This document shows, piece by piece, positions 1-64,000 of a DNA stretch of 64,000 nt. The notes beneath the pieces were generated by a model. That model worked only from the letters and a program-made list of their open reading frames with translations. It did not search any database and had not been told where the DNA came from. Each line of letters opens with the position of its first letter. Positions within the stretch are counted from its first letter, which is position 1. Origin of the DNA: Verrucomicrobiota bacterium (GTDB lineage Bacteria > Verrucomicrobiota > Verrucomicrobiia > Verrucomicrobiales > DEV007); the NCBI GenBank assembly GCA_963205275.1, contig CAUJIH010000027.1, positions 40,095 through 104,094 of the forward strand. Reading direction: 5' to 3'. Position numbers and translations under genes: made by a program.

Positions 1-183
1 GGAATCATCGCCCAACAAGCATTCTCCCTTGAAAGGGTGTGGCAACCGCATGCGGCAATCGATTGTCACTTCAGGGCTTACACTTCTGGATTATTCTATT
101 CTAGGGACGTTTCTCTAGGCTGGTATTCGACGGGCTCTTAGTCCTAGATTTCGTGTAATCAGCTGAATCCTGTGCCATCCGGA

Positions 184-921
184 TCAGGCCGTTCTTTCGT
201 CGATACGGAAGCCAGGTGTCCAGCCGAGGATTTCTGCTGCTTTCCGGATACAGACGCTGCCGTCATCTTCGGCTATGTTGTAAATGCCCTCTGATCCGTG
301 AGTCACTGCTTTTCGAGCGGCATCGGCTGCGTCATCGACATGCACCGGACCGCCGCTCGGAGCTAGGTCGAAGCCGGTGCCCGGTCCGTAGAGCTTCCCG
401 TAGCGCAAAATGATTCCGGTCAGCGGGGCGGCTAGCACTTGCTGCTCGAGACTCGCTACAGCGCGTGCTGTCATCCCGTAGTCGGGATCGTCTAGACAGA
501 GAGGAGCTTCCTCCGGATAGGGTTGTGGACCGGGCGCGTAGACGAAGGCCAAGCTCTGCGCGATCATACGACTGGCTCCCGCCGCAACCGCTGCAGCGAC
601 AAGATTTTGAGTGCCGACTTCGCGAATCCGGGCATTGCGAATTAATGCCGCAGTCATTTTCGTCGGATCGAGGGCCGGAGGCAGATCGGTCAGTTGGTGG
701 ATCACGATATCCGGCTGTGCTTTTGCTACGATCTCGAGGAGTCGAGGAGCATCGAACACATCTACGATGGCGGGTTCGACTCCGATTTCTTTCAGCATAG
801 GCGCTTTGTCAGCCGAACGGGTCGTGCCTACTACTGTCCAACCGTCCGCAACCAGCAGGCGGCAGAGTCCGCGACCGATCACTCCGCTCGCTCCCGCGAC
901 AAAGATGTTTCCTTTCATCAT
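184..921 (-). CDS. NAD-dependent epimerase/dehydratase family protein (atypical, short)
   Basis: Extended SDR-type Rossmann protein that probably acts on a nucleotide sugar or similar substrate in the cytoplasm; the substrate cannot be read from the sequence. The N-terminus carries the dinucleotide-binding motif GASGVIGRG at about residues 10-18. A C-terminal stretch resembles the substrate-binding part of epimerases (ILRYGKLYGPG; GIYNIAEDDG). At 245 aa it is shorter than usual epimerases (about 300 aa or more). The usual YxxxK catalytic pair is not evident: the YGMTARAV segment has no lysine at the right place. This suggests an atypical SDR. Two adjacent ATG codons could start it. It lies 63 bp downstream of hrpB on the same strand, so co-transcription is possible. 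Confidence 0.8.
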   Translation of the reverse strand: MMKGNIFVAGASGVIGRGLCRLLVADGWTVVGTTRSADKAPMLKEIGVEPAIVDVFDAPRLLEIVAKAQPDIVIHQLTDLPPALDPTKMTAALIRNARIREVGTQNLVAAAVAAGASRMIAQSLAFVYAPGPQPYPEEAPLCLDDPDYGMTARAVASLEQQVLAAPLTGIILRYGKLYGPGTGFDLAPSGGPVHVDDAADAARKAVTHGSEGIYNIAEDDGSVCIRKAAEILGWTPGFRIDERTA

Positions 922-984
922 TCTTTTTCTCGTATCTGTGAAAGTCTATCCTTGAGGCCGGTGGACGGGTCGTCAACAGGACTT

Positions 985-3558
985 TCAAAACTCGGGCCAC
1001 TCGTGTTTCGGATAGCGGCCTCGGAGTTGGGTTCGGATCGCGGGGTAACTGCCCGTCCAGAAGGTGGATAGGTTTTCGGTTACCTGAATCGGGCGGTGAT
1101 TCGGCGCTAGGATCTCGATGACGATGGGAACGCGGCCATCGCAGACAGTGGGCGTATCTCGCCGTCCGAAGATATGCTGGATCAGGACAGAGATGCGAGG
1201 TTTCTCGCCGAGACGGTAGTGAACTCTGGTGGTCCGTCCGTTCGACAGTGCGATTGTTTCGGGAGCCAGTCGATCCAGTGCCGCGACTTGATGCGGCGGA
1301 AGCCACTGGTGGAGGGCCTTCCAAACTGGGCGGTCCTTGATTTGAGAGTAACTGACTGCTCCTTGGCAGATCTGCTCGAGGATGAGGAGCTTTGATTCGT
1401 CGTCGATCAGGGTCAAGCCATAGTCAGGACAGTGTTCGGCGACGAGGGCAATGCGGGCAAACCATAGGTCCACCTTTTCATCCCAGGCTTTGAGATTGAG
1501 TTCGCCCGCGAGCACGCGTTGCGCAAGGAGTAGAGCTGCCTGCTCGCCTGGGGGCTCGCCGCTGACTCGTGATTCGATGACAAGATCGCGGAAGCGACGC
1601 TCTCGTCGCGCTTCGACGCGGCGCTGGCGCTCGTCCCAGAGGGCGCCGTTGTGCTCGTGGAAATCCTGTGGGAAAAGTTGGCGCAACCAGTCTTCCGCGA
1701 TCCGCGTGCAGAGGGATAGCTTTACGGATACGTCTTTGCCTTCGACTTCGATCATCTCACTGGCGATGAAGAGTCCAGCGTCTTTCTCCGAGGCGACGCT
1801 CTCTTTCTCGAGGATTCCGCGTCGTCCTCCGACGACTGCACAGGAAAGGGTGGATGGACTCAGTCGCAGAGCTAGGCGGTCTGAAAAACCGCTGAGAAGA
1901 ATGCGAGCTAATGTCTCTCCGTCTGGTTCACCGAGATCAGATGGATTGAGAGAATCTGCCGGATGACTCCATCGCGAAGCGATCCGGACGAGTTGCTGGC
2001 TAATACGGTCCACATCGCGGGCAGCTCCGGCGTGAATGCCGAGACGTTCGCCGAGTTCGGAGCGGAACTGATTTGTCTCCATTTGTTGCCATGCGCGCAG
2101 GAGAGGCTGGAAGTCGGAGACATCATTTGGCTGAGCGAAGTCAGAGGGCATCAGGTGATCGGAATGGCGCTTCCGGAGCGGGAACAGAGAACGCGCCTGA
2201 GTGAGTGCTACGATGCGGGCGATGGGGAGTAGGCAGTTGCGGCGGGAGGCTTCCAGGAGAATGCGAGCGTAGCGCGGAGGAACTGGAGCCTGCCCCATGA
2301 GATGGCCATCGGGAGTCAGCGATTCATTCTGATCCAATGCTCCGAGTTCCTGCAGTCGGCGAATTGCCTCATCGAGCCCCTTGGGATCGGGAGCCTCGAA
2401 CCAGGGAAAATCGCGAATGGTGCGAACGCCGCTGGAACAGAGAATGAGCACGGCCTCGGTCAGGTCCATGCGCTTGATTTCGGGTGGCGTGGTGAGTTCG
2501 CGCTGCTCGCTTTCCCGCCAGAGTCGGATGGCGACTCCCGGAGCTGTGCGCCCCGCTCGCCCGGCCCTCTGATCGGCGGATGAGAGCGAAATTTTCTCTA
2601 TGTGTAGTGTATTGATTCCCCGCCGGGAGTCGAAGGATGCCCGTCGCTCCAGACCCGAATCGACGACGAGTCGTACTCCGTCGATGGTGATAGAGGTTTC
2701 CGCGACGTTCGTCGCCACGACGATTTTTGGTTTTGTTCCGGATTGAACCGCAGCATCCTGTCGAGCTGGAGGCAGCTCGCCGTGCAGTGCATGGAGGTCG
2801 AATGCGGAACTCCACGAGGCGCGGCGAAGAACATCGAGCGTCTTCTGGATTTCGTATTGTCCAGGCATGAAGACGAGGATGTTTCCCTTCACTCCTGTAT
2901 CCTTTAGATGCTCATGGATCGCTCGTGCTGCGTGATCCCACAATTCGCCGCGGTGACGCTCTCGCGGTGGGGAGTAGAGAATCTCCACTGGGTAGGTTCG
3001 CCCCGAGGAAATGAGATGTCGGGTGGTCGGTCCAAGGTAAGCACAGAGAGGAGCTGTCTCTAGGGTGGCGGACATCGCGATCACCTTCAAATCGGGCCGT
3101 AACGTGCGCTGAACATCGAGACAACGAGCTAGGCTGATGTCGCCGAAAAAGTGTCGTTCGTGGAACTCGTCCAGAACCACGGCCGATATGTCGGCGAGAT
3201 CGGGCTGTTCGAGGAGTTTTCGGATCAGAATCCCTTCCGTAATGAAGCGGACACGGGTTTTGCGCGAGACTGCGGATTCAAAGCGCACCTGATAACCGAT
3301 CTCCTCACCGAGCCGACTCGCTCGCTCTTCGGCGACTCGTGCGGCCAACATTCGAGCGGCGAGACGACGAGGCTGGAGCACGTAGATTTCCCCCGAATCA
3401 CAGAGACCGCTTTCAAGAAGGAATTGGGGAATCTGAGTGGATTTCCCCGAGCCTGTAGGAGCCTCGACGACGATGCGAGCTTGATCCTCTCGCAGGGCAG
3501 CGAGAAAATCAGTCTCGAGTTCGAAAATGGGGAGACGCATCGACGGAAGGAAGATCAC
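985..3558 (-). CDS. hrpB: ATP-dependent helicase HrpB
   Basis: DEAH-box RNA helicase of the HrpB family, 857 aa, close to the usual family length. Domains in order: RecA-like ATPase domain with Walker A APTGSGKST (about residues 33-41), the DEFH motif VLDEFHERH (near residue 130) and SAT motif III; helicase C domain with QRAGRAGRTAPG (motif VI); HA2-like helical domain; and the HrpB-specific C-terminal region ending in RGRYPKHEWPE, a family hallmark. Its cellular role is poorly understood in most bacteria. A second ATG six codons downstream (MRLPIFELE) matches the usual family N-terminus and may be the true start. The 250-bp upstream spacer is shared with the divergent aas-like gene. Confidence 0.95.
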   Translation of the reverse strand: MIFLPSMRLPIFELETDFLAALREDQARIVVEAPTGSGKSTQIPQFLLESGLCDSGEIYVLQPRRLAARMLAARVAEERASRLGEEIGYQVRFESAVSRKTRVRFITEGILIRKLLEQPDLADISAVVLDEFHERHFFGDISLARCLDVQRTLRPDLKVIAMSATLETAPLCAYLGPTTRHLISSGRTYPVEILYSPPRERHRGELWDHAARAIHEHLKDTGVKGNILVFMPGQYEIQKTLDVLRRASWSSAFDLHALHGELPPARQDAAVQSGTKPKIVVATNVAETSITIDGVRLVVDSGLERRASFDSRRGINTLHIEKISLSSADQRAGRAGRTAPGVAIRLWRESEQRELTTPPEIKRMDLTEAVLILCSSGVRTIRDFPWFEAPDPKGLDEAIRRLQELGALDQNESLTPDGHLMGQAPVPPRYARILLEASRRNCLLPIARIVALTQARSLFPLRKRHSDHLMPSDFAQPNDVSDFQPLLRAWQQMETNQFRSELGERLGIHAGAARDVDRISQQLVRIASRWSHPADSLNPSDLGEPDGETLARILLSGFSDRLALRLSPSTLSCAVVGGRRGILEKESVASEKDAGLFIASEMIEVEGKDVSVKLSLCTRIAEDWLRQLFPQDFHEHNGALWDERQRRVEARRERRFRDLVIESRVSGEPPGEQAALLLAQRVLAGELNLKAWDEKVDLWFARIALVAEHCPDYGLTLIDDESKLLILEQICQGAVSYSQIKDRPVWKALHQWLPPHQVAALDRLAPETIALSNGRTTRVHYRLGEKPRISVLIQHIFGRRDTPTVCDGRVPIVIEILAPNHRPIQVTENLSTFWTGSYPAIRTQLRGRYPKHEWPEF

Positions 3559-3756
3559 GGGCGTTTTTGGTACACGGTCGAGGAGAGGAAGCCGAGTGGT
3601 TTCAACGCTGATTTTACGATTTCAAGCTGGTTTGTCGATGGGTTTGCATGAAGTCCGTGCTCAGAAAGTCTGTGGAAAACTCGAATTCATCTCGAGATAC
3701 TTAAATCCGGTTTGATTGCACCTCGTTGAAAATACGATCCTTCTGGACATCCTGAC

Positions 3757-3780
3757 ATCGACTTGTGAAAACGAGTCGAT
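3757..3780. promoter_or_regulatory. Inverted repeat upstream of the aas-like gene
   Basis: Perfect 7-bp inverted repeat ATCGACT / AGTCGAT with a 10-base spacer, ending 30 bp before the aas-like start codon, in the divergent spacer with hrpB. It could be an operator half-site pair or a weak 5'-UTR hairpin. A repeat of this size can also occur by chance, so confidence is low. Confidence 0.3.
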
Positions 3781-3810
3781 ATTTCGGAAAAGCAAGGCAC
3801 ATTCCCTGAT

Positions 3811-5964
3811 ATGAGCCAGCGCGACTTACTCGAATTGCACGGTGAAGAGAACATTCCCGCTGGCGGAGTTCTCATCATTCCCAATCGACTCTCCTTTCAG
3901 GATTTGCTCCATCTGGAAAAGTATTTTCAGGGACGGAAAGTCGCGTATCTGTTTGATCGAGGATTCACCTATGATCCGCCTCTCCGAGGCAGGATTGAAA
4001 AAAACGGCACTGCGATCATCGAATTTTCTTCGAACGAGGAGGCAAAGGATTCCTTCAAAAAAGTGCTTCATCAGCATCTGGGAGAAGATGGGCTGGCGAT
4101 TTTCGTGCCGGGCATCGTAAAGGTAAATCCGGCCCAGATCATGACGGTTCCGTCTGCGGTTCTCCGTTTTTTGACTTCGTCCGGAGCGCCGGTGTTGCCG
4201 TTGTTCATCGATCATCCGGAGGAGACTTGCCTCCGAGTGGAGTCTCGGTCGGACATTGAGCGGGTCGTATTTTCCTTCGGATCGCTCCTTCAGCGCGAAG
4301 CTGCGAATCTGGCGAATTATACGGAAAATTTTCTGATTGCCTCTGAAACTGCGTTTTCGGCTCGTCCTCTTTTGAAGAGTCACCTCGCTTGGGAGATTCT
4401 AAAGGGGCTGAAGAGATGTGGAAAATCGGCAGAAATCTTCGACGGGAATGACGATAGCAGCCTTTCCTACGACAGACTGCTGGCAGCGGCGATGGTGCTC
4501 TCCCGAGCGATCCGGAAAGCCACGCAGAAGAAGCGCGTGGCGATCATTCTCCCGCCGGGCAAAGCGGGAATTCTGGCTAACCTGGGCGTGTTGTTCGCAG
4601 GGAAAGTGCCCGTCAATCTGAACTTTACCGCCGGAGAGCGGGCCATCAAATCCTGTATCGAACAGGCGAATTTGGATTGTTTTATTTCCGCTCAGCGGTT
4701 CATGAAGCGCTACTCTTCTTTTCCTTGGCCGGAAGAGGGAAATATGATGTTGCTGGATCGCATGCTCCCCGGATGGAAGGTTCAAATCGGTCTGTGTTAC
4801 GCTCTATCGAAAATTCTGCCTGCGTCGATGCTGGCTCGAATTCTGGGCATTCCTAGGGAGGGTGGGCATGAGGAGGCCGTTCTGCTGTTCACGAGTGGTA
4901 GTTCCGGCGATCCAAAGGGTGTAGTTTTATCTCATCGGAACCTATTGGCGAATGTGAACCAGTTCGGTGCCCGAATCGATCTGCATCCGTATGACAAGGT
5001 CCTGGGCTGTCTCCCGCTCTTTCACAGCTTCGGCTGCGCCGTAACGATGTGGTATCCTCTGTTGGAAGGAATCAGTGTAGTAACTTACCCCAATCCTCTC
5101 GATACAGGAAAGTTGGCAGAACTGATCGAGCAACACTCGGTCCGGCTACTATTGGCGACCCCTACTTTTCTGCGAGGATATCTCCGGAAGGCGACGAAGG
5201 AGCAACTCGCTCCCCTAAAGTTGGTGATCACAGGTGCAGAGAAGCTCCCTCCGGCGATTGCGGAGGCATTCGAAGAGAGATTCGGCAAATGCGTGCTTGA
5301 GGGATATGGCCTCACAGAGACCGCCCCCGTGACCAATGTGAATCTTCCGGACGTCGATGGAGCGAACGATCCGTGCTGTCCGGTTTTACCGAATCACCGA
5401 TTTGGATCCGTGGGTCTCCTGATCCCCGGCATAGCTGTCAGGATCACCGATCCGGATACGCAGGAGCCGCTTCCCTTACATCAGCGGGGGATCATCTGGT
5501 TCCGTGGGGCGAATGTGTTCGAGGGCTACCTCGAGCAGCCAGAGAAGACGAGGGATGTGATCAAGAATGGCTGGTTTCGTACGGGCGATCTTGGTCGCTT
5601 GGATGAGGACGGATTTCTCTACATCGAAGGGCGACTGTCGCGGTTCTCCAAGATCGGAGGGGAAATGGTGCCACATGAGACCGTCGAGGATCTGATTAAT
5701 CAGGCGATGAAGCATTCTGAGGATGAGCGAGTGATCGCTGTGACGGGAGTGCCGGATGAAGCGAAGGGGGAAGCCCTAGTTCTCCTGAGTGCCGATCCAG
5801 ATACTGATATTAACGAACTGCGGAGCAGGCTCACCGAGGAAGGTATCCCGACGTTGTGGATTCCTAAAAAAGTGATTTCCGTGGAGAAGATTCCGATTTT
5901 GGCATCCGGAAAGCTGGATATCAAAGCCTGTGAGGAGATCGCTCGGAATGACGGAATTCAATAG
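3811..5964 (+). CDS. Aas-like fusion: degenerate PlsC-type acyltransferase + AMP-binding acyl-ACP synthetase
   Basis: 717 aa, almost the length of E. coli Aas (2-acylglycerophosphoethanolamine acyltransferase / acyl-ACP synthetase), and the same domain order. Residues about 1-200 align in layout with PlsC, but the HX4D block reads PNRLSFQD (residues 24-31), with Arg where the catalytic His is expected. The later FPEG-type block reads FVPGIVK. The acyltransferase half is therefore probably not catalytic. Residues about 220-717 form an intact AMP-forming synthetase: P-loop-like FTSGSSGDPKG (about 360), GYGLTETAP (about 498), and a C-terminal catalytic lysine region LASGKLD. Likely role: activating fatty acids to acyl-ACP at the membrane. 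It is monocistronic, with hppA 150 bp downstream. Confidence 0.85.
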   Translation: MSQRDLLELHGEENIPAGGVLIIPNRLSFQDLLHLEKYFQGRKVAYLFDRGFTYDPPLRGRIEKNGTAIIEFSSNEEAKDSFKKVLHQHLGEDGLAIFVPGIVKVNPAQIMTVPSAVLRFLTSSGAPVLPLFIDHPEETCLRVESRSDIERVVFSFGSLLQREAANLANYTENFLIASETAFSARPLLKSHLAWEILKGLKRCGKSAEIFDGNDDSSLSYDRLLAAAMVLSRAIRKATQKKRVAIILPPGKAGILANLGVLFAGKVPVNLNFTAGERAIKSCIEQANLDCFISAQRFMKRYSSFPWPEEGNMMLLDRMLPGWKVQIGLCYALSKILPASMLARILGIPREGGHEEAVLLFTSGSSGDPKGVVLSHRNLLANVNQFGARIDLHPYDKVLGCLPLFHSFGCAVTMWYPLLEGISVVTYPNPLDTGKLAELIEQHSVRLLLATPTFLRGYLRKATKEQLAPLKLVITGAEKLPPAIAEAFEERFGKCVLEGYGLTETAPVTNVNLPDVDGANDPCCPVLPNHRFGSVGLLIPGIAVRITDPDTQEPLPLHQRGIIWFRGANVFEGYLEQPEKTRDVIKNGWFRTGDLGRLDEDGFLYIEGRLSRFSKIGGEMVPHETVEDLINQAMKHSEDERVIAVTGVPDEAKGEALVLLSADPDTDINELRSRLTEEGIPTLWIPKKVISVEKIPILASGKLDIKACEEIARNDGIQ

Positions 5965-5970
5965 GAAATT

Positions 5971-5988
5971 CAAGGGGATTCTCCCTTG
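5971..5988 (+). terminator. Possible hairpin after the aas-like gene
   Basis: CAAGGG-gattct-CCCTTG, a 6-bp perfect stem starting 7 bp after the stop codon. No T-run follows, so it does not look like a canonical intrinsic terminator. It could protect the 3' end of the transcript. Confidence 0.35.
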
Positions 5989-6117
5989 TAGCAGAGAAAG
6001 TGAAAGAGGATGGCGGTGAATTTTTTCGATCCTATCCTTGCATTATTGTTTAATTTCGCCATCCTTCCCCCTTTCTAAACTTTACCCACCCCGATACTAT
6101 CCTTCAACGAACTCGTA

Positions 6118-8295
6118 ATGAATTTGCTTGTGATTTCTCTCCCCTGCTTTGGTGTTCTGGCTCTGGCTTATACCTTCTGGCGCTCTGCCTGGATTGAAAA
6201 GCAGGATCCTGGATCGGACCGAATGAAACAGATCGGCGGCTTCATCAGTGAAGGGGCGATGGCTTTCTTGCGTGCTGAATATAAGGTTCTCGCGATCTTT
6301 GTTCTCTGTGTGGCGGGTTTACTGATTTTCGGTGGACTGAAAGACCCAGTGAATAGCTCGCCGTTTGTGGCTTTGTCCTTCGTGGTGGGAGCTCTCTGTT
6401 CCGCATTAGCAGGGTTCATCGGGATGCGTGTCGCTACGAAAGCGAACTACCGCACGACGCAGGGAGCGCGAGTCAGCTTGGGTGAGGGACTGAAGATTGC
6501 CTTTGCGGGTGGTTCGGTTATGGGCATGGGGGTCGTGGGACTCGGCTTACTCGGGCTGGGAATTCTGTTCGCGATTTTTTATCATCAGATCGGAAATGAT
6601 GCGACTTCGGTGGCTCGGGTCATGACCATCGTCACTGGTTTCTCTTTTGGGGCTTCTTCCATCGCGCTCTTCGCTCGTGTCGGTGGAGGAATTTATACGA
6701 AAGCTGCGGATGTCGGAGCGGACTTGGTCGGAAAGGTAGAGGAGGGGATTCCGGAGGATCACCCGCTGAATCCAGCGACCATTGCTGACAATGTGGGCGA
6801 TAACGTCGGCGATGTGGCCGGAATGGGTGCCGACCTCTTTGAATCCTACGTGGGGGCGATTATCGGCACCATGGTGATCGGGGCAACCTTCGTCGGACTA
6901 TCGGAGTTCTCGAACATGCCTCTGGGCGGAGTTCTCTTGCCCATGCTCCTTTCTGGACTTGGAATCGTAGCGTCCATCATCGGTGCTCTACTGGTGCGAG
7001 TGAAGGAGGGTGGAGATCCTCAAAAGGCGCTGAATTTTGGCGAAATTGTGGCAGGTGTGATTCTTCTCGTCGGGACGTGGATTATTGTGAGACAATTGCT
7101 GCCGGAGAAATGGACGGTGGAGGGGCATGACTATAGTGCGATCGGTGTTTTTGGATCGATTGCGGTGGGGCTCGTAGCGGGTATTGCGATCGGCTATGTC
7201 ACGGAATATTATACGGGAACGGATAAGAAGCCGGTGCTTGGAATCGTGAGGAAATCCTTGACCGGGTCGGCGACTAATATCATCGCTGGTCTAGGAGTGG
7301 GGATGATGTCCACTGCGATTCCAGTGATCCTGCTGGCGGTGGCGATCCTTGTTTCCTATCAATGGGCGGGCTTGTACGGCATTGCGATCGCTGCGGTGGG
7401 AATGTTGGCCAATACGGGAATTCAGCTTGCCGTGGATGCCTACGGACCAATTTCGGACAACGCGGGCGGAATCGCCCAGATGAGCGAGTTGCCAGAGGAG
7501 GTGCGCGAACGCACAGATAAGCTCGATGCAGTCGGCAATACGACCGCAGCGATCGGAAAAGGTTTTGCCATCGGCTCTGCGGCGCTGACGGCGCTGGCTC
7601 TTTTCGCCGCCTTTAAGACGACTTGGGAGGCGACGCATGGGGCAAAGCTCGTGATTGAGATTACGGATCCGCGTGTTGTGGCTGCTTTGCTGGTCGGGGC
7701 GATGCTGCCTTTCCTATTCTCCGCCTTCTCCATGGAGGCAGTCGGACGAGCTGCGATGTCGATGATTGAAGAAGTGCGACGCCAGTTTCATCAGATCCCC
7801 GAGTTGGAAAAAGGATTGGCAGCGATGAATCGCAACGAGGGGAAAAATGTCAGCGAATGGTCTGATGCGGATCGACATGATTACGATATCGCTCTCAAGA
7901 GCGCGGAGTATGGGAAGTGCGTAGAGATTTCTACGAAGGCGGCAATTCGGGAAATGGTGAAGCCCGGCATTCTGGCCGTGGCAGCTCCTGTAGGGGTTGG
8001 CTTCCTCGGCGGGCCTGAGATGCTCGGTGGAATGCTCGCAGGAGTTACGGCGAGCGGAGTTCTGCTGGCGCTCTTCCAATCGAATGCTGGTGGGGCTTGG
8101 GACAATGCGAAGAAGATGATCGAAGGTGGAGTCGTCGTGGAAGGGCAGCGATTAGGGAAGGGAACTCTTGCACATAAAGCAGCGGTGGTAGGTGATACTG
8201 TGGGCGATCCTTTCAAGGATACCTCAGGGCCCTCACTGAATATCTTGCTCAAGCTGATGAGCGTCGTGGCCTTAGTGATCGCCTCGATGATCTGA
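6118..8295 (+). CDS. hppA: Membrane-bound, ion-pumping pyrophosphatase (K+-dependent type)
   Basis: Integral membrane pyrophosphatase, 725 aa with about 16 predicted membrane helices, coupling PPi hydrolysis to H+ and/or Na+ export. The PPi-binding signature [19 protein letters not shown] lies near residue 198, followed by [20 protein letters not shown]. The C-terminal region has [17 protein letters not shown]. The motif near residue 472 reads [10 protein letters not shown]. Alanine and glycine at the two discriminating positions are what K+-dependent enzymes carry, whereas K+-independent ones have Lys and Thr. Sequence alone does not settle H+ versus Na+ pumping. A monocistronic arrangement is likely. 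No strong Shine-Dalgarno sequence is seen before the ATG. Confidence 0.95.
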
Positions 8296-8358
8296 AGCGC
8301 TCTTTCGACAGAAAAGCATTGCGAGCGGCGCGGAACATGGTGAACTTGCGCCACGAGC

Positions 8359-9993
8359 ATGTACCCCACGTCGAGTCAGCACGAGTCTGTGTCCCAGAGA
8401 CGAGAGTCGCCGGAGAGATCGCGGCGAAAGAAGTTGCGCTGGGATTTGGCTGCGCTGATCGATCTGGAAGCTTATCAGGCAGCTGATGAGAATGAAGATC
8501 GTCAGAAACTGAAACAGAGAGATCGTGCGTTTTATCTGGCGGAATCCTTCAATTCTGCGGTGGATCGGGGTGTGGTTCTACGGCGGTGGGTGGAAAGTCG
8601 CAGGGAGGAGAATCGAGAGAAGAATTCTGGTCAGATATCCTCCAGCACCGGAGAACTGACGGAAGAGATTTGGCGCAAGGTTCGCCGATGGGGAGGGTAT
8701 GGCTGTATACTCCTAGGTGGTCTTTACACATGGGGCGCGCTGAATGTAACGGGACGCCAGGTGAATGTGACGCTGTTTTGGACGGTAGCCGTGTGTCTTC
8801 CGCTGTTCCTTACAGTTCTTGGAACGCTCTCGCTGCTGAATCGAAAAGGTCGGAGAGGCGGCGGAGTGATTGCCCCACTGCTCAGGGATTTCGCTCTGAA
8901 AAAGGCTCAGGAGGCCGCCCGTCTCCTGAGACAACGAATTTCATCGGAAAATGCCCAAAGGGCGGAAGAGTTGCACGGTCTGGTGCGGCGCTATTTGGCA
9001 GGACACGAGGGAGTATTGCGGGTTTACACCATCCATCTGGGATATTCTCTGAGCTTGGGCTTTGCGATGGGAATCGTGCTCGCGATAGTCTTGTTTCGCC
9101 TAGTTTCGTATCAAGATTACGGCTGGCAGACGCATACGGGCTGGCTGACGGCGGAGCGAATGCACGACATCGTGGAGGATGTGGCCCGTCCGTGGTCCTG
9201 GATCGATGGTTTTGGCGACGGGCATGGCTTTCCGAATCTGGAGCAGACAGAGGCGACTCGAATCTATCGGAATCAGCCACTATTGCAGCCACAGCCGACG
9301 GCCAGCGAAGCCTGGTCGGCTTTTCTGCTGGGGAGCGCTCTCGGTTATGTCTTTTTCCCTCGATTGTTCTTGTTTCTGATCGCCGGGATTCGGGTAAGGC
9401 GAATCGTGTCGATGGAGGATTTTTCGAAATACGACGCCCTATGGCGGAGAATGACGGTGGCGACTGTCGAGATTGCCCCCCCTTCTCCAGAGGAGGAAGT
9501 CGAGCTTCCAGCAGGGAAACAAATCAGATCGGTCACCGAAGCTGAGCCGCCCGGAATTTCTGCGACTGAGAGCCTTCTGCTGCTCCCTTCTGACAATGAA
9601 AGGCTTCCCGATATGGAGAGATTGCGGGCTGGACTCATTCAGGAGCACAGTCTTGATTTCGGCGCTTCAGAAATTTTGCCTTCTTTGCCTTCAGCGCGCC
9701 GCGACTTGATCACGCAGTTGGCAGGTCGTGAGATTCATCGGATCGTGCTGGTGCAGGAGGTGTTTCAGGTTCCGACAGATAGCTTGCTGAAGCTCTTGAA
9801 GGCGTTTCGAAGCGAGATCCGTGGAGTTTTTCTACATATCGTGCTACTGGGCAGTGGAGAAATCGATGAAAATTACCGTACCGCATGGAATGCCCGACTT
9901 CGTTCTCTAGGTGATGCCCGATTGTTGTGGCACGAGTTAGTGATCCCGCAGGAGAATACGACAGCGAATTTGAGCGGAGGGGGGGAAGCATGA
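8359..9993 (+). CDS. DUF2868 family membrane protein
   Basis: 544-aa membrane protein of the DUF2868 family, which is commonly found next to a DUF3482 GTPase; function unknown. A charged N-terminal region (about residues 1-110) is followed by two hydrophobic segments (near [17 protein letters not shown] and [14 protein letters not shown]). After a soluble stretch come two more ([17 protein letters not shown] and [18 protein letters not shown]), then a soluble C-terminal domain of about 190 aa. The stop codon overlaps the start of the DUF3482 gene (ATGA), so the two are translationally coupled and likely work together at the inner membrane. The N-terminus ('[17 protein letters not shown]') fits the family, so the first ATG is accepted. 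Confidence 0.8.
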
Positions 9994-11462
9994 AAATTCC
10001 GGCATTCGTCGTGGCAGGTCAGCCGAATGATGGAAAGACAACGGTTGTCTCGACACTAACGGAGGATGATCAGATGAAAATTAGTCCGATCCCTGGCTCG
10101 ACACGGATGTGCCGTGGCTATTCGATGCGTGTGGATGGGCTAGATAAGGTCATCATTTACGATACGCCAGGATTTCAAAATACCGGTGCGGTCCTGGAAT
10201 GGACGCGAGAGCACAGCCGTGAATTTGTAAATCCGGCGCAGGCTTTCATTGATCAGCCAGAGCATCGAGAAGAGTTCCCGGATGACTGCGAAGTGCTGAG
10301 ACCGATCGCCGAGGGCGCGGCAGTGATCATGGTCGTGAATCCCGCCCTTCCTGTAATGCAGGATAACCGCTATCAGGCGGAGATTTTTCGCCTCTGTGGA
10401 GCGACGCGTGTTGGTCTGTTGAATATGAGAGCCGGGGCGCAGCCACAATATCTTGATGACTGGACGGATCTTCTGAAAAAGGAAATGAATACTTGGCAGA
10501 AGTTCGACGCCTGCGAGGCCGTGTTCACGGATCGTGTGGAGCTACTGAAAGTCTTTGCCACGGCGACTCCAGAGTGGAAGGAGCAGATGGATGAGGTGAT
10601 CGTCCTGCTGGAAGCCTCATGGAGAGAGCGTCTGGCCCAAGTGGCAGAGGGTGCGACTCGACGCCTGCGGAGTATCGTGCGCTATCGGACGACAGAGACG
10701 GTCTCTTCTGACGGAGAAAGTGAATTGCTGAAACAAAGACTGGAAAAAAGGGTGTGTGATGAGGTCAGGAAGATCGAGGAGGACTTTCGCAGCGAGATCT
10801 GTCGAATTTTTCGCCACAGTCAGAATCACTGGCAAGGAGGGGCGGAGCTGGATGTGGATATTTTCAGCGCGGACGTTTGGGAGCTTTTTGGGATGTCGAA
10901 GAACGGACTCATCATCGCCTCAGCCCTGACCGGTGCTGGAGCTGGTGCCCTGATTGATGTCGCGACAGGAGGTACATCTTTGGGGCTTGCTGCTCTCATC
11001 GGAGGAGCGATCGGGGGAGTCTCCGCTTTTATGGCTGCAGGGAGTGCTGTGCAGATGGAATTGCCAGAGCTTCGTCTAGGCCCCTTGCGAATTCCGCGCA
11101 AAAAAATCGGTGGACAGTCCGTGAAGGCAGGCATTCAGCGTCGATCTAAATTGCCAGGCATTTTGCTTGATCGGATGGTGGCCTATGCCGAGGATGCTGC
11201 GAGTTGGGCGCATGGACGGCGAGGGACTGAGCCTACCTTATCCGCGGAGCGGCGGAATCGGAGTTTTTGCAATGAGCTAGAACAGAGTCCACATCAAAGC
11301 GAAGCGGGAAAACTCCAAGCTCTGGTGGAGTTGTGGTACAGGACCCGAGAATCGTCAGTATTTATCGCCGGAGATCAGCAGCAGGCGATCCAAGAGAGCG
11401 AGCGCTGGCTGACAGATCGGATTGAGAGGCGGCTGCGCGAGAGGACGATGGGGAAGGGATGA
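9990..11462 (+). CDS. DUF3482-type GTPase (Era-like G domain)
   Basis: The ORF track opens at 9927, but the start at 9990 is preferred. It has a strong purine-rich Shine-Dalgarno (GGAGGGGGGAAG), overlaps the upstream stop as ATGA, and begins right before the G domain ([18 protein letters not shown]). The protein is 490 aa. G1 is GQPNDGKTT (residues 10-18) and G3 is DTPGF near residue 57. A canonical NKxD G4 motif is absent; the equivalent strand reads GLLNMRAG. A pair of Gly/Ala-rich hydrophobic segments near residues 305-355 could insert into the membrane. Partner of the DUF2868 protein upstream; biological role not established. It converges on holA with 8 bp between stops. Confidence 0.8.
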   Translation: MKIPAFVVAGQPNDGKTTVVSTLTEDDQMKISPIPGSTRMCRGYSMRVDGLDKVIIYDTPGFQNTGAVLEWTREHSREFVNPAQAFIDQPEHREEFPDDCEVLRPIAEGAAVIMVVNPALPVMQDNRYQAEIFRLCGATRVGLLNMRAGAQPQYLDDWTDLLKKEMNTWQKFDACEAVFTDRVELLKVFATATPEWKEQMDEVIVLLEASWRERLAQVAEGATRRLRSIVRYRTTETVSSDGESELLKQRLEKRVCDEVRKIEEDFRSEICRIFRHSQNHWQGGAELDVDIFSADVWELFGMSKNGLIIASALTGAGAGALIDVATGGTSLGLAALIGGAIGGVSAFMAAGSAVQMELPELRLGPLRIPRKKIGGQSVKAGIQRRSKLPGILLDRMVAYAEDAASWAHGRRGTEPTLSAERRNRSFCNELEQSPHQSEAGKLQALVELWYRTRESSVFIAGDQQQAIQESERWLTDRIERRLRERTMGKG

Positions 11463-11470
11463 GCGTCGTT

Positions 11471-12583
11471 CTATCGACGGGGAGTCTCGCCTCCTGTCAG
11501 AATTCGAGCCGCCAGCTGATGGAGAACCACTTTCGGATCTAGTGAGGTGGTCACGAGTCGCAGATTTGCTTCCAAACAAGCTTCAAAAGCGGATCGAAGA
11601 TGAGCTAGGGTGAATTTACTGGCTGCAGACGTAGCGAGGTGGAGAGGATAGAGATTCACCCCCCCGTCCTTTGATCGGGGGAGATGACTTGTTGCCTCGG
11701 GAGGCAGTGCTGCCATCTGCTGCTGGAAATCACGGTAGTTGTGACTCACAGAGAGCTTGTAGTGGTCCATCAGATCGCGGACATAGAGGAGGCTTCGCAC
11801 TTTGGGAACAATGGCCGCGAGAAGAATTGTGATCGGACTTTCTTCTTGGCGAAGTTGGAAGTCGATTAGTTTCAGGGCTAGAGGCAGATTCTGATTCGAG
11901 ATCGCCTCGCCGATATCGAAGATGAATCCCGTGTGGCTCTGTGAGACGATTGCATCGATATCATGATCGCTCACAGATTTCTCGGCGATGTAGAGAGACA
12001 GTTTCTCGAGTTCGGCATCAATAAAGCGAGTATCGGCTCCGACACGGAGGGTAAAACGCTCCAGAGCCGAACGAGAGAATTTTAAACCCAGTGCATTCGC
12101 TCGATCATTGACGTGTTGCATCACGGCTCGCTCCCAGCCTGATTTGGTTGCATCTAGGCGGTCGTGAACGGTGATCTTCGCGACTTTTCCCAGTCGCTTG
12201 TAAAAGGAGCGGCGCTTGTCGATGGCCGTGGCACTGAGGATAAAGGTGACATCGGGAGGCAACCCGCCTTCTAGGTAGTTCATCAGCGACTCCTGCGCAG
12301 ACACACTAGCTTCTGCTTTTCCAGTTTCCGTATCTCCGAAAAAGTTTGCTTCCTGAAGCCACACTACCTTGTCACCTCCGAAAAAGGGGAGTGTCCGAAT
12401 CGCCTCTAGAGTCCTGCCGATGATGGGACCGACTTGGCCTGCATTATCCGCTATTCCTGCGATGATCTCCAGCCCGAAATCGTTGTCCGCTGGAGCCAGT
12501 TGACGAGCCTGCTTCAGCGCGGATTCTTGGACCATAGCTTCGTCGGTGCCGACAAAGGCGTAGATTTGAGTTCGATTGGCCAT
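11471..12583 (-). CDS. holA: DNA polymerase III, delta subunit
   Basis: 370 aa, the normal length for HolA, the clamp-loader subunit that opens the beta sliding clamp. The N-terminal domain (IYAFVGTDEAMVQESA) is the nucleotide-binding-like fold without a functional P-loop. The middle contains the conserved helix with GADTRFIDAELEKLSLY, followed by the SHTGFIFDIGEAISNQ region and the C-terminal helical collar domain. It is convergent with the DUF3482 gene and divergent from the aspartate aminotransferase gene across a 333-bp spacer. No unusual features. Confidence 0.92.
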   Translation of the reverse strand: MANRTQIYAFVGTDEAMVQESALKQARQLAPADNDFGLEIIAGIADNAGQVGPIIGRTLEAIRTLPFFGGDKVVWLQEANFFGDTETGKAEASVSAQESLMNYLEGGLPPDVTFILSATAIDKRRSFYKRLGKVAKITVHDRLDATKSGWERAVMQHVNDRANALGLKFSRSALERFTLRVGADTRFIDAELEKLSLYIAEKSVSDHDIDAIVSQSHTGFIFDIGEAISNQNLPLALKLIDFQLRQEESPITILLAAIVPKVRSLLYVRDLMDHYKLSVSHNYRDFQQQMAALPPEATSHLPRSKDGGVNLYPLHLATSAASKFTLAHLRSAFEACLEANLRLVTTSLDPKVVLHQLAARILTGGETPRR

Positions 12584-12916
12584 GCGAGAGTCATACCTGT
12601 CATAGCGCGAGATGGACTGTCCTGCAAGATGAGGATTTGCGAGTGAAGAATTTCGGATTTCTCATCAGTGCGATCCTGAGAAGAAAATCCAAGCTGTCGT
12701 GGCATTTTGCTTGAATCCTGCTTCAAATCGGTTAGGGAGTCTGTCCGCATTGTTCACGGAGTTGCGGTCGAGCCATCACCAAGTTCCCGTTCATGCGGGA
12801 GATTTGTATGCAATAGGCCCGGTTCTCCCGGCCGCTCGGCCGCTTCTGATGAATCGCTCAGGAGCTTGAGTGATCGGAGGATTCGGAATCGAGAATCCCC
12901 ATCCCATCCACCAAAT
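12584..12916. promoter_or_regulatory. Divergent intergenic region holA / aspartate aminotransferase
   Basis: 333 bp without a gene I can support; the ORF-track N-terminal extension of the aminotransferase over this stretch has no family similarity. It must hold the promoters of holA (minus) and the aminotransferase (plus), but I cannot assign -35/-10 boxes with confidence. A 14-bp GC palindrome CGGCCGctCGGCCG sits at 12829-12842, about 75 bp before the aminotransferase ATG. Confidence 0.5.
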
Positions 12917-14083
12917 ATGAGTTTGATCGCCCAGAAGTTCGCCCAGATTAGTCCCTCCATCACGCTCTCTATTACGGCTCAGGCCCGAGAAATGAGAGAA
13001 CAAGGGCTGGATGTCGTCAGTTTCGGAGCCGGTGAGCCCGACTTCGATACCCCTCAGCACATTAAAGATGCAGCAGCTAATGCCCTTCAAGAAGGAAAGA
13101 CCAAATACACCAGCGTGATCGGAATTCCTGAACTGCGCAAGGCGATCGCGAATAAGCTGAAGACAGAGAACGGGCTAGACTACTCACCCAGCGAAATCTC
13201 CGTGAACTGTGGAGCGAAGCATTCCTGCTACAACGCGATCCTAGCCTGTGTCGATCCCGATGATGAGGTCATCATCCCCGCGCCTTATTGGACGAGCTAT
13301 CCAGAGATGGTCCGCTTGGTTGGTGCCGAGCCTTACGTGGTGGAGACCAAAAAGGAAAATAATTGGAAACTGACTCCCGAGGAATTCGAAAAGGCCATCG
13401 GCGGATCGACTCGAATGCTGATTCTCAACAGCCCAAACAATCCTACCGGGTCGGTGTATTCGAAGGAAGAGCTGGAAGCTCTGGTGGAAGTGGCCGCCTC
13501 TGAGGATATTTTGATTCTCTCTGATGAAATTTACGAAAAGCTGATCTACAACGAGAAAAAGCACGTTTCTACCGCCTCTGTCAGCGAGGAAGCGAGACGT
13601 CTCACGATTACGATCAACGGATTCAGCAAGGCATACTCCATGACTGGTTGGCGATTGGGCTATACCGCCGCTCCTGCGGAGATCGCCGAGGCGATTGATA
13701 CACTCCAGAGTCATACCACATCGAACGCTACTACCTTCGCCCAATACGGAGCACTGGCGGCCCTCCAAGGTGATCAGGGATTCGTGCAGGAGATGGTTGA
13801 AGAGTATGATATGCGTCGTCAATACATGATGAGTCGCCTATTGAAAATCCGGAACATCGATGTGATCGAGCCGGAAGGGGCTTTCTACTTCCTAGTTGAT
13901 ACCACCAAGATGGGACTTAGTTCCGTCAATTTGGCAGAGAAGTTACTTTCTCGCTATCACGTGGCTGCCGTGCCTGGCCGTGCCTTCGGACACGATCACT
14001 CGATTCGCTTCAGCTATGCGACGAGCCTAGAAGTAATCAAGAAGGGATTGGATCGCTTCGAGGAATTCTGCCACGCGCACTGA
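12917..14083 (+). CDS. Aspartate aminotransferase (class I/II, Ib-type)
   Basis: PLP-dependent transaminase of the bacterial Ib aspartate/prephenate aminotransferase group. The ORF track starts at 12707, but the family N-terminus is at the internal ATG at 12917 (MSLIAQKFAQISPSITLSIT), giving 388 aa, the usual length. Seen in sequence: the substrate-binding FGAGEPDFDTP block, NSPNNPTG, the LSDEIYEKL motif, and the PLP-lysine motif NGFSKAYSMTGWRLGY. The conserved arginine that binds the substrate alpha-carboxylate lies in the C-terminal IRFSYA block. Neighbours suhB-like and ispF follow within about 20 bp, so a three-gene run is likely. It interconverts aspartate and oxaloacetate, which fits the nearby aspartate-consuming nadB. 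Confidence 0.93.
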   Translation: MSLIAQKFAQISPSITLSITAQAREMREQGLDVVSFGAGEPDFDTPQHIKDAAANALQEGKTKYTSVIGIPELRKAIANKLKTENGLDYSPSEISVNCGAKHSCYNAILACVDPDDEVIIPAPYWTSYPEMVRLVGAEPYVVETKKENNWKLTPEEFEKAIGGSTRMLILNSPNNPTGSVYSKEELEALVEVAASEDILILSDEIYEKLIYNEKKHVSTASVSEEARRLTITINGFSKAYSMTGWRLGYTAAPAEIAEAIDTLQSHTTSNATTFAQYGALAALQGDQGFVQEMVEEYDMRRQYMMSRLLKIRNIDVIEPEGAFYFLVDTTKMGLSSVNLAEKLLSRYHVAAVPGRAFGHDHSIRFSYATSLEVIKKGLDRFEEFCHAH

Positions 14084-14105
14084 GAACCCGAGCGGGGGCT
14101 TTGCC

Positions 14106-14858
14106 ATGTCACCGGAACTTGAATTGGCCTGCTCTGCTGCCAGAGAGGCGGGAGAGCTCTTGCGGACACACTTCGGGAAGCCGCTCGAAGTCGATGTGTT
14201 GAAAGCGCACGACATCAAGCTGGCGTTGGATGTGGAGAGTCAAAAGCTGATCGAGGGTCGCATCCTATCCGCTTTCCCAGGGCATGCGATCTTTGGCGAG
14301 GAGGGCGTGGCGGGGGATTCGAGCAGTGATCAGCAGTGGATCGTCGATCCGATCGACGGAACGGTGAACTACTACTATGGCATTCCCCATTTCTGCATTT
14401 CCATCGCCTTGCGCCAAGGAGACAAGTTAGCTCTCGGGGTGATTTACGATCCGATAATGGACGAAATGTTCGTCGCCGATTTTGAAGGTCCAGCCACGCG
14501 AAACGGCGAGCCGATGTATTCCAGTCAGCGAACTGAATTGAGTGAGGCGATCGTCACGGTCGGATTTTCTAAGTCGCCCGAGTCCATCGAATCCGGTCTG
14601 GCTCGCTACCGAGTGATCGCGCCTCGCGTGAGGAAAATGCGTATGATGGGGAGCGCCGCGCTCGCGATGGCCTACATCGCCTGTGGCCGATTGGATGCGT
14701 ATATTGAGGAGAGAATCAGCCTCTGGGACATCGCAGCGGGGCAGGTTCTGCTCGAAAGAGCCGGTGGAACGTCGATTCTGACTCCGACCAATGAAAAGGA
14801 AGGGGCGTTTTCGATCATCGCCAGCAACGGAAAGATTTCCTTCGACGGACTGCTTTGA
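14106..14858 (+). CDS. suhB: Inositol monophosphatase family protein
   Basis: 250-aa Mg2+-dependent sugar-phosphate phosphatase of the FIG superfamily. The metal-binding signatures are intact: FGEEGV, VDPIDGTVNYYYGIPHF (motif A, DPIDGT) and SLWDIAAGQVLLERAGG (motif B, WDxAAG). Family members dephosphorylate inositol-1-phosphate and related substrates; the precise substrate here is unknown. It begins 22 bp after the aminotransferase stop, and its TGA overlaps the TTG that could start ispF, so translation of the two is probably coupled. Confidence 0.88.
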   Translation: MSPELELACSAAREAGELLRTHFGKPLEVDVLKAHDIKLALDVESQKLIEGRILSAFPGHAIFGEEGVAGDSSSDQQWIVDPIDGTVNYYYGIPHFCISIALRQGDKLALGVIYDPIMDEMFVADFEGPATRNGEPMYSSQRTELSEAIVTVGFSKSPESIESGLARYRVIAPRVRKMRMMGSAALAMAYIACGRLDAYIEERISLWDIAAGQVLLERAGGTSILTPTNEKEGAFSIIASNGKISFDGLL

Positions 14859-14863
14859 AGATC

Positions 14864-15346
14864 ATGCGATACCGATCCGGCATAGGTTATGATGTCCACG
14901 CTTTCGCAGAAGGCCGGCCTCTGGTAATCGGCGGCGTAACGATTCCGCACATTCGAGGTCTGTCTGGGCATTCGGATGCCGACGTGTTGAGTCACGCCAT
15001 CGCCGATGCGGTCCTCGGAGCGATCGGTGAGCGTGATATCGGATATTGGTTTCCTCCGTCCGATGATAGCATCGAGGGGATCAGTAGTTTAGTTATTTTG
15101 CAAAAGGCAGCCGAATTGGTCGCCGCCCAGGGCGGAGTGATCGAGAACGTGGACAGCAGCCTGATCGCTGAAGAGCCGAAGATGATGCCCCACGTTCCGA
15201 TGATGAAAGAGAAAATTGCCGCAGCGCTCGGAATTACTGCCGATGCGGTTGGAATCAAGGCGACGACCAATGAAGCGATGGGCTTCGTGGGACGGAAGGA
15301 AGGAATTGCCGCGACGGCGGTAGCGTCGATCCGACTCCCGGAGTGA
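14864..15346 (+). CDS. ispF: 2-C-methyl-D-erythritol 2,4-cyclodiphosphate synthase
   Basis: MEP-pathway enzyme that forms the cyclic diphosphate intermediate of isoprenoid synthesis. The zinc ligands and active-site blocks are visible: GYDVHAF near the N-terminus, LSGHSDADVLSHAIADA, and the C-terminal TTNEAMGFVGRKEGIAATAV. From this ATG the protein is 160 aa, normal for IspF. An upstream TTG at 14855 (ORF-track start) would add three residues and overlap the suhB stop; the ATG gives the standard N-terminus. ispD is not adjacent. Confidence 0.95.
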   Translation: MRYRSGIGYDVHAFAEGRPLVIGGVTIPHIRGLSGHSDADVLSHAIADAVLGAIGERDIGYWFPPSDDSIEGISSLVILQKAAELVAAQGGVIENVDSSLIAEEPKMMPHVPMMKEKIAAALGITADAVGIKATTNEAMGFVGRKEGIAATAVASIRLPE

Positions 15347-15453
15347 TGGGTGAGGCAAAGGTTGATGTTCAGGGTAGAGTGAACAGGTGACACATTCTCC
15401 GACAAAGAGACGCTATTTACAGACTACGTCTCGATAGAATTCCCGTTTACACA

Positions 15454-17085
15454 GTGCCTCCCACGGAGTACAGCAGTCCTGTGAGAACCTATGACTTTAT
15501 TGTCGTCGGCAGCGGAATCTCGGGTCTGAGCTTCGCTTTGCGAGCGGCTCAACACGGGCGCGTAGCTGTCATTACCAAACGGGATGCAGGGAGCGCCAAT
15601 ACGACTTGGGCGCAGGGTGGTATCGCGTGCGTGCAGAGCGATGATGACTCCTTCGACAAGCACGTTGCGGATACCCTAGATGCCGGAGCGGGACTCTGTC
15701 CTGAACCAATAGTCCGCCAGATCGTCAGCGAGGGACCACAGGCCATTCAGGAGCTGATCGATTGGGGGGTGCATTTCGATGGGACAGTTTCAGATACTGG
15801 AGAAGAGATGATTGAACTCGGACGCGAGGGAGGGCATACCGCCCGACGGATTCTTCATCACAAGGACACGACGGGACGTGAGATCGAGCAGAGCCTGTTG
15901 GCTCGTGTTCGCGAAGATCCGAGAATCGACCTGTTGGAGTATCACTTTGCTATCGATCTGATCACAACGGCTCGGGTGGCTCCGAATTCGCCGCTGCGTT
16001 GTGTGGGGCTATATGTGCTGGATGAAAAGGCGGATGAGGTGCTCACTCTGCGCTCAGATCGAATTCTGCTTTGTACTGGTGGCAGTGGGCGCGTCTATCT
16101 CTACACGACCAATCCCGATGTCGCGACGGGTGACGGTGTCGCGATGGCCTGGCGTGCCGGATGCGAGATTGCGAACATGGAGTTCATCCAGTTTCATCCG
16201 ACCTGTTTGTATCATCGAGAAATTAAGTCATTCCTGATCACTGAGGCGATGCGCGGGGAGGGAGCTGAGCTGGTGGATCGGGATGGAATACGGTTCATGC
16301 CGGAATATGATCCTCGCGGTTCGTTGGCGCCCCGCGATATCGTGGCTCGTGCGATTGATCATGAACTGAAACGGACGGGAGCCAGTTGCGTGTATCTGGA
16401 TATTACACATAAACCGGCAGAGTTCGTGAAGGATCGCTTTCCGTATATCTATGAGAGGTGTCTGACGGGAGGGATTGACATCACAAAAGATCGTATTCCC
16501 GTGGTGCCTGCGGCGCATTATCAGTGTGGCGGAGTGCGGACGGACGTGAACGGGGCCACTTCATTGCCCGGCTTGTGGGCGGTGGGGGAAGTCGCGTGCA
16601 CGGGCCTGCATGGAGCCAATCGACTGGCGAGCAATTCGCTGCTCGAGGGGGTGGTGGTGTCTGCCCGAGCACTTCACGACTGTCTGGAAAAGAGTCCTCG
16701 GATCGGAGAGGCGGAAGAAATTGTGCTTCCGAGGTGGGAATCTGGTGATGCTTCAGATGTGGATGAACTGGTGGTGATCTATCACAACTGGGATGAGATC
16801 CGGCATCTGATGTGGGATTACGTCTCCATCGTGCGCACAGACAAGCGACTGCATCGGGCGGCGACACGCTTGCAAAATTTACGTCAAGAGATCCAGGAGT
16901 TTTATTGGGATTTCCATGTAACTCCAGAGCTTCTGGAGCTGCGGAATCTCGTGGAAACTGCGAGTCTGATCGTGGAATCGGCGACGCGACGAAAGGAAAG
17001 TCGCGGTTTGCACTACACGCTGGATTATCCGGAGCGGGATGACGTGAATTGGCGGGTAGATACAGTACTGCGGAAGCAGGGGTAG
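15454..17085 (+). CDS. nadB: L-aspartate oxidase
   Basis: FAD-dependent oxidase converting aspartate to iminoaspartate, the first step of de novo NAD synthesis. FAD-binding GxGxxG motif IVVGSGISGLSFAL is near residue 15, followed by TTWAQGGIA, the active-site EFIQFHPT and TEAMRGEGA blocks, HYQCGGVRTD, and GLHGANRLASNSLLEG. The C-terminal helical domain of the succinate dehydrogenase/NadB family is complete. Length 543 aa is normal. The start is GTG at 15454; a second in-frame GTG nine codons on is possible. nadA and nadC are not in the window. An exact palindromic duplication follows 15 bp after the stop. Confidence 0.95.
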   Translation: MPPTEYSSPVRTYDFIVVGSGISGLSFALRAAQHGRVAVITKRDAGSANTTWAQGGIACVQSDDDSFDKHVADTLDAGAGLCPEPIVRQIVSEGPQAIQELIDWGVHFDGTVSDTGEEMIELGREGGHTARRILHHKDTTGREIEQSLLARVREDPRIDLLEYHFAIDLITTARVAPNSPLRCVGLYVLDEKADEVLTLRSDRILLCTGGSGRVYLYTTNPDVATGDGVAMAWRAGCEIANMEFIQFHPTCLYHREIKSFLITEAMRGEGAELVDRDGIRFMPEYDPRGSLAPRDIVARAIDHELKRTGASCVYLDITHKPAEFVKDRFPYIYERCLTGGIDITKDRIPVVPAAHYQCGGVRTDVNGATSLPGLWAVGEVACTGLHGANRLASNSLLEGVVVSARALHDCLEKSPRIGEAEEIVLPRWESGDASDVDELVVIYHNWDEIRHLMWDYVSIVRTDKRLHRAATRLQNLRQEIQEFYWDFHVTPELLELRNLVETASLIVESATRRKESRGLHYTLDYPERDDVNWRVDTVLRKQG

Positions 17086-17100
17086 GCGAGCTTTTCGCTG

Positions 17101-17264
17101 GTAGCACAGACAATCGTGTCTGTGGTCTCGTATGGAAAGACTCAGACAGGATTGTCTGAGCCACATTGGCTACACTGGTGCGCGGATGTCGAAGTCAGTG
17201 TAGCACAGACAATCGTGTCTGTGGTCTCGTATGGAAAGACTCAGACAGGATTGTCTGAGCCACA
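17101..17264. repeat. Exact 65-bp direct duplication, each unit made of two palindromes
   Basis: Two identical 65-bp units at 17101-17165 and 17200-17264, separated by 34 bp of unrelated sequence. Each unit contains two perfect hairpins: CACAGACAatcgTGTCTGTG and CTCAGACAggatTGTCTGAG, 8-bp stems with 4-base loops, joined by GTCTCGTATGGAAAGA-like sequence. The core CAGACA/TGTCTG is common to both hairpins. The element lies between nadB (plus) and a minus-strand gene, so it is at a convergent gene end. The layout resembles REP/BIME-type elements moved in trans by REP-associated transposases; no such transposase is in the window. Confidence 0.92.
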
Positions 17265-17321
17265 CTTGCCACAGGCAGAGCAAATGAATCCCTTACGCCG
17301 ATGCCACTCGAACTAGACCGA

Positions 17322-18056
17322 TCAGCGGGTTTGGCCCACCACATTCGGGCGTTTCTCCGGAATCGGCGAGGGATTTTCGTGACTGAGCAAGCCATCCCGT
17401 CGCCAGACGGCCTGAGTGCGGAGTGATCCGTCGGGCCGGGAATATGATTGGCTCTGGATGAGTCGGTAGCCTTCGCCTTGGAGAGCGGCACCCTCTTTTG
17501 CAAAATCTGCCTCCGTTAGATCGATTCGGTGTTGCCATTCGAACTCGTGTGATCGCTCCATCTGCCCCAGCGCGATGCGATATTCCACATCGCCACGATC
17601 CCAGCGTCCTTCCACTGCTCGGATCCAATGCCCCGCGTCCCAATAGCTCACTGTATTGCCACGATTCTTTTGCAAAATGTAAGTGCGCAGGGCGAGCTGA
17701 GACATCCACGGAGTAAAATCCGCCTCTGTGGGGGGAAGGATCGCGACGGGGGGGACGGCGATCTCGGGAAGCTCTTCCGGAGAACTTATGGATCGTGTCA
17801 GATCAGATTCTGACGATTTTTCTTTGCTCGAGGACGGTGCCGACGCGTTCGCAGCAGCTTCGTTTTGCGAGGCGACGGTCACGGTCGTTGCCTCGCTCGC
17901 TACCGTCGGCTCCTGCTGCCAATAACGAAAATAGAGCAAGGCCATTCCCAGCATCGTCGCACCCATCAGCAGAGGCATGACTACGGGAGAACCCGAACTC
18001 TGCGGGGTGTGATAATAGCTATCGCGAATATAGGAAATGGGGAGTCGATCACGCAA
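17322..18056 (-). CDS. Hypothetical single-pass membrane protein
   Basis: 244 aa, not recognised. A short cytoplasmic N-terminus is followed by one membrane helix (about residues 26-46, VVMPLLMGATMLGMALLYF), then a low-complexity Ala/Ser/Thr/Glu linker with prolines (about 50-100). After that comes a folded-looking domain of about 130 aa containing FTPWMSQLALRTYIL, VSYWDAGHWIRAVEGRW and EGYRLIQSQSYSRPDG. The topology suggests a periplasmic or extracytoplasmic C-terminal domain on a flexible stalk. It begins next to an AT-rich spacer with a 13-bp inverted repeat. The function is unknown; the ORF is long enough and structured enough to be real. Confidence 0.7.
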   Translation of the reverse strand: MRDRLPISYIRDSYYHTPQSSGSPVVMPLLMGATMLGMALLYFRYWQQEPTVASEATTVTVASQNEAAANASAPSSSKEKSSESDLTRSISSPEELPEIAVPPVAILPPTEADFTPWMSQLALRTYILQKNRGNTVSYWDAGHWIRAVEGRWDRGDVEYRIALGQMERSHEFEWQHRIDLTEADFAKEGAALQGEGYRLIQSQSYSRPDGSLRTQAVWRRDGLLSHENPSPIPEKRPNVVGQTR

Positions 18057-18059
18057 ATT

Positions 18060-18102
18060 TTAAATCTAGGTAGTTACGTTATTCATAAATACCTAGATTT
18101 AA
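18060..18102. promoter_or_regulatory. 13-bp perfect inverted repeat in AT-rich spacer
   Basis: TTAAATCTAGGTA (18060-18072) and its exact reverse complement TACCTAGATTTAA (18090-18102), separated by 17 bases. The right arm is 74 bp past the stop of the upstream DUF1501 gene, and the left arm is 4 bp from the start of the hypothetical membrane protein gene (both minus strand). The stem is AT-rich and no T-run follows, so an operator or mRNA-leader structure is more likely than an intrinsic terminator. The surrounding 120 bp are much more AT-rich than the flanking genes. Confidence 0.6.
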
Positions 18103-18175
18103 TAAAATTCACAAATTGAAATCTTGAAATTTTAAAAAGTATCAATTTTGATCTTTCTTCGCTCGAAAATCGAAC

Positions 18176-19633
18176 TTACGAGAGAATCGCACGCACGAGA
18201 TTCCCTTGCACATCGGTCAGGCGGAAGCGTCGTCCCTGGTAGCGATAGGTCAGGCGTTCGTGGTCGATGCCGAGGAGATGAAGCACAGTTGCCTGAAAAT
18301 CATGTACATGGACTTTGTCCTCGATGATGTTGTAGGCGTATTCGTCGGTTTTCCCGTGCTGGTAGCCTTTTTTGACTCCACCTCCAGCTATCCAGAGGGA
18401 AAAAGCGGCTCCGTGGTGGTCTCGACCGTGGGCCTTGGGGTTGTTGATGTCGCCTTGCCCGAAGGGGGTTCGCCCGAATTCACCTCCCCAGATCACCAGT
18501 GTATCCTCCAACAGGCCGCGCTGCTCCAGATCCCGCACGAGTCCGGCGCTCGGCTGGTCGGTGTCGCGACACTGGACTTCCAACTGGGTGGGGATGTTGT
18601 TGTGCTGGTCCCAGCCGGCGTGCATGAGCTGGATGAACTGCACCCCTCGTTCCGCGAGTCGGCGAGCCAGCAGGCAGTTCCGGGCGAAGGAACCAGGCCG
18701 CAAGACGTCGGGACCGTAGAGATCGAGAATATGCTGCGGCTCTTTCGAGAGATCGGTCAGCTCCGGCACGCTCGTCTGCATACGGTAGGCCATTTCGTAT
18801 TGAGAAATTCGGGTCGCGATCTCGGGATCGCCCACGGTGTCCTCATGCTCTCGATCCAGTTGAGCGATGTCATCGATGAGGTCCTTTTTCATTCGGCGAG
18901 AAAGACCGGGAGGGTCGGAGAGGAACAGCACGGGATCGCCTTCACTCCTGAATTTCACCCCTTGGTATTTACCGGGAATGAAGCCGCTGCCCCAGTAGTA
19001 ATCGTAGAAAAGCTGCCCACAGGAGTTCTCCCGATCTCGCGATAGCATCACGACGTAGGAGGGGAGGTCCTGAGTGGAAGAACCCAGTCCGTAAGTCGTC
19101 CAAGCTCCCATCGTCGGGCGTCCGGGGAGCTGGCTGCCCGTCAGGAAAAAGGTGACTGCCGGGGCGTGGTTGACAGCCTCGGTATTCATAGAATTGATCA
19201 GACAGATCTGATCCGAGATCGCACGGGTGTGGGGGAGGAGGTCGGACATCCAGAGGCCTGATTTGCGGTCCTGCTGAAAGGGGCGCAGAGGAGCCAGCAC
19301 CGGATATTCCTTGTAGCTTCCCGTCATGGTGCTGAGCCGGACTCCTGCTCGGACGGATTCGGGGATATTTTGGCCGTGAAGGCTGAACATGTTCGGCTTG
19401 TAGTCGAACAAATCCAGATGAGTGGGGCCGCCTGTCTGCATGAGCCAGATCACTCGCTTCGCACGGGCCGCGAAATTTGGCAGGGGCGGGTGATCATCTG
19501 CTGTCAGATCGCGTCCGAGCAGGCTGGCAAGAGCAGCGGCGCCAATTCCCAGAGAAGAGCGCCCCAGAAAATGTCGTCGTGTCTCGCTGACCAGTTGAGT
19601 GTATCGATCCGAGGGGGCGAAGGCTGGTTTCAT
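18176..19633 (-). CDS. DUF1501 domain-containing protein (Tat-exported)
   Basis: 485 aa, DUF1501 family (sulfatase/alkaline-phosphatase-like fold), abundant in Planctomycetes and Verrucomicrobia. The N-terminus has a twin-arginine signal (RRHFLGRSSLGIGAAALASLLG, quoted in part: RRHFLGRSSLGI), so export through Tat is likely. Seen: TGGPTHLDLFDYKPN, HAPAVTFFLTG, WGGEFGRTPFG and GRDHHGAAFSLWIAGGG blocks. The gene follows the PSD1-type gene by 12 bp; the two are almost always paired and probably form one functional unit. The biochemical role is not established, although the pair is often linked to heterotrophic polysaccharide use. Confidence 0.9.
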   Translation of the reverse strand: MKPAFAPSDRYTQLVSETRRHFLGRSSLGIGAAALASLLGRDLTADDHPPLPNFAARAKRVIWLMQTGGPTHLDLFDYKPNMFSLHGQNIPESVRAGVRLSTMTGSYKEYPVLAPLRPFQQDRKSGLWMSDLLPHTRAISDQICLINSMNTEAVNHAPAVTFFLTGSQLPGRPTMGAWTTYGLGSSTQDLPSYVVMLSRDRENSCGQLFYDYYWGSGFIPGKYQGVKFRSEGDPVLFLSDPPGLSRRMKKDLIDDIAQLDREHEDTVGDPEIATRISQYEMAYRMQTSVPELTDLSKEPQHILDLYGPDVLRPGSFARNCLLARRLAERGVQFIQLMHAGWDQHNNIPTQLEVQCRDTDQPSAGLVRDLEQRGLLEDTLVIWGGEFGRTPFGQGDINNPKAHGRDHHGAAFSLWIAGGGVKKGYQHGKTDEYAYNIIEDKVHVHDFQATVLHLLGIDHERLTYRYQGRRFRLTDVQGNLVRAILS

Positions 19634-19645
19634 GCTGCGAGATGG

Positions 19646-22282
19646 TTAGGGACGGCAGAGGGTTTCGTCGAGGTTCAGGATAACTTGTGCCATTCTCACG
19701 CAGGAGGCCAAGGAGACGGGATCTTCGCGTGTGTCGGAAGCCAGTCCCGCATAGGAGATCGCTTGGGATCTGGACTTTTGGAAATCATTCATGCTCTTCA
19801 CATAGCCTCGGACTAGCAGATCCAGTTCACGAGAAGAGGGCTTTCGCGCTGTCGTCAGTTCGAAGGCGAGAGAAACCCGTGACTGCGGGGTGGAACCGCC
19901 CTCTGAGATCATGCGCCGTGCCAGCCCACGAGAAGCGTCGAGCCAAGTTTCGTCGTTGAGCGTCACCAATGCATGCAGCGGTGTATTGGTGATCGATGGC
20001 TTCACGATGCAGACTTGCCGTGCCGACATGTCGAAGAGATTCGGCGGGGCGGAGGTTCGACGGAAAAAGGAGTAGAGACTGCGACGATAGAGTTGAGAGG
20101 CTTCTTTCTGCACGGGATAGCTGATTTTCCCAAAGGAAAATTCCTCCCACAGTCCCTCGGGCTGGCGGGGATAGACTGGCTCTCCACCCACAGTCGCGAT
20201 CAGTAGTCCGCTGACAGCCAGTGACTGGTCGCGTAGGATCATCGCAGGCAGGCGCGAGCGGGAGGAGCGTGCGAGCAGGCGGTTTTCCGGATCGAGCTCC
20301 CGCTTTTCCGGCGTCGTCGCACTGTCCTGTCGATAGGTCTGACTGCACGTGATCAGGCGCAGGATGTGTTTTACGTCCCAGCCCGATTCCACGAACTCGA
20401 CCGCCAGCCAGTCGAGCAGCTCGGGATGTGCGGGTTGCTCTCCCTGCACGCCGAAGTCCTCTGAGGTTTTCACGATTCCGGTTCCGAAAATCTGCTGCCA
20501 GATCCGATTTACCGCAACGCGGGCGGTCAATGGGTGATCCGCTCGGACAAGCCACTGGGCGAGCGCCAGACGGTCCGCAGGGCGATCCGAGGGCAGGGGA
20601 GGGAGAAAGGCTGGAGTGCCCGCTGTTACGGCTTTTCCGGGCTGAGCGTAGTCGCCTCGGGCGAAGATATGAGTTTCACGCTTCTTTTCGGTCGGATTTT
20701 CCTCCATGATCATGATCTGGAGGATAGATTCGTTCACCTCACGCAGGGTATCCCGTTTGGCTAAAGCTTCATCGCCGAAGCGCTTCCATTCCGGGTTGCC
20801 ATGATCTCCGGTCCGGAGGAAAAACTCTGTTGCTGTACGCTTCTGTCCCTGGTTTCTTTTCTCCTCTGGAAGGCGCAAGAGGCCGGAAAGCGATCCGGGA
20901 AAGCGCGTTCGATCTTCCAGTTCCTTCGCCGAGAATTTTGACTCCCAGCCCCGTCGAGAGGAATCGACGGATTTTGCCATTTCGTCGAGCTTCTGGTCGA
21001 TCTTTTTGATTTCTGCTTCCAGTCGTGCTTTTTTCGCCTCCTGAGCCTTCGACGGTAGGGATAGCCAGGGTCGGGCGAGCTGCACAGTCGCTCCCGATCC
21101 GAAGGCGCAGCCTTGACCAGAGCGGAAATCGACGACTCCACTCTCGGGCAGGTTATTAAAAAAGGCGTAGAAGCGATAGTATTCCTCCTGCGTGATGGGA
21201 TCGTATTTGTGCGTGTGACATTGAGCACAGGCCATCGTCAGTGCTAACCAAGTGGTGGCGGTGGTATCTACACGGTCGAGCACATTGTTGACGCGCTGTT
21301 CCTCAGCGATGGCTCCGCCTTCACCGTTGAGCATGTGGTTGCGGTTGAAAGCGGTCGCGATGAGTTGATTTCGGCTGGGGTTCGGTAGTAGATCTCCGGC
21401 GATTTGTTCCACCGTGAATTGATCGAAAGGCATGTTTTGGTTGTAGGCTCGGACAACCCAATCCCGCCAAGGCCACTGGTGTCGGTTGCCGTCCTGCTGG
21501 AATCCATTCGAATCGCTGTATCGGGCGGCGTCGAGCCAGGTCAGCGCCATGCGCTCACCGTAGTGAGGGGATGTCAGTAGGCGATTGACTGCCATGGCAA
21601 CGGCTGCATCTGCGTCCTGTGCAGAGCGAGCTTCGAAATCATCAAGCTCCTCTGGAGTGGGCGGCAGGCCAGTGAGATCGAGGCTGAGTCGCCGTAGAAG
21701 AACTCTCGATGGAGCGGACGGATTCGGCGTTAGCCCCTCCCGTTCCATACGGACGAGAAGAAAGGCATCAACAGGATTTTTCACCCATTTCGAATTTTTG
21801 GGCTTGGGAATCGCAGGACGGTGAGGTGTGGTGAAGGCCCAGTGCGTTTCGTAGTGGGCGCCCTCCGCAATCCATTGATGCAGAGTTTCTTTCTGCTGCG
21901 TCTGTAGCGTGCGATGAGATTCAGGTGGCGGCATCATTTCATCTTGATCACTGGAAGAGATGCGTCTCCACAGCTCGCTTTTTTCTGGCTGTCCCGGAAC
22001 GATTGCGAAACGCCCCTCTCGACTGCGGGTGGCCTCTTCCCGAAGATCGAGCCGGAGATGAGCTTTGCGTTTGTTCTCGTCCGGTCCGTGGCACGCGAAG
22101 CAGTTTTCCGACAGGATCGGACGGATCGATTGGTTGAATGAGATGGAAGCGAGAGGCTTGCTCACTGATTCGGCACGAGAGTCTTCCGAAATCAAAATGC
22201 CAAGAAGCAGAAAGATAGCGAATCCCGGAATCCAGAGACAAACTCTGCTCCTGTCTGTTGAGAGATAACTTGCGCGCACCAT
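19646..22282 (-). CDS. PSCyt1/DUF1549/DUF1553 protein (Planctomycete cytochrome c type)
   Basis: 878-aa exported protein. An N-terminal hydrophobic segment ([14 protein letters not shown], near residue 20) is followed by the PSCyt1 domain with one c-type heme motif ([20 protein letters not shown]; CxxCH). DUF1549 comes next ([34 protein letters not shown]; a second CAQCH motif in [14 protein letters not shown]), then a linker with a coiled-coil-like stretch. The C-terminal half is DUF1553 ([41 protein letters not shown]). It forms a two-gene operon with the DUF1501 gene. The function is unknown; two CxxCH sites imply heme-dependent electron transfer in the periplasm. Confidence 0.9.
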
Positions 22283-22373
22283 TCTGATGATTTGATCACA
22301 GGAATATCAGACCAGAAAATCTGGTAGTGATGAAAGAAAAAACGTCAGGACGTGATCGCGGAGGGAGGCAGAA

Positions 22374-23006
22374 TCAATTTCGGCCCAACTGAAACAGGCC
22401 GCGTTTCAGCGCCTCTGTCACGGCATGGGTTCGATCCTTGGCGTTGAGCTTCGAGAGGATGGATTTCAGATGATTTTTGACCGTGTTTTCCGATACCGAG
22501 AGTAGTTCTCCGATCTCCTTGTTCGCCTTGCCCTGAGCGACCAGCTGCAGGATCTCGAGCTCGCGTCCGGTCAGGTGATTGCTGTGTTCACTCTTGGCCA
22601 GCAGGAGGGAGATTTCCGGTGCGATGTACTGATCTCCCCTTGCCACGGTGCGAATCGCCTTTAAAAGCTCGCCGCTGTCCTTATCTTTCGATAGGTAACC
22701 GAGGATTCCGACATCGAAGACTCGACGGACATCTTCTTCCTGCATGAAACTGGAGAGCATCAGGATTTTATATCCGCGCAGGGCGTTCGCGACTTCGATG
22801 CCGCTCATATCGCGGAGACGGAGGTCGAGTACGATCACGTCTGGGCGTCGCTGCGACGCTAGGGTGATCGCCTCCTCTCCACTGCTCGCCTCGGCAACTA
22901 CGGCGAGATCAGGTTCGTCTTCGATCAGGCTGGCAAGACCGCGCCGAACGATCAGATGATCATCGACGAGCATAATGGCGATGGGATATGAAGATGGGGC
23001 ACTCAT
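22374..23006 (-). CDS. LuxR/NarL-family response regulator
   Basis: 210 aa. Receiver domain with the acidic pocket near the N-terminus (LVDDHLIVRRGLA), the phospho-acceptor Asp in VIVLDLRLRDMSG (about residue 60) and the conserved Lys in YLSKDKDSGE. The C-terminal GerE-type helix-turn-helix is LTGRELEILQLVAQGKANKE ... SENTVKNHLKSIL. It acts as a transcription factor controlled by the histidine kinase encoded immediately upstream; its ATG overlaps the kinase stop by 4 bp (ATGA). Targets are not visible from the sequence. Confidence 0.93.
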   Translation of the reverse strand: MSAPSSYPIAIMLVDDHLIVRRGLASLIEDEPDLAVVAEASSGEEAITLASQRRPDVIVLDLRLRDMSGIEVANALRGYKILMLSSFMQEEDVRRVFDVGILGYLSKDKDSGELLKAIRTVARGDQYIAPEISLLLAKSEHSNHLTGRELEILQLVAQGKANKEIGELLSVSENTVKNHLKSILSKLNAKDRTHAVTEALKRGLFQLGRN

Positions 23007-25021
23007 GTCAGGTTCAGGGAAAGTTCGACGGAGGTTCCCGCCTGTGGGGCGGAATGGATGAGAAGTTTCGCGCCAAGTTCCTCCGCTCGCTCGTACATTC
23101 CACGAAGGCCGAAATGTCCTTCGGGCGGCCGTTCGTCCGTGGAGAATCCGATGCCGTTGTCCGCCACCATGAAGTGGAGTTGCTTAGATTCGGAGCGACT
23201 GCGATCCATCCTCAGTGTGATATTCAGAGCATTCGCCTCGCTATGGCGGAGGGCGTTAGTCACAGCTTCTAGGATGATGCGATGGCAGGCGAAGGCTGTC
23301 TCGGGCGGGAGAGGTGCGCCTTCATCCCATTCGGAAATGTCTGGACTGAATGTGACCTCTGCCTCGTCACATCGTTCTTTGGCTCGAGCGAGTGTATCTT
23401 GGGGAAAATGAAGCGACTCAGAACCTGTGGGAACGCGGAGTCCGATCAGTGAATCCCGCGCCTCGTAGAGGCTCTGCTCGACCATTTCCCTCGCAATCTC
23501 CAGCTTTGACATTGCCCTTTCTGGATCGGTGAGCAGATGATTCGCTACGGAAGCCAGTTGGTATCCGACCCCGGAGAATCCTTGGGAAAGAGTATCGTGT
23601 AACTCGCGAGCGATTCGATTTCTCTCCTCTAGAGTCGCATTTGACTCGATCTGTTCAGAAATCAGATCCGTCTGCTTGCGCACCCGATGGTTCGAGACGA
23701 GGAGCAGGGCGAGGAATAGGATAGCCCCGAGTGCGAGCACGAGCACTGCAGACCAGAGTCGGGCAGGTGTCCACCAGGACGGAATCGCCAGCACGGAGAT
23801 GTCATCCATCGAACGGAGAGCGATGGTCACGGAGCGGACTTCGCCTTTCGCATTTGCATCGACACATTTGACTCCCTGGACGCGCAGTTCACTTCCTTCG
23901 GGCGGGATCGCATCCGTCAATCCCGCTGGTGTGCTGATCGTCACGAGCGCATCACTGACTTGCAGATTGATAAAGCTGGATCCTTTCTCGATTAGCCGTC
24001 CGCTGAGCGAGACGAGCTGGAAGGCTCGATCATGCGAAAGGGGGGCCTCGTCCGTGACGGGTGTAATGGGTGGATCATCCGCTTCCGTCGGAGATAGTGT
24101 CGCGTACCGGAGGCCGACGAAATAGCCTTCTGTCTCGGGTAGCCCTGTCAGAGCAACTTGCTGGCCGACTGTGACTTGTGTATCACTGAGTGTTCGCACT
24201 CTGGCTCCGTATCCATTCGACTGCACGACGATGCTAGACGGACTCTCGATCAGAGTAACTGTGCCGCTGGTCTCCACGAGTCCCTGTCGAGTGCGTCGTG
24301 AATCGTAGCGACCGATCTCATCTAGCCTTACAATAGACTGAGGCCCCGTAGGAGCGAGTACTGAAACGAATTCTGTCTTCGGGCAGACGAAGTCAGAGCC
24401 GATGCGCTGGCGCTGGTCGTTGAAGAGAGGTGCACCGCTTCCCAGTAGCTTGACAGACGAACCAACGAGTTCTTCGAGCGCCTTCACGTCAAAGTCATCC
24501 CAAGCATTGCGAAAGCGGATCACCAGATCGCTTTGGCCCGTCACTAGGAGGCCACGTCCTTCTCGCTTGGAATCTCCAAATCGCACATCAACCATCAGAC
24601 CGGATAGCTCGACCCAACGATTGTCACCGAGACCCGTCTGAATGAAGTCCGGACGAAATGTCAGAGGCTTCGGGGGTGAGCGATCTCCCGTCTTTTCTAG
24701 AGAATCCACTACGACGAAGGGACCATGGAAACCGCTGGTGGTGTTTCCTTTCACTGCAATCTCGTCACCGATGCGAGGCAAGTGCGTCGCAGGGTACTCG
24801 AAAAAGATACCCCCCGAAGCGTCTTGAGCGTCGAATCCATTCGGTAGGTGAGAGATCACGATTGCTTTCAATTCCACAGGAGGAGCGAGTTTTGATTCGA
24901 GATAGGAAAGCTTGCGCAGATCGGCAATATTGCGCAGAGGACGGGCTGTCGCCGGAGGTTCATACGCCTTCAGCGAGACCGTCGTTATGAGAAACAAGAA
25001 CCAGATTACTGCTCGATACAT
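23003..25021 (-). CDS. Sensor histidine kinase (HisKA_3/HATPase_c) with large extracytoplasmic beta-rich region
   Basis: The ORF track starts at 25087, but the ATG at 25021 begins a good signal peptide (MYRAVIWFLFLITTVSLKAY), giving 672 aa. Residues about 20-440 form a beta-rich exported region with repeated OB-like segments (LKAIVISHLPNGFDAQDASG; LVETSGTVTLIESPSSIVVQ; VSLSGRLIEKGSSFINLQVS). A membrane helix follows (LWSAVLVLALGAILFLALLLV), then a short coiled linker, the HisKA_3 dimerisation helix with phospho-His in RIARELHDTLSQGFSGVG, and a HATPase_c domain (DNGIGFSTD). It is translationally coupled to the NarL-type regulator. The ligand is unknown. The run exbB-exbD-TPR-kinase-regulator is all on one strand. 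Confidence 0.88.
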   Translation of the reverse strand: MYRAVIWFLFLITTVSLKAYEPPATARPLRNIADLRKLSYLESKLAPPVELKAIVISHLPNGFDAQDASGGIFFEYPATHLPRIGDEIAVKGNTTSGFHGPFVVVDSLEKTGDRSPPKPLTFRPDFIQTGLGDNRWVELSGLMVDVRFGDSKREGRGLLVTGQSDLVIRFRNAWDDFDVKALEELVGSSVKLLGSGAPLFNDQRQRIGSDFVCPKTEFVSVLAPTGPQSIVRLDEIGRYDSRRTRQGLVETSGTVTLIESPSSIVVQSNGYGARVRTLSDTQVTVGQQVALTGLPETEGYFVGLRYATLSPTEADDPPITPVTDEAPLSHDRAFQLVSLSGRLIEKGSSFINLQVSDALVTISTPAGLTDAIPPEGSELRVQGVKCVDANAKGEVRSVTIALRSMDDISVLAIPSWWTPARLWSAVLVLALGAILFLALLLVSNHRVRKQTDLISEQIESNATLEERNRIARELHDTLSQGFSGVGYQLASVANHLLTDPERAMSKLEIAREMVEQSLYEARDSLIGLRVPTGSESLHFPQDTLARAKERCDEAEVTFSPDISEWDEGAPLPPETAFACHRIILEAVTNALRHSEANALNITLRMDRSRSESKQLHFMVADNGIGFSTDERPPEGHFGLRGMYERAEELGAKLLIHSAPQAGTSVELSLNLT

Positions 25022-25112
25022 CGTCGAACAACGATTGTAGCACGGAAGGGAGGATTCGGCGAGGTTGCGTACATCCGCTTCATCCATGCAGACAGAAATG
25101 CTGAGAGCGGAG

Positions 25113-27605
25113 TTACTGACCCTTGCCCGAGGCAGATTCTGGCTTGTAATCCGGATAACTGGCTTTCAGATCTTTGGTCAGTTCTTCGATCTTTTTCTGA
25201 TCCCCTAGACTGCGAAAGGCCTGAATGGCCTTCGACAGAGCTTTCGGCGTGATTTCTGGGTCGGTGAAGATCTGACTGACGACGATGTATTCCTTCGCCG
25301 CATCTTCGAGCTTACCTGCTGCGGCGGCAATGTCTCCGAGAAGGAGACGTGATTCCGCATTGGTGCGTCCTTCTTTTTGTGATCGCAGGCTCTCCTGAGC
25401 GCTCGCTCGTGCCCCATCGTAGTCGTTGAGTTTCAGTTGAGCGATCCCACGTGCCAGATAGGCGCTCGCACGATCACTGGGGCGCTCGGTCATCACGAGA
25501 TACTGGTCGAATGCCTGAATCGCCTCCGTATATTTTTCCAATTTCGAGCGACAGTCTCCTAGTAACTTCCATACGGAGGCGGCAGATTGCTCTGGATGCT
25601 CGGGATCGACCAAGGTGCTTAGAAAGAATTCCGCGTCTTTCCAGTTTTCCTTTTTCGAAAGCTCCGAGCCAAGGTATTCCAATATCTGAGGTGGAATCTG
25701 TTCGATCTTTGCGGTGTTGGTATCCGCTTCCTTTTCTGATTTAGCTTCCGACTTGGGCGCTTTCTCCAGAAAGTGTCGAGCCTCGGCTGCAAGCGCCGGA
25801 ACGTCACCCAGTTGGTAGAGAGCATAGACCATGCGCAGGGTCGCCTTCAAATCTAAAGTTGTATCGAGTTCGCGTGCTTTTCGAAATTCCTCGAGCGCAG
25901 TTTCGTAGTGTTCTTGATCGAATTCACCGGCTCCGATCCAGTAATGCGCCTCGCCCGCACCTTTGGTCTCGGGGAAGCGCTCCAGTAGGTTTCGATAGGC
26001 TGCTACCATCTCCGGTACCTTGCGTAGGCGAGCGTAGAGCAGAGCAGTCTGCTGGAGGGCGAATTCGAGTTCGGGGGCGTCTGGATAGCGTTTGGCGAGG
26101 TCGAGATAGTCATCCAGTGCGAAATTCGTATCCCCTTGAAGCTGGTAAGCCATTGCGCGTTTGGCGATAGCAGAGGAAGCGAATGAGCTTTTGGAATACT
26201 GTTGGATGAAGCGCGATAGGGTCATGATCCCTTCTGCTGGAGTCCCACCCTCGATTTCAGACCAACCCTGCTTGTAGAGGAGGGCTTCCTTATACTTTTC
26301 CTCAATTTTTCCCACTCGGACATTGCGGTAGGCGATGGCTGCGTCCGCATAGTTCTTTTTAGCAAACTCTGATCCAGGACCACCGGCAGCGTGTTCCGCC
26401 TTGTCGAAGTGCCACTCTCCATCCATCAGCCAAGCCATGTCGATGTATGGATTCTCAGAGTCAATTTTTTTTTGGTTTTCCACAAAGGTCTTTACGGTCG
26501 CCGGGAAGTTGGGCTCGCCCTGCTGAAGCAGTAATTGCAGCATCCTGTAGCCTGCCTCGGTGCCCTCTGGTGTACCGCGAAATTTCGCATCGACTAGTGT
26601 ATAGAGTCGAATGGCAGACTCGTTGTCTCCTTTGATGCGGAAGGAATGGCCGACGATCAGGAGAAGCTTTGCGCGAGAGCTATCCTGAACTTCAATCTTG
26701 GTATCAGCTGAACCAGTGTTGTAAAGCGCGATGACTCGGTCGTAGTCGCCTTTCGAATATGCGTTAAAGAGTGCGCCCGTCCGGGCTAGGTTTTTCCACG
26801 GGCTAGTATCGGGGAACTTCAGAGCTTCGGAGAGCAAAGTCTCACTCACTTCCGTTTGTCCGGACTCCGCCGCCATTAGAGCAGCGCGGACGATGGCTTC
26901 CTCACGAATTTCTGGGGTGGTTGTTTGAGCGGCCAGCGCTTGGAACTTCTCCAGAGACTTGGCGGTGTCTCCGGTCTCAAAGAGAAGTCGAGCGATTTCG
27001 AGTTGGCAGCGCTCGTGAAACGGGTTTTTATCTGCAGGTTGCGCAGCATCCACAGCCTCGAACTGGGCGATGGCTTCCTTTGTCTTCAGAGTAAGCTGAA
27101 GTGATCGAGCGTAATAAAAATGAGCCTGCAGCCGTGCCTCCGGATCGGAAAGCTGATCCTTCGCCACCTGGAAATAGGCGAGTGCATTGCGATAATCCTT
27201 TTCGTTAAAGCGGAGCACAGCCAGCCGATAGGCGGCCGCTCCCACGAAGGAACCTTTCTTATACTGATTGATCAGGTAGTTGAAGGTGGTGACTGCATCC
27301 GGGACTTGATTGACTTTCAGATAACATTCCCCGAGACGAAACCAGGCAGTTTGCAGGTTAGGACTGTTCGGTTGTTCTCGGATGAATGTCTGGTATTGCT
27401 GCGCGGCTAGGGCGAATTGGTCTTTGCTGTATAAGAGGTCGGCATAGGCGAGCGCATCTTCGGCTGGGCGACGGATCGCCGGAGCGTCCTGCGCATGAGC
27501 GGGGACTTCGGATAGGATCGCTCCTGAGATCGACAGAAAGCCGCACGTCACAATCAGTCGCAGGACTCGAAAGTTTAGGTGCTTGTATCTCTCGACCATG
27601 GACAA
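25113..27605 (-). CDS. Tetratricopeptide-repeat protein, exported
   Basis: 830 aa made almost entirely of TPR-like helical pairs (for example AEDALAYADLLYSKDQFALAA, FRLGECYLKVNQVPDAVTTF, YRLAVLRFNEKDYRNALAYF), with a predicted N-terminal signal segment (LIVTCGFLSISGAILSEVPAHA). The architecture resembles the long periplasmic TPR proteins encoded next to TolQR/ExbBD in Verrucomicrobia and Bacteroidetes. It starts 14 bp after exbD and is probably co-transcribed, suggesting a scaffold that links a proton-driven ExbBD motor to envelope components. The actual partners are inference. ATG at 27605; the next Met two codons on is equally possible. Confidence 0.85.
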   Translation of the reverse strand: MSMVERYKHLNFRVLRLIVTCGFLSISGAILSEVPAHAQDAPAIRRPAEDALAYADLLYSKDQFALAAQQYQTFIREQPNSPNLQTAWFRLGECYLKVNQVPDAVTTFNYLINQYKKGSFVGAAAYRLAVLRFNEKDYRNALAYFQVAKDQLSDPEARLQAHFYYARSLQLTLKTKEAIAQFEAVDAAQPADKNPFHERCQLEIARLLFETGDTAKSLEKFQALAAQTTTPEIREEAIVRAALMAAESGQTEVSETLLSEALKFPDTSPWKNLARTGALFNAYSKGDYDRVIALYNTGSADTKIEVQDSSRAKLLLIVGHSFRIKGDNESAIRLYTLVDAKFRGTPEGTEAGYRMLQLLLQQGEPNFPATVKTFVENQKKIDSENPYIDMAWLMDGEWHFDKAEHAAGGPGSEFAKKNYADAAIAYRNVRVGKIEEKYKEALLYKQGWSEIEGGTPAEGIMTLSRFIQQYSKSSFASSAIAKRAMAYQLQGDTNFALDDYLDLAKRYPDAPELEFALQQTALLYARLRKVPEMVAAYRNLLERFPETKGAGEAHYWIGAGEFDQEHYETALEEFRKARELDTTLDLKATLRMVYALYQLGDVPALAAEARHFLEKAPKSEAKSEKEADTNTAKIEQIPPQILEYLGSELSKKENWKDAEFFLSTLVDPEHPEQSAASVWKLLGDCRSKLEKYTEAIQAFDQYLVMTERPSDRASAYLARGIAQLKLNDYDGARASAQESLRSQKEGRTNAESRLLLGDIAAAAGKLEDAAKEYIVVSQIFTDPEITPKALSKAIQAFRSLGDQKKIEELTKDLKASYPDYKPESASGKGQ

Positions 27606-27619
27606 AAAAAGGAAGAAGG

Positions 27620-28033
27620 CTATTCAGGCTTAACGGTGGCGAAGGCGACGTTCCAGATTCCGCCTTCTTTGATCACGTCGAGAACATTGATAATCGCCTG
27701 AAAATCGGCATCGGAAGCACCGCGCAGGATAACCGCCTGATCTGGATACTCTTTAGAGATCATCTGGAGTTTTGTTAGAAGTTGATCTTTGCTCGTATCG
27801 ATTCCGTTCAACACGACCGAGCCGTTCTTCCGGACGTTAATGATGATTTCGCCCGCTTGTCGATCACGATTTTCCGCTTGCTGCGCCGATGGGACGGAAA
27901 TGTCCATGTCTCGTTCGAAGCGAGCATATTGCCAGGTGACGATGAAAAAGATCAGCAATTGAAAGACGACGTCGATCATGGGAGCCAATTCGAGTTCGGC
28001 TGGCTGCTGACCGTTGATATCACGAAATCTCAT
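27620..28033 (-). CDS. exbD: ExbD/TolR family biopolymer transport protein
   Basis: 137 aa, normal length. A short cytoplasmic N-terminus is followed by one membrane helix with the essential Asp (LAPMIDVVFQLLIFFIVTWQ; D in MIDVVF, about residue 22), then a periplasmic domain. With ExbB it forms a proton-driven motor that energises outer-membrane or envelope processes. The gene lies 27 bp after exbB and 14 bp before the TPR gene. A tonB gene is not present in the window, so I cannot tell TonB-type from Tol-type function. Confidence 0.92.
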   Translation of the reverse strand: MRFRDINGQQPAELELAPMIDVVFQLLIFFIVTWQYARFERDMDISVPSAQQAENRDRQAGEIIINVRKNGSVVLNGIDTSKDQLLTKLQMISKEYPDQAVILRGASDADFQAIINVLDVIKEGGIWNVAFATVKPE

Positions 28034-28060
28034 GAAGTGAAGAGGAGCGCAGTCCTGATT

Positions 28061-28855
28061 TCAGTCGTCTATCGTCTCTCGTCTCGCTGAAGCCCGGTAG
28101 TTAGCGCGCTTGTACTGTGCGGCCAGTAGAGCCATGACGTGAGTCATGGCAGCTTCTAGCTCGGCAATCAGTTTCTGCACTTTCCCTCGGAAGAGCGAGT
28201 AAAAGATGAGTGCGGGGATGCTGATAATCAGCCCTGCAGCAGTGGTGATCAGCGCCTGCGCCACGCCAGGAGCCAGCTCCATGTGTTGTACGCCGGAGGA
28301 CTTTCCGATGCTCTCGAAGGCCTTGATCATCCCGACAACCGTTCCGAGTAGGCCGACCATAGGTGCGACGCGACCGACATCATTGAGATAATTGATCCGA
28401 TTATTCAGAATACTGGCTTGGCGCGTACCTTCCGCCTCCGTCACTTCACGGACTTCGTCGAAGCTGGCGGTGGGGTTTTTCGTAGCGAAATCCAGAGTTT
28501 TATAGACGATGCGAGCGATGCACTCGTTCTCGCGGTTGCAAACGGCGATCAGCCCTAGGTAGTCCTGTTTGCGGATCAGAGAGTCCGCAGCGTTCATGAA
28601 TTTGTCACTGACGACTGTGCCCTGACGGATGGTGAACAGATAAAAAACAATCAGCAAGACGGCGAGAAAAGAAAGTCCAGCGAGAAAGCTCATCATCACG
28701 GGACCGCCTTCGAGGAAATAGTTCAGCATCGTTTGGGCGGTGCCCTGGGATGCTTCTTCCGACGATTCGGGAGCAGCCAAGGCAGAACCAGTGAGAAGAG
28801 CGATGACGGCCAAAGCTGCCGGAAATGTGGAACGGAGAGAGAATCGCAGATTCAT
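28061..28855 (-). CDS. exbB: MotA/TolQ/ExbB proton channel family protein
   Basis: The ORF track begins at 28999, but the ATG at 28855 opens a clean signal peptide (MNLRFSLRSTFPAALAVIAL...GSALAA), giving 264 aa. The extended N-terminal signal form is common for ExbB in this phylum. Three membrane helices follow: VMMSFLAGLSFLAVLLIVFY; the pair around VGRVAPMVGLLGTVVGMIKAF (the conserved TolQ/ExbB block); and ALITTAAGLIISIPALIFYSLF. Together with exbD and the TPR gene it forms the front of a minus-strand operon. The upstream 330 bp are AT-rich and shared with the divergent exopolysaccharide operon. Confidence 0.92.
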   Translation of the reverse strand: MNLRFSLRSTFPAALAVIALLTGSALAAPESSEEASQGTAQTMLNYFLEGGPVMMSFLAGLSFLAVLLIVFYLFTIRQGTVVSDKFMNAADSLIRKQDYLGLIAVCNRENECIARIVYKTLDFATKNPTASFDEVREVTEAEGTRQASILNNRINYLNDVGRVAPMVGLLGTVVGMIKAFESIGKSSGVQHMELAPGVAQALITTAAGLIISIPALIFYSLFRGKVQKLIAELEAAMTHVMALLAAQYKRANYRASARRETIDD

Positions 28856-29185
28856 CCGGAATAGGTCAGTCAATAAGAGCAGGAGAGATTCACACAAGCA
28901 AGAAGAAGATACGGAGAGAGGAATTATTAATGAATCAGAAAGCTTATGAGTGATAGAGGAACGAAAAGTCGGGGAATCATACTCGCTCTTACCGGCCATG
29001 CAAACACCTGCTCGGAGAATCGAAAAATAAGATTCAGCTAACAGTTGATATTAAAAAAACATTTACAGCTCGTGATTGTGATAATTCTAGTAATTTATAA
29101 ATTTATTATTGAAATGATCTATTTTTTCATTAGATTGTAAATATCCATAATATCTAGATAAAAATTTGGATTATTTTTTGTTCGA
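28856..29185. promoter_or_regulatory. AT-rich divergent regulatory region exbB / exopolysaccharide operon
   Basis: 330 bp between divergent operons with no credible gene. The right-hand part (about 29020-29180) is extremely AT-rich and contains the palindrome TATCTAGATA (29151-29160). A candidate plus-strand promoter is TTGAAA (29109-29114), a 16-base spacer, and TAGATT (29131-29136), about 50 bp before the wzc-like ATG. This is a weak match judged by eye. The AT-richness may reflect binding by a nucleoid protein and silencing of the capsule-type operon, which is inference. Confidence 0.5.
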
Positions 29186-31420
29186 ATGAATCAATTTAGC
29201 GCCGGTCCTACCCATCCATCTCCGTCGGAGTCCCTGTTTCCGGGATTTCCTACTCTGGATGTAGCACATCTCATGGCTGTGCTGTGGAAGCGACTGTGGC
29301 TCATTCTTCTAGTCGCTGCGACTTTCATAGCGGGAGGGGTAGCGTATGTCGCGACGGCGACAAAAATTTATCAGTCGAATGCGGTGATCTACGTGGATCC
29401 GAAGAACGAAGGAGCTGTTTTTGAGGGAATCAAGGGTGTGCGTCAAGCGAGCTGGGAGTCGCTCGATTCACTGAAGTCGATGGCAGAGGGGATTTGCAAT
29501 AGTAGCGTGATCCTCCGAGTGGTGGATCGGCTGAAACTACGAAACGATCCTACATTTCTACCTTCTCGACCGGATAGACCTTATACCGATGCTGAGATCG
29601 TCGAGATCATCAGTCGTAACGTGGGAGCGGAACTGCGTCGCGGCACGCGGCTGATCGATGTGATCGTCCGGGATCGCTCACCGGAACGCGCTCGGGACAT
29701 GGCGCTCGCCTTTGTGGATGAATTTCAAGAGTTGATTCGCGAACAGAATCGAATTTCTGCAGAGAAGAGTCGATTGGTGCTGGAGGAAGAAGCGGCAGCA
29801 CAAGTTGTGCGAGTCAATGAGGCGGAGAAGAAGGTTCAGGAATTCCGCAAGCAGCACGCAAACATTTTCCTGAACGAGAAGCGGGATTTGAGCACGACGA
29901 AACTGGAAGACCTAGACAAGCTGCTCAGTTCAGCAGCGAATGAGGTGGCGATGCGAAAGGCTGAACTGGATCAGTTTCAAAGCATCCCTGAGTCGGAGAT
30001 TGAGCGGATCTTTGAGATCGGGCAGTATGGGAATCAGGATCACGTTCAAAAGTTGATTCTTGCCCGGAATCAGAAGCGGGCGGAGTTCGCTCGGATCAAA
30101 GAACAGTTTGGCCCGAGTCACAACACCTATCGTGCCTATGAGGGAGAGCTGCGTGGACTTGATATTGAAGTAATCCAAGTCGCGAAGGGTCTCGGTGAGT
30201 CGATCAAAAATGCGTATGAACGCGCTCTCGAGCATGAAAAGACGCTCAAAGAGACAGTCCAGGAACAGAAGGTGAAGGGGATCGAAGTGGACGGAGTGAT
30301 GAAAGAATTCCGTATCTATCAGAAGAATGCCGAAGCCGCTACCGCGACATACGGACGTCTGCTAGATCGGATCAATGACACGGATGTGACCCGGCGAGTC
30401 GATGAGACGGTCGTAAGGACCTTCTCGGAACCTCTGGTGCCGAGCAAGCCGATTTCCCCAAGAAAGACGATCATCGTCGCTGTGGCTGGAGTGTTGGGAA
30501 TGCTGTCGGGGCTAGCTCTTGTCCTAGCTCTAGGCTTGCTAGACCGCACTCTCCATAGTCGGCGTCAGATCGAGTCAACGCTGGGACTCGCGGTCATGGC
30601 AGAGATCCCTGTTTTGGGGCGTGGAACTCAGAGTCTGGCAGAGTCGGTGTTCATGATGCGTGGGAGCAGCGTCCCGACGATTGAGGGCATTCGATCACTG
30701 AGAACTGCGCTCTCGGCCCATGCGCCTCGTAGCGTCATGATTACGAGTGCGATGCCGGATGAGGGCAAAAGCTTCTGTGCGGCCAACTTAGCGGTTTTAC
30801 AGGCGAATATGGGTTACCGCACTCTGCTCGTAGATGCCGATTTCCGGCGACCTCGTATGGCATCGGTTTTCGTCGATCCGATGCGAGGTCCTGCTGGTGA
30901 GAGTGCGATCACTCAGCAGGGTCTGTGTCAGCAGACTACGTTTAAGAACCTGTATTTGATTGCCTGCGGGCGAATGAGTTCCGATACCGGAGAGCCGATG
31001 AGTGGTGAAATATTTGCTCGGATGCTGAACGAGGCATATTCCGCTTTTGACTGTGTGATTATTGATACGAGTCCGCTTCTCGCGGTGAGCGATGGACTCA
31101 ACTACTCTCGTCACGCTGATGCTGTAGTGCTGGTCGTCCGAGCGGGCAAGACGCGAGCGGATCATGCCAAGCAGGCTGTGCGCGAACTGCAACGTATGAG
31201 AGCCTCGCTCGTCGGCACGGTGCTCAATGGGTGCAAAGAAGCTGAGGTTACTTGCAGTGACTACGCACAAGCGACTCCGCCCATGCCGCAAATCATCACG
31301 AAAGCGGGTGAGAGTGCCTCCAGCAAGCGGCCAGAAAAGTCCCAGGCTCCTACACCTGTGGCTGGCAGTCAGGGACCTTCATTCTCTCCGTCCGATGAAA
31401 CGGCGGTCAAGGGCCATTGA
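29186..31420 (+). CDS. Wzz/Wzc-type polysaccharide co-polymerase with BY-kinase domain
   Basis: 744 aa; controls chain length and export of an exopolysaccharide. The N-terminal Wzz domain has a first membrane helix at about residues 36-56 (LWLILLVAATFIAGGVAYVA), a long periplasmic coiled-coil region, and a second helix at about 427-452 (IIVAVAGVLGMLSGLALVLA). The cytoplasmic BY-kinase domain carries Walker A SAMPDEGKS (about residue 525), Walker A' LLVDADFRRPRM and Walker B CVIIDTSP. The C-terminal tail (about 55 aa) holds only a single tyrosine (CSDYAQ) instead of the usual tyrosine cluster, so cycling by tail autophosphorylation may be absent or unusual. First gene of a six-gene operon. Confidence 0.9.
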   Translation: MNQFSAGPTHPSPSESLFPGFPTLDVAHLMAVLWKRLWLILLVAATFIAGGVAYVATATKIYQSNAVIYVDPKNEGAVFEGIKGVRQASWESLDSLKSMAEGICNSSVILRVVDRLKLRNDPTFLPSRPDRPYTDAEIVEIISRNVGAELRRGTRLIDVIVRDRSPERARDMALAFVDEFQELIREQNRISAEKSRLVLEEEAAAQVVRVNEAEKKVQEFRKQHANIFLNEKRDLSTTKLEDLDKLLSSAANEVAMRKAELDQFQSIPESEIERIFEIGQYGNQDHVQKLILARNQKRAEFARIKEQFGPSHNTYRAYEGELRGLDIEVIQVAKGLGESIKNAYERALEHEKTLKETVQEQKVKGIEVDGVMKEFRIYQKNAEAATATYGRLLDRINDTDVTRRVDETVVRTFSEPLVPSKPISPRKTIIVAVAGVLGMLSGLALVLALGLLDRTLHSRRQIESTLGLAVMAEIPVLGRGTQSLAESVFMMRGSSVPTIEGIRSLRTALSAHAPRSVMITSAMPDEGKSFCAANLAVLQANMGYRTLLVDADFRRPRMASVFVDPMRGPAGESAITQQGLCQQTTFKNLYLIACGRMSSDTGEPMSGEIFARMLNEAYSAFDCVIIDTSPLLAVSDGLNYSRHADAVVLVVRAGKTRADHAKQAVRELQRMRASLVGTVLNGCKEAEVTCSDYAQATPPMPQIITKAGESASSKRPEKSQAPTPVAGSQGPSFSPSDETAVKGH

Positions 31421-31442
31421 ACTCTTTTGAATCTCACAGAAC

Positions 31443-32924
31443 ATGACTAAACAACAGACCTTGTCCGGAGAAAAGCGTCGGAGATTTAACGCCCCTCTAC
31501 GTCAGACGGCCGAGACGACGCGCACTCGTTATCGGCGTTTGGTGGAAGGGGCCTTCATCGTGGATCTATTAGTAGTAGCCAGTACTCTTCTTCTGGCCCA
31601 GTGGATTCGATTTGAGACACCTATCGCAGAACTCGGTCTACCAGTGGAGGACGTTTTTCACGCCAGCGATTATATCGGACATATTGTTCTCGGGGTACTT
31701 TTGATGATGGGAATTCTGGTGAACTTCCATCTCTATACGCGAGAGAATCTGCTTTCCTTCACGAGGACTCTGCGCATTCTCTTTAAGTCCTGCTTTATCT
31801 GGGTGCTTGTGTATTTAGGGCTGACGCTGATGTTGAAATTCGATCCACCGATTTCGCGTGTCTTCTGTGGGATCGGACTCGTCGTGATGCTGATCGTGCT
31901 ACCTCTCTGGCGCGGGCTGCTGTGGCGAGTGCTGAGTCGAGAAGAGAATTCCTGTACGCTGCGTCAGCGCGCTCTGGTCGTTGGCTGGAGTAAGGATTTC
32001 GCTCGCGCTGTCGAGGTTTTTTCGAACTCGACGGATCGTCCTTTCGATATCGTGGGCGTTATCGCGCCGCCCAACGGAGAATTTCAGGAGCCAGTCCCTT
32101 CACATATGCCAGTGATGGGATCGTATGAGTCCTTGGAGACCTTGCTTCAGTTGGGTGTATGTCAGGTGGTAGTGGTGGCGAATGATGCTCTGAAGTCGGG
32201 TGCGCTGATGAAGATTGCGGGACTGTGTGAGAAAGAAATGATCGATTTCAAGTTGATCCCGACCTGCTTCCAGGTGCTTCTCAGCGGACTGCACCTCGAA
32301 TCTGTCGGAGGGATTCCCATTCTCGGGATTTCACGATTGCCCCTTCATTCTGCTGCGAATCGCTACGTAAAGCGAGCAGTGGATCTCGTGGGAGGATTGG
32401 TCGGCATGATCATGGCCGCTCCTGCGATCGCACTCTTCGGTATCCTCATCTATCGGGAGAGTCCAGGGTCGATCTTTTATCGCCAGCGGCGACTCGGGGC
32501 CAATGGGCGCATCTTCGAGATGGTCAAGCTCCGCAGTATGCGACTGGATGCGGAGAAATCCGGGGTCGGCTGGACGGTGAAAGACGACCCGCGCTGCCTT
32601 CGTGTCGGAGCTTTCATGCGGCGCTGGAACATCGATGAGCTTCCCCAGTTCTGGAATGTGCTGAAAGGCGACATGAGCCTTGTGGGGCCGCGTCCGGAGA
32701 GGCCGGAACTGATCGAGCAGTTCAAGGAAGAGATTCCACACTACAACGCTCGTCACAACATCAAGCCAGGAATCACAGGATGGGCGCAGGTGAATGGACT
32801 TCGCGGTGATACTGATTTGTCGGAGAGAGTGCGCTTTGATCTGCATTATATTGAAAACTGGAATGTGCTTCTCGACTTTCAGATCATGTTTCTCACCTTC
32901 ATCAAACGTGAAGGAGCTTGCTGA
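31443..32924 (+). CDS. Undecaprenyl-phosphate sugar-1-phosphate transferase (WcaJ/EpsB type)
   Basis: 493 aa. It starts polysaccharide repeat-unit synthesis by transferring a sugar-1-phosphate to the lipid carrier at the inner membrane. The N-terminal half has four hydrophobic helices and a CoA-binding-like Rossmann domain (LRQRALVVGWSKDFARAVEVF). The C-terminal catalytic domain starts with a membrane segment (KRAVDLVGGLVGMIMAAPAI) and has FYRQRRLGANGRIFEMVKLR, WNIDELPQFWNVLKGDMSLV, VGPRPERPEL and KPGITGWAQVNGLRG. These are all family signatures. The usual sugar is glucose or galactose, but specificity cannot be read. It follows the wzc-like gene by 22 bp. Confidence 0.92.
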   Translation: MTKQQTLSGEKRRRFNAPLRQTAETTRTRYRRLVEGAFIVDLLVVASTLLLAQWIRFETPIAELGLPVEDVFHASDYIGHIVLGVLLMMGILVNFHLYTRENLLSFTRTLRILFKSCFIWVLVYLGLTLMLKFDPPISRVFCGIGLVVMLIVLPLWRGLLWRVLSREENSCTLRQRALVVGWSKDFARAVEVFSNSTDRPFDIVGVIAPPNGEFQEPVPSHMPVMGSYESLETLLQLGVCQVVVVANDALKSGALMKIAGLCEKEMIDFKLIPTCFQVLLSGLHLESVGGIPILGISRLPLHSAANRYVKRAVDLVGGLVGMIMAAPAIALFGILIYRESPGSIFYRQRRLGANGRIFEMVKLRSMRLDAEKSGVGWTVKDDPRCLRVGAFMRRWNIDELPQFWNVLKGDMSLVGPRPERPELIEQFKEEIPHYNARHNIKPGITGWAQVNGLRGDTDLSERVRFDLHYIENWNVLLDFQIMFLTFIKREGAC

Positions 32925-32948
32925 TTCACTATTTATTTATCGCTTCTC

Positions 32949-34529
32949 GTGAACTGGTTCCGACAGATTATAGAAAATTCTCAGGCGGAGATCGATGCGC
33001 CTCCGAAAGCCTCGCTCAAGTGGTTTCGATTACTGTTTGTTGCCTTTCTCTTCTCCTTCGTGTTCGACTACAAGTCGCCGGACTTGGAATTCGGGGCTCC
33101 GTCCACGGGAGGATCAGTTTTCCAGTTCGCTTTCCTTGGGATCGCCCTGCTTGCGGGGATCCTGGCAACTCTCACAGGATGGAAGTACTTGCTCATTCGC
33201 CCCGGTGTTTATCTGGTCATCCTCTGGTGGAGTTACGTAATCTTATCACTTGGCGTGGCCTTTCTCTGGGGAAATGAGTCGGGACGTATCTTGCGACTTT
33301 CCATCCCTCTCCTGCTCGTCGGTTTCGGGCTAAATTCCACTTTGTCCGCAGCGGCGACGGGGATGCGGGCGGGCGAGGCGGTGCGTTGGTTTCTTGCAGC
33401 GGCCTTGCTCAATGTTGTTTGGCGCTTCTTCTTTGGAGCGACTATGTCGGGGACTCCTCTTTCAGAGATCCGCATGGAAGTATTGAGTCCAGCGATCGGA
33501 TTTCTTTTTGCTTGGGGTGGTTGTGCCTTCTTGCTTCGCAATTATTTCGCAAAGTCCAGTCTGTTCGTGATGGGGATCCCTTTATTTGTCGCGGTGATTT
33601 CTATCACTCGCAGCTTGGCTTTGCCTCTGGTCACATCTTTTCTCACCGCCGGATTTTGTCTGGTTTTGGCCGTGCTCTGGCATATGCGAGATAGAGGTTT
33701 CCCCCTACGAAAAATCGGACCACTCATCGCGATGGGAGTCGGGGGACTCTTCGTGGTCGCTCTGGTAGCCCTGATGCAGCCAAATCTCGCTGACCGCTGG
33801 TATCAGCGTATGTTCGATAATCGGGGAGAAGCGGGGGCCACGACTGAGGATCTGTCCTCTCTGATGAGAAAAGCGGAAGCCAAGTCAATGTGGGACATTC
33901 TGTCGGAGCAGCCGCATAGCTTTCTCTACGGTCGCGGGCTGGGCGCTGCCTACTACTGGGATGAGAGCTATTTCCCTGAACTATTCCTCGTCTATCCTGA
34001 GGACCGCCACCAGTTTCCCGACGAGATTTTCAGTGCCGGTCATAGTATCTGGACCTATACGCTCTTTTCGACTGGCTTCGTGGGGATCGTGATTACTCTG
34101 CTCTCGTTCTTTATCCCGATGGGACTCAGTCTTCACGCGGCACGGCTCAATGCACTGACCGTCATGGGGCCGAGAGCCTGGGATTCTTTTCTCGTCTTTC
34201 TCCCCTTTGTCGCTATGTGGGCGACACTGAGCGAGAGCGTGACTCGAAATCCATTCGACGAGCGATTTACTGGCCCCATGTTCGCCTTCATGATGGCTCT
34301 GCCTCAGTTTTTCTACAATCGAGCCTACTATCTCAAGTATCGAGAGAATCTTGGGAACGCCTCCACACAGATTATTCTAGATGAGGAAACGGCGGAGGAG
34401 ATTCATCGAATCGATGGTGAACAGGCTCCAGTCGCTTCTCCTTGGACGGGAGAAAAGAGAGGACACCATCTCGTGATGAGTCAATACGAGTTCGGAAATG
34501 ATGTTGAAAGCCCTTCCTCAAAACAATGA
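32949..34529 (+). CDS. O-antigen ligase/polymerase-like membrane protein
   Basis: 526 aa, GTG start (MNWFRQII). There are about ten hydrophobic segments, for example FRLLFVAFLFSFVFDY, FAFLGIALLAGILATLTG, VIGFLFAWGGCAFLL-like and GVGGLFVVALVALMQP, with one large extracytoplasmic loop near residues 290-370. This fits the WaaL/Wzy polymerase-ligase layout, and the position inside the exopolysaccharide operon supports it. The sequence has no motif that separates polymerase from ligase. The stop overlaps the next gene (ATGA), so translation is coupled. A C-terminal cytoplasmic tail of about 60 aa is charged. Confidence 0.75.
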   Translation: MNWFRQIIENSQAEIDAPPKASLKWFRLLFVAFLFSFVFDYKSPDLEFGAPSTGGSVFQFAFLGIALLAGILATLTGWKYLLIRPGVYLVILWWSYVILSLGVAFLWGNESGRILRLSIPLLLVGFGLNSTLSAAATGMRAGEAVRWFLAAALLNVVWRFFFGATMSGTPLSEIRMEVLSPAIGFLFAWGGCAFLLRNYFAKSSLFVMGIPLFVAVISITRSLALPLVTSFLTAGFCLVLAVLWHMRDRGFPLRKIGPLIAMGVGGLFVVALVALMQPNLADRWYQRMFDNRGEAGATTEDLSSLMRKAEAKSMWDILSEQPHSFLYGRGLGAAYYWDESYFPELFLVYPEDRHQFPDEIFSAGHSIWTYTLFSTGFVGIVITLLSFFIPMGLSLHAARLNALTVMGPRAWDSFLVFLPFVAMWATLSESVTRNPFDERFTGPMFAFMMALPQFFYNRAYYLKYRENLGNASTQIILDEETAEEIHRIDGEQAPVASPWTGEKRGHHLVMSQYEFGNDVESPSSKQ

Positions 34530-35839
34530 ACCTAACCTTCCTCGCCGCCTGCATTATCTTTGGTGTTTCGCTCCTGCTGTTAGCGCATACCTATGTCATT
34601 TACCCTGTCCTGATGCGCTTCCTTGCTCGTGGACGCTCTTTACCTTCAAGCTGTTGGCTGGACGGCGATGAGTTGCCGGAAGTGGCCGTGCTGATGGCTG
34701 TGTACAACGAGGAAAGTGTGCTAGAAGAGACTATTTCCTCTATCCTCGCTTCGGATTACCCGGCAGAAAAAGTGCGAATCTACGTGGGTTCCGATGGCTC
34801 TACAGATTCGAGCGATCAAATCATCCGAGACTTCGCCAGGGAAGATCGACGCTTGCGGCTAGTTCAGTTCGACGGACGAAATGGCAAAATCCGTATTATG
34901 AATCATCTGACGGAGGGAGTGATGAGTACATTTACGGATTCAGAAAACGCCCTTTTCGTGCTCTGTGATGCGAATGTGGTCTGGCGTCCTGATTTGCTAC
35001 GACGACTCGCGAGGCACTTCGGTCGTGAGTCTGTGGGCTTGGTTGGCAGCGCGGTGGTGGATCGGGTGGCGGGTCGTAACGGAATCGGAGAACAGGAGGA
35101 AAGTTACATCGGGCAGGAAAACCGTATCAAATACTCGGAAGGCGTGCTGTGGGGGCGTGTCATGGGGGCCTTCGGTGCCTGCTATGCGATGCGGGCGCGA
35201 CTATTCCAGCCTGTTCCGCCTCGATATATCGTCGATGACTTTTATCTCACGATGGCCTGCCTGGAGCAGGGCAGCGATGCAATCGTCGATCTTGAGGCGA
35301 TCAGCCATGAAGCCGTGTCCACCGACATTCGTGAGGAGTTTCGTCGGAAGCGTCGCATCGCTGCAGGGAATTTTCAAAACCTAGCTCACTTCTGGTCCTT
35401 CCTACTGCCTTGGAACGGAGGCCCTGCCACGAGCTTCGCATTTTGGTCGCACAAGGGGCTGCGCTGGTGCGGGCCATTGCTCATACTCGCAGCATTCAGT
35501 GCCTGTTTGATCATGCTGACGATCCAGCCGCTGCACCCTATTTCTCTCCTGGGACTCGGTGGATTTCTTGCGGCTGGCACGATGGCTGGAATCGATTTTC
35601 TGCTGTATCGGACGAATCGGCGTCAGGTGAAACTCTTCCGCTTTGTTCGCTACTTCCTTTCGATGAATACGGCTCTATTCTTAGGACTGATCGACTTTTT
35701 ACGAGGACCGCGCAACAGTGTGTGGGAGCCGACTCGACGCGAAGGCGGTGGAAGTCAGGTCTCTTGGGAAATAACTGCACCGTGCGAGATTCGTCTCGAT
35801 GAGGAGACCCGCAAGCCGAAACCTGCCTTCCAACGATGA
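34526..35839 (+). CDS. Glycosyltransferase family 2, membrane-anchored
   Basis: 437 aa. N-terminal membrane helix (AACIIFGVSLLLLAHTYVIYP), then a GT-A domain with nucleotide-binding VAVLMAVYNEESVLEETISS, the GSDGSTDSS block, metal-site VLCDANVVW and acceptor-site SHEAVSTDIREEF with RRKRRIAAGNFQN (Q/R-x-x-R-W-like position). Two or three C-terminal hydrophobic helices follow (WCGPLLILAAFSACLIMLTI; LLGLGGFLAAGTMAGIDFLL). It is a processive-type membrane glycosyltransferase acting on the cytoplasmic side. Overlaps at both ends (ATGA) place it firmly in the operon. Confidence 0.9.
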   Translation: MNLTFLAACIIFGVSLLLLAHTYVIYPVLMRFLARGRSLPSSCWLDGDELPEVAVLMAVYNEESVLEETISSILASDYPAEKVRIYVGSDGSTDSSDQIIRDFAREDRRLRLVQFDGRNGKIRIMNHLTEGVMSTFTDSENALFVLCDANVVWRPDLLRRLARHFGRESVGLVGSAVVDRVAGRNGIGEQEESYIGQENRIKYSEGVLWGRVMGAFGACYAMRARLFQPVPPRYIVDDFYLTMACLEQGSDAIVDLEAISHEAVSTDIREEFRRKRRIAAGNFQNLAHFWSFLLPWNGGPATSFAFWSHKGLRWCGPLLILAAFSACLIMLTIQPLHPISLLGLGGFLAAGTMAGIDFLLYRTNRRQVKLFRFVRYFLSMNTALFLGLIDFLRGPRNSVWEPTRREGGGSQVSWEITAPCEIRLDEETRKPKPAFQR

Positions 35840-37050
35840 GTCTGCCCTCACTGCTGATTGCTCATTCTTGGATTGCTCTGGGCGGATCGGAGGCCACGGC
35901 TCTGTGGACGATCCAGGCACTGCGGAATCACTTTCGGATCACCTTGGTCACAGCCGCTTCGTTGGCGCGCTCTGACTGGGATGCTCTGAATCATGCCTAC
36001 GGAACCGACGTCGATCCTAGGGAGCTTGAGATCATCCAAGCGCCCCGATTTCCGGGAGCCAATGGACCGCGTGCCTTGTCCAATCTGCAGGGACGTTATT
36101 TCGAGCGCTTTTGTTACAGCATCGCAGACCACTATGATCTGTGTATGAGCGCTTATAACCCTGTTTGGTTTGGGCGACCTGGCATCCAACTCATCGGAGA
36201 TTTCAGCTTTAGTGAGGATATGCGTCGTCGCCTACACGCGCACGGGCGTCCTATCCTGCGCCATCGAGATAGTCTCGTTCGGTCTCTATATCTGAGGCTC
36301 GGGCGGAGGATCGGGGTACCCAGTCCATCCTTGGCAGATCGAGGTGACCTGATTCTCGCGAATTCTGCTTGGGCGGAGCGTATGCTCAGTGAGCACTTCG
36401 GGATTTCCCACACAGGAGTGCTCCATCCACCGGTGACGATTCCCGATGTCGCTCTTGCTGCAACCGTGCGCGATCCTCTCTCCTTCATCTGTCTCGGGCG
36501 AATCGAGCCAGAAAAAGAAATCGAGCGTATCGTCCGCATCCTCGCTCGCGTTCGGGCAGTGGGTTTTCCCGTGACATTGACTGTTGCTGGTCGTTTTGGC
36601 AGCACCGGCTATGGTAGTGAGTTGCAAAGCTGGCTTCGGGAGCAGGGAGACTGGATTTCGACTCCAGGCTTTCTCGATCTGGAAGGAAAGCGCCGGGTTC
36701 TTTCCAGTCACACTTATGCCATCCACGGCTGTCGCATCGAAGCCTTTGGCATTGCGGTGGCGGAAATGGCCGCGATGGGCTGTGTTCCTGTTGTGCCGAC
36801 CAGTGGAGGGGCTGGAGAGGTGGTCCCGTTTCCGGAGTTACAATACGATTCAGAGGAGGAAGGGATGGAAAAAATTGTGACTCTGTTGCAGAATCCTGCG
36901 AGGACTAGCGAACTTTCCCTGATGATGCCGACCCAAGCTCGGCGTTTTATTCCCGAGCGCTTTATTGAGTCAGTGCGGCGATATGTGTTAGATTTCTATT
37001 CGACTTCAATACATGCCGCTGCTCCAGAAAATATACCAGCGCTTCACTGA
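35836..37050 (+). CDS. Glycosyltransferase family 4 (GT-B)
   Basis: 404 aa soluble GT-B enzyme. The N-terminal domain opens with LIAHSWIALGGSEATALW; the donor-binding C-terminal domain has ICLGRIEPEKEIERIVRILA and the nucleotide-sugar signature EAFGIAVAEMAAMGCVPVV (ExFGxxxxE) plus SGGAGEVV. It is expected to add a sugar to the growing lipid-linked repeat unit. It overlaps the preceding gene (ATGA) and the following PIG-L gene by 38 bp. Donor and acceptor are unknown. Confidence 0.9.
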   Translation: MSLPSLLIAHSWIALGGSEATALWTIQALRNHFRITLVTAASLARSDWDALNHAYGTDVDPRELEIIQAPRFPGANGPRALSNLQGRYFERFCYSIADHYDLCMSAYNPVWFGRPGIQLIGDFSFSEDMRRRLHAHGRPILRHRDSLVRSLYLRLGRRIGVPSPSLADRGDLILANSAWAERMLSEHFGISHTGVLHPPVTIPDVALAATVRDPLSFICLGRIEPEKEIERIVRILARVRAVGFPVTLTVAGRFGSTGYGSELQSWLREQGDWISTPGFLDLEGKRRVLSSHTYAIHGCRIEAFGIAVAEMAAMGCVPVVPTSGGAGEVVPFPELQYDSEEEGMEKIVTLLQNPARTSELSLMMPTQARRFIPERFIESVRRYVLDFYSTSIHAAAPENIPALH

Positions 37051-37828
37051 TCCTTTATTTTACAAGAAGAGGATCCGTGGACTGCTGCGCGGCTTTCGCT
37101 CGTTTGATGACAAGACTGCGGAGGGATTTGAACGGTTTCAAGGGATCGCGCAGATGGTGGTCGTGCTGGCACATCCCGATGACGAGGTCTTTTGCTCCGG
37201 ATTGATCTGTGAGATGGTTCACGCAGGTGTTCGTGTACGCATTCTCTGCATGACCAAGGGTGAAGGTGGACCCTGTGGTGACTACTCCAGAGAGCAACTC
37301 GGGCATGTGAGGTCAGAGGAGATGAAGCGATCTTGCGAGACTCTAGGGGTGGAAGAGTTGATCTTTCTAGGGCATATCGATCCGGTGGGACAGAAATTCA
37401 AAGTCTATGCCCCCGATGTGTCTGTGGAAGAATTTGCGGATCAGCTTCGACCTCATTTGATGGATGCCGAACTCATCGTGAGTCACGGGAGCTCGGGGGA
37501 GTACTGGCATCCGGGACATATTCTAGTTCATCAGGCGGTATCGCTCTTTCTGGAGGGATATCCGACTGATCAGGGGCCTTCTTGGCTGAGCTTCTCTGCA
37601 CGTCGTCCGGATCATCCACTGCCGGATCTGGTCAATTGGGACGATCCAGCGTATCTGACTTTAGATGGGACTCGATATGAACGGATTCGGCGTCGATCAT
37701 TAAGTTGTCACAAGACTCAATTGGAACTTTTTTCCAAATTCGCCAGCGGCGATTATTCGGATTTTATTCGTTATACGGCTTTGGAGAATTATGCGCTGAA
37801 GCATCCAGGAGTGAGGCTTAGTGACTGA
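37013..37828 (+). CDS. PIG-L family N-acetylglucosaminyl deacetylase
   Basis: 271 aa. Zinc-dependent deacetylase of the LmbE/PIG-L family. The metal-site motif VLAHPDDEVFCSGL is near residue 48, and EGGPCGDYSREQLGHVRSEEM supplies the conserved Arg/Glu region. SHGSSGEYWHPGHILVHQAV carries the third histidine motif. As the last gene of the exopolysaccharide operon, overlapping the GT4 gene by 38 bp, it probably removes N-acetyl groups from an amino sugar of the polymer or a precursor (inference from context). Confidence 0.9.
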   Translation: MPLLQKIYQRFTDPLFYKKRIRGLLRGFRSFDDKTAEGFERFQGIAQMVVVLAHPDDEVFCSGLICEMVHAGVRVRILCMTKGEGGPCGDYSREQLGHVRSEEMKRSCETLGVEELIFLGHIDPVGQKFKVYAPDVSVEEFADQLRPHLMDAELIVSHGSSGEYWHPGHILVHQAVSLFLEGYPTDQGPSWLSFSARRPDHPLPDLVNWDDPAYLTLDGTRYERIRRRSLSCHKTQLELFSKFASGDYSDFIRYTALENYALKHPGVRLSD

Positions 37829-37880
37829 GGCTCGTTTCAGAATTTGATTGGCCGTGCGCAGTAAAATACTCAAATTGGTA

Positions 37881-38372
37881 TTACTTCCCGCTCGCAGTCG
37901 GAATGGGAGAAATGATGGGGTTGGACTCTGAAGGAGCAGGGATTTGGCTGTGGTGAATCCAGTAGGTGAGACCACTGATCGGACCTGATTCTACCTCGAT
38001 CTGGATCACGTCACCTTCTGAACGAAGTTCTCTGAGGGTGGAAACTCCTCGGAGTCGGCGAATTCCCGCTCCGCTCAGATCCGCATCTGCGCGCTCCCTA
38101 GGGGTCGGATGAGCGGTAAAAAACTGTCGGAGAGACTCGGGACTGCGTGCCAGATACAGTGGCCCGGCAGAGTCGTCGAAGAGAATCGAACTGCCTTCAG
38201 ACCGTGGGATTGGTTCAGGCAGACGTTGTTTGGCCGTCGCAATTCCCAAGCGTGTGGATGTATAAATTGCAACGCAGAAAAGCGCGACTCCGGCAATCTG
38301 CGCGGGCAGGATCAGCTTGCGCAGAAGATTGCCTGAGAGTGGAGGGGCTTGGGTGGGAGGATTCACGATCAA
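37881..38372 (-). CDS. Hypothetical single-pass membrane protein
   Basis: 163 aa, not recognised. An N-terminal membrane helix at about residues 20-41 (LILPAQIAGVALFCVAIYTS) precedes an extracytoplasmic domain of about 110 aa with SSILFDDSAGPLYLARSPES, a Leu/Arg-rich middle (AGIRRLRGVSTLRELRSEGD) and VESGPISGLTYWIHHSQIP. It begins 8 bp after the rhomboid stop, so it is likely co-transcribed with it. It could be a rhomboid substrate or partner, but that rests only on adjacency. Confidence 0.65.
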   Translation of the reverse strand: MIVNPPTQAPPLSGNLLRKLILPAQIAGVALFCVAIYTSTRLGIATAKQRLPEPIPRSEGSSILFDDSAGPLYLARSPESLRQFFTAHPTPRERADADLSGAGIRRLRGVSTLRELRSEGDVIQIEVESGPISGLTYWIHHSQIPAPSESNPIISPIPTASGK

Positions 38373-38380
38373 AAGGGAGT

Positions 38381-39265
38381 CTAATCGTTCCGGTCGAGTC
38401 GCTGTGCTAGATGGGCGCTGCCGCGCTCCAAAGTCTTTTTCTCCTCCTCGGTCAGGCTTTGGAAGCCGTATTCGTTAATCTTGTCGAGGATTGCATCTAT
38501 CTCGTGAGGCAGAGAGTTCCGCGATCTTCGGATCGGAGCGGTGCCCTGGACGGGGATAGCTGTTTTGGTTCTTCTTACTCGTGGTCGTCGATGTCCAGAG
38601 GTTCTTTCTCTTTCGTTATGCCAGCCGAGACGGATATATGCCCAGCCGAGTAGCATTCCACCGAAGTGCGCCATGACAGCGACTGGCGCTCCTCGGGAGA
38701 TGAGATCGCCTCCGAAAAGCGTGAGCGCATTGATCGCGAGAATCAGCCAACCGACCTGGCGCATCGACATATTCACGGGAATCAAAAAAAACAGGAGGAG
38801 TTGGATGCGCTGATACGGAACTAGTGCAACGACCGCGAATACGATGGCGAGAACGGAGCCGGAGGCTCCGATCACCATCGGATCGATTCCGAAAATCGCG
38901 CTCCAAGTCAATTGAAAAGCCCCTGCCACCAGTCCGCCGATCAGATAGATGGCGAGAACGTGCTTCGGAGCAACCAATCGGAGAAGAAGATCTCCGAGAA
39001 AATACAGGCCGATCATGTTCGCGATCAGATGCCAGAGGCTGGCGTGAACGAACTGGTAAGTAATCGGCGTCCAGAGATGGAATGCCCGTAGTTCCGAGAG
39101 CGACAGGCCCAAAAAGGTGCGGGTCGGGTTATAGAAAAGAAGATTGTTCAGAATGTAAACCGTCACATTTAATGCGATCAGGCGTGTGACGATGCTCCAG
39201 GAAGCCGGTCCTCGGCGAGGGGACTGGTCTTTCTTTAAGTAGTCGCGATAGTAGAGGCTCATCAC
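38381..39265 (-). CDS. Rhomboid family intramembrane serine protease
   Basis: 294 aa with six predicted membrane helices. The catalytic features are intact: WHLIANMIGLYFLGD (conserved His/Asn oxyanion helix), GASGSVLAIVFA (catalytic Ser in GxSG) and MAHFGGMLLGWAY (catalytic His). A basic linker (about residues 220-250, RERTSGHRRPRVRRTK) leads to a cytoplasmic C-terminal region with EYGFQSLTEEEKKTLERGS, a tail seen in many PVC and Bacteroidetes rhomboids. It cleaves membrane-protein substrates within the bilayer; the substrate is unknown. Followed by a small membrane protein gene. Confidence 0.92.
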   Translation of the reverse strand: MMSLYYRDYLKKDQSPRRGPASWSIVTRLIALNVTVYILNNLLFYNPTRTFLGLSLSELRAFHLWTPITYQFVHASLWHLIANMIGLYFLGDLLLRLVAPKHVLAIYLIGGLVAGAFQLTWSAIFGIDPMVIGASGSVLAIVFAVVALVPYQRIQLLLFFLIPVNMSMRQVGWLILAINALTLFGGDLISRGAPVAVMAHFGGMLLGWAYIRLGWHNERERTSGHRRPRVRRTKTAIPVQGTAPIRRSRNSLPHEIDAILDKINEYGFQSLTEEEKKTLERGSAHLAQRLDRND

Positions 39266-39400
39266 TAAAAATAGGATCGGAATACGATGAGAGGGAGTTT
39301 CGCCGCTTCAGATCGTTTCGGCAAGAGTTCGCTCATCGAAATACGGAAGATGGATGGGCTGACTAATTTCGGTTGCGGATTCTTTCAGATCGATTCTACA

Positions 39401-40639
39401 ATGAGACGTATGCGCACCGTCATTCCCGCCATCCTGATCCTCGCCGCTAGCATGTGGGCGATTCATCCTGACGTGCTCGCCGGGGAAGCTCCTCGAGCGA
39501 CGCTTCAAAAGCTCTATCCGGATCTTGCTGTGGAAAGGCCTGTCAGTCTGCAGGTGTCGCCCGACGGGACGAATCGCCGATTTCTCGTGCAGCAAACGGG
39601 AAAGATACTGATCCTTCCCAAGGAGGAAGCGGCAACAGAGGCGAAGGTCTTTCTCGATTTAACGTCTTCGATTCAGGTGGAAAAAGATTTCGAAGAGGGT
39701 TTTCTGGGGCTGGCCTTTCATCCGAAGTATCAGGAAAACGGGCGCTTTTATGTCACCTTTTCACGGCAAGGTCCGAAGCGGCTGGTTCTGGCGGAATATC
39801 GAGTGTCGACATCGAATCCGGATGTAGCTGATCCGACGAGCGAGCGCATACTGCTGGAGGTGCAGGAGCCGGAGTGGAATCACAATTCGGGCTTCCTGCT
39901 TTTTGGACATGAGGACGGGATGCTCTATCTCTGCGTCGGAGATGGCGGCCTGAAGAATGGCGTATTTCTCCTAGCTCCCAAGCTGACAAGCTGGTGCGGG
40001 AAGGTGCTGCGCATCGACGTGGATAAGCGCACGGGCAAACGAGAATACGGAATCCCCGAAGATAACCCCTTCGTGTTCACTCCGAACGCTGCTCCAGAAA
40101 TCTGGGCGTATGGTCTACGCAATCCTTGGGGAGGAGGCATCGATCCCGAGACGGGACTCTTCTTTCTTGCAGATGTGGGGCAGGATCTCTATGAGGAAAT
40201 CAATCTGATCGAAAAAGGTCGGAATTACGGATGGAACTACCGGGAGGGACTGCACGAATTTCCAGGGCGACGGGCGCTGCTGACATCTCTCGGGATGGAA
40301 GCGCAGACTGAACCTAAGAAGGATATTGTGCTCACTGATCCGATTTTAGAATACAATCGTGCGGAGGGACTCAGCATTACGGGAGGCTATGTCTATCGCG
40401 GAAAGGCAATTCCCGCCCTGACTGGCATGTTCCTCTACGGAGACTGGCGATTTGGGAATCTGTGGGCTTTAGAGTATGACAGTGATCAGAAGCAGGTGAC
40501 GGCGAATCATGTGATCGAGAAGCCTGCTGATCCGGCGAATCCGACGGTGCAGCCAACGGGCATTTGGCCAGATGAGAATGGGGAGCCGATGTATCTCGAT
40601 TGGAGAGGTGCGATTTTTCGCCTAGTGCCAGCAGAGTGA
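39401..40639 (+). CDS. PQQ-dependent sugar dehydrogenase-like protein (GSDH family), exported
   Basis: The ORF track starts at 39287, but the ATG at 39401 gives a signal peptide (MRRMRTVIPAILILAASMWA) and a 412-aa product. The rest is a six-bladed beta-propeller of the GSDH/HHIP-like family: LQVSPDGTNRRFLVQQTGKI, GFLGLAFHPKYQENGRFYV, VGDGGLKNG, WAYGLRNPWGGGIDPETG, ADVGQDLYEEINLIEKGRN and GYVYRGKAIPALTGMFLYGD. Members oxidise sugars in the periplasm with PQQ. No PQQ biosynthesis gene is in the window, so the cofactor and substrate are uncertain. Monocistronic. Confidence 0.88.
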   Translation: MRRMRTVIPAILILAASMWAIHPDVLAGEAPRATLQKLYPDLAVERPVSLQVSPDGTNRRFLVQQTGKILILPKEEAATEAKVFLDLTSSIQVEKDFEEGFLGLAFHPKYQENGRFYVTFSRQGPKRLVLAEYRVSTSNPDVADPTSERILLEVQEPEWNHNSGFLLFGHEDGMLYLCVGDGGLKNGVFLLAPKLTSWCGKVLRIDVDKRTGKREYGIPEDNPFVFTPNAAPEIWAYGLRNPWGGGIDPETGLFFLADVGQDLYEEINLIEKGRNYGWNYREGLHEFPGRRALLTSLGMEAQTEPKKDIVLTDPILEYNRAEGLSITGGYVYRGKAIPALTGMFLYGDWRFGNLWALEYDSDQKQVTANHVIEKPADPANPTVQPTGIWPDENGEPMYLDWRGAIFRLVPAE

Positions 40640-40670
40640 GACGTGGGAAGGAATCATCGTCTGAGAGAAT

Positions 40671-41909
40671 ATGGCGACGGGAATAATGCCCTCTAGCATC
40701 TTGAGTTTCATCCGTAGAAGTCTGGTTGCGCAGATCGTGATTGGTCTGATCTTGGGAATTCTGTTGGCAGCAATTTTCCCCGCAGCGGCTCGCAGCGTAG
40801 GACTGCTGGGGGAATTGTTCGTGAGTGCGCTCAAGGCGGTGGCTCCAATACTGGTGTTAGTGCTGGTCGCGGCGGCGATCGCGAATCATCAACGCGGACA
40901 CAAAGCGCATCTAGGACCGATTCTAGCTCTGTATTTAATCGGAACTTTTCTCTCGGCGGTGATTGCGGTGGCGGCGAGCTTTCTTTTCCCTGCGGATATT
41001 GTTCTCCAAGTGGCTGAGGGAGAGATGAAGACCCCAGGGGGAATTGGGGTGGTAGTAAAGAATCTGCTTCTGAATGTGGTTGATAATCCGATCCGTGCGC
41101 TTGGTTCTGCGAATTATATCGGTATTCTGGCGTGGGCTGTTGGACTCGGGATCGCGCTCCGCCACGCATCGGAGACGACCAAGGTGCTCTTGCGTGATTT
41201 TTCAGATGCGGTGACGTATTTGGTACAAGTCGTCATCCGAACGGCACCTGTGGGGATTTTCGGACTCGTGTCGGCGACCATTGCAGAGACGGGATTCGGA
41301 GTGCTCTGGGGATACGCGCACCTGCTGGGGCTGCTGCTTGGTGCCATGCTGATCGTCGCGATGGTGTTGAATCCTCTGATGGTCTGGTTCTGCACTCGTC
41401 AGAATCCGTATCCTCTGGTTTTTACTTGCTTACGAGAATCGGGCATTACAGCCTTTTTCATGCGTAGCTCGGCAGCGAATATTCCGGTGAATTTGCGCCT
41501 ATGCGATAAGTTGGGCCTCAATCCTGAGACCTATTCCATCACGATCCCTCTCGGAGCTACGATCAATATGGCCGGAGCGGCGATTACGATCACGGTGATG
41601 GCGCTAGCTGCCGTTCACACGCTGGGCATTTCAGTCGATTTTCTTTCTGCCGCCCTACTGAGCGTCGTCGCGGCGATCTGTGCGTGTGGTGCATCAGGTG
41701 TGGCGGGAGGATCATTGCTATTGATTCCGCTCGCGTGCAGCCTGTTCGGAATCGGGAATGATCTGGCGATGCAGGTTGTCGGAGTGGGCTTTATTATCGG
41801 TGTGATTCAGGATTCTGCGGAGACTGCTCTGAATTCATCGACAGACGTGCTATTCACCGCCGCCGGTTCCCGATGGGCGGAACGACGCAAGGGTGAGAGT
41901 CACATGTGA
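40671..41909 (+). CDS. sstT: Serine/threonine:Na+ symporter SstT
   Basis: 412 aa, standard length, of the dicarboxylate/amino acid:cation symporter (DAACS) family. Eight membrane helices and two re-entrant loops are expected. Family blocks seen: [57 protein letters not shown] (substrate hairpin), [19 protein letters not shown] and the C-terminal [40 protein letters not shown]. It imports serine and threonine with Na+. It lies 31 bp after the sugar dehydrogenase-like gene. About 180 bp of convergent spacer follow with no further gene seen. Confidence 0.93.
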
Positions 41910-42093
41910 AGCTCAGATGTTCGCTGTTATCTCCCTTGCTGAAATTTTCTCAGTTCAGTCCGGGAAAATGGGGGTAGATGTCAACACATCGGCAGCGATG
42001 TTGAGCGAATCGAGCACTCTCTCGTTTCCCGAACAGCGGACTTCCGCCTCTTCGAAGCCGACCTTCGGTGGACTCATAGCGAAGGGCGCTGGG

Positions 42094-43347
42094 TTAATGT
42101 GTTTTCAGACTTGTCGTCGGATTCGCAGAACGATTCCGGATACAGAAGAGATGGGATTCGCCACGCAGAAAGAGGTCGTTTTCATAGACTGCAGGAGAAG
42201 CAGAGACTTTTTCTCCGAGAGGTGACTGGGCGACGAGATCAAACGTCCTGCCCGGACGGACGACGGAGACGATTCCTTCATCCGAAACGTAGTAAACGAG
42301 TCCGTTCGCTGTCAGCAGAGAGGCGCTATGGCTGCCGGGTAGACGCTCGCGCCACAGGCGCTCTCCTGTTTTTGCTACGAAACAACTGCTCACGCCATTA
42401 TCGGCCACGACGACGAAGTAATCTCCGACCGAAATCGGACTGGGAACGTAGGCAGCTCCCACAGTTTCACGCCAGGCGATGTGAGTGCTGGTGATGTCAC
42501 CGCGCCCGTCTGGACGGATGGCTAGAAGATGTCGCTCCGGAAAGCCGCAGGTTAGGAAGAGCAGATTGGCTTTATTATTATATACCAAGGATGCGACGAA
42601 CTGCTCAGTCGGACCTTTCATCGTCCAGATCGAGGCTCCGGTATCGGGATCGTACGAGGCTACGGACAAGCTGCCAGAGAGAATCATCTGAGGCTGTCCG
42701 TCGATCACGCGAATGAGAGGCGTGCAGTAACTGCGCGTTTTGTTCGGGCGATCCGTCTTCCAGATCGTCCTCCCCGTCGTTTGATCCAGCGCTACTAAGT
42801 AGGCGTCGCCATCGTGATCTCCATTCACGAGAACCTTTCCATTCCAGAGAACAGGACTCGAGCAATAGCCATGTCGACTGGAGAATACTCCCGGTCGCGA
42901 TTCCCAGAGTTTTTCACCGGTGAAATCGTAGGCAGCGATGAACATCTGGTCTTGATCGAGAAAACTCACGAAGACTCGGGTCCCGTCAGTGGCTGGAGTG
43001 CTTGACGCATGGCTGTTGAGCCGATGCAGGTCTTCCAGCGGACTGCTCAAAACTACACGACTCCAGAGAATTTTTCCGCTCACCCGGTCCAGAGAAAGAA
43101 GAACTCGGTTATCAGCTTCAGCCGTCACGAGGAAGATCCGATCCTCCCAGATGATCGGGGAGGCGTGACCGATTCCGGGAATCTCGGTTTTCCAAACGGT
43201 ATCAGTCGCGAGATTGAATGCGACCGGAAACTGCGGGGCATCGAGCACCGATCCGTCGCCACGTGGACCTCGCCATTCAGGCCAGTTCTCTGCGGATACG
43301 AGCGAGAAGGTTAAGAGTGGAATGAGGGCAGCGCAGGGTAGCTTCAT
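42094..43347 (-). CDS. PQQ-like beta-propeller repeat protein, exported
   Basis: The ORF track starts at a TTG (43383); the ATG at 43347 begins a signal peptide (MKLPCAALIPLLTFSLVSAE) and yields 417 aa. It is made of PQQ-enzyme-type WD-like blades: NWPEWRGPRGDG, GKILWSRVVLSSPLEDLH, DFTGEKLWESRPGVF, DQTTGRTIWKTDRPNKTRS and AKTGERLWRERLPGS. Such proteins in Planctomycetes and Verrucomicrobia are exported and mostly of unknown function; they need not bind PQQ. It lies 49 bp downstream of the heme-binding protein gene on the same strand, so the two may be an operon. Confidence 0.85.
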   Translation of the reverse strand: MKLPCAALIPLLTFSLVSAENWPEWRGPRGDGSVLDAPQFPVAFNLATDTVWKTEIPGIGHASPIIWEDRIFLVTAEADNRVLLSLDRVSGKILWSRVVLSSPLEDLHRLNSHASSTPATDGTRVFVSFLDQDQMFIAAYDFTGEKLWESRPGVFSSRHGYCSSPVLWNGKVLVNGDHDGDAYLVALDQTTGRTIWKTDRPNKTRSYCTPLIRVIDGQPQMILSGSLSVASYDPDTGASIWTMKGPTEQFVASLVYNNKANLLFLTCGFPERHLLAIRPDGRGDITSTHIAWRETVGAAYVPSPISVGDYFVVVADNGVSSCFVAKTGERLWRERLPGSHSASLLTANGLVYYVSDEGIVSVVRPGRTFDLVAQSPLGEKVSASPAVYENDLFLRGESHLFCIRNRSANPTTSLKTH

Positions 43348-43396
43348 GACGGGAGCAGACAAAACGGAGAGCAAGCCTCGCAAATTTGGCGAGAAT

Positions 43397-46009
43397 TCAC
43401 TCCTTCTTGTTTGCCATCAGAAATGCCAAGAGGTCGCGGAATTCTCTGATCGTAAGATTCGCCGGGAGTCCGGTAGGCATCAGAGATGTCTGTAGCTCAG
43501 TGCGCGATGCGATTTCGGTCTCTGGATGATTGAATTCCTGACCGGTGAGGCTGCGGAAGACGTCGACATTCGACGAGCGCAGAAGGATCGCGATGAATTC
43601 GTCCCCGTTTGTCAGCTTCACTTGGCTGGGAAAGAATTGGGGCGCGACCTCAGCCTGTGGATCGAGAATGGAATGCAGAATCGCTTCGCGAGTGCCTTGC
43701 TGTCCGACGAGACTGAGATCGGGGCCGAGTACGACTCCACGGCCATCATTCCGGTGGCAGGTGGCGCAGAGTGCGAGACGGGGATGGAAAAAGAGACGGC
43801 GTCCGGTTTCGAGATCGGGCTTTCCGGGAGCTTTGTCGAGGAGGGTCAACCAGGCCGCAGTGTCGGTGTAAGCAGGGCGGTCCGCAGCGAGCAACGCGGG
43901 ATCGAGGGCTGCATCGACGAGTTCTTTGGCCCCGGAATCGCGCTGAGCCAGATCGGTGAGAGCTTTCTTTTGAGCATCATTCAGAGCCACCCCGCGCAGA
44001 GCGCGTAAAGCCTCGTCACGTACGATTGCAGGGGAGTTGGCATCCGTGGCGAGTCGGAGGAAAAGTGCGTGGTGCTCAGGCATGGTGGAGGCGGCGAGGC
44101 CGTCGATGGCGTCGGCTCGCAGTTTGGCATCGTGAGTAGAATTTTCGGCAATGTCGGCGAGTGCCTTTTTCGCTACGTCGCTATCCTGTGCGGTCAGGGT
44201 ATGGACGACTTCTTCGGAAAGAAGTGGATCGCCTTTCCCGAATAAATCCATGAGAACGGGGACGGTCAGCCCTTTGCCCTTGGGTGGGGCGAGTCTCAGA
44301 GAGTAGCTCTTGATGCGCAGGGGAGTTTCGGGATCCAGGATTTTTTCTGTGAGCAAGGTAGGATTGGTCACTCCCGCTCCCGGTTCGCCGCGCAGGGTGT
44401 TGGAGGCAGCGAGTCCGGCCTCGAAGAGGCGGAAATTCAGTTTCGGATCGCCCAGTGTTTTTTCCATGTGAGCGGTGAACTCCGTGAGGACACCATCGGC
44501 GATCCAGCGCAGGCACTCGAATTGAATCTCCGGATCGGGATCGTCGATCAGGGCGCGGACCCACTTGCTTTCTCCTAGCCCATTCCGACGCAGAGCGACG
44601 AAGGCGGTGATCCGTTTCTCAATGGGAAGCGCACGCAGAGATTCAGGTGTCCAGCTATTTCCGATTCGAGCGAGGGCGGTCAGGGCCGCATCTGCGATGT
44701 AGTGGTCATCTGACAGGGTTAGGTCGAAGAGTTGACCCTCTTCCATTTTGACTTTTCCGCTGCGTAAGCCGTCAGCCAAACGCGAGGCGTCGTTTGGCTC
44801 GTCGATGTCCTTTTTCATCCAGTCCGCGACCCCTGGATCGATCTCAAGTTTCCACAGGCGTCCCCGCTGATGAACAGGATAGGAGCTGAAAACCCAATCA
44901 TTGACATAGAAAGCGCCGTCCGGTCCCTTTGCCGCTACGGTAGGACGAAAGAACTCGTTACCTTCGACGATGGTGATACGTTCGGATTGATAGCTCGCAC
45001 CTTTGCGATGCAGCGGATAGTAGTCGATTCGGTGATCGCTCCAGGAGGGGACTAACACGCCGCCGCCCAGTTCCAGCACGGCGCAGGGGCCTTCGCAACT
45101 GGAGTGAATCATGCCCAGTGTCCCGCGCAGTTCACCGTTCCACGCGACGAAGGGATGAATAGGAGAGCTTCCATAGACCCACTGAAATCCGTAGTCTGCT
45201 CCTTCGACCACCTCGAGCAGGCGACACGGAGGACGACTGCCGGGGTCGTTGTCTGCGGTGAAGATTTCCCCGTAGCGATTGACGTGGATACCGAAAGGAT
45301 TCCAGAATCCACGGGCGATACGACGCATATTTTTTCCATCCGCAGAGCAGCGAAAAACACCGCCTTCACCGCGTCCGGATTCTTTTGATCCATCGACCGA
45401 GGTGAGCGTCCAGTCATTTCCAAAGTTTTCTCCGAGAGAAAAAACTAAGTCTCCGTCCGGATGCCAGGCCATGCCGCTCAGCCCATTGTGCGGATAATCG
45501 GAAATAGTGTCGAGGCTGGCGAGCGTTTCTTCCTTATCCGCGACTCCGTCACCGTCCGTGTCTTTGATCCGCAGAATCCGCCCTCGTTCGGTCAGATAAA
45601 CCCATCCATCACGCCCGTGCAACAGTTGCATGGTCATGGTCGTGCGATTGTAGAAAACGCGACGATTTTTACCGAAGGCATCGAAGACTAGGATCTCGTC
45701 GTGTTGAGGGCCCGTGTAGCCTTGCGGACGCTGATGAGTATGGCTGGAGATGGTGTAAATGCTGCCGTCTGCGGCGATTCCGATGCCGGTGGGAGTCACG
45801 ATGTCTGGATGCTCTACGAGCAGGGTCAGCTTCACGCCGGGCAGGGGAGTCTGGATGCTCGGAGATAGATCTTCCGGGACGATGGGAGCGGCGGGGGCTG
45901 GCTTGGGAGGAGCGACGGGCGCTTTGGGGGAATCGGCGTGGATGGTGGCGAGGCAAGTTACGCTATAAAGGAACAGGCCGGGACAGATTAGGCGATGAAG
46001 TCGGGTCAT
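43397..46009 (-). CDS. PVC-type heme-binding CxxCH protein (beta-propeller + HEAT + cytochrome c)
   Basis: Among candidate starts I chose the ATG at 46009. It has GGAAAG just upstream and begins a signal peptide (MTRLHRLICPGLFLYSVTCL), giving 870 aa. A proline-rich linker is followed by a GSDH-like six-bladed propeller (ITPTGIGIAADGSIYTISS-like; NPFGIHVNRYGEIFTADND). HEAT-like repeats come next (ALTALARIGNSWTPESLRAL onward), and a C-terminal c-type cytochrome domain has a single CxxCH (LALCATCHRNDGRG) and distal Met region. This fusion is characteristic of PVC bacteria and probably transfers electrons in the periplasm during oxidation of an unknown substrate. Confidence 0.88.
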   Translation of the reverse strand: MTRLHRLICPGLFLYSVTCLATIHADSPKAPVAPPKPAPAAPIVPEDLSPSIQTPLPGVKLTLLVEHPDIVTPTGIGIAADGSIYTISSHTHQRPQGYTGPQHDEILVFDAFGKNRRVFYNRTTMTMQLLHGRDGWVYLTERGRILRIKDTDGDGVADKEETLASLDTISDYPHNGLSGMAWHPDGDLVFSLGENFGNDWTLTSVDGSKESGRGEGGVFRCSADGKNMRRIARGFWNPFGIHVNRYGEIFTADNDPGSRPPCRLLEVVEGADYGFQWVYGSSPIHPFVAWNGELRGTLGMIHSSCEGPCAVLELGGGVLVPSWSDHRIDYYPLHRKGASYQSERITIVEGNEFFRPTVAAKGPDGAFYVNDWVFSSYPVHQRGRLWKLEIDPGVADWMKKDIDEPNDASRLADGLRSGKVKMEEGQLFDLTLSDDHYIADAALTALARIGNSWTPESLRALPIEKRITAFVALRRNGLGESKWVRALIDDPDPEIQFECLRWIADGVLTEFTAHMEKTLGDPKLNFRLFEAGLAASNTLRGEPGAGVTNPTLLTEKILDPETPLRIKSYSLRLAPPKGKGLTVPVLMDLFGKGDPLLSEEVVHTLTAQDSDVAKKALADIAENSTHDAKLRADAIDGLAASTMPEHHALFLRLATDANSPAIVRDEALRALRGVALNDAQKKALTDLAQRDSGAKELVDAALDPALLAADRPAYTDTAAWLTLLDKAPGKPDLETGRRLFFHPRLALCATCHRNDGRGVVLGPDLSLVGQQGTREAILHSILDPQAEVAPQFFPSQVKLTNGDEFIAILLRSSNVDVFRSLTGQEFNHPETEIASRTELQTSLMPTGLPANLTIREFRDLLAFLMANKKE

Positions 46010-46528
46010 GACTTTCCGGGGGGAATCGAGTGAGAGAGTTACAGACATGAGATTGCGGGAAAGGCGCCTGCGTGTCAAACCAGTGTCAAAGCGCAGATAC
46101 GGGATGCCACGTGAGTTCTGGGCGTCGCCCGCAGATTTACTCCCTTTCGCTTGCCCGGATGGCACTGGGGAATGATTATCTTGGACTTCATGGAAAACTT
46201 TCGCCCCTCCAGGGGCGTCCTATCCAGTCGCGATCTGGCAGTCGAGAATGCGGTGAACGCAAAGCTCTCGCTCTGCGTTGCAGAGTTCACAGAAAGCGAT
46301 AAAGTGATCCCCTGTGCCCCATCGCAAAGGCGAGACAGTTCGGACGGTTTTCACCGCGTTGCGGTCCAGATAGACGAGCCTGACTCGGATGCCACGACTG
46401 ATCCCGATGGAGACTCGTTCGAGGAATTTTCTCGATACTGGTGCGGGTGGATCGGGGAGACGGGGGCGGTGCGGATCATAAGGGGCGCGGTCAAAGCCTC
46501 CACTTTGCTACACTCTTTACTGTTGGGA
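46010..46528. other. Intergenic region without a recognised gene
   Basis: About 520 bp between the heme-binding protein gene and the DUF2442 gene. ORFs here (46072-46302 plus, 46075-46290 minus, 46151-46621 plus) show no family similarity. The last one runs antisense through the DUF2442 gene. A 7-bp hairpin CGCCCCTccAGGGGCG lies at 46202-46217. The stretch could be eroded coding DNA, but I recognise no parent. Confidence 0.5.
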
Positions 46529-47021
<493 letters not shown>

Positions 47022-47164
47022 GAATGGACTGTAATTGATGACCAAGGCGTGGCGATCTCTTTCTTGTCACAGGTCATGCGTGAGGCACGGCTTCGACAGA
47101 CAGAATTCCCGTCACTTCTGCATTTTGCATTCTGATTTTCCCGCCATCGGCGGCTACCGATCAT

Positions 47165-47264
47165 GTTCCGTGGTTGTAAAATCCGAAGCCTATCCGGTTC
47201 GTGTCGTTCGCGTGGTTCGTGGTTGAAAAATTCCGAAGCCCATCGGGTTCGTGGTTGAAAAGAC
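47165..47264. repeat. Short imperfect tandem repeat (GTTCGTGGTTG type)
   Basis: A 39-bp unit occurs at 47165-47203 (GTTCCGTGGTTGTAAAATCC...) and at 47215-47253 (GTTCGTGGTTGAAAAATTCC...), sharing CCGAAGCC and the final GGTTCGTG. A third partial copy, GTTCGTGGTTGAAAAGAC, is at 47247-47264. It lies in the 280-bp spacer between the DUF4160 remnant and the end of thiC. A related TTCGTGGTTG followed by TCAGGGA occurs on the other side of thiC (near 49555). I see no gene in this spacer. Confidence 0.7.
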
Positions 47265-47304
47265 TTTTCAGGGACAGACGATTGATTTTCGTGGCTGATG
47301 CCAG

Positions 47305-49504
<2,200 letters not shown>

Positions 49505-49633
49505 AACTGTGGAGCGGAAGACTCGCGGCGTCAAGTTTTCTGATTCGATTCAATTCGTGGTTGCCGAAGTTCAGGGAAAGGCGACTTTTTCGCTTTCCGG
49601 TCTCTTTGACTTATCGAGAGACGGAGTGTACGC

Positions 49634-50755
49634 ATGAAGCTGTTTGATCGCTACATCGCCCGACAGGTGTTCGTCTCTGCACTCTATGCAGTGGCGGTGA
49701 TCATCATCATTCTCGTGCTGGGGAATGTGTTCAAGGAGATTCTGAAGGAGTTGGCGAAGCGGCCTGACCTGAGTCTCGGCTTCGTGATCAAGTTCATCCT
49801 CCTGGTGGTCCCGATTTCCTTGAGTCTGGCCATTCCCTTTTCTTTCCTCACGGCGATTCTTCTCGTGTTCGGTCGACTCTCGGCGGACAATGAGTTGATC
49901 GCGATGCGTATGGCTGGACTCAGTATGTGGCGCATCTGTGTGCCTGTTGGGGCTTTGGCGATTTTATTCACAGCCGTGTGCCTGTTTATCAACGTGACTG
50001 TCACTCCCTGGGCGAAGACGGAGATGGAGGGGATGAAGGCGAACTTGTTTAATCTGATGCGGAAAGAGCCAATGATGCTGTTTCCCGACCAACAGGTGAT
50101 GAGCGATCTTCCTGGACACTTAGTGTTCGCGAAGAAGGAAGACGGGAAGCTCAAGGGACTCCAGATCATCAAGATGGAGAACCAGCGACCTGAGACCTTC
50201 ATCTTTGCCCGCGAAGCCACGGTATCGGTTGATTTTGACAGTGCACAGGCGGAAATGCTCATGGACATGAAAGATGTGAACATCATGGCGAAGGGCAATG
50301 AGGGAACTTTCATGGTGTCGAATCAGCCCGTATACATGAGGGAAGCTCCTTTCGGCGTTTCGATTGAGAAATTTCGGATGGCAAGGCAAGCAGCAGCAGA
50401 CAAACCGAGTCACATGGGCATCGGGCGTCTGATTCGTCGATCATATGATTCGACCTTGGAGCCAAAGGTGCGGGCCGCTTGTCGCACAGAGCTGAGTACG
50501 CGATTCGCCTTCTCGATTTCGTGCATCACTTTCGGTCTCATCGCCGTTCCTATGGGGATCACGGCTCAGCGACGCGAGAGCAGTGCGGGTTTTATTCTTA
50601 GTATGATCATTGCGGTGACGTATTATTCCCTGTTACAGGTCGCCTCGATGATGAAGGAAAAGGAGGACATGTATCCGCATCTGCTGGTCTGGATCCCCAA
50701 CTTGATCTTTCTCGCGCTTGGTTTTCGTCTGTTCTGGAAACTGAGCCGAAAGTGA
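49634..50755 (+). CDS. LptF/LptG family permease (YjgP/YjgQ)
   Basis: 373 aa; inner-membrane component of the LPS-exporting ABC transporter. Opening MKLFDRYIARQVFVSALYAV is the family start. Six membrane helices are expected: three N-terminal (VAVIIIILVLGNVF; FILLVVPISLSLAIPFSFL; GALAILFTAVCLFINVTVTP), a periplasmic beta-jellyroll (about residues 135-245), and three C-terminal (ISCITFGLIAVPMGI; FILSMIIAVTYYSLL; LLVWIPNLIFLALGFRLFW). Only one such gene is present here, although LptF and LptG are usually encoded side by side, so I do not assign F or G. SD-like GAGACGGAG precedes the ATG. Confidence 0.9.
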   Translation: MKLFDRYIARQVFVSALYAVAVIIIILVLGNVFKEILKELAKRPDLSLGFVIKFILLVVPISLSLAIPFSFLTAILLVFGRLSADNELIAMRMAGLSMWRICVPVGALAILFTAVCLFINVTVTPWAKTEMEGMKANLFNLMRKEPMMLFPDQQVMSDLPGHLVFAKKEDGKLKGLQIIKMENQRPETFIFAREATVSVDFDSAQAEMLMDMKDVNIMAKGNEGTFMVSNQPVYMREAPFGVSIEKFRMARQAAADKPSHMGIGRLIRRSYDSTLEPKVRAACRTELSTRFAFSISCITFGLIAVPMGITAQRRESSAGFILSMIIAVTYYSLLQVASMMKEKEDMYPHLLVWIPNLIFLALGFRLFWKLSRK

Positions 50756-50778
50756 GCGGAATCGCGAGGTGTTTAAGA

Positions 50779-52155
50779 ATGAGGCACATGTTTCATCTAA
50801 TTTTGCTGTCTGTGTGGACACTGGTGCTGGGTGCTGCATCGATGAGGGCAGATGATTGGCCGCATTTTCTGGGGCCCCGATACGATCTCCACAGTGCTGA
50901 AACCGGTCTAAATCTTGATTTTCCTGAGACCGGGCCTCGGCTGCTCTGGGAAGTGGAGAGGGGCAGGGGACATGCGGGGCCAGTCATCAGTGGAGATAAA
51001 GTGGTTTTTCTTCATCAGATCGAGGATAGGGAGCAGATTCGCTGTGTCAGTGCGGAGACGGGAAAAACGCTTTGGGAATTCGCTTACGAAGTAAAAACCG
51101 ATCAGAGTTATGGGGTGGTCGATGCGCCGCGCTCCAGCCCGGTGATCGATCCGAAGACGGCAACTGTCTATTCACTCGGCAATGACGGGGACCTAGTCTG
51201 TCTCGCCCTGTCCGATGGGCATCTGATCTGGCGGCTGTCTCTTCCGAAGGAGTTTGGCAAAAGTCCGAATTTTTTTGGATACGGGTCCTCACCTCTGGTA
51301 GATCAGGATCGATTGATCGTGAATGTCGGAACTCCTGAGGCCTGTGTCGTCGCTTTCAACAAGAAGGATGGGACGATCCTCTGGAAGACGGCGCACAAGT
51401 GGGGCGGAAGTTACTCGTCGCCCATCGTCGCTCGACTTCATGGTCAGGAGAAGCTTCTGGTCTATGCCGCCGGCAAATCGAAACCTCCGGTGGGTGGGCT
51501 GCTCTGTCTGGACCCTGAGACAGGGCGGATCGACAGTGAATTCGCTTGGCGATCCTCCAACTTCACCAGCATCGTCGCGGCCAGTCCGGTGGCCTGTGGA
51601 GATCGACACGTTTTTATCACCGAGGACTACGGTCTGGGCGGCGTGATGGTGGAATACGATGATCGGTTTCAGCCCCGTCTAGTATGGCCTTCCCCGGAAT
51701 TCGGATGCCAGTTTCAGACGCCGATTTATCATGATGGCGTCATCTACGGAGCTGGAGGTAATGGAGGACTCATGCTGGCTTTCGACGCGGCGTCGGGACG
51801 ACATCTCTGGAATGAGCCTTTTTATCAGACCAAGATCGAATGGCAGGGGCGTCCCGTATCTTTGAGTCTCGGCCACGCTCATCTGATTCATGTCGATGGA
51901 CATTTTCTCTGTCTCGGTGAGGACGGAGCTCTGCTGTGCCTGACGCTCGATGCATCTGGGTATCAAATTCGCTCGAAGGCGCGACTTTTCTATGCGCCGG
52001 AGGCATGGGCACCTCCTGTGATCAGCGGTGGGCGGCTGTACATCATGCAGAATGAGTTCGGGCCGCGCCTTTTATGTTATGATTTACGCAAGTCGGGAGA
52101 CTCTGCGACCAGTGCGCCGGAAGCGCCATCGCAGACAGCCGTGCTGAAGCGATAG
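50779..52155 (+). CDS. PQQ-like beta-propeller repeat protein, exported
   Basis: The ORF track uses a GTG overlapping the lptF/G-type stop; the ATG at 50779 (MRHMFHLILLSVWTLVLGAA) begins a cleaner signal peptide, giving 458 aa. Blades include DDWPHFLGPRYDLHSAETGL, SAETGKTLWEFAYEVKTDQS, LALSDGHLIWRLSLPKEFG, NKKDGTILWKTAHKWGGSYS and DAASGRHLWNEPFYQ. It resembles the 42-kb PQQ-like protein in opening motif (WPxFxGP/WPEWRGP) but is not a close copy. Function unknown; PQQ binding is not shown by the sequence. It is likely transcribed with the permease gene upstream. Confidence 0.85.
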   Translation: MRHMFHLILLSVWTLVLGAASMRADDWPHFLGPRYDLHSAETGLNLDFPETGPRLLWEVERGRGHAGPVISGDKVVFLHQIEDREQIRCVSAETGKTLWEFAYEVKTDQSYGVVDAPRSSPVIDPKTATVYSLGNDGDLVCLALSDGHLIWRLSLPKEFGKSPNFFGYGSSPLVDQDRLIVNVGTPEACVVAFNKKDGTILWKTAHKWGGSYSSPIVARLHGQEKLLVYAAGKSKPPVGGLLCLDPETGRIDSEFAWRSSNFTSIVAASPVACGDRHVFITEDYGLGGVMVEYDDRFQPRLVWPSPEFGCQFQTPIYHDGVIYGAGGNGGLMLAFDAASGRHLWNEPFYQTKIEWQGRPVSLSLGHAHLIHVDGHFLCLGEDGALLCLTLDASGYQIRSKARLFYAPEAWAPPVISGGRLYIMQNEFGPRLLCYDLRKSGDSATSAPEAPSQTAVLKR

Positions 52156-52234
52156 AGAAAATATCAGTTTTCTTTCTCCCGCCAGTGAATACTGTGCCCG
52201 CCCCTCGCCTGATCGGTGCGAGGAAACGAGATCT

Positions 52235-52954
52235 ATGAATTCTGATTCCATCAGCGGAGTGTTGCTCATCGATAAAGGCCCCGACATGACCTCTCACGAT
52301 GTCGTGGCCGTGGCTCGGCGTGCTTTAAATACGAAGAAAATCGGCCATTGCGGGACGCTCGATCCGATGGCGACAGGACTGTTGATTCTGGTGGTGGGCA
52401 AGGCGACGAAGATTCAGGATTTGCTGATGTCGGAGGATAAGGAATACGTCGGCTCCCTAGAACTGGGGAAGACAACCAATACCTATGACGCGGAGGGTAC
52501 GGTGGAACAGGAGCGCGATGCATCCTCCCTGACGGAAGAGCAAATCCGAGAGGCCTTCGATCAGTTCAAAGGCGATTTTTATCAGGTGCCGCCGATGGTG
52601 TCAGCGATCAAGAAGGACGGAGTGCCGCTATACAAATTGGCTCGTCAGGGGAAGGAGATTGAGAGAGAACCTCGACTGGTGCATGTATATGGGTACCGTA
52701 TCGACCGTATCGAGATTCCCGTCGTTGATTTCACGATCAAGTGCAGCAAAGGCTTTTACGTGAGATCCTACGCGTACGACATCGGAGAAATTCTGGGCTG
52801 TGGCGCACACCTCAAATCGTTGAGACGGACGCGCTCGGGGCGCTTCGACTTACAGCGGTCGATCACTTTTGAAGAACTCAAGCACGGGGAGCCGTCCGTC
52901 GTTCGCTCTCGCATGCTCAGCCTACCGGAAGTTTCGCGTTTGCGCGGGGCTTGA
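52235..52954 (+). CDS. truB: tRNA pseudouridine(55) synthase TruB
   Basis: 239 aa. It makes pseudouridine 55 in the T-loop of tRNAs. Catalytic block KKIGHCGTLDPMATGLLILV contains the essential Asp (GTLDPxATG), and the N-terminal ISGVLLIDKGPDMTSHD is the family opening. QVPPMVSAIKKDGVPLYKLA and CSKGFYVRSYAYDIGEILGC are further conserved blocks. It is somewhat short because the C-terminal PUA-like domain is reduced to about 50 aa. ribF follows 25 bp downstream; the truB-ribF order is common in bacteria. Confidence 0.95.
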   Translation: MNSDSISGVLLIDKGPDMTSHDVVAVARRALNTKKIGHCGTLDPMATGLLILVVGKATKIQDLLMSEDKEYVGSLELGKTTNTYDAEGTVEQERDASSLTEEQIREAFDQFKGDFYQVPPMVSAIKKDGVPLYKLARQGKEIEREPRLVHVYGYRIDRIEIPVVDFTIKCSKGFYVRSYAYDIGEILGCGAHLKSLRRTRSGRFDLQRSITFEELKHGEPSVVRSRMLSLPEVSRLRGA

Positions 52955-52979
52955 ATCACGCTGAATGTGCTGACATTGG

Positions 52980-53942
52980 ATGCGAAAACTCACGGAAATT
53001 CGCGAATTGCAGTCCCTTAGGGGGCCGCTGCATCTCGCTGTGGGAGTGTTTGACGGGCTGCATATCGGTCATCTGGCTGTGATGGATGCGGCTCGCCGAT
53101 CTGCGGAAGAGGAGGGCGGCACTGCTGTGGTCGTCACCTTTGATCCCCATCCCGGAGCCGTTCTCGCCTCTGGTCGCGCTCCTCGTTCGCTCACTAGCAC
53201 CGCTCATAAGTTGAAGCTAATCGAGCGATCAGCAGGGATCGACACAGTGCTCGTCGTGCGATTTGATGCAGCCTTTGCATCGCTCAGTGGTGAGGAGTTC
53301 GTGAAGCGACTTCTCCAGGCGGCTCCGGAGGCGGGGATCGCTCGGATTTGCGTTGGACTCGAGTGGCGATTCGGGCGGAATCGATCTGGTAACCTTGCTC
53401 TGCTTCAGCGACTTGGGAGTGAGCACTCTTTTCGTGTCGAAGGAGTGGATCTCGTCGAATTCGAAGGAGAGCGAATCAGTAGCACGCGTGTGCGAGAGTC
53501 GATTTCACGGGGAGACTTCGCGCTGGCGAAGCAATTACTCGGGCGGCCTTACAGTGTCCAGGGAACCGTGGTGGAAGGTCGGCGTCTTGGCCGGACGATC
53601 GGATTTCCTACAGCGAATATCACGACCGATTCCGAGCAGCTCCCTCCCGTCGGTGTCTATGCAGTCCGAGCGCTCGACGAGCGCGGAGACGAATGGGCGG
53701 GTGTCGCCAATTTGGGATTCCGACCGACGGTGGAGATCGACGAAGCTGATCTGCGTCTGGAGGTTCACCTGTTCGGGCTCGATCACGAGATTTATGAAGA
53801 GGAACTGGAAATTGAATTTATTTCGCGAATTCGAGAGGAACGAAAATTCGACGGCCTCCCCGCTCTGAAGGCACAGATCGTGCTCGATGTGACCGCAGCC
53901 AAAGAGATTCTTGGAGTAGCGGTTCATGGAGCGAAAAGCTGA
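52980..53942 (+). CDS. ribF: Bifunctional riboflavin kinase / FAD synthetase
   Basis: 320 aa. The N-terminal FMN adenylyltransferase domain carries the nucleotidyltransferase motif VGVFDGLHIGHLAVMDAA and VVVTFDPHPGAVL, with SSTRVRESISRGDFALAKQL closing the domain. The C-terminal riboflavin kinase domain has VVEGRRLGRTIGFPTANI and GVANLGFRPTV, and ends with FISRIREERKFDGLPALKAQ. It turns riboflavin into FMN and FAD. Likely co-transcribed with truB. Confidence 0.95.
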   Translation: MRKLTEIRELQSLRGPLHLAVGVFDGLHIGHLAVMDAARRSAEEEGGTAVVVTFDPHPGAVLASGRAPRSLTSTAHKLKLIERSAGIDTVLVVRFDAAFASLSGEEFVKRLLQAAPEAGIARICVGLEWRFGRNRSGNLALLQRLGSEHSFRVEGVDLVEFEGERISSTRVRESISRGDFALAKQLLGRPYSVQGTVVEGRRLGRTIGFPTANITTDSEQLPPVGVYAVRALDERGDEWAGVANLGFRPTVEIDEADLRLEVHLFGLDHEIYEEELEIEFISRIREERKFDGLPALKAQIVLDVTAAKEILGVAVHGAKS

Positions 53943-54005
53943 TTCACTTCCTTCCAAAGCCAGTTTTCATTTGAGAGAAGCACGGTACTCTCTATCCTCT
54001 TTCTC

Positions 54006-54794
54006 ATGCTTCACTTTGCTCCACTTGGCAGCGGCAGCTCGGGCAATAGCGCCCTAGTCTGCCACGGAGAGACTCGTATTTTGGTCGATGCGGGACTGTC
54101 GGCCAAGCAGTTGTGTGAACGGCTTTTGAAGCTCGAAGTCGAGGCGGACAGCCTTACTGCGATCCTCCTCACGCATGAGCACGGGGACCATGTTCGGGGC
54201 TTGGATGTTTTTTGTCGAAAGCGCCAAATTCCCGTTTACACAACCACTCATACCGGTGCTGTGGTGCGAGAGGGGCTGAAATCCACTGTGTCGTGGCATT
54301 TTTTCGAGGCGGGAGACGTATTTCGAATCGGTGAGATAGAAATTCTCAGCTTTCCGGTCCCACATGATGCCATTGATCCCGTCGGATACCGCTTTGGATG
54401 CGGTGGGAGTGTGCTGGGGGTACTCAGTGATGTAGGGCACGTCACGAGACTGATTACGGAGAGATTGAGAGGCGTGGATACCCTATTCACCGAGGCGAAT
54501 TATGATGAAACCATGCTGATGAACGATATCAAGCGCCCTTGGTCAACCAAGCAACGGATCAGCAATCGCCACGGTCACCTCTCAAACGGACAGGCGGCAG
54601 AGTTGGTCTCGGAGATCGCCGGACCGAATTTACACAGAGTGGTTCTGGGGCATCTCAGTGATGACTGCAATGCGTCAGCTCTGGCTGTCGAGACGATTTC
54701 GGCGAGTCTTCATGGTCAGGGACGCACAGGCGTGATCGTCGAATGTGCTTCCCGGCACGAGCCGATGCCTTTACGCCCGGTTTCGCTCCGCTAA
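54006..54794 (+). CDS. MBL-fold metallo-hydrolase (YycJ/WalJ-like)
   Basis: 262 aa. Metallo-beta-lactamase fold: family opening FAPLGSGSSGNSALV, zinc motif LTHEHGDHVRGLDVF (HxHxDH), FPVPHDAIDPVGY and VVLGHLSDDCNASALA with the terminal histidine. This matches the YycJ/WalJ family, thought to be a double-strand exonuclease or phosphodiesterase linked to DNA metabolism; the precise activity here is inferred from family. It follows ribF by 64 bp. Confidence 0.88.
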   Translation: MLHFAPLGSGSSGNSALVCHGETRILVDAGLSAKQLCERLLKLEVEADSLTAILLTHEHGDHVRGLDVFCRKRQIPVYTTTHTGAVVREGLKSTVSWHFFEAGDVFRIGEIEILSFPVPHDAIDPVGYRFGCGGSVLGVLSDVGHVTRLITERLRGVDTLFTEANYDETMLMNDIKRPWSTKQRISNRHGHLSNGQAAELVSEIAGPNLHRVVLGHLSDDCNASALAVETISASLHGQGRTGVIVECASRHEPMPLRPVSLR

Positions 54795-54958
54795 GAATCC
54801 GGTGAGACTTCTGTCTTGGCGCATCATTTTCTGACACATCATTTAATGGGGACTGCATCTTTTTTCACTGAGAGTGAGAAAAGTTTCCTCTTTTCACAAA
54901 AGCTGAGCGAAACTAAGCGTTCCGTGCGTTTCCCGAGCATGCGCCCGTTTTGTCTCCG

Positions 54959-56497
54959 ATGATCGCCCTTAAGCCCTCTTTTGAAGAATTTTCGTCTCTC
55001 TCCGCCCAAGGGAATCTTATTCCCGTATGGACGGAGCTGGCTGCAGATTATGAGACCCCTGTATCGGTGTATCAAAAGTTGAGCCGAGACCCGGATTCTG
55101 TAAGTTTCCTTCTGGAGTCGGCTGAGAATAAGGACTTGGGTGGTCGATATTCCTTTCTGGGGACTCGGCCTCGGTTGGAGATTCGCGCCTCTGGGCGAAC
55201 TCTGCTGACGCGCGAAGGCGGGGTGGGGGAGTTCGAAGTGAGCGAGCTGTCCGAGACAGAGGGTGATCCCTTGCATGCGTTAGAGAAAATCATGTCTCGT
55301 TTTCGTCCCGTGACGGTCGAGGGTTTGCCGATCTTTTCCGGAGGGGCGGTCGGATATCTCGGCTATGAGATGGTTCGCTTTTTCGAGCCGACTGTTCCCG
55401 AGTCAGAGGATGACGGACTCGGTCTGCCGGACATGGCTTTTTTTATCGCAGACAGCATGGTGATTTTTGACCATCGCTTTCGAAAGCTCCTAGTGGTAGC
55501 GAATGTGTGCATGGACGACTTTCCCGATGCCGCCAGTGCCTATGCCTCTGCGGAGGCGAGAATCCGGGAGATCATCAGAGTTCTCCAGACGCCGCAGACG
55601 TTTTCTCTCTTCCCGCTCATGGATGCGACTCCTGCACCGGAGATTCGGAGTAATACTTCACAAGAAGAATACGAAGAGATCGTGAGAATCGCGAAGGAAA
55701 GCATCTATGCTGGGGACATTTTTCAGGTCGTGCCTTCTCAACGATTCGAGACCGACTTCACGGGGCATCCGATCGATCTGTACCGTGCTCTACGCCATGT
55801 CAATCCTTCGCCCTACATGTTCTGCCTCAAGTTTGGCCGTGAGTTTTCACTGGTGGGGTGTTCGCCGGAGGTGCATGTGCAGGTGCTGAATGGTCGCATT
55901 CGCAGCCGCCCCATCGCCGGGACGCGCCGTCGTGGTCGCACTCCCGAGGAGGATCGGTCGCTGGAAGAGGAGCTGCTGGCGGATCCGAAGGAGCGCGCGG
56001 AGCATGTGATGCTGGTTGATCTGGCCCGGAACGATGTCGGGCGCATCGCGAAGTGCCATTCGGTCGGAGTGCGTGAATTCATGATCGTCGAGCGCTATAG
56101 TCACGTCATGCATATCGTGTCTGATGTCTGCGGCACGATTCGAGAGGATCGGAGTGCGTTTGATGCGATGCGGGCGACCTTTCCTGCCGGTACGGTCAGT
56201 GGTAGCCCGAAAGTGCGGGCGATGCAGATTATCAGCGATCTGGAGAAGTCGAAGCGAGGCGTTTATGCAGGTGCGGTGGGCTATTTCGGATACGACGGAA
56301 ATCTGGATAGTTGCATTGCGCTACGCACCGTGGTGCTGAAGGACGGTAAAGCCTATGTCCAGGCGGGGGCTGGAGTCGTGGCTGAGTCTGATCCTACTGG
56401 AGAATACGAAGAGACGCGGAACAAGGCGAGAGGAATGTTTCACGCCATCAGCCAGGCGAAGTTGCTCGGCTCGGTCGGCGCGGATGAATCTCGCTGA
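54959..56497 (+). CDS. trpE: Anthranilate synthase component I
   Basis: Catalytic subunit making anthranilate from chorismate. The ORF track starts at a TTG (54950); the ATG at 54959 (MIALKPSFEEFSSLSAQG) is preferred, giving 512 aa. The N-terminal feedback site motif LLESAENKDLGGRYSFLG is intact, so inhibition by tryptophan is expected. The catalytic domain has YAGDIFQVVPSQRF, CSPEVHVQV, RPIAGTRRRG, EHVMLVDLARNDVGR and FPAGTVSGSPKVRAM. The glutaminase subunit trpG is not in the window. The leader contains small hairpins and a 38-codon ORF ending at the trpE start, but no Trp-rich peptide. Confidence 0.95.
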   Translation: MIALKPSFEEFSSLSAQGNLIPVWTELAADYETPVSVYQKLSRDPDSVSFLLESAENKDLGGRYSFLGTRPRLEIRASGRTLLTREGGVGEFEVSELSETEGDPLHALEKIMSRFRPVTVEGLPIFSGGAVGYLGYEMVRFFEPTVPESEDDGLGLPDMAFFIADSMVIFDHRFRKLLVVANVCMDDFPDAASAYASAEARIREIIRVLQTPQTFSLFPLMDATPAPEIRSNTSQEEYEEIVRIAKESIYAGDIFQVVPSQRFETDFTGHPIDLYRALRHVNPSPYMFCLKFGREFSLVGCSPEVHVQVLNGRIRSRPIAGTRRRGRTPEEDRSLEEELLADPKERAEHVMLVDLARNDVGRIAKCHSVGVREFMIVERYSHVMHIVSDVCGTIREDRSAFDAMRATFPAGTVSGSPKVRAMQIISDLEKSKRGVYAGAVGYFGYDGNLDSCIALRTVVLKDGKAYVQAGAGVVAESDPTGEYEETRNKARGMFHAISQAKLLGSVGADESR

Positions 56498-56541
56498 TTT
56501 GTCCCGCTGGTATGCTGCAGATTTGGCGTTAGATTAGCTGA

Positions 56542-58101
56542 GTGAAAAGCTCCTCTGCACGTCTGACTTTGGCGGCGACCCTCGTCGGCGGAGGGCTTGC
56601 TTTAGCGCTCAGCGCTCAGGAAATTACTCCTCCATCGGACAGCGGTGTGAGTTCTCGCGAGATCTCAGGAGCGAGTCCTGGGACGAGCATTGGGGAGATG
56701 GAAACGCGAGCTTGGACACAGGAGACCCCTGAAGCTGAGGTCGGAATGAGCAATCTCATCCATGTGAGTGGAGGCGATCCAGTGACGAGAATGCGGTTCA
56801 ATGTGTTTTTGGACGATCTGAGTGATGAGTTTCGACGATTAATTTTTCGTTGGCGTCCGGGGAGAAGTATCGGGCGCGCTATGGTCTGGACTGCGCCCAT
56901 AGAAGTCACTCTCTGGGGCACTTTTCGCGATGTGCATGTCGGTGATGACGTGATAGAGGAAGTTTCACAGGCGGCGGATACCAGTATCCGGATCGAAGTG
57001 GCCGTCCAACTGCATGATCGCTTCGACGAGTCTCGGTTTCGTCTAGAGTTCGTCAGGGCACTGCTATTGGGACAGATGGTTCTTCCTTACTTTCGATCAC
57101 CGGAAACTTTTTCTATTCCAAATGGTCAGGTGCTAAAAGTTCCGGAGTGGCTCGTGCATGGCTTTGATCAATTGATCGAGCACCGCCGCCTCGGCAGTCC
57201 CAGTTCCACGTATCGCGGAATTTTGGCAAGTGGGCAGGTGATGAAGCCTTCTGATCTGTTCGCGGTGGAGGATGTGAAGTCTTTTGATTCGGTCGGCATG
57301 ATGGTATTCCGGATTTCTGCCTCGGCTTTGGTCGAGTCATTATTGGATCAGCCAGAGGGAGATGACTCACTGCGGTCTGTTCTGATGGCTTTGGGACGCC
57401 CTTCGCATCCGGGGATCGAAGCGATGCTGAATCAAGAGTTTCCCGCCTTTCGCGAGACCGAATTGGGGCTGGAAAAGTGGTGGTCGCTGGAGATCGCCAC
57501 GCTGGGGCAGAAACAAAGCTTTGAGTATCTGAACCGGAGTGAAACAGAGAGGTTGCTCGATGAGGCGCTGACCGTTCACTTTGAGGCGATCCTAGAAGAA
57601 GCTGAGACATCGCCGAAAGAGAAGGCCACCGGGATTCGGAAATTGTTCAAACCAAAAGGTAGCAACGCAGAGGTCAAAGCTGGACAGCCAGCCTATTCAG
57701 GACCGCTGGATCAGTTCGAGAATTTCATAGGACGAACAGAAGCGCATGCTCAGCTCCAAATCGCATTCGAACGCCTACAGCGCCTGAAGCGCATCGGCTT
57801 TCCACTGTATCGTCCCGTGTTCGTGGAGTACGAGAATGCGGTCCGACAACTGGTAAAAGGTGATGTTCAGGGCTTAAAGGAGAAGTTTACTTCGATTGCG
57901 GAAATGCGTCAGAAAATACGGGAGACCCTCATTCGGGTGGAAGACGACCTGAATCATTTCGAGGCGACACGCGCTCCGACACGCAGTGACGCGTTTGACG
58001 AGTATTTCAAGCTACGACGAGAGCTAGACAGCCGCCCTAGCCCGAAGAGAAATGATCCAATCTCTCGCCATCTCGACACTCTCGAGTGGGAATTTCGATA
58101 G
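56542..58101 (+). CDS. Secreted protein of unknown function
   Basis: 519 aa, not recognised. GTG start. A signal peptide is clear (SARLTLAATLVGGGLALALS, cleaved near residue 25). A mature Ser/Glu-rich stretch is followed by a mixed domain (about residues 75-300) with FNVFLDDLSDEFRRLIFRWR, VEVTLWGTF-like beta strands, VAVQLHDRFDESRFRLEFVR, GQVLKVPEWLVHGFDQLIEH and ESLLDQPEGDDSLRSVLMAL. This is a layout that recalls a degenerate peptidase-MA-type region but without an HExxH motif. The C-terminal third is helical and charged (about 380-519). It follows trpE by 44 bp and is convergent with rarA. Confidence 0.75.
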   Translation: MKSSSARLTLAATLVGGGLALALSAQEITPPSDSGVSSREISGASPGTSIGEMETRAWTQETPEAEVGMSNLIHVSGGDPVTRMRFNVFLDDLSDEFRRLIFRWRPGRSIGRAMVWTAPIEVTLWGTFRDVHVGDDVIEEVSQAADTSIRIEVAVQLHDRFDESRFRLEFVRALLLGQMVLPYFRSPETFSIPNGQVLKVPEWLVHGFDQLIEHRRLGSPSSTYRGILASGQVMKPSDLFAVEDVKSFDSVGMMVFRISASALVESLLDQPEGDDSLRSVLMALGRPSHPGIEAMLNQEFPAFRETELGLEKWWSLEIATLGQKQSFEYLNRSETERLLDEALTVHFEAILEEAETSPKEKATGIRKLFKPKGSNAEVKAGQPAYSGPLDQFENFIGRTEAHAQLQIAFERLQRLKRIGFPLYRPVFVEYENAVRQLVKGDVQGLKEKFTSIAEMRQKIRETLIRVEDDLNHFEATRAPTRSDAFDEYFKLRRELDSRPSPKRNDPISRHLDTLEWEFR

Positions 58102-58187
58102 GGTATGGTCCACAGAGGTTAGATGAGGTCAGCGATGAAACGAGCGATAGAAAACTCAGTTGAATCGTCGTCGCACCCTATCGTTCG

Positions 58188-59594
58188 CTATTTCCCGTTA
58201 GTTTTCTCCGTTTCCGCTTCGAACAGCTTGCGCCAGTGCTCCAGTCGCTCCGCCACCCGCTGCTCCATCCCACGATCTGTGGGGAAGTAATACCGCCGCC
58301 CCTCTGGTAGGTAGGCTTGCGGCACATAGCCTTCCTCTGAATCGTGTCCGTAGAGATAGGTGCTGTCTTCCTCGCTGCCGCTTTCCTTCGCCAGCTTTTT
58401 CCTCATTTTCGTTCGCAGATGCAGAGGGACGGCCAGAGTTCGGTTCTCTGCGACATCGCGGAGCGCCGCCTCGATCCCCGCATAGGCTCGATTGCTCTTC
58501 GGTGCCGTCGCTAGATAGACGGTCGCATGAGCGAGAATGATCCGAGCTTCCGGCATTCCGATGAACTCGACGGCTTGTTGCGCAGACACAGCGACTCGCA
58601 GAGCATTTGAGTCAGCCATGCCGATGTCTTCGCTGGCGGCGATCACTAGGCGGCGGGCGATGAAGCGGATGTCCTCACCCGCATGGAGCATTTTTGCCAG
58701 CCAGTAGAGAGCGGCATCCGGATCGCAGCCTCGGATAGACTTGATAAATGCGCTGATCGTATCGTAGTGCGCATCACCGTCAGCATCATAGGCGAGAGCC
58801 TTTTTCTGAATGGAATCCTCTGCGACGGATAGGTCGATCAGGATTTCGCCAGTCGCTGGATTAGGATCGCTCGTGAGCACGGCTAACTCGAAGGCGGTTA
58901 GGAGCTTCCTTCCGTCTCCGTCCGAGCGTGCGACCAAGTGCGCTGCGGCCTCGCTGGTGACATGGAGATTCTTTTGGCCAAACCCGCGCACTGGATCGGA
59001 AATCGCCGCTTGAAGAAGCCGATGCAGGTCATCTTCGCCCAGTGGCTCCAACTGAAACACCTGACTGCGCGAAACTAGAGGACTATTGATGTAGAAAAAC
59101 GGATTGTGTGTCGTCGCTCCCACGAATCGGATCGTCCCGCGCTCGATGTGCGGCAGCAGGACATCCTGTTGGGATTTATTGAAGCGGTGAATCTCGTCGA
59201 TAAAGAGAGTTGTCGTCTCTGAGCGAGTGAGTTGGTAATGGCGTGCGGTTTCGACGGCACGGCGAATTTCAGCGACATTGCTCTCCACACCGGAGAGATT
59301 CAGAAAGTGGGAGGAAGTGCGGCGGGCGATCAGTTCTGCCAGACTCGTCTTTCCAGTACCAGGTGGACCGTAGAAGATCAGCGAGGAAAAGCGGTCGGCT
59401 TCGATGGCGCGGCGAAGCAATTTCCCACTTCCTAGAATATGCTGCTGCCCCACATACTCCTCTAGAGTTCGCGGACGCATTCGGGCAGCGAGGGGCATCG
59501 TAGGACGGATAGCGAATCGCTCCCCGGTGTTAGCCTCCGGGGCGTTTCCGATGGGAGTAGGCTCCGCTAGGTCTGGAAACAGATCGTCACTCAT
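58188..59594 (-). CDS. rarA: Replication-associated recombination protein A (RarA/MgsA)
   Basis: 468-aa AAA+ ATPase acting at stalled replication forks. Walker A FYGPPGTGKTSLAEL at about residues 75-88, ESNVAEIRRAVETA, Walker B TLFIDEIHRFNKSQQDVLLP, and sensor 1 FVGATTHNPFF. The C-terminal domain has the family blocks HYDTISAFIKSIRGCDPDAA, YWLAKMLHAGEDIRFIARRL and YLYGHDSEEGYVPQAYLPEG. The first ATG gives an N-terminus (MSDDLFPDL) like other members. It is divergent from the unknown 59845 gene across an AT-rich spacer. Confidence 0.95.
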   Translation of the reverse strand: MSDDLFPDLAEPTPIGNAPEANTGERFAIRPTMPLAARMRPRTLEEYVGQQHILGSGKLLRRAIEADRFSSLIFYGPPGTGKTSLAELIARRTSSHFLNLSGVESNVAEIRRAVETARHYQLTRSETTTLFIDEIHRFNKSQQDVLLPHIERGTIRFVGATTHNPFFYINSPLVSRSQVFQLEPLGEDDLHRLLQAAISDPVRGFGQKNLHVTSEAAAHLVARSDGDGRKLLTAFELAVLTSDPNPATGEILIDLSVAEDSIQKKALAYDADGDAHYDTISAFIKSIRGCDPDAALYWLAKMLHAGEDIRFIARRLVIAASEDIGMADSNALRVAVSAQQAVEFIGMPEARIILAHATVYLATAPKSNRAYAGIEAALRDVAENRTLAVPLHLRTKMRKKLAKESGSEEDSTYLYGHDSEEGYVPQAYLPEGRRYYFPTDRGMEQRVAERLEHWRKLFEAETEKTNGK

Positions 59595-59655
59595 CGGCTC
59601 TATACTAGCAGCGAGATGGGAAACGACACGGGAAAAGTCAGCTCATCGACGAAGG

Positions 59656-59844
59656 AGTTTCACGCGGGAGGCATCTTCTAACAAAGCGAGAGTCGTGCGC
59701 AAAAGGCAGCGGGAAAATAAAATATCTAGAATTAATCGGATCAAAAATAATTACTATTTTTTACTATAAATTTCATATTTAAATTGAAATATTATATTAT
59801 CCGAAGTAAAATTTTAAAACTTCTTCAATCCATCCTCAATCATC
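59656..59844 (+). promoter_or_regulatory. AT-rich leader upstream of the 161-aa unknown gene
   Basis: Intergenic DNA between divergent rarA and the 59845 gene. From about 59715 to 59820 it is far more AT-rich than its surroundings and includes AATATCTAGAATTAAT, similar to the CTAGA-containing AT-rich islands at 18.06 and 29.15 kb. Promoter boxes cannot be fixed by eye because many TATA-like strings overlap. Confidence 0.4.
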
Positions 59845-60330
59845 ATGAACATCACCATCCCCAAGTTGAGTCACTTTTCGCTGGAAGAGCTGGGTCTGAC
59901 ACCTCTCGTCGACAAGCCGAATGCGGAAGTCAGCTTTAAAGTTGATATCGAGCCAGCTCGCGTCACGCGGCGAATCGTAGTCGGAATCCTAGATGAGAGC
60001 CGAAAGCGTGGAATCGCCGTAGCGATCTATCCGGCGACGGGGGAAGTCTGCGATCTATGCAACGGAGGAGGCGTAATCGGCTATCTCTCCCAATCGCCTC
60101 TGTCACCGAATACCCCAGTTCCCTGTGATCTCACGCTCTATCGCTTTGGCGAGAATTTCATCTGCAGCGTCAGAATCCATGGGGAAATCTTCCTATATCC
60201 GGCCTTTTCACTGAACGGCAGCGCCCGACTCACCGCCTTCGTCGGACAGGAATCAGTGGAAGGCGAAAAGGAATCGGTCAAATGGTCGAATCTGCGCCTG
60301 AACGTGATCGAACAACCGCTCGCTGCGTGA
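59845..60330 (+). CDS. Hypothetical protein, 161 aa, beta-rich
   Basis: Not recognised. No signal peptide or membrane helix, so probably cytoplasmic. Alternating hydrophobic pattern suggests mostly beta strands (AEVSFKVDIEPARVTRRIVV, GIAVAIYPATGEVCDLC, DLTLYRFGENFICSVRIHGE, SARLTAFVGQES). This is reminiscent of a jelly-roll or lectin-like sandwich ending in a WSNLRLNV strand, but that is only a pattern judgement. A CDLCNGGG segment (about residues 71-78) offers a CxxC pair. Codon usage and structured length support a real gene. The AT-rich upstream region sets it apart from its neighbours. Confidence 0.65.
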   Translation: MNITIPKLSHFSLEELGLTPLVDKPNAEVSFKVDIEPARVTRRIVVGILDESRKRGIAVAIYPATGEVCDLCNGGGVIGYLSQSPLSPNTPVPCDLTLYRFGENFICSVRIHGEIFLYPAFSLNGSARLTAFVGQESVEGEKESVKWSNLRLNVIEQPLAA

Positions 60331-60341
60331 CCGATCGCGAA

Positions 60342-60368
60342 GTCGTGCAGATCACGACTGATCGTGAT
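60342..60368. terminator. Overlapping hairpins between convergent genes
   Basis: Two alternative perfect stems share the middle arm: GTCGTGcagatCACGAC (60342-60358) and ATCACGActgaTCGTGAT (60351-60368). They sit between the convergent 161-aa gene and mdoH. No long T-run follows on either strand, so a bidirectional terminator is possible but not certain. Confidence 0.4.
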
Positions 60369-60413
60369 TTGTCAGACTCGCCTATCGTGTGCCGTCGCGT
60401 GGCAGATCCAAGA

Positions 60414-62444
60414 TCACGAATTTCGCCAAAACGGAGAAACGGCGTCATCATCCGCACGATGCCAAATCTCGCGGTGTATCCAGTGAAGGCTTTCCACATC
60501 CGAGAGAACGGCGATCTGTTCCTCTCGTGAAAGAGCAGTGGGGCCATCGCGCAGAAGACGCTCCGCTTCAGTGCGAGCGCTTTTCACGGATGGGGCCGTA
60601 TCACCTAGGAGTGAGATATGCATCGCGCTGAGGCCGGGATCAGTGATGACGGCAGCGATTCCTCGCCCCGGTGTCGCCAGCTTCGCCACACGAGATGTCT
60701 CCAGTCGCACCGTCTCTAGGGCCGCCGTCGCTAGCTCTGGTGATGGGAGAGTCTCGTCCGGGATCGTGAGAAGATGGTCATGGCAAGGCCTTCGAATGGG
60801 ATGGCTCGACCCAATAGAAATCGGGATCGCTAGGATCAGTCCGATAAGAATGGGAGAGAGCCACAGAAACAGGGGAAAGTTCGTGAGCGCGGTGACAATC
60901 GCTAGAGCAATTCCCAGCACTGTCTGCCAACCGTGGAAGGATAGTGCTTCGCGCCAAGGCGTCTTGTTCGCCCCACGCCGCTGCGTGGTCCAGTTCACCG
61001 AGCGCCCGAGAAGATTCCAGATAACAAAGCGTGTGTGAAATAGCATCAGTACCGGAGCCAGAAGCGTGGAAAAAATTGTCTCCACCGCGACGCCTAGGCT
61101 CGCTTTGATCCATCCGCCGAAGCCTCGTCTGCGTTCAGGATCACAGCAGAGATCGAGGAGTGCGAATAGTTTCGGACCTAGGAGCATGATCGCAGTGAGA
61201 AGTAGTATCCCCCATCCGAAAAACGGTGCACTGAGTTCTGCATCCGCATAGCTTCGCCAGATTCCGACGAGCAGAAACAGCAGCCAGAGGGGTGAACTGA
61301 GATAGGCGAAGATTCCGCTCGTCAGGTGTAGGCGTGTTCGCCAGAGGAATCCTGGGGCAGTCAGCAGCATTCCGTGCTGCATGTTCCCTTGGCACCAGCG
61401 GCGGTCGCGGATCGCGGACTCGATTATGCTTTGCGGTCCTTCTTCATAGCTTCCTCTCAGATCTTCCGCTAGCTTGACCTCCCAGCCCGCTCGTCCGAGC
61501 AAGCCCGCTTCGACAAAATCGTGCGAGAGGATGGGGCCACCAAAGGGCTTTCGGCCCGGCAGCTCGGGCAGAGCACAGTGTTCCATGAAAGGACTCAGGC
61601 GTAGGATGGCATTGTGTCCCCAGTAATTCCCGCACTCCTGTTGCCACCAGGCGAGTCCGCTGAGATAAATCGGAGAATACAGATGATTGGCGAATTGCTG
61701 CATCTTTCCGAAGCAAGTCTCTGCACCGATCAGAGCCGGAGCGGTCTGGAGTAGAGCCAGTCGAGGATTGGCTTCCATCCGTCGGCGGAGTTCGAGTAGA
61801 GTTGTGCCGCTCATCACACTGTCTGCGTCTAGGATGATTCCGTAGCGATAGCCACCGCCCCAGGAGCGACAAAAATTTTCGATATTTCCGCTTTTTCGTC
61901 CACGATTCAAGGAACGTCGGCGGTAAAAGATTCGCTTTGGTTCCGGGAGGGTACGAGTCCAGTCGAACCAGGCTGTTTCCTCTGCGATCCATTGGTCGGG
62001 CTGGTCGGAGTCGGAAAGAAGATACAGGTCATAGGCCTCTCCTCCGGGAAGAGAGGAGACGGACTCGAAGACAGCTCGGGCATTGGCGAAGACGCGCTCG
62101 ACTGGCTCATTGTAGATCGGCATCAGCAGGGCGACTCTGGCTTCTTCCAGATCAGGAGGAGCGGACAGTTGTGTATCCGGTTTCGCACGAGGTCGTGAGA
62201 TTCGTCGTAGCGCAAACCCAAACAGGCTGTGGCTGAAACCGGAGGCCAAGTGAGTGAATAGGATCGAAAACAGTAGCCAGAGCAAAACAGAGGGGAGTGA
62301 CCAGCCGGATCGTGATAGATCTGCTGTCATCAGAGCGATTCCCCCTGCAGCGATCACAAGAACCACGCTCAGAAAAATCACAGTTTCCCAAGGGAACGCC
62401 CCTGTTCTTGCTGCCGATGGCACTCGTGGAATCCGAGTTCTCAC
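60414..62444 (-). CDS. mdoH: Glucans biosynthesis glucosyltransferase MdoH/OpgH (N-terminal domain missing)
   Basis: Inner-membrane processive glucosyltransferase that makes osmoregulated periplasmic glucan backbones. The ORF-track start (62696) lies inside the upstream gene; a GTG at 62444 overlaps that gene's stop (GTGA) and gives 676 aa. Two membrane helices (ETVIFLSVVLVIAAGGIALM; SVLLWLLFSILFTHLASGF) lead into the GT-A domain: VALLMPIYNEPVERVFANAR, LLSDSDQPD, FYRRRSLNRGRKSGNIENFC, ILDADSVMSG, YWGHNAILRLSPFMEHCALP, ILSHDFVEAGLLGRAGWEV and RDRRWCQGNMQH. More helices and a C-terminal cytoplasmic domain follow. E. coli OpgH is about 850 aa; the roughly 140-aa N-terminal cytoplasmic domain is absent. 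opgG is not in the window. Confidence 0.9.
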   Translation of the reverse strand: MRTRIPRVPSAARTGAFPWETVIFLSVVLVIAAGGIALMTADLSRSGWSLPSVLLWLLFSILFTHLASGFSHSLFGFALRRISRPRAKPDTQLSAPPDLEEARVALLMPIYNEPVERVFANARAVFESVSSLPGGEAYDLYLLSDSDQPDQWIAEETAWFDWTRTLPEPKRIFYRRRSLNRGRKSGNIENFCRSWGGGYRYGIILDADSVMSGTTLLELRRRMEANPRLALLQTAPALIGAETCFGKMQQFANHLYSPIYLSGLAWWQQECGNYWGHNAILRLSPFMEHCALPELPGRKPFGGPILSHDFVEAGLLGRAGWEVKLAEDLRGSYEEGPQSIIESAIRDRRWCQGNMQHGMLLTAPGFLWRTRLHLTSGIFAYLSSPLWLLFLLVGIWRSYADAELSAPFFGWGILLLTAIMLLGPKLFALLDLCCDPERRRGFGGWIKASLGVAVETIFSTLLAPVLMLFHTRFVIWNLLGRSVNWTTQRRGANKTPWREALSFHGWQTVLGIALAIVTALTNFPLFLWLSPILIGLILAIPISIGSSHPIRRPCHDHLLTIPDETLPSPELATAALETVRLETSRVAKLATPGRGIAAVITDPGLSAMHISLLGDTAPSVKSARTEAERLLRDGPTALSREEQIAVLSDVESLHWIHREIWHRADDDAVSPFWRNS

Positions 62445-63079
62445 CGCACCAGAAAAAAGGTGGATACGAATAAGGTGGACGCGAATACGATGATGACTCC
62501 CCACCAGAGCATCCAGGAAGCAGAGGCACGTCTGAAAGCACGCTGCAGGGAGATCGAAGGGAGCTTGCAGAGGATTCCCAGAGGAATCGGTCGAGCGATC
62601 ATCTCTGCGGGTTGCAGGTCGGGCGTCGCACTCAGGCGCAGCGCAGACTGGCAGGCTTCGCGAAGCGAGGGGAGGGGAGTTCCAGAAAGAAAGCACGTCT
62701 GCCAGCTTTCGTCCTCACGGATCAGCAACAGCGCGACTCGATTCTCTACAGTCAGAGGCTCGGATTCGTCCAGATTCTTCTCTTCTTCCGACGGGGAGAG
62801 GAAATTTAGTAGCGCCCGTTTCGCTCCAGTGAGGGCGAGGGATGAGATCGAAGTTGCCGAACGAGCGGAAGAATCACGAAGAAAATCACGTTCAGCTCTG
62901 TCCAGAAGGCTTTTCACCAGCGCATCACGGCTCGTTCCTTCCGCGATTCCCCAAGCGGCGAAATAGTTGTGGAGTCGGCTCCGGGCAGTCTCACGCTCTG
63001 ACGCAAGCAGACTCCGTCCCGGAGCCGAAGGCGTGGGGAGGGAGTTAGCTGGGACAGAGGCGAGGCATTCAGGCACCAT
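62441..63079 (-). CDS. Hypothetical C-terminally membrane-anchored protein coupled to mdoH
   Basis: Unrecognised. From the ATG at 63079 it has 212 aa; the ORF-track TTG at 63178 would overlap the SDR gene by 37 bp and add 33 residues. The body is helical and charged (ERETARSRLHNYFAAWGIAE; RDALVKSLLDRAERDFLRD; SPSEEEKNLDESEPLTVEN). A single C-terminal membrane helix (MLWWGVIIVFASTLFVSTFF) ends three residues before the stop, giving a tail-anchored topology with the body in the cytoplasm. Its TGA overlaps the mdoH GTG. It takes the place where OpgH normally has its N-terminal cytoplasmic domain and may supply that function in trans (inference). Confidence 0.65.
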   Translation of the reverse strand: MVPECLASVPANSLPTPSAPGRSLLASERETARSRLHNYFAAWGIAEGTSRDALVKSLLDRAERDFLRDSSARSATSISSLALTGAKRALLNFLSPSEEEKNLDESEPLTVENRVALLLIREDESWQTCFLSGTPLPSLREACQSALRLSATPDLQPAEMIARPIPLGILCKLPSISLQRAFRRASASWMLWWGVIIVFASTLFVSTFFLVR

Positions 63080-63141
63080 CGCACAAGCGTTCCATGAAAC
63101 ACGCCATCCTGCCACGGGATTTTTTTGGATGACTTCGATCT

Positions 63142-63930
63142 CTACGCCTTGCTTCGGATTTCCAATCCTTCCAGCCAAGGCGCGGAGATTTGTGGCGGCA
63201 TTCCTCCGAAGGGCTGATAGGTCGGTATCTGGATGACGCTCATGCTGTGCGGCTGGGAAGCGATGAAAAAGAGGGCTTCTGCGCAGTCCTCGCTCTGAAT
63301 CATCGCGTCACGGTGCTTTTGTGTCGGCTTCACAGGACGATTCTCCACGATGGGCGTATTGGTCTCGCCTGGAGCGTATTCCGATACCACGATTCCCTCT
63401 GCGGCGAGCTGGGGGCGAGCGGTAAAAAGCAGCCCGCGCACAGCCCACTTGCTCGCCGTGTAAGGAACTCCGGCGAAAGAGTCGAACCCGTGCCCGGCCA
63501 GAGAGCTAACGACCACGATGCGTCCGCCGCCGTTCTTCGCCATCGGAGCGGAGACGGCGGCCATCATGTTCGTTACCCCCAGTGTGTTGGTTTCTAGAAT
63601 CCGACGCCACGTCTCTGCGTTGGCGATCTTTCCGGAATCTGAGTGAGCCATGAATCGATCTGGTGAGTTGATCCCCGCTGCATGAATCAGAGCGAATGGG
63701 GTGCCTTCCTTCAGAATCTCGGCCATCGCCTCTTCGACGCTCTCCGGATCCGCTACATCACAGGCGAGAGGAAGGATGTTCGGTGATGTCTCAGCCGTTT
63801 CTTTCAGGCTGTTCAGAGTACGTCCCAGGATAAAAGTTGTCGCTCCAGCCTCAGCGAAGCGGCGGGCGGCGGCTCTCCCCATGCCTCCGCCACCACCTGT
63901 CACGACGACGATCCGATGATTCCAGTCCAT
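63142..63930 (-). CDS. SDR family oxidoreductase
   Basis: 262-aa classical short-chain dehydrogenase/reductase. NAD(P)-binding TGGGGGMGRAAARRFAEAGA (TGxxxGxG) is at about residues 11-30, with LACDVADPESVEEAM, HAAGIN (NAG-like) and the catalytic set SSLAGHG (Ser) and YTASKWAVRG (YxxxK). The C-terminus includes SVIQIPTYQPFGG, near the usual dimer region. The substrate is unknown. It is the first gene of a possible three-gene run with the tail-anchored protein and mdoH; the gap to the preferred start of the next gene is 62 bp. Confidence 0.9.
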   Translation of the reverse strand: MDWNHRIVVVTGGGGGMGRAAARRFAEAGATTFILGRTLNSLKETAETSPNILPLACDVADPESVEEAMAEILKEGTPFALIHAAGINSPDRFMAHSDSGKIANAETWRRILETNTLGVTNMMAAVSAPMAKNGGGRIVVVSSLAGHGFDSFAGVPYTASKWAVRGLLFTARPQLAAEGIVVSEYAPGETNTPIVENRPVKPTQKHRDAMIQSEDCAEALFFIASQPHSMSVIQIPTYQPFGGMPPQISAPWLEGLEIRSKA

Positions 63931-64000
63931 TCGATTCGATAGGAAAAAGGGAAAGGAATTCGATTATTTGGATTTCAGTCCTACGGTATTCTCTGAAATC

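Follow-up and report, generated by a model that had tools for sequence, protein, structure and literature searches.

A tandem pair of REPINs from a species-specific GT[AG]G-tagged REP family and its probable mobilizer, a RAYT nested in a methylase gene

The window, i.e. the complete stretch of 64,000 nucleotides analyzed here, harbors between two convergent genes a feature that is almost certainly a tandem pair of REPINs belonging to a species-specific, GT[AG]G-tagged REP family. The complete explanation, to which we assign a probability of about 0.8, is a tandem REPIN pair likely moved by a REP-associated tyrosine transposase (RAYT) which is itself nested in a methylase gene on contig C101 of the same genome. 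Taken alone, the window element, although its family is new, is a tandem REPIN of the ordinary kind.

Positions 17101-17165 and 17200-17264 were found to be exactly identical over 65 bp and to lie 34 bp apart; the spacer between them (17166..17199) is unrepeated, and identity between the units was 96% once they were extended to 74 bp. Each unit carries two hairpins, each with a perfect 8-bp stem and a 4-nt loop. Repeat comparison and folding thus agreed with the description given in the first-pass annotation, which had overlooked an asymmetry: the second palindrome is the first one inverted, and a GT[A/G]G tag is located just outside each hairpin foot. The plus-strand palindrome reads GTAG-CACAGACA-ATCG-TGTCTGTG and the minus-strand palindrome GTGG-CTCAGACA-ATCC-TGTCTGAG. 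The two REPs of each unit face inwards, head to head, with the tags outermost, and define a unit of 64 bp. REPIN copy 1 (17101..17164, plus strand) consists of REP 1a (17101..17124, plus strand; GTAG, stem CACAGACA, loop ATCG) and REP 1b (17141..17164, minus strand; GTGG, stem CTCAGACA, loop ATCC). The identical copy 2 (17200..17263, plus strand) consists of REP 2a (17200..17223, plus strand) and REP 2b (17240..17263, minus strand) with the same tags, stems, and loops. Both copies were delimited by repeat comparison and folding, and the four REPs by a tag survey, which was combined with folding for copy 1 and with repeat comparison for copy 2; REPs 1b and 2b were also recovered by a tagged-pattern search. 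The tag is present 5' of the hairpin foot in both REPs of both units.

The complete unit of 64-66 nt is predicted to fold as one long hairpin on either strand, with -33 kcal/mol (z ~ -6) for RNA and -18 (z ~ -5.8) for single-stranded DNA; such inverted doublets folding as one hairpin were found in the window units and in at least five other 64-bp loci. The window contains four CAGACA-N4-TGTCTG sites, all of them inside the tandem pair. An Rfam search with the element returned only miRNA-like chance matches, all below threshold.

The pair starts 16 bp past the stop codon (17085) of a plus-strand gene at 15454..17085, which we take from our reading of the sequence to be nadB, encoding an L-aspartate oxidase-like protein; its homologues in congeners are 73-84% identical. 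The pair ends about 60 bp short of the stop (17322) of a minus-strand ORF of 244 aa from the ORF list (17322..18056). No homologue of this ORF was found beside nadB in congeners, and no gene was common downstream of nadB among the 29 congeneric nadB loci examined. Since gene order behind nadB varies among congeners, no clean empty site can be demonstrated for the window locus. Beyond the ORF, positions 18050-18140 form an AT-rich intergenic island (GC ~0.35) with a 12-bp inverted repeat, TAAATCTAGGTA...TACCTAGATTTA.

The genome, a 4.08-Mb draft in 109 contigs, was searched for further copies. Exact CAGACA-N4-TGTCTG palindromes occurred at 45 sites, compared with about 0.24 expected by chance for a 12-base palindromic pattern in 4.08 Mb and none for a reversed control pattern; these palindromes are therefore not due to chance. 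The tagged pattern GTRGC-NNN-GACA-ATCY-TGTC yielded 50 exact sites and 61 with one mismatch genome-wide, again with none for the control, and GT[AG]G stood at the hairpin foot in 49 of 53 palindromes with at most one mismatch in the stretches examined. By contrast, 33 congeneric genomes together contained one site. Hence, the element is neither old in the genus nor unique in the genome; uniqueness was the outcome that the first-pass annotation, which had called for this search, had named as speaking against a mobile family. The copies are short, perfect, mainly extragenic stem-loops: 44 of 52 mapped copies were intergenic, 18 of them between tandem, 11 between convergent, and eight between divergent genes, with seven unplaced. 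The proposed location at convergent gene ends is thus correct for the window locus, but it does not describe the family, as only 11 of the 37 intergenic copies with two visible neighbours are in convergent gaps.

The family shows two ARRANGEMENTS: (a) 64-bp dimers, to which the window pair belongs, and (b) singlets. Dimers measuring exactly 64 bp from tag to tag are both window units, C6:5239-5302, C27:37960-38023, C32:347-410, C62:7628-7691, and C101:29505-29568; a partly decayed dimer is located on C59. These dimers align across the REPIN, similarity is mostly lost beyond it, and most share the inner spacer TCTCGTRYGGAAAGACT. The common spacer together with mostly differing flanks identifies the mobile unit as the 64-bp REPIN. 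The other dimers are 77-95% identical to the window copies, which are identical to each other, fitting the recent duplication or gene conversion suggested in the first-pass annotation. The REPIN at G000:C27:37960-38023 lies only about 2.1 kb ahead of the first base of the window.

Most of the remaining copies are singlets in a conserved outer context, with GGAAGA before and TAAGCCATTCC...GCCGACGTCCYCGTCGGC after the hairpin. In most cases, a singlet CAGACA REP is followed by a second repeat block, GGGACCGCCGACGTCCYCGTCGGCAGC...CTGGCNNNNGCCAGGAA, which also flanks a Y1 transposase gene on C56; present at G000:C56:6000-7700 and at some 30 further loci, this block has the appearance of a composite mobile element. 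At G000:C93:11849-12044, three GTAGCGTGGACAATCCTGTC REPs in one orientation and at 88-bp spacing form a head-to-tail array.

Five genes encoding Y1_Tnp proteins were found in the genome (on C101, C56, C48, C82, and C1). Judged by their sequences, the C82 gene looks like an ordinary IS200 TnpA and those on C48 and C1 look like longer relatives, while the gene on C56 is short, RAYT-like, and bordered by the other hairpin block. Among the five, the C101 gene is the only one with GT[AG]G REPs of the GTAGC-NNN-GACA-ATCY type at a distance of 500 bp or less, namely GTAGCCGAGACAATCCTGTCTCGG (two copies), GTAGCTCCGACAATCTTGTCGGAG, and GTAGACGAGACAATCCTGTCTCGT. These share tag, loop, and GACA core with the window REPs; their stems are CCGAGACA or CTCCGACA as compared to CACAGACA in the window, a difference of at most three positions. 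The C101 protein matched PF01797 with 30.2 bits (cut-off 23), contains the HVH motif and the tyrosine of the Y1/HuH signature, and has TnpArep (4er8, E = 8e-4) as its best PDB match. Thus, the TnpA_REP gene that the first-pass annotation had proposed to look for is present, and its comparison with BIME-type mobile palindromes is borne out by dispersed GT[AG]G REPs, inverted doublets, and at least one RAYT that has REPs of this design around it. The C101 gene also bears, 2 kb downstream, a 64-bp CAGACA-type REPIN, which is translated near the C-terminus. The closest RAYTs, namely L102, L103 (Opitutales), and L104 (Verrucomicrobia), are 73-74% identical to that of C101 and are flanked by REPs of the same design; L102 is accompanied by REPINs of 63-64 bp, and stems of the type CAGACA-ATCC-TGTCTG bound the L104 RAYT (74% identity). 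The REPs flanking the C101 RAYT and the REP design, REPINs, and CAGACA stems of its relatives suggest that this RAYT, or a recent ancestor, spread the window REPINs, and we consider the nested C101 RAYT their probable mobilizer. By analogy to characterized TnpA_REP proteins, the Y1/HuH enzyme would recognize the GT[AG]G tag and the hairpin foot at the ends of the REPIN while the locus is single-stranded, would excise or copy the 64-bp element, and would insert it at another place. The unit at the window locus could then have been doubled by slippage or by recombination among copies of the REPIN. We infer that the RAYT would act within, or be released from, the methylase fusion protein.

The REPIN pair could instead have been moved by another or a lost transposase, e.g. 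the RAYT-like protein of C56, while the nested RAYT would be restricted to moving its own CGAGACA/TCCGACA REPs. As a rule, a RAYT goes with a REP family of its own (PMC6006769), stem positions do differ between the window REPs and those around the C101 RAYT, and most copies in the genome are singlets adjoining the block found around the C56 gene. However, no matching GT[AG]G REPs were found within about 500 bp of the C56 gene, from which the closest CAGACA REP is separated by 2.3 kb, or near C48, C82, or C1, whereas a CAGACA REPIN lies inside the C101 gene itself and CAGACA REPs bound the L104 RAYT. We therefore regard a different mobilizer as possible, though unlikely. As most CAGACA singlets adjoin the GCCGACGTCCYCGTCGGC block, part of the family may nevertheless depend on the C56 enzyme.

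It is improbable that the hairpins are kept mainly as a bidirectional terminator or as stabilizers of the mRNA 3' ends of the two convergent genes. Such roles are known for REPs (PMC3733652), and the hairpins are stable on both strands and located between two convergent stops; yet they lack a T-run or a terminator-like site, most copies elsewhere do not lie between convergent genes, and the absence of the family from congeners argues against an old regulatory part. The window hairpins may have such a function in a secondary role.

The RAYT favored here as mobilizer is an in-frame, stop-free domain of a 1622-aa frame (G000:C101:24953-29818; L063:2954-7818). A Pfam scan identified the remainder of this frame as an Eco57I/PglX-like N6-adenine methylase with a TaqI-like specificity domain. 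The RAYT occupies the hinge that separates motif X (SFYTPR) from motif I (DPACGSG), where it is bordered by REPs as well as REPINs of the same design. L102, L103, and L104 carry a RAYT at the same position of the orthologous methylase (52-69% pairwise identity). The distance between motifs X and I was 54-96 residues in uninterrupted and 288-397 residues in interrupted methylases, with no intermediates. At this hinge, the RAYT cassette is present in 10 genomes, while about two dozen close relatives are empty; across the junction, the C101 methylase and its best empty homologue share 77% identity. On the methylase tree, genes with and without the cassette are intermingled, with eight changes of which at least six are forced by well-supported branches, and their distribution fits the tree no better than shuffled labels. 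Apparently, the cassette has entered this hinge, or has left it cleanly, on many occasions. The recurrence at one methylase site of a cassette with REPs at both ends is reminiscent of IS200/IS605 insertion sequences, which would move as a unit, but the tnpA gene of those is free-standing, whereas the RAYT lies in a host frame. Occupancy of the hinge by REPs without a RAYT was not found in seven uninterrupted homologues examined. One uninterrupted methylase, L288, has a low-complexity extension rich in Thr, Asp, and Ser at the hinge, as if other repeats land there too. An AlphaFold model of the methylase-RAYT segment was not used (pLDDT 39), the three-row alignment being too shallow.

RAYTs were also found nested in other genes. 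Using a single query, 388 genomes of the host phylum were surveyed, and 103 contained a RAYT at E <= 1e-20. The 51 matches taken further all lie in stop-free frames of at least 545 aa; together with the proteins of C101, L102-L104, and L107, 56 proteins were examined (the nested set comprises L214-L264, L102-L104, and L107). The RAYT was internal, with at least 100 aa before and at least 60 aa after it, in 51 of the 56, counts that depend on the sampled genome set, the single query, and the length threshold; in L225, L254, and L258 it was C-terminal. GT[AG]G hairpins were present on both sides in 26 of 46 scanned internal RAYTs, and 21 of the 51 internal cases lack any Met in the interval that starts 60 aa ahead of the RAYT and ends 15 aa inside it. 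Most nested RAYTs scored 45-79 bits with NCBIfam NF047646 (curated cut-off 80 bits) and L246 scored 84; host-gene context, HxH/Tyr, and flanking REPs of the nested relatives agree with an assignment as RAYT.

Hosts identified by NCBIfam and Pfam, for all but about ten long frames, include LeuRS, PriA, MetH, CarB, XseA, HypF, the CCA-adding enzyme, IspG, mevalonate-diphosphate decarboxylase, NspC, adenosine deaminase, HsdR, BREX PglX, a RarA-like ATPase, a glycosyltransferase, and B12 radical-SAM proteins, among others. In related genomes, nested RAYTs are often found at one and the same site. The split in CarB falls exactly at residues 487/488 of the E. coli protein, and PriA is interrupted between residues 121 and 182 of a solved homologue. 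In LeuRS, L223 carries about 236 additional residues at a point (365/376) where the T. thermophilus enzyme is uninterrupted. In four genomes (G310:C44, G344:C66, G307:C9, and G304:C66), which are 97-98% complete, the interrupted LeuRS is the only LeuRS found, and all four inserts come after LPIxxVV. The host flanks of L240 and L252 are 91-94% identical, compared with 51% for their RAYTs, which indicates separate occupations of one LeuRS site.

Of 101 RAYTs compared, nested as well as free, 98 retain HxH and Tyr. Nested and free RAYTs are interspersed on the RAYT tree, with 13 changes of which at least five are forced. In nested pairs with estimable dS, dN was lower than dS, with many dS values saturated; at the level of sequence comparison, selection on nested RAYTs is indicated. 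Introns were rejected as the reason for nesting, with no Rfam match to group I/II introns in six nested loci. In our judgment, the odds are about even that RAYTs of the host phylum are REP-bounded in-frame cassettes that entered the same hinges of conserved, partly essential single-copy enzymes again and again; they would be translated within the host protein, in many cases lacking their own start codon, with an intact active site, and would still be the source enzyme for REPIN families including that of the window.

Most of these genomes are draft MAGs, so that the nesting might be an artefact of assembly or gene calling. This is very improbable: one methylase is interrupted at one site and in one frame in 10 genomes and is paired with empty homologues, two interrupted genes are located in single-contig or large-contig assemblies (G386 and G103), and the split of CarB is exact. 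Furthermore, the other two frames of the cassettes contain on average 7.6 and 10.3 stops, and the host frame, being free of stops, is therefore not open through composition. The window copies are adjacent and identical, as expected for a local tandem duplication of a one-off palindrome without a mobile family, but this is virtually excluded by dispersal over 45 exact and 61 tagged sites (at most one mismatch) genome-wide.

RAYTs have been described as stable, single-copy, domesticated transposase genes next to their own REPs (PMC8049555), and "unexpectedly long" RAYTs were dropped from a reference survey as fusions or annotation errors (PMC6006769). In the present set, long RAYTs are common; they recur at exactly the same insertion sites, retain their catalytic residues, and are matched by homologues with empty sites. 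If the fusion proteins are real, they offer a concrete route by which the transposase could be retained, because imprecise loss would break a needed gene; RAYT persistence, a standing puzzle, would become testable, and it would have to be asked how LeuRS or CarB work around an internal HuH enzyme of 200 residues.

Previous work has covered REPINs, RAYTs, GTAG REPs, and short REP insertions that stay in frame (PMC3116915, PMC3733652, PMC6006769), whereas our search of the open-access literature yielded no account of a complete RAYT lying in frame inside a host gene. With the GTAG REPs and REPINs/BIMEs of E. coli and Pseudomonas and their RAYTs (PMC3116915, PMC3733652, PMC8266576), the window family shares the tag at the hairpin foot, the mostly intergenic inverted doublets folding as one long hairpin, the tandem clusters with unrepeated spacers, and a putatively cognate RAYT flanked by the same REP type; tandem REPINs with a short unrepeated spacer are the usual cluster in P. 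fluorescens SBW25 (PMC3116915, Figure S7 legend). It differs in stem and loop (NNNGACA-ATCY-TGTCNNN), in the exact 64-bp unit, in that most copies are singlets joined to another hairpin block, and in having its candidate RAYT as an in-frame part of a methylase gene; the likeness to the E. coli BIME is limited to the general organization of REP doublets. The GTAG repeats of Planctomycetes and Verrucomicrobia (R. baltica, and GTAG-20 of O. terrae), likened here at the level of the superfamily, belong to the same one, in which the GTGG variant is common; REPs inside ORFs have been reported for O. terrae, but a nested RAYT is not described there (PMC3733652). In-frame REPs and the Rickettsia palindromic elements are likewise translated within functional proteins, and in-frame palindromic repeats occur in replication and repair genes and tRNA synthetases (PMC3733652); those inserts comprise about 20-80 residues and no enzyme, whereas here a whole HuH transposase of about 200 aa is inserted together with flanking REPs. 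Inteins and homing-endonuclease genes show a similar pattern, namely an in-frame cassette at a recurrent site in conserved genes, present without relation to host-gene phylogeny. In contrast, the nested RAYTs have no Hint splicing domain (no Pfam match in L063, L102, L103, L104, and L107) and no group I/II intron (the six loci searched with Rfam), are located in hinges and linkers, and encode a Y1/HuH transposase; they are therefore not members of these classes.
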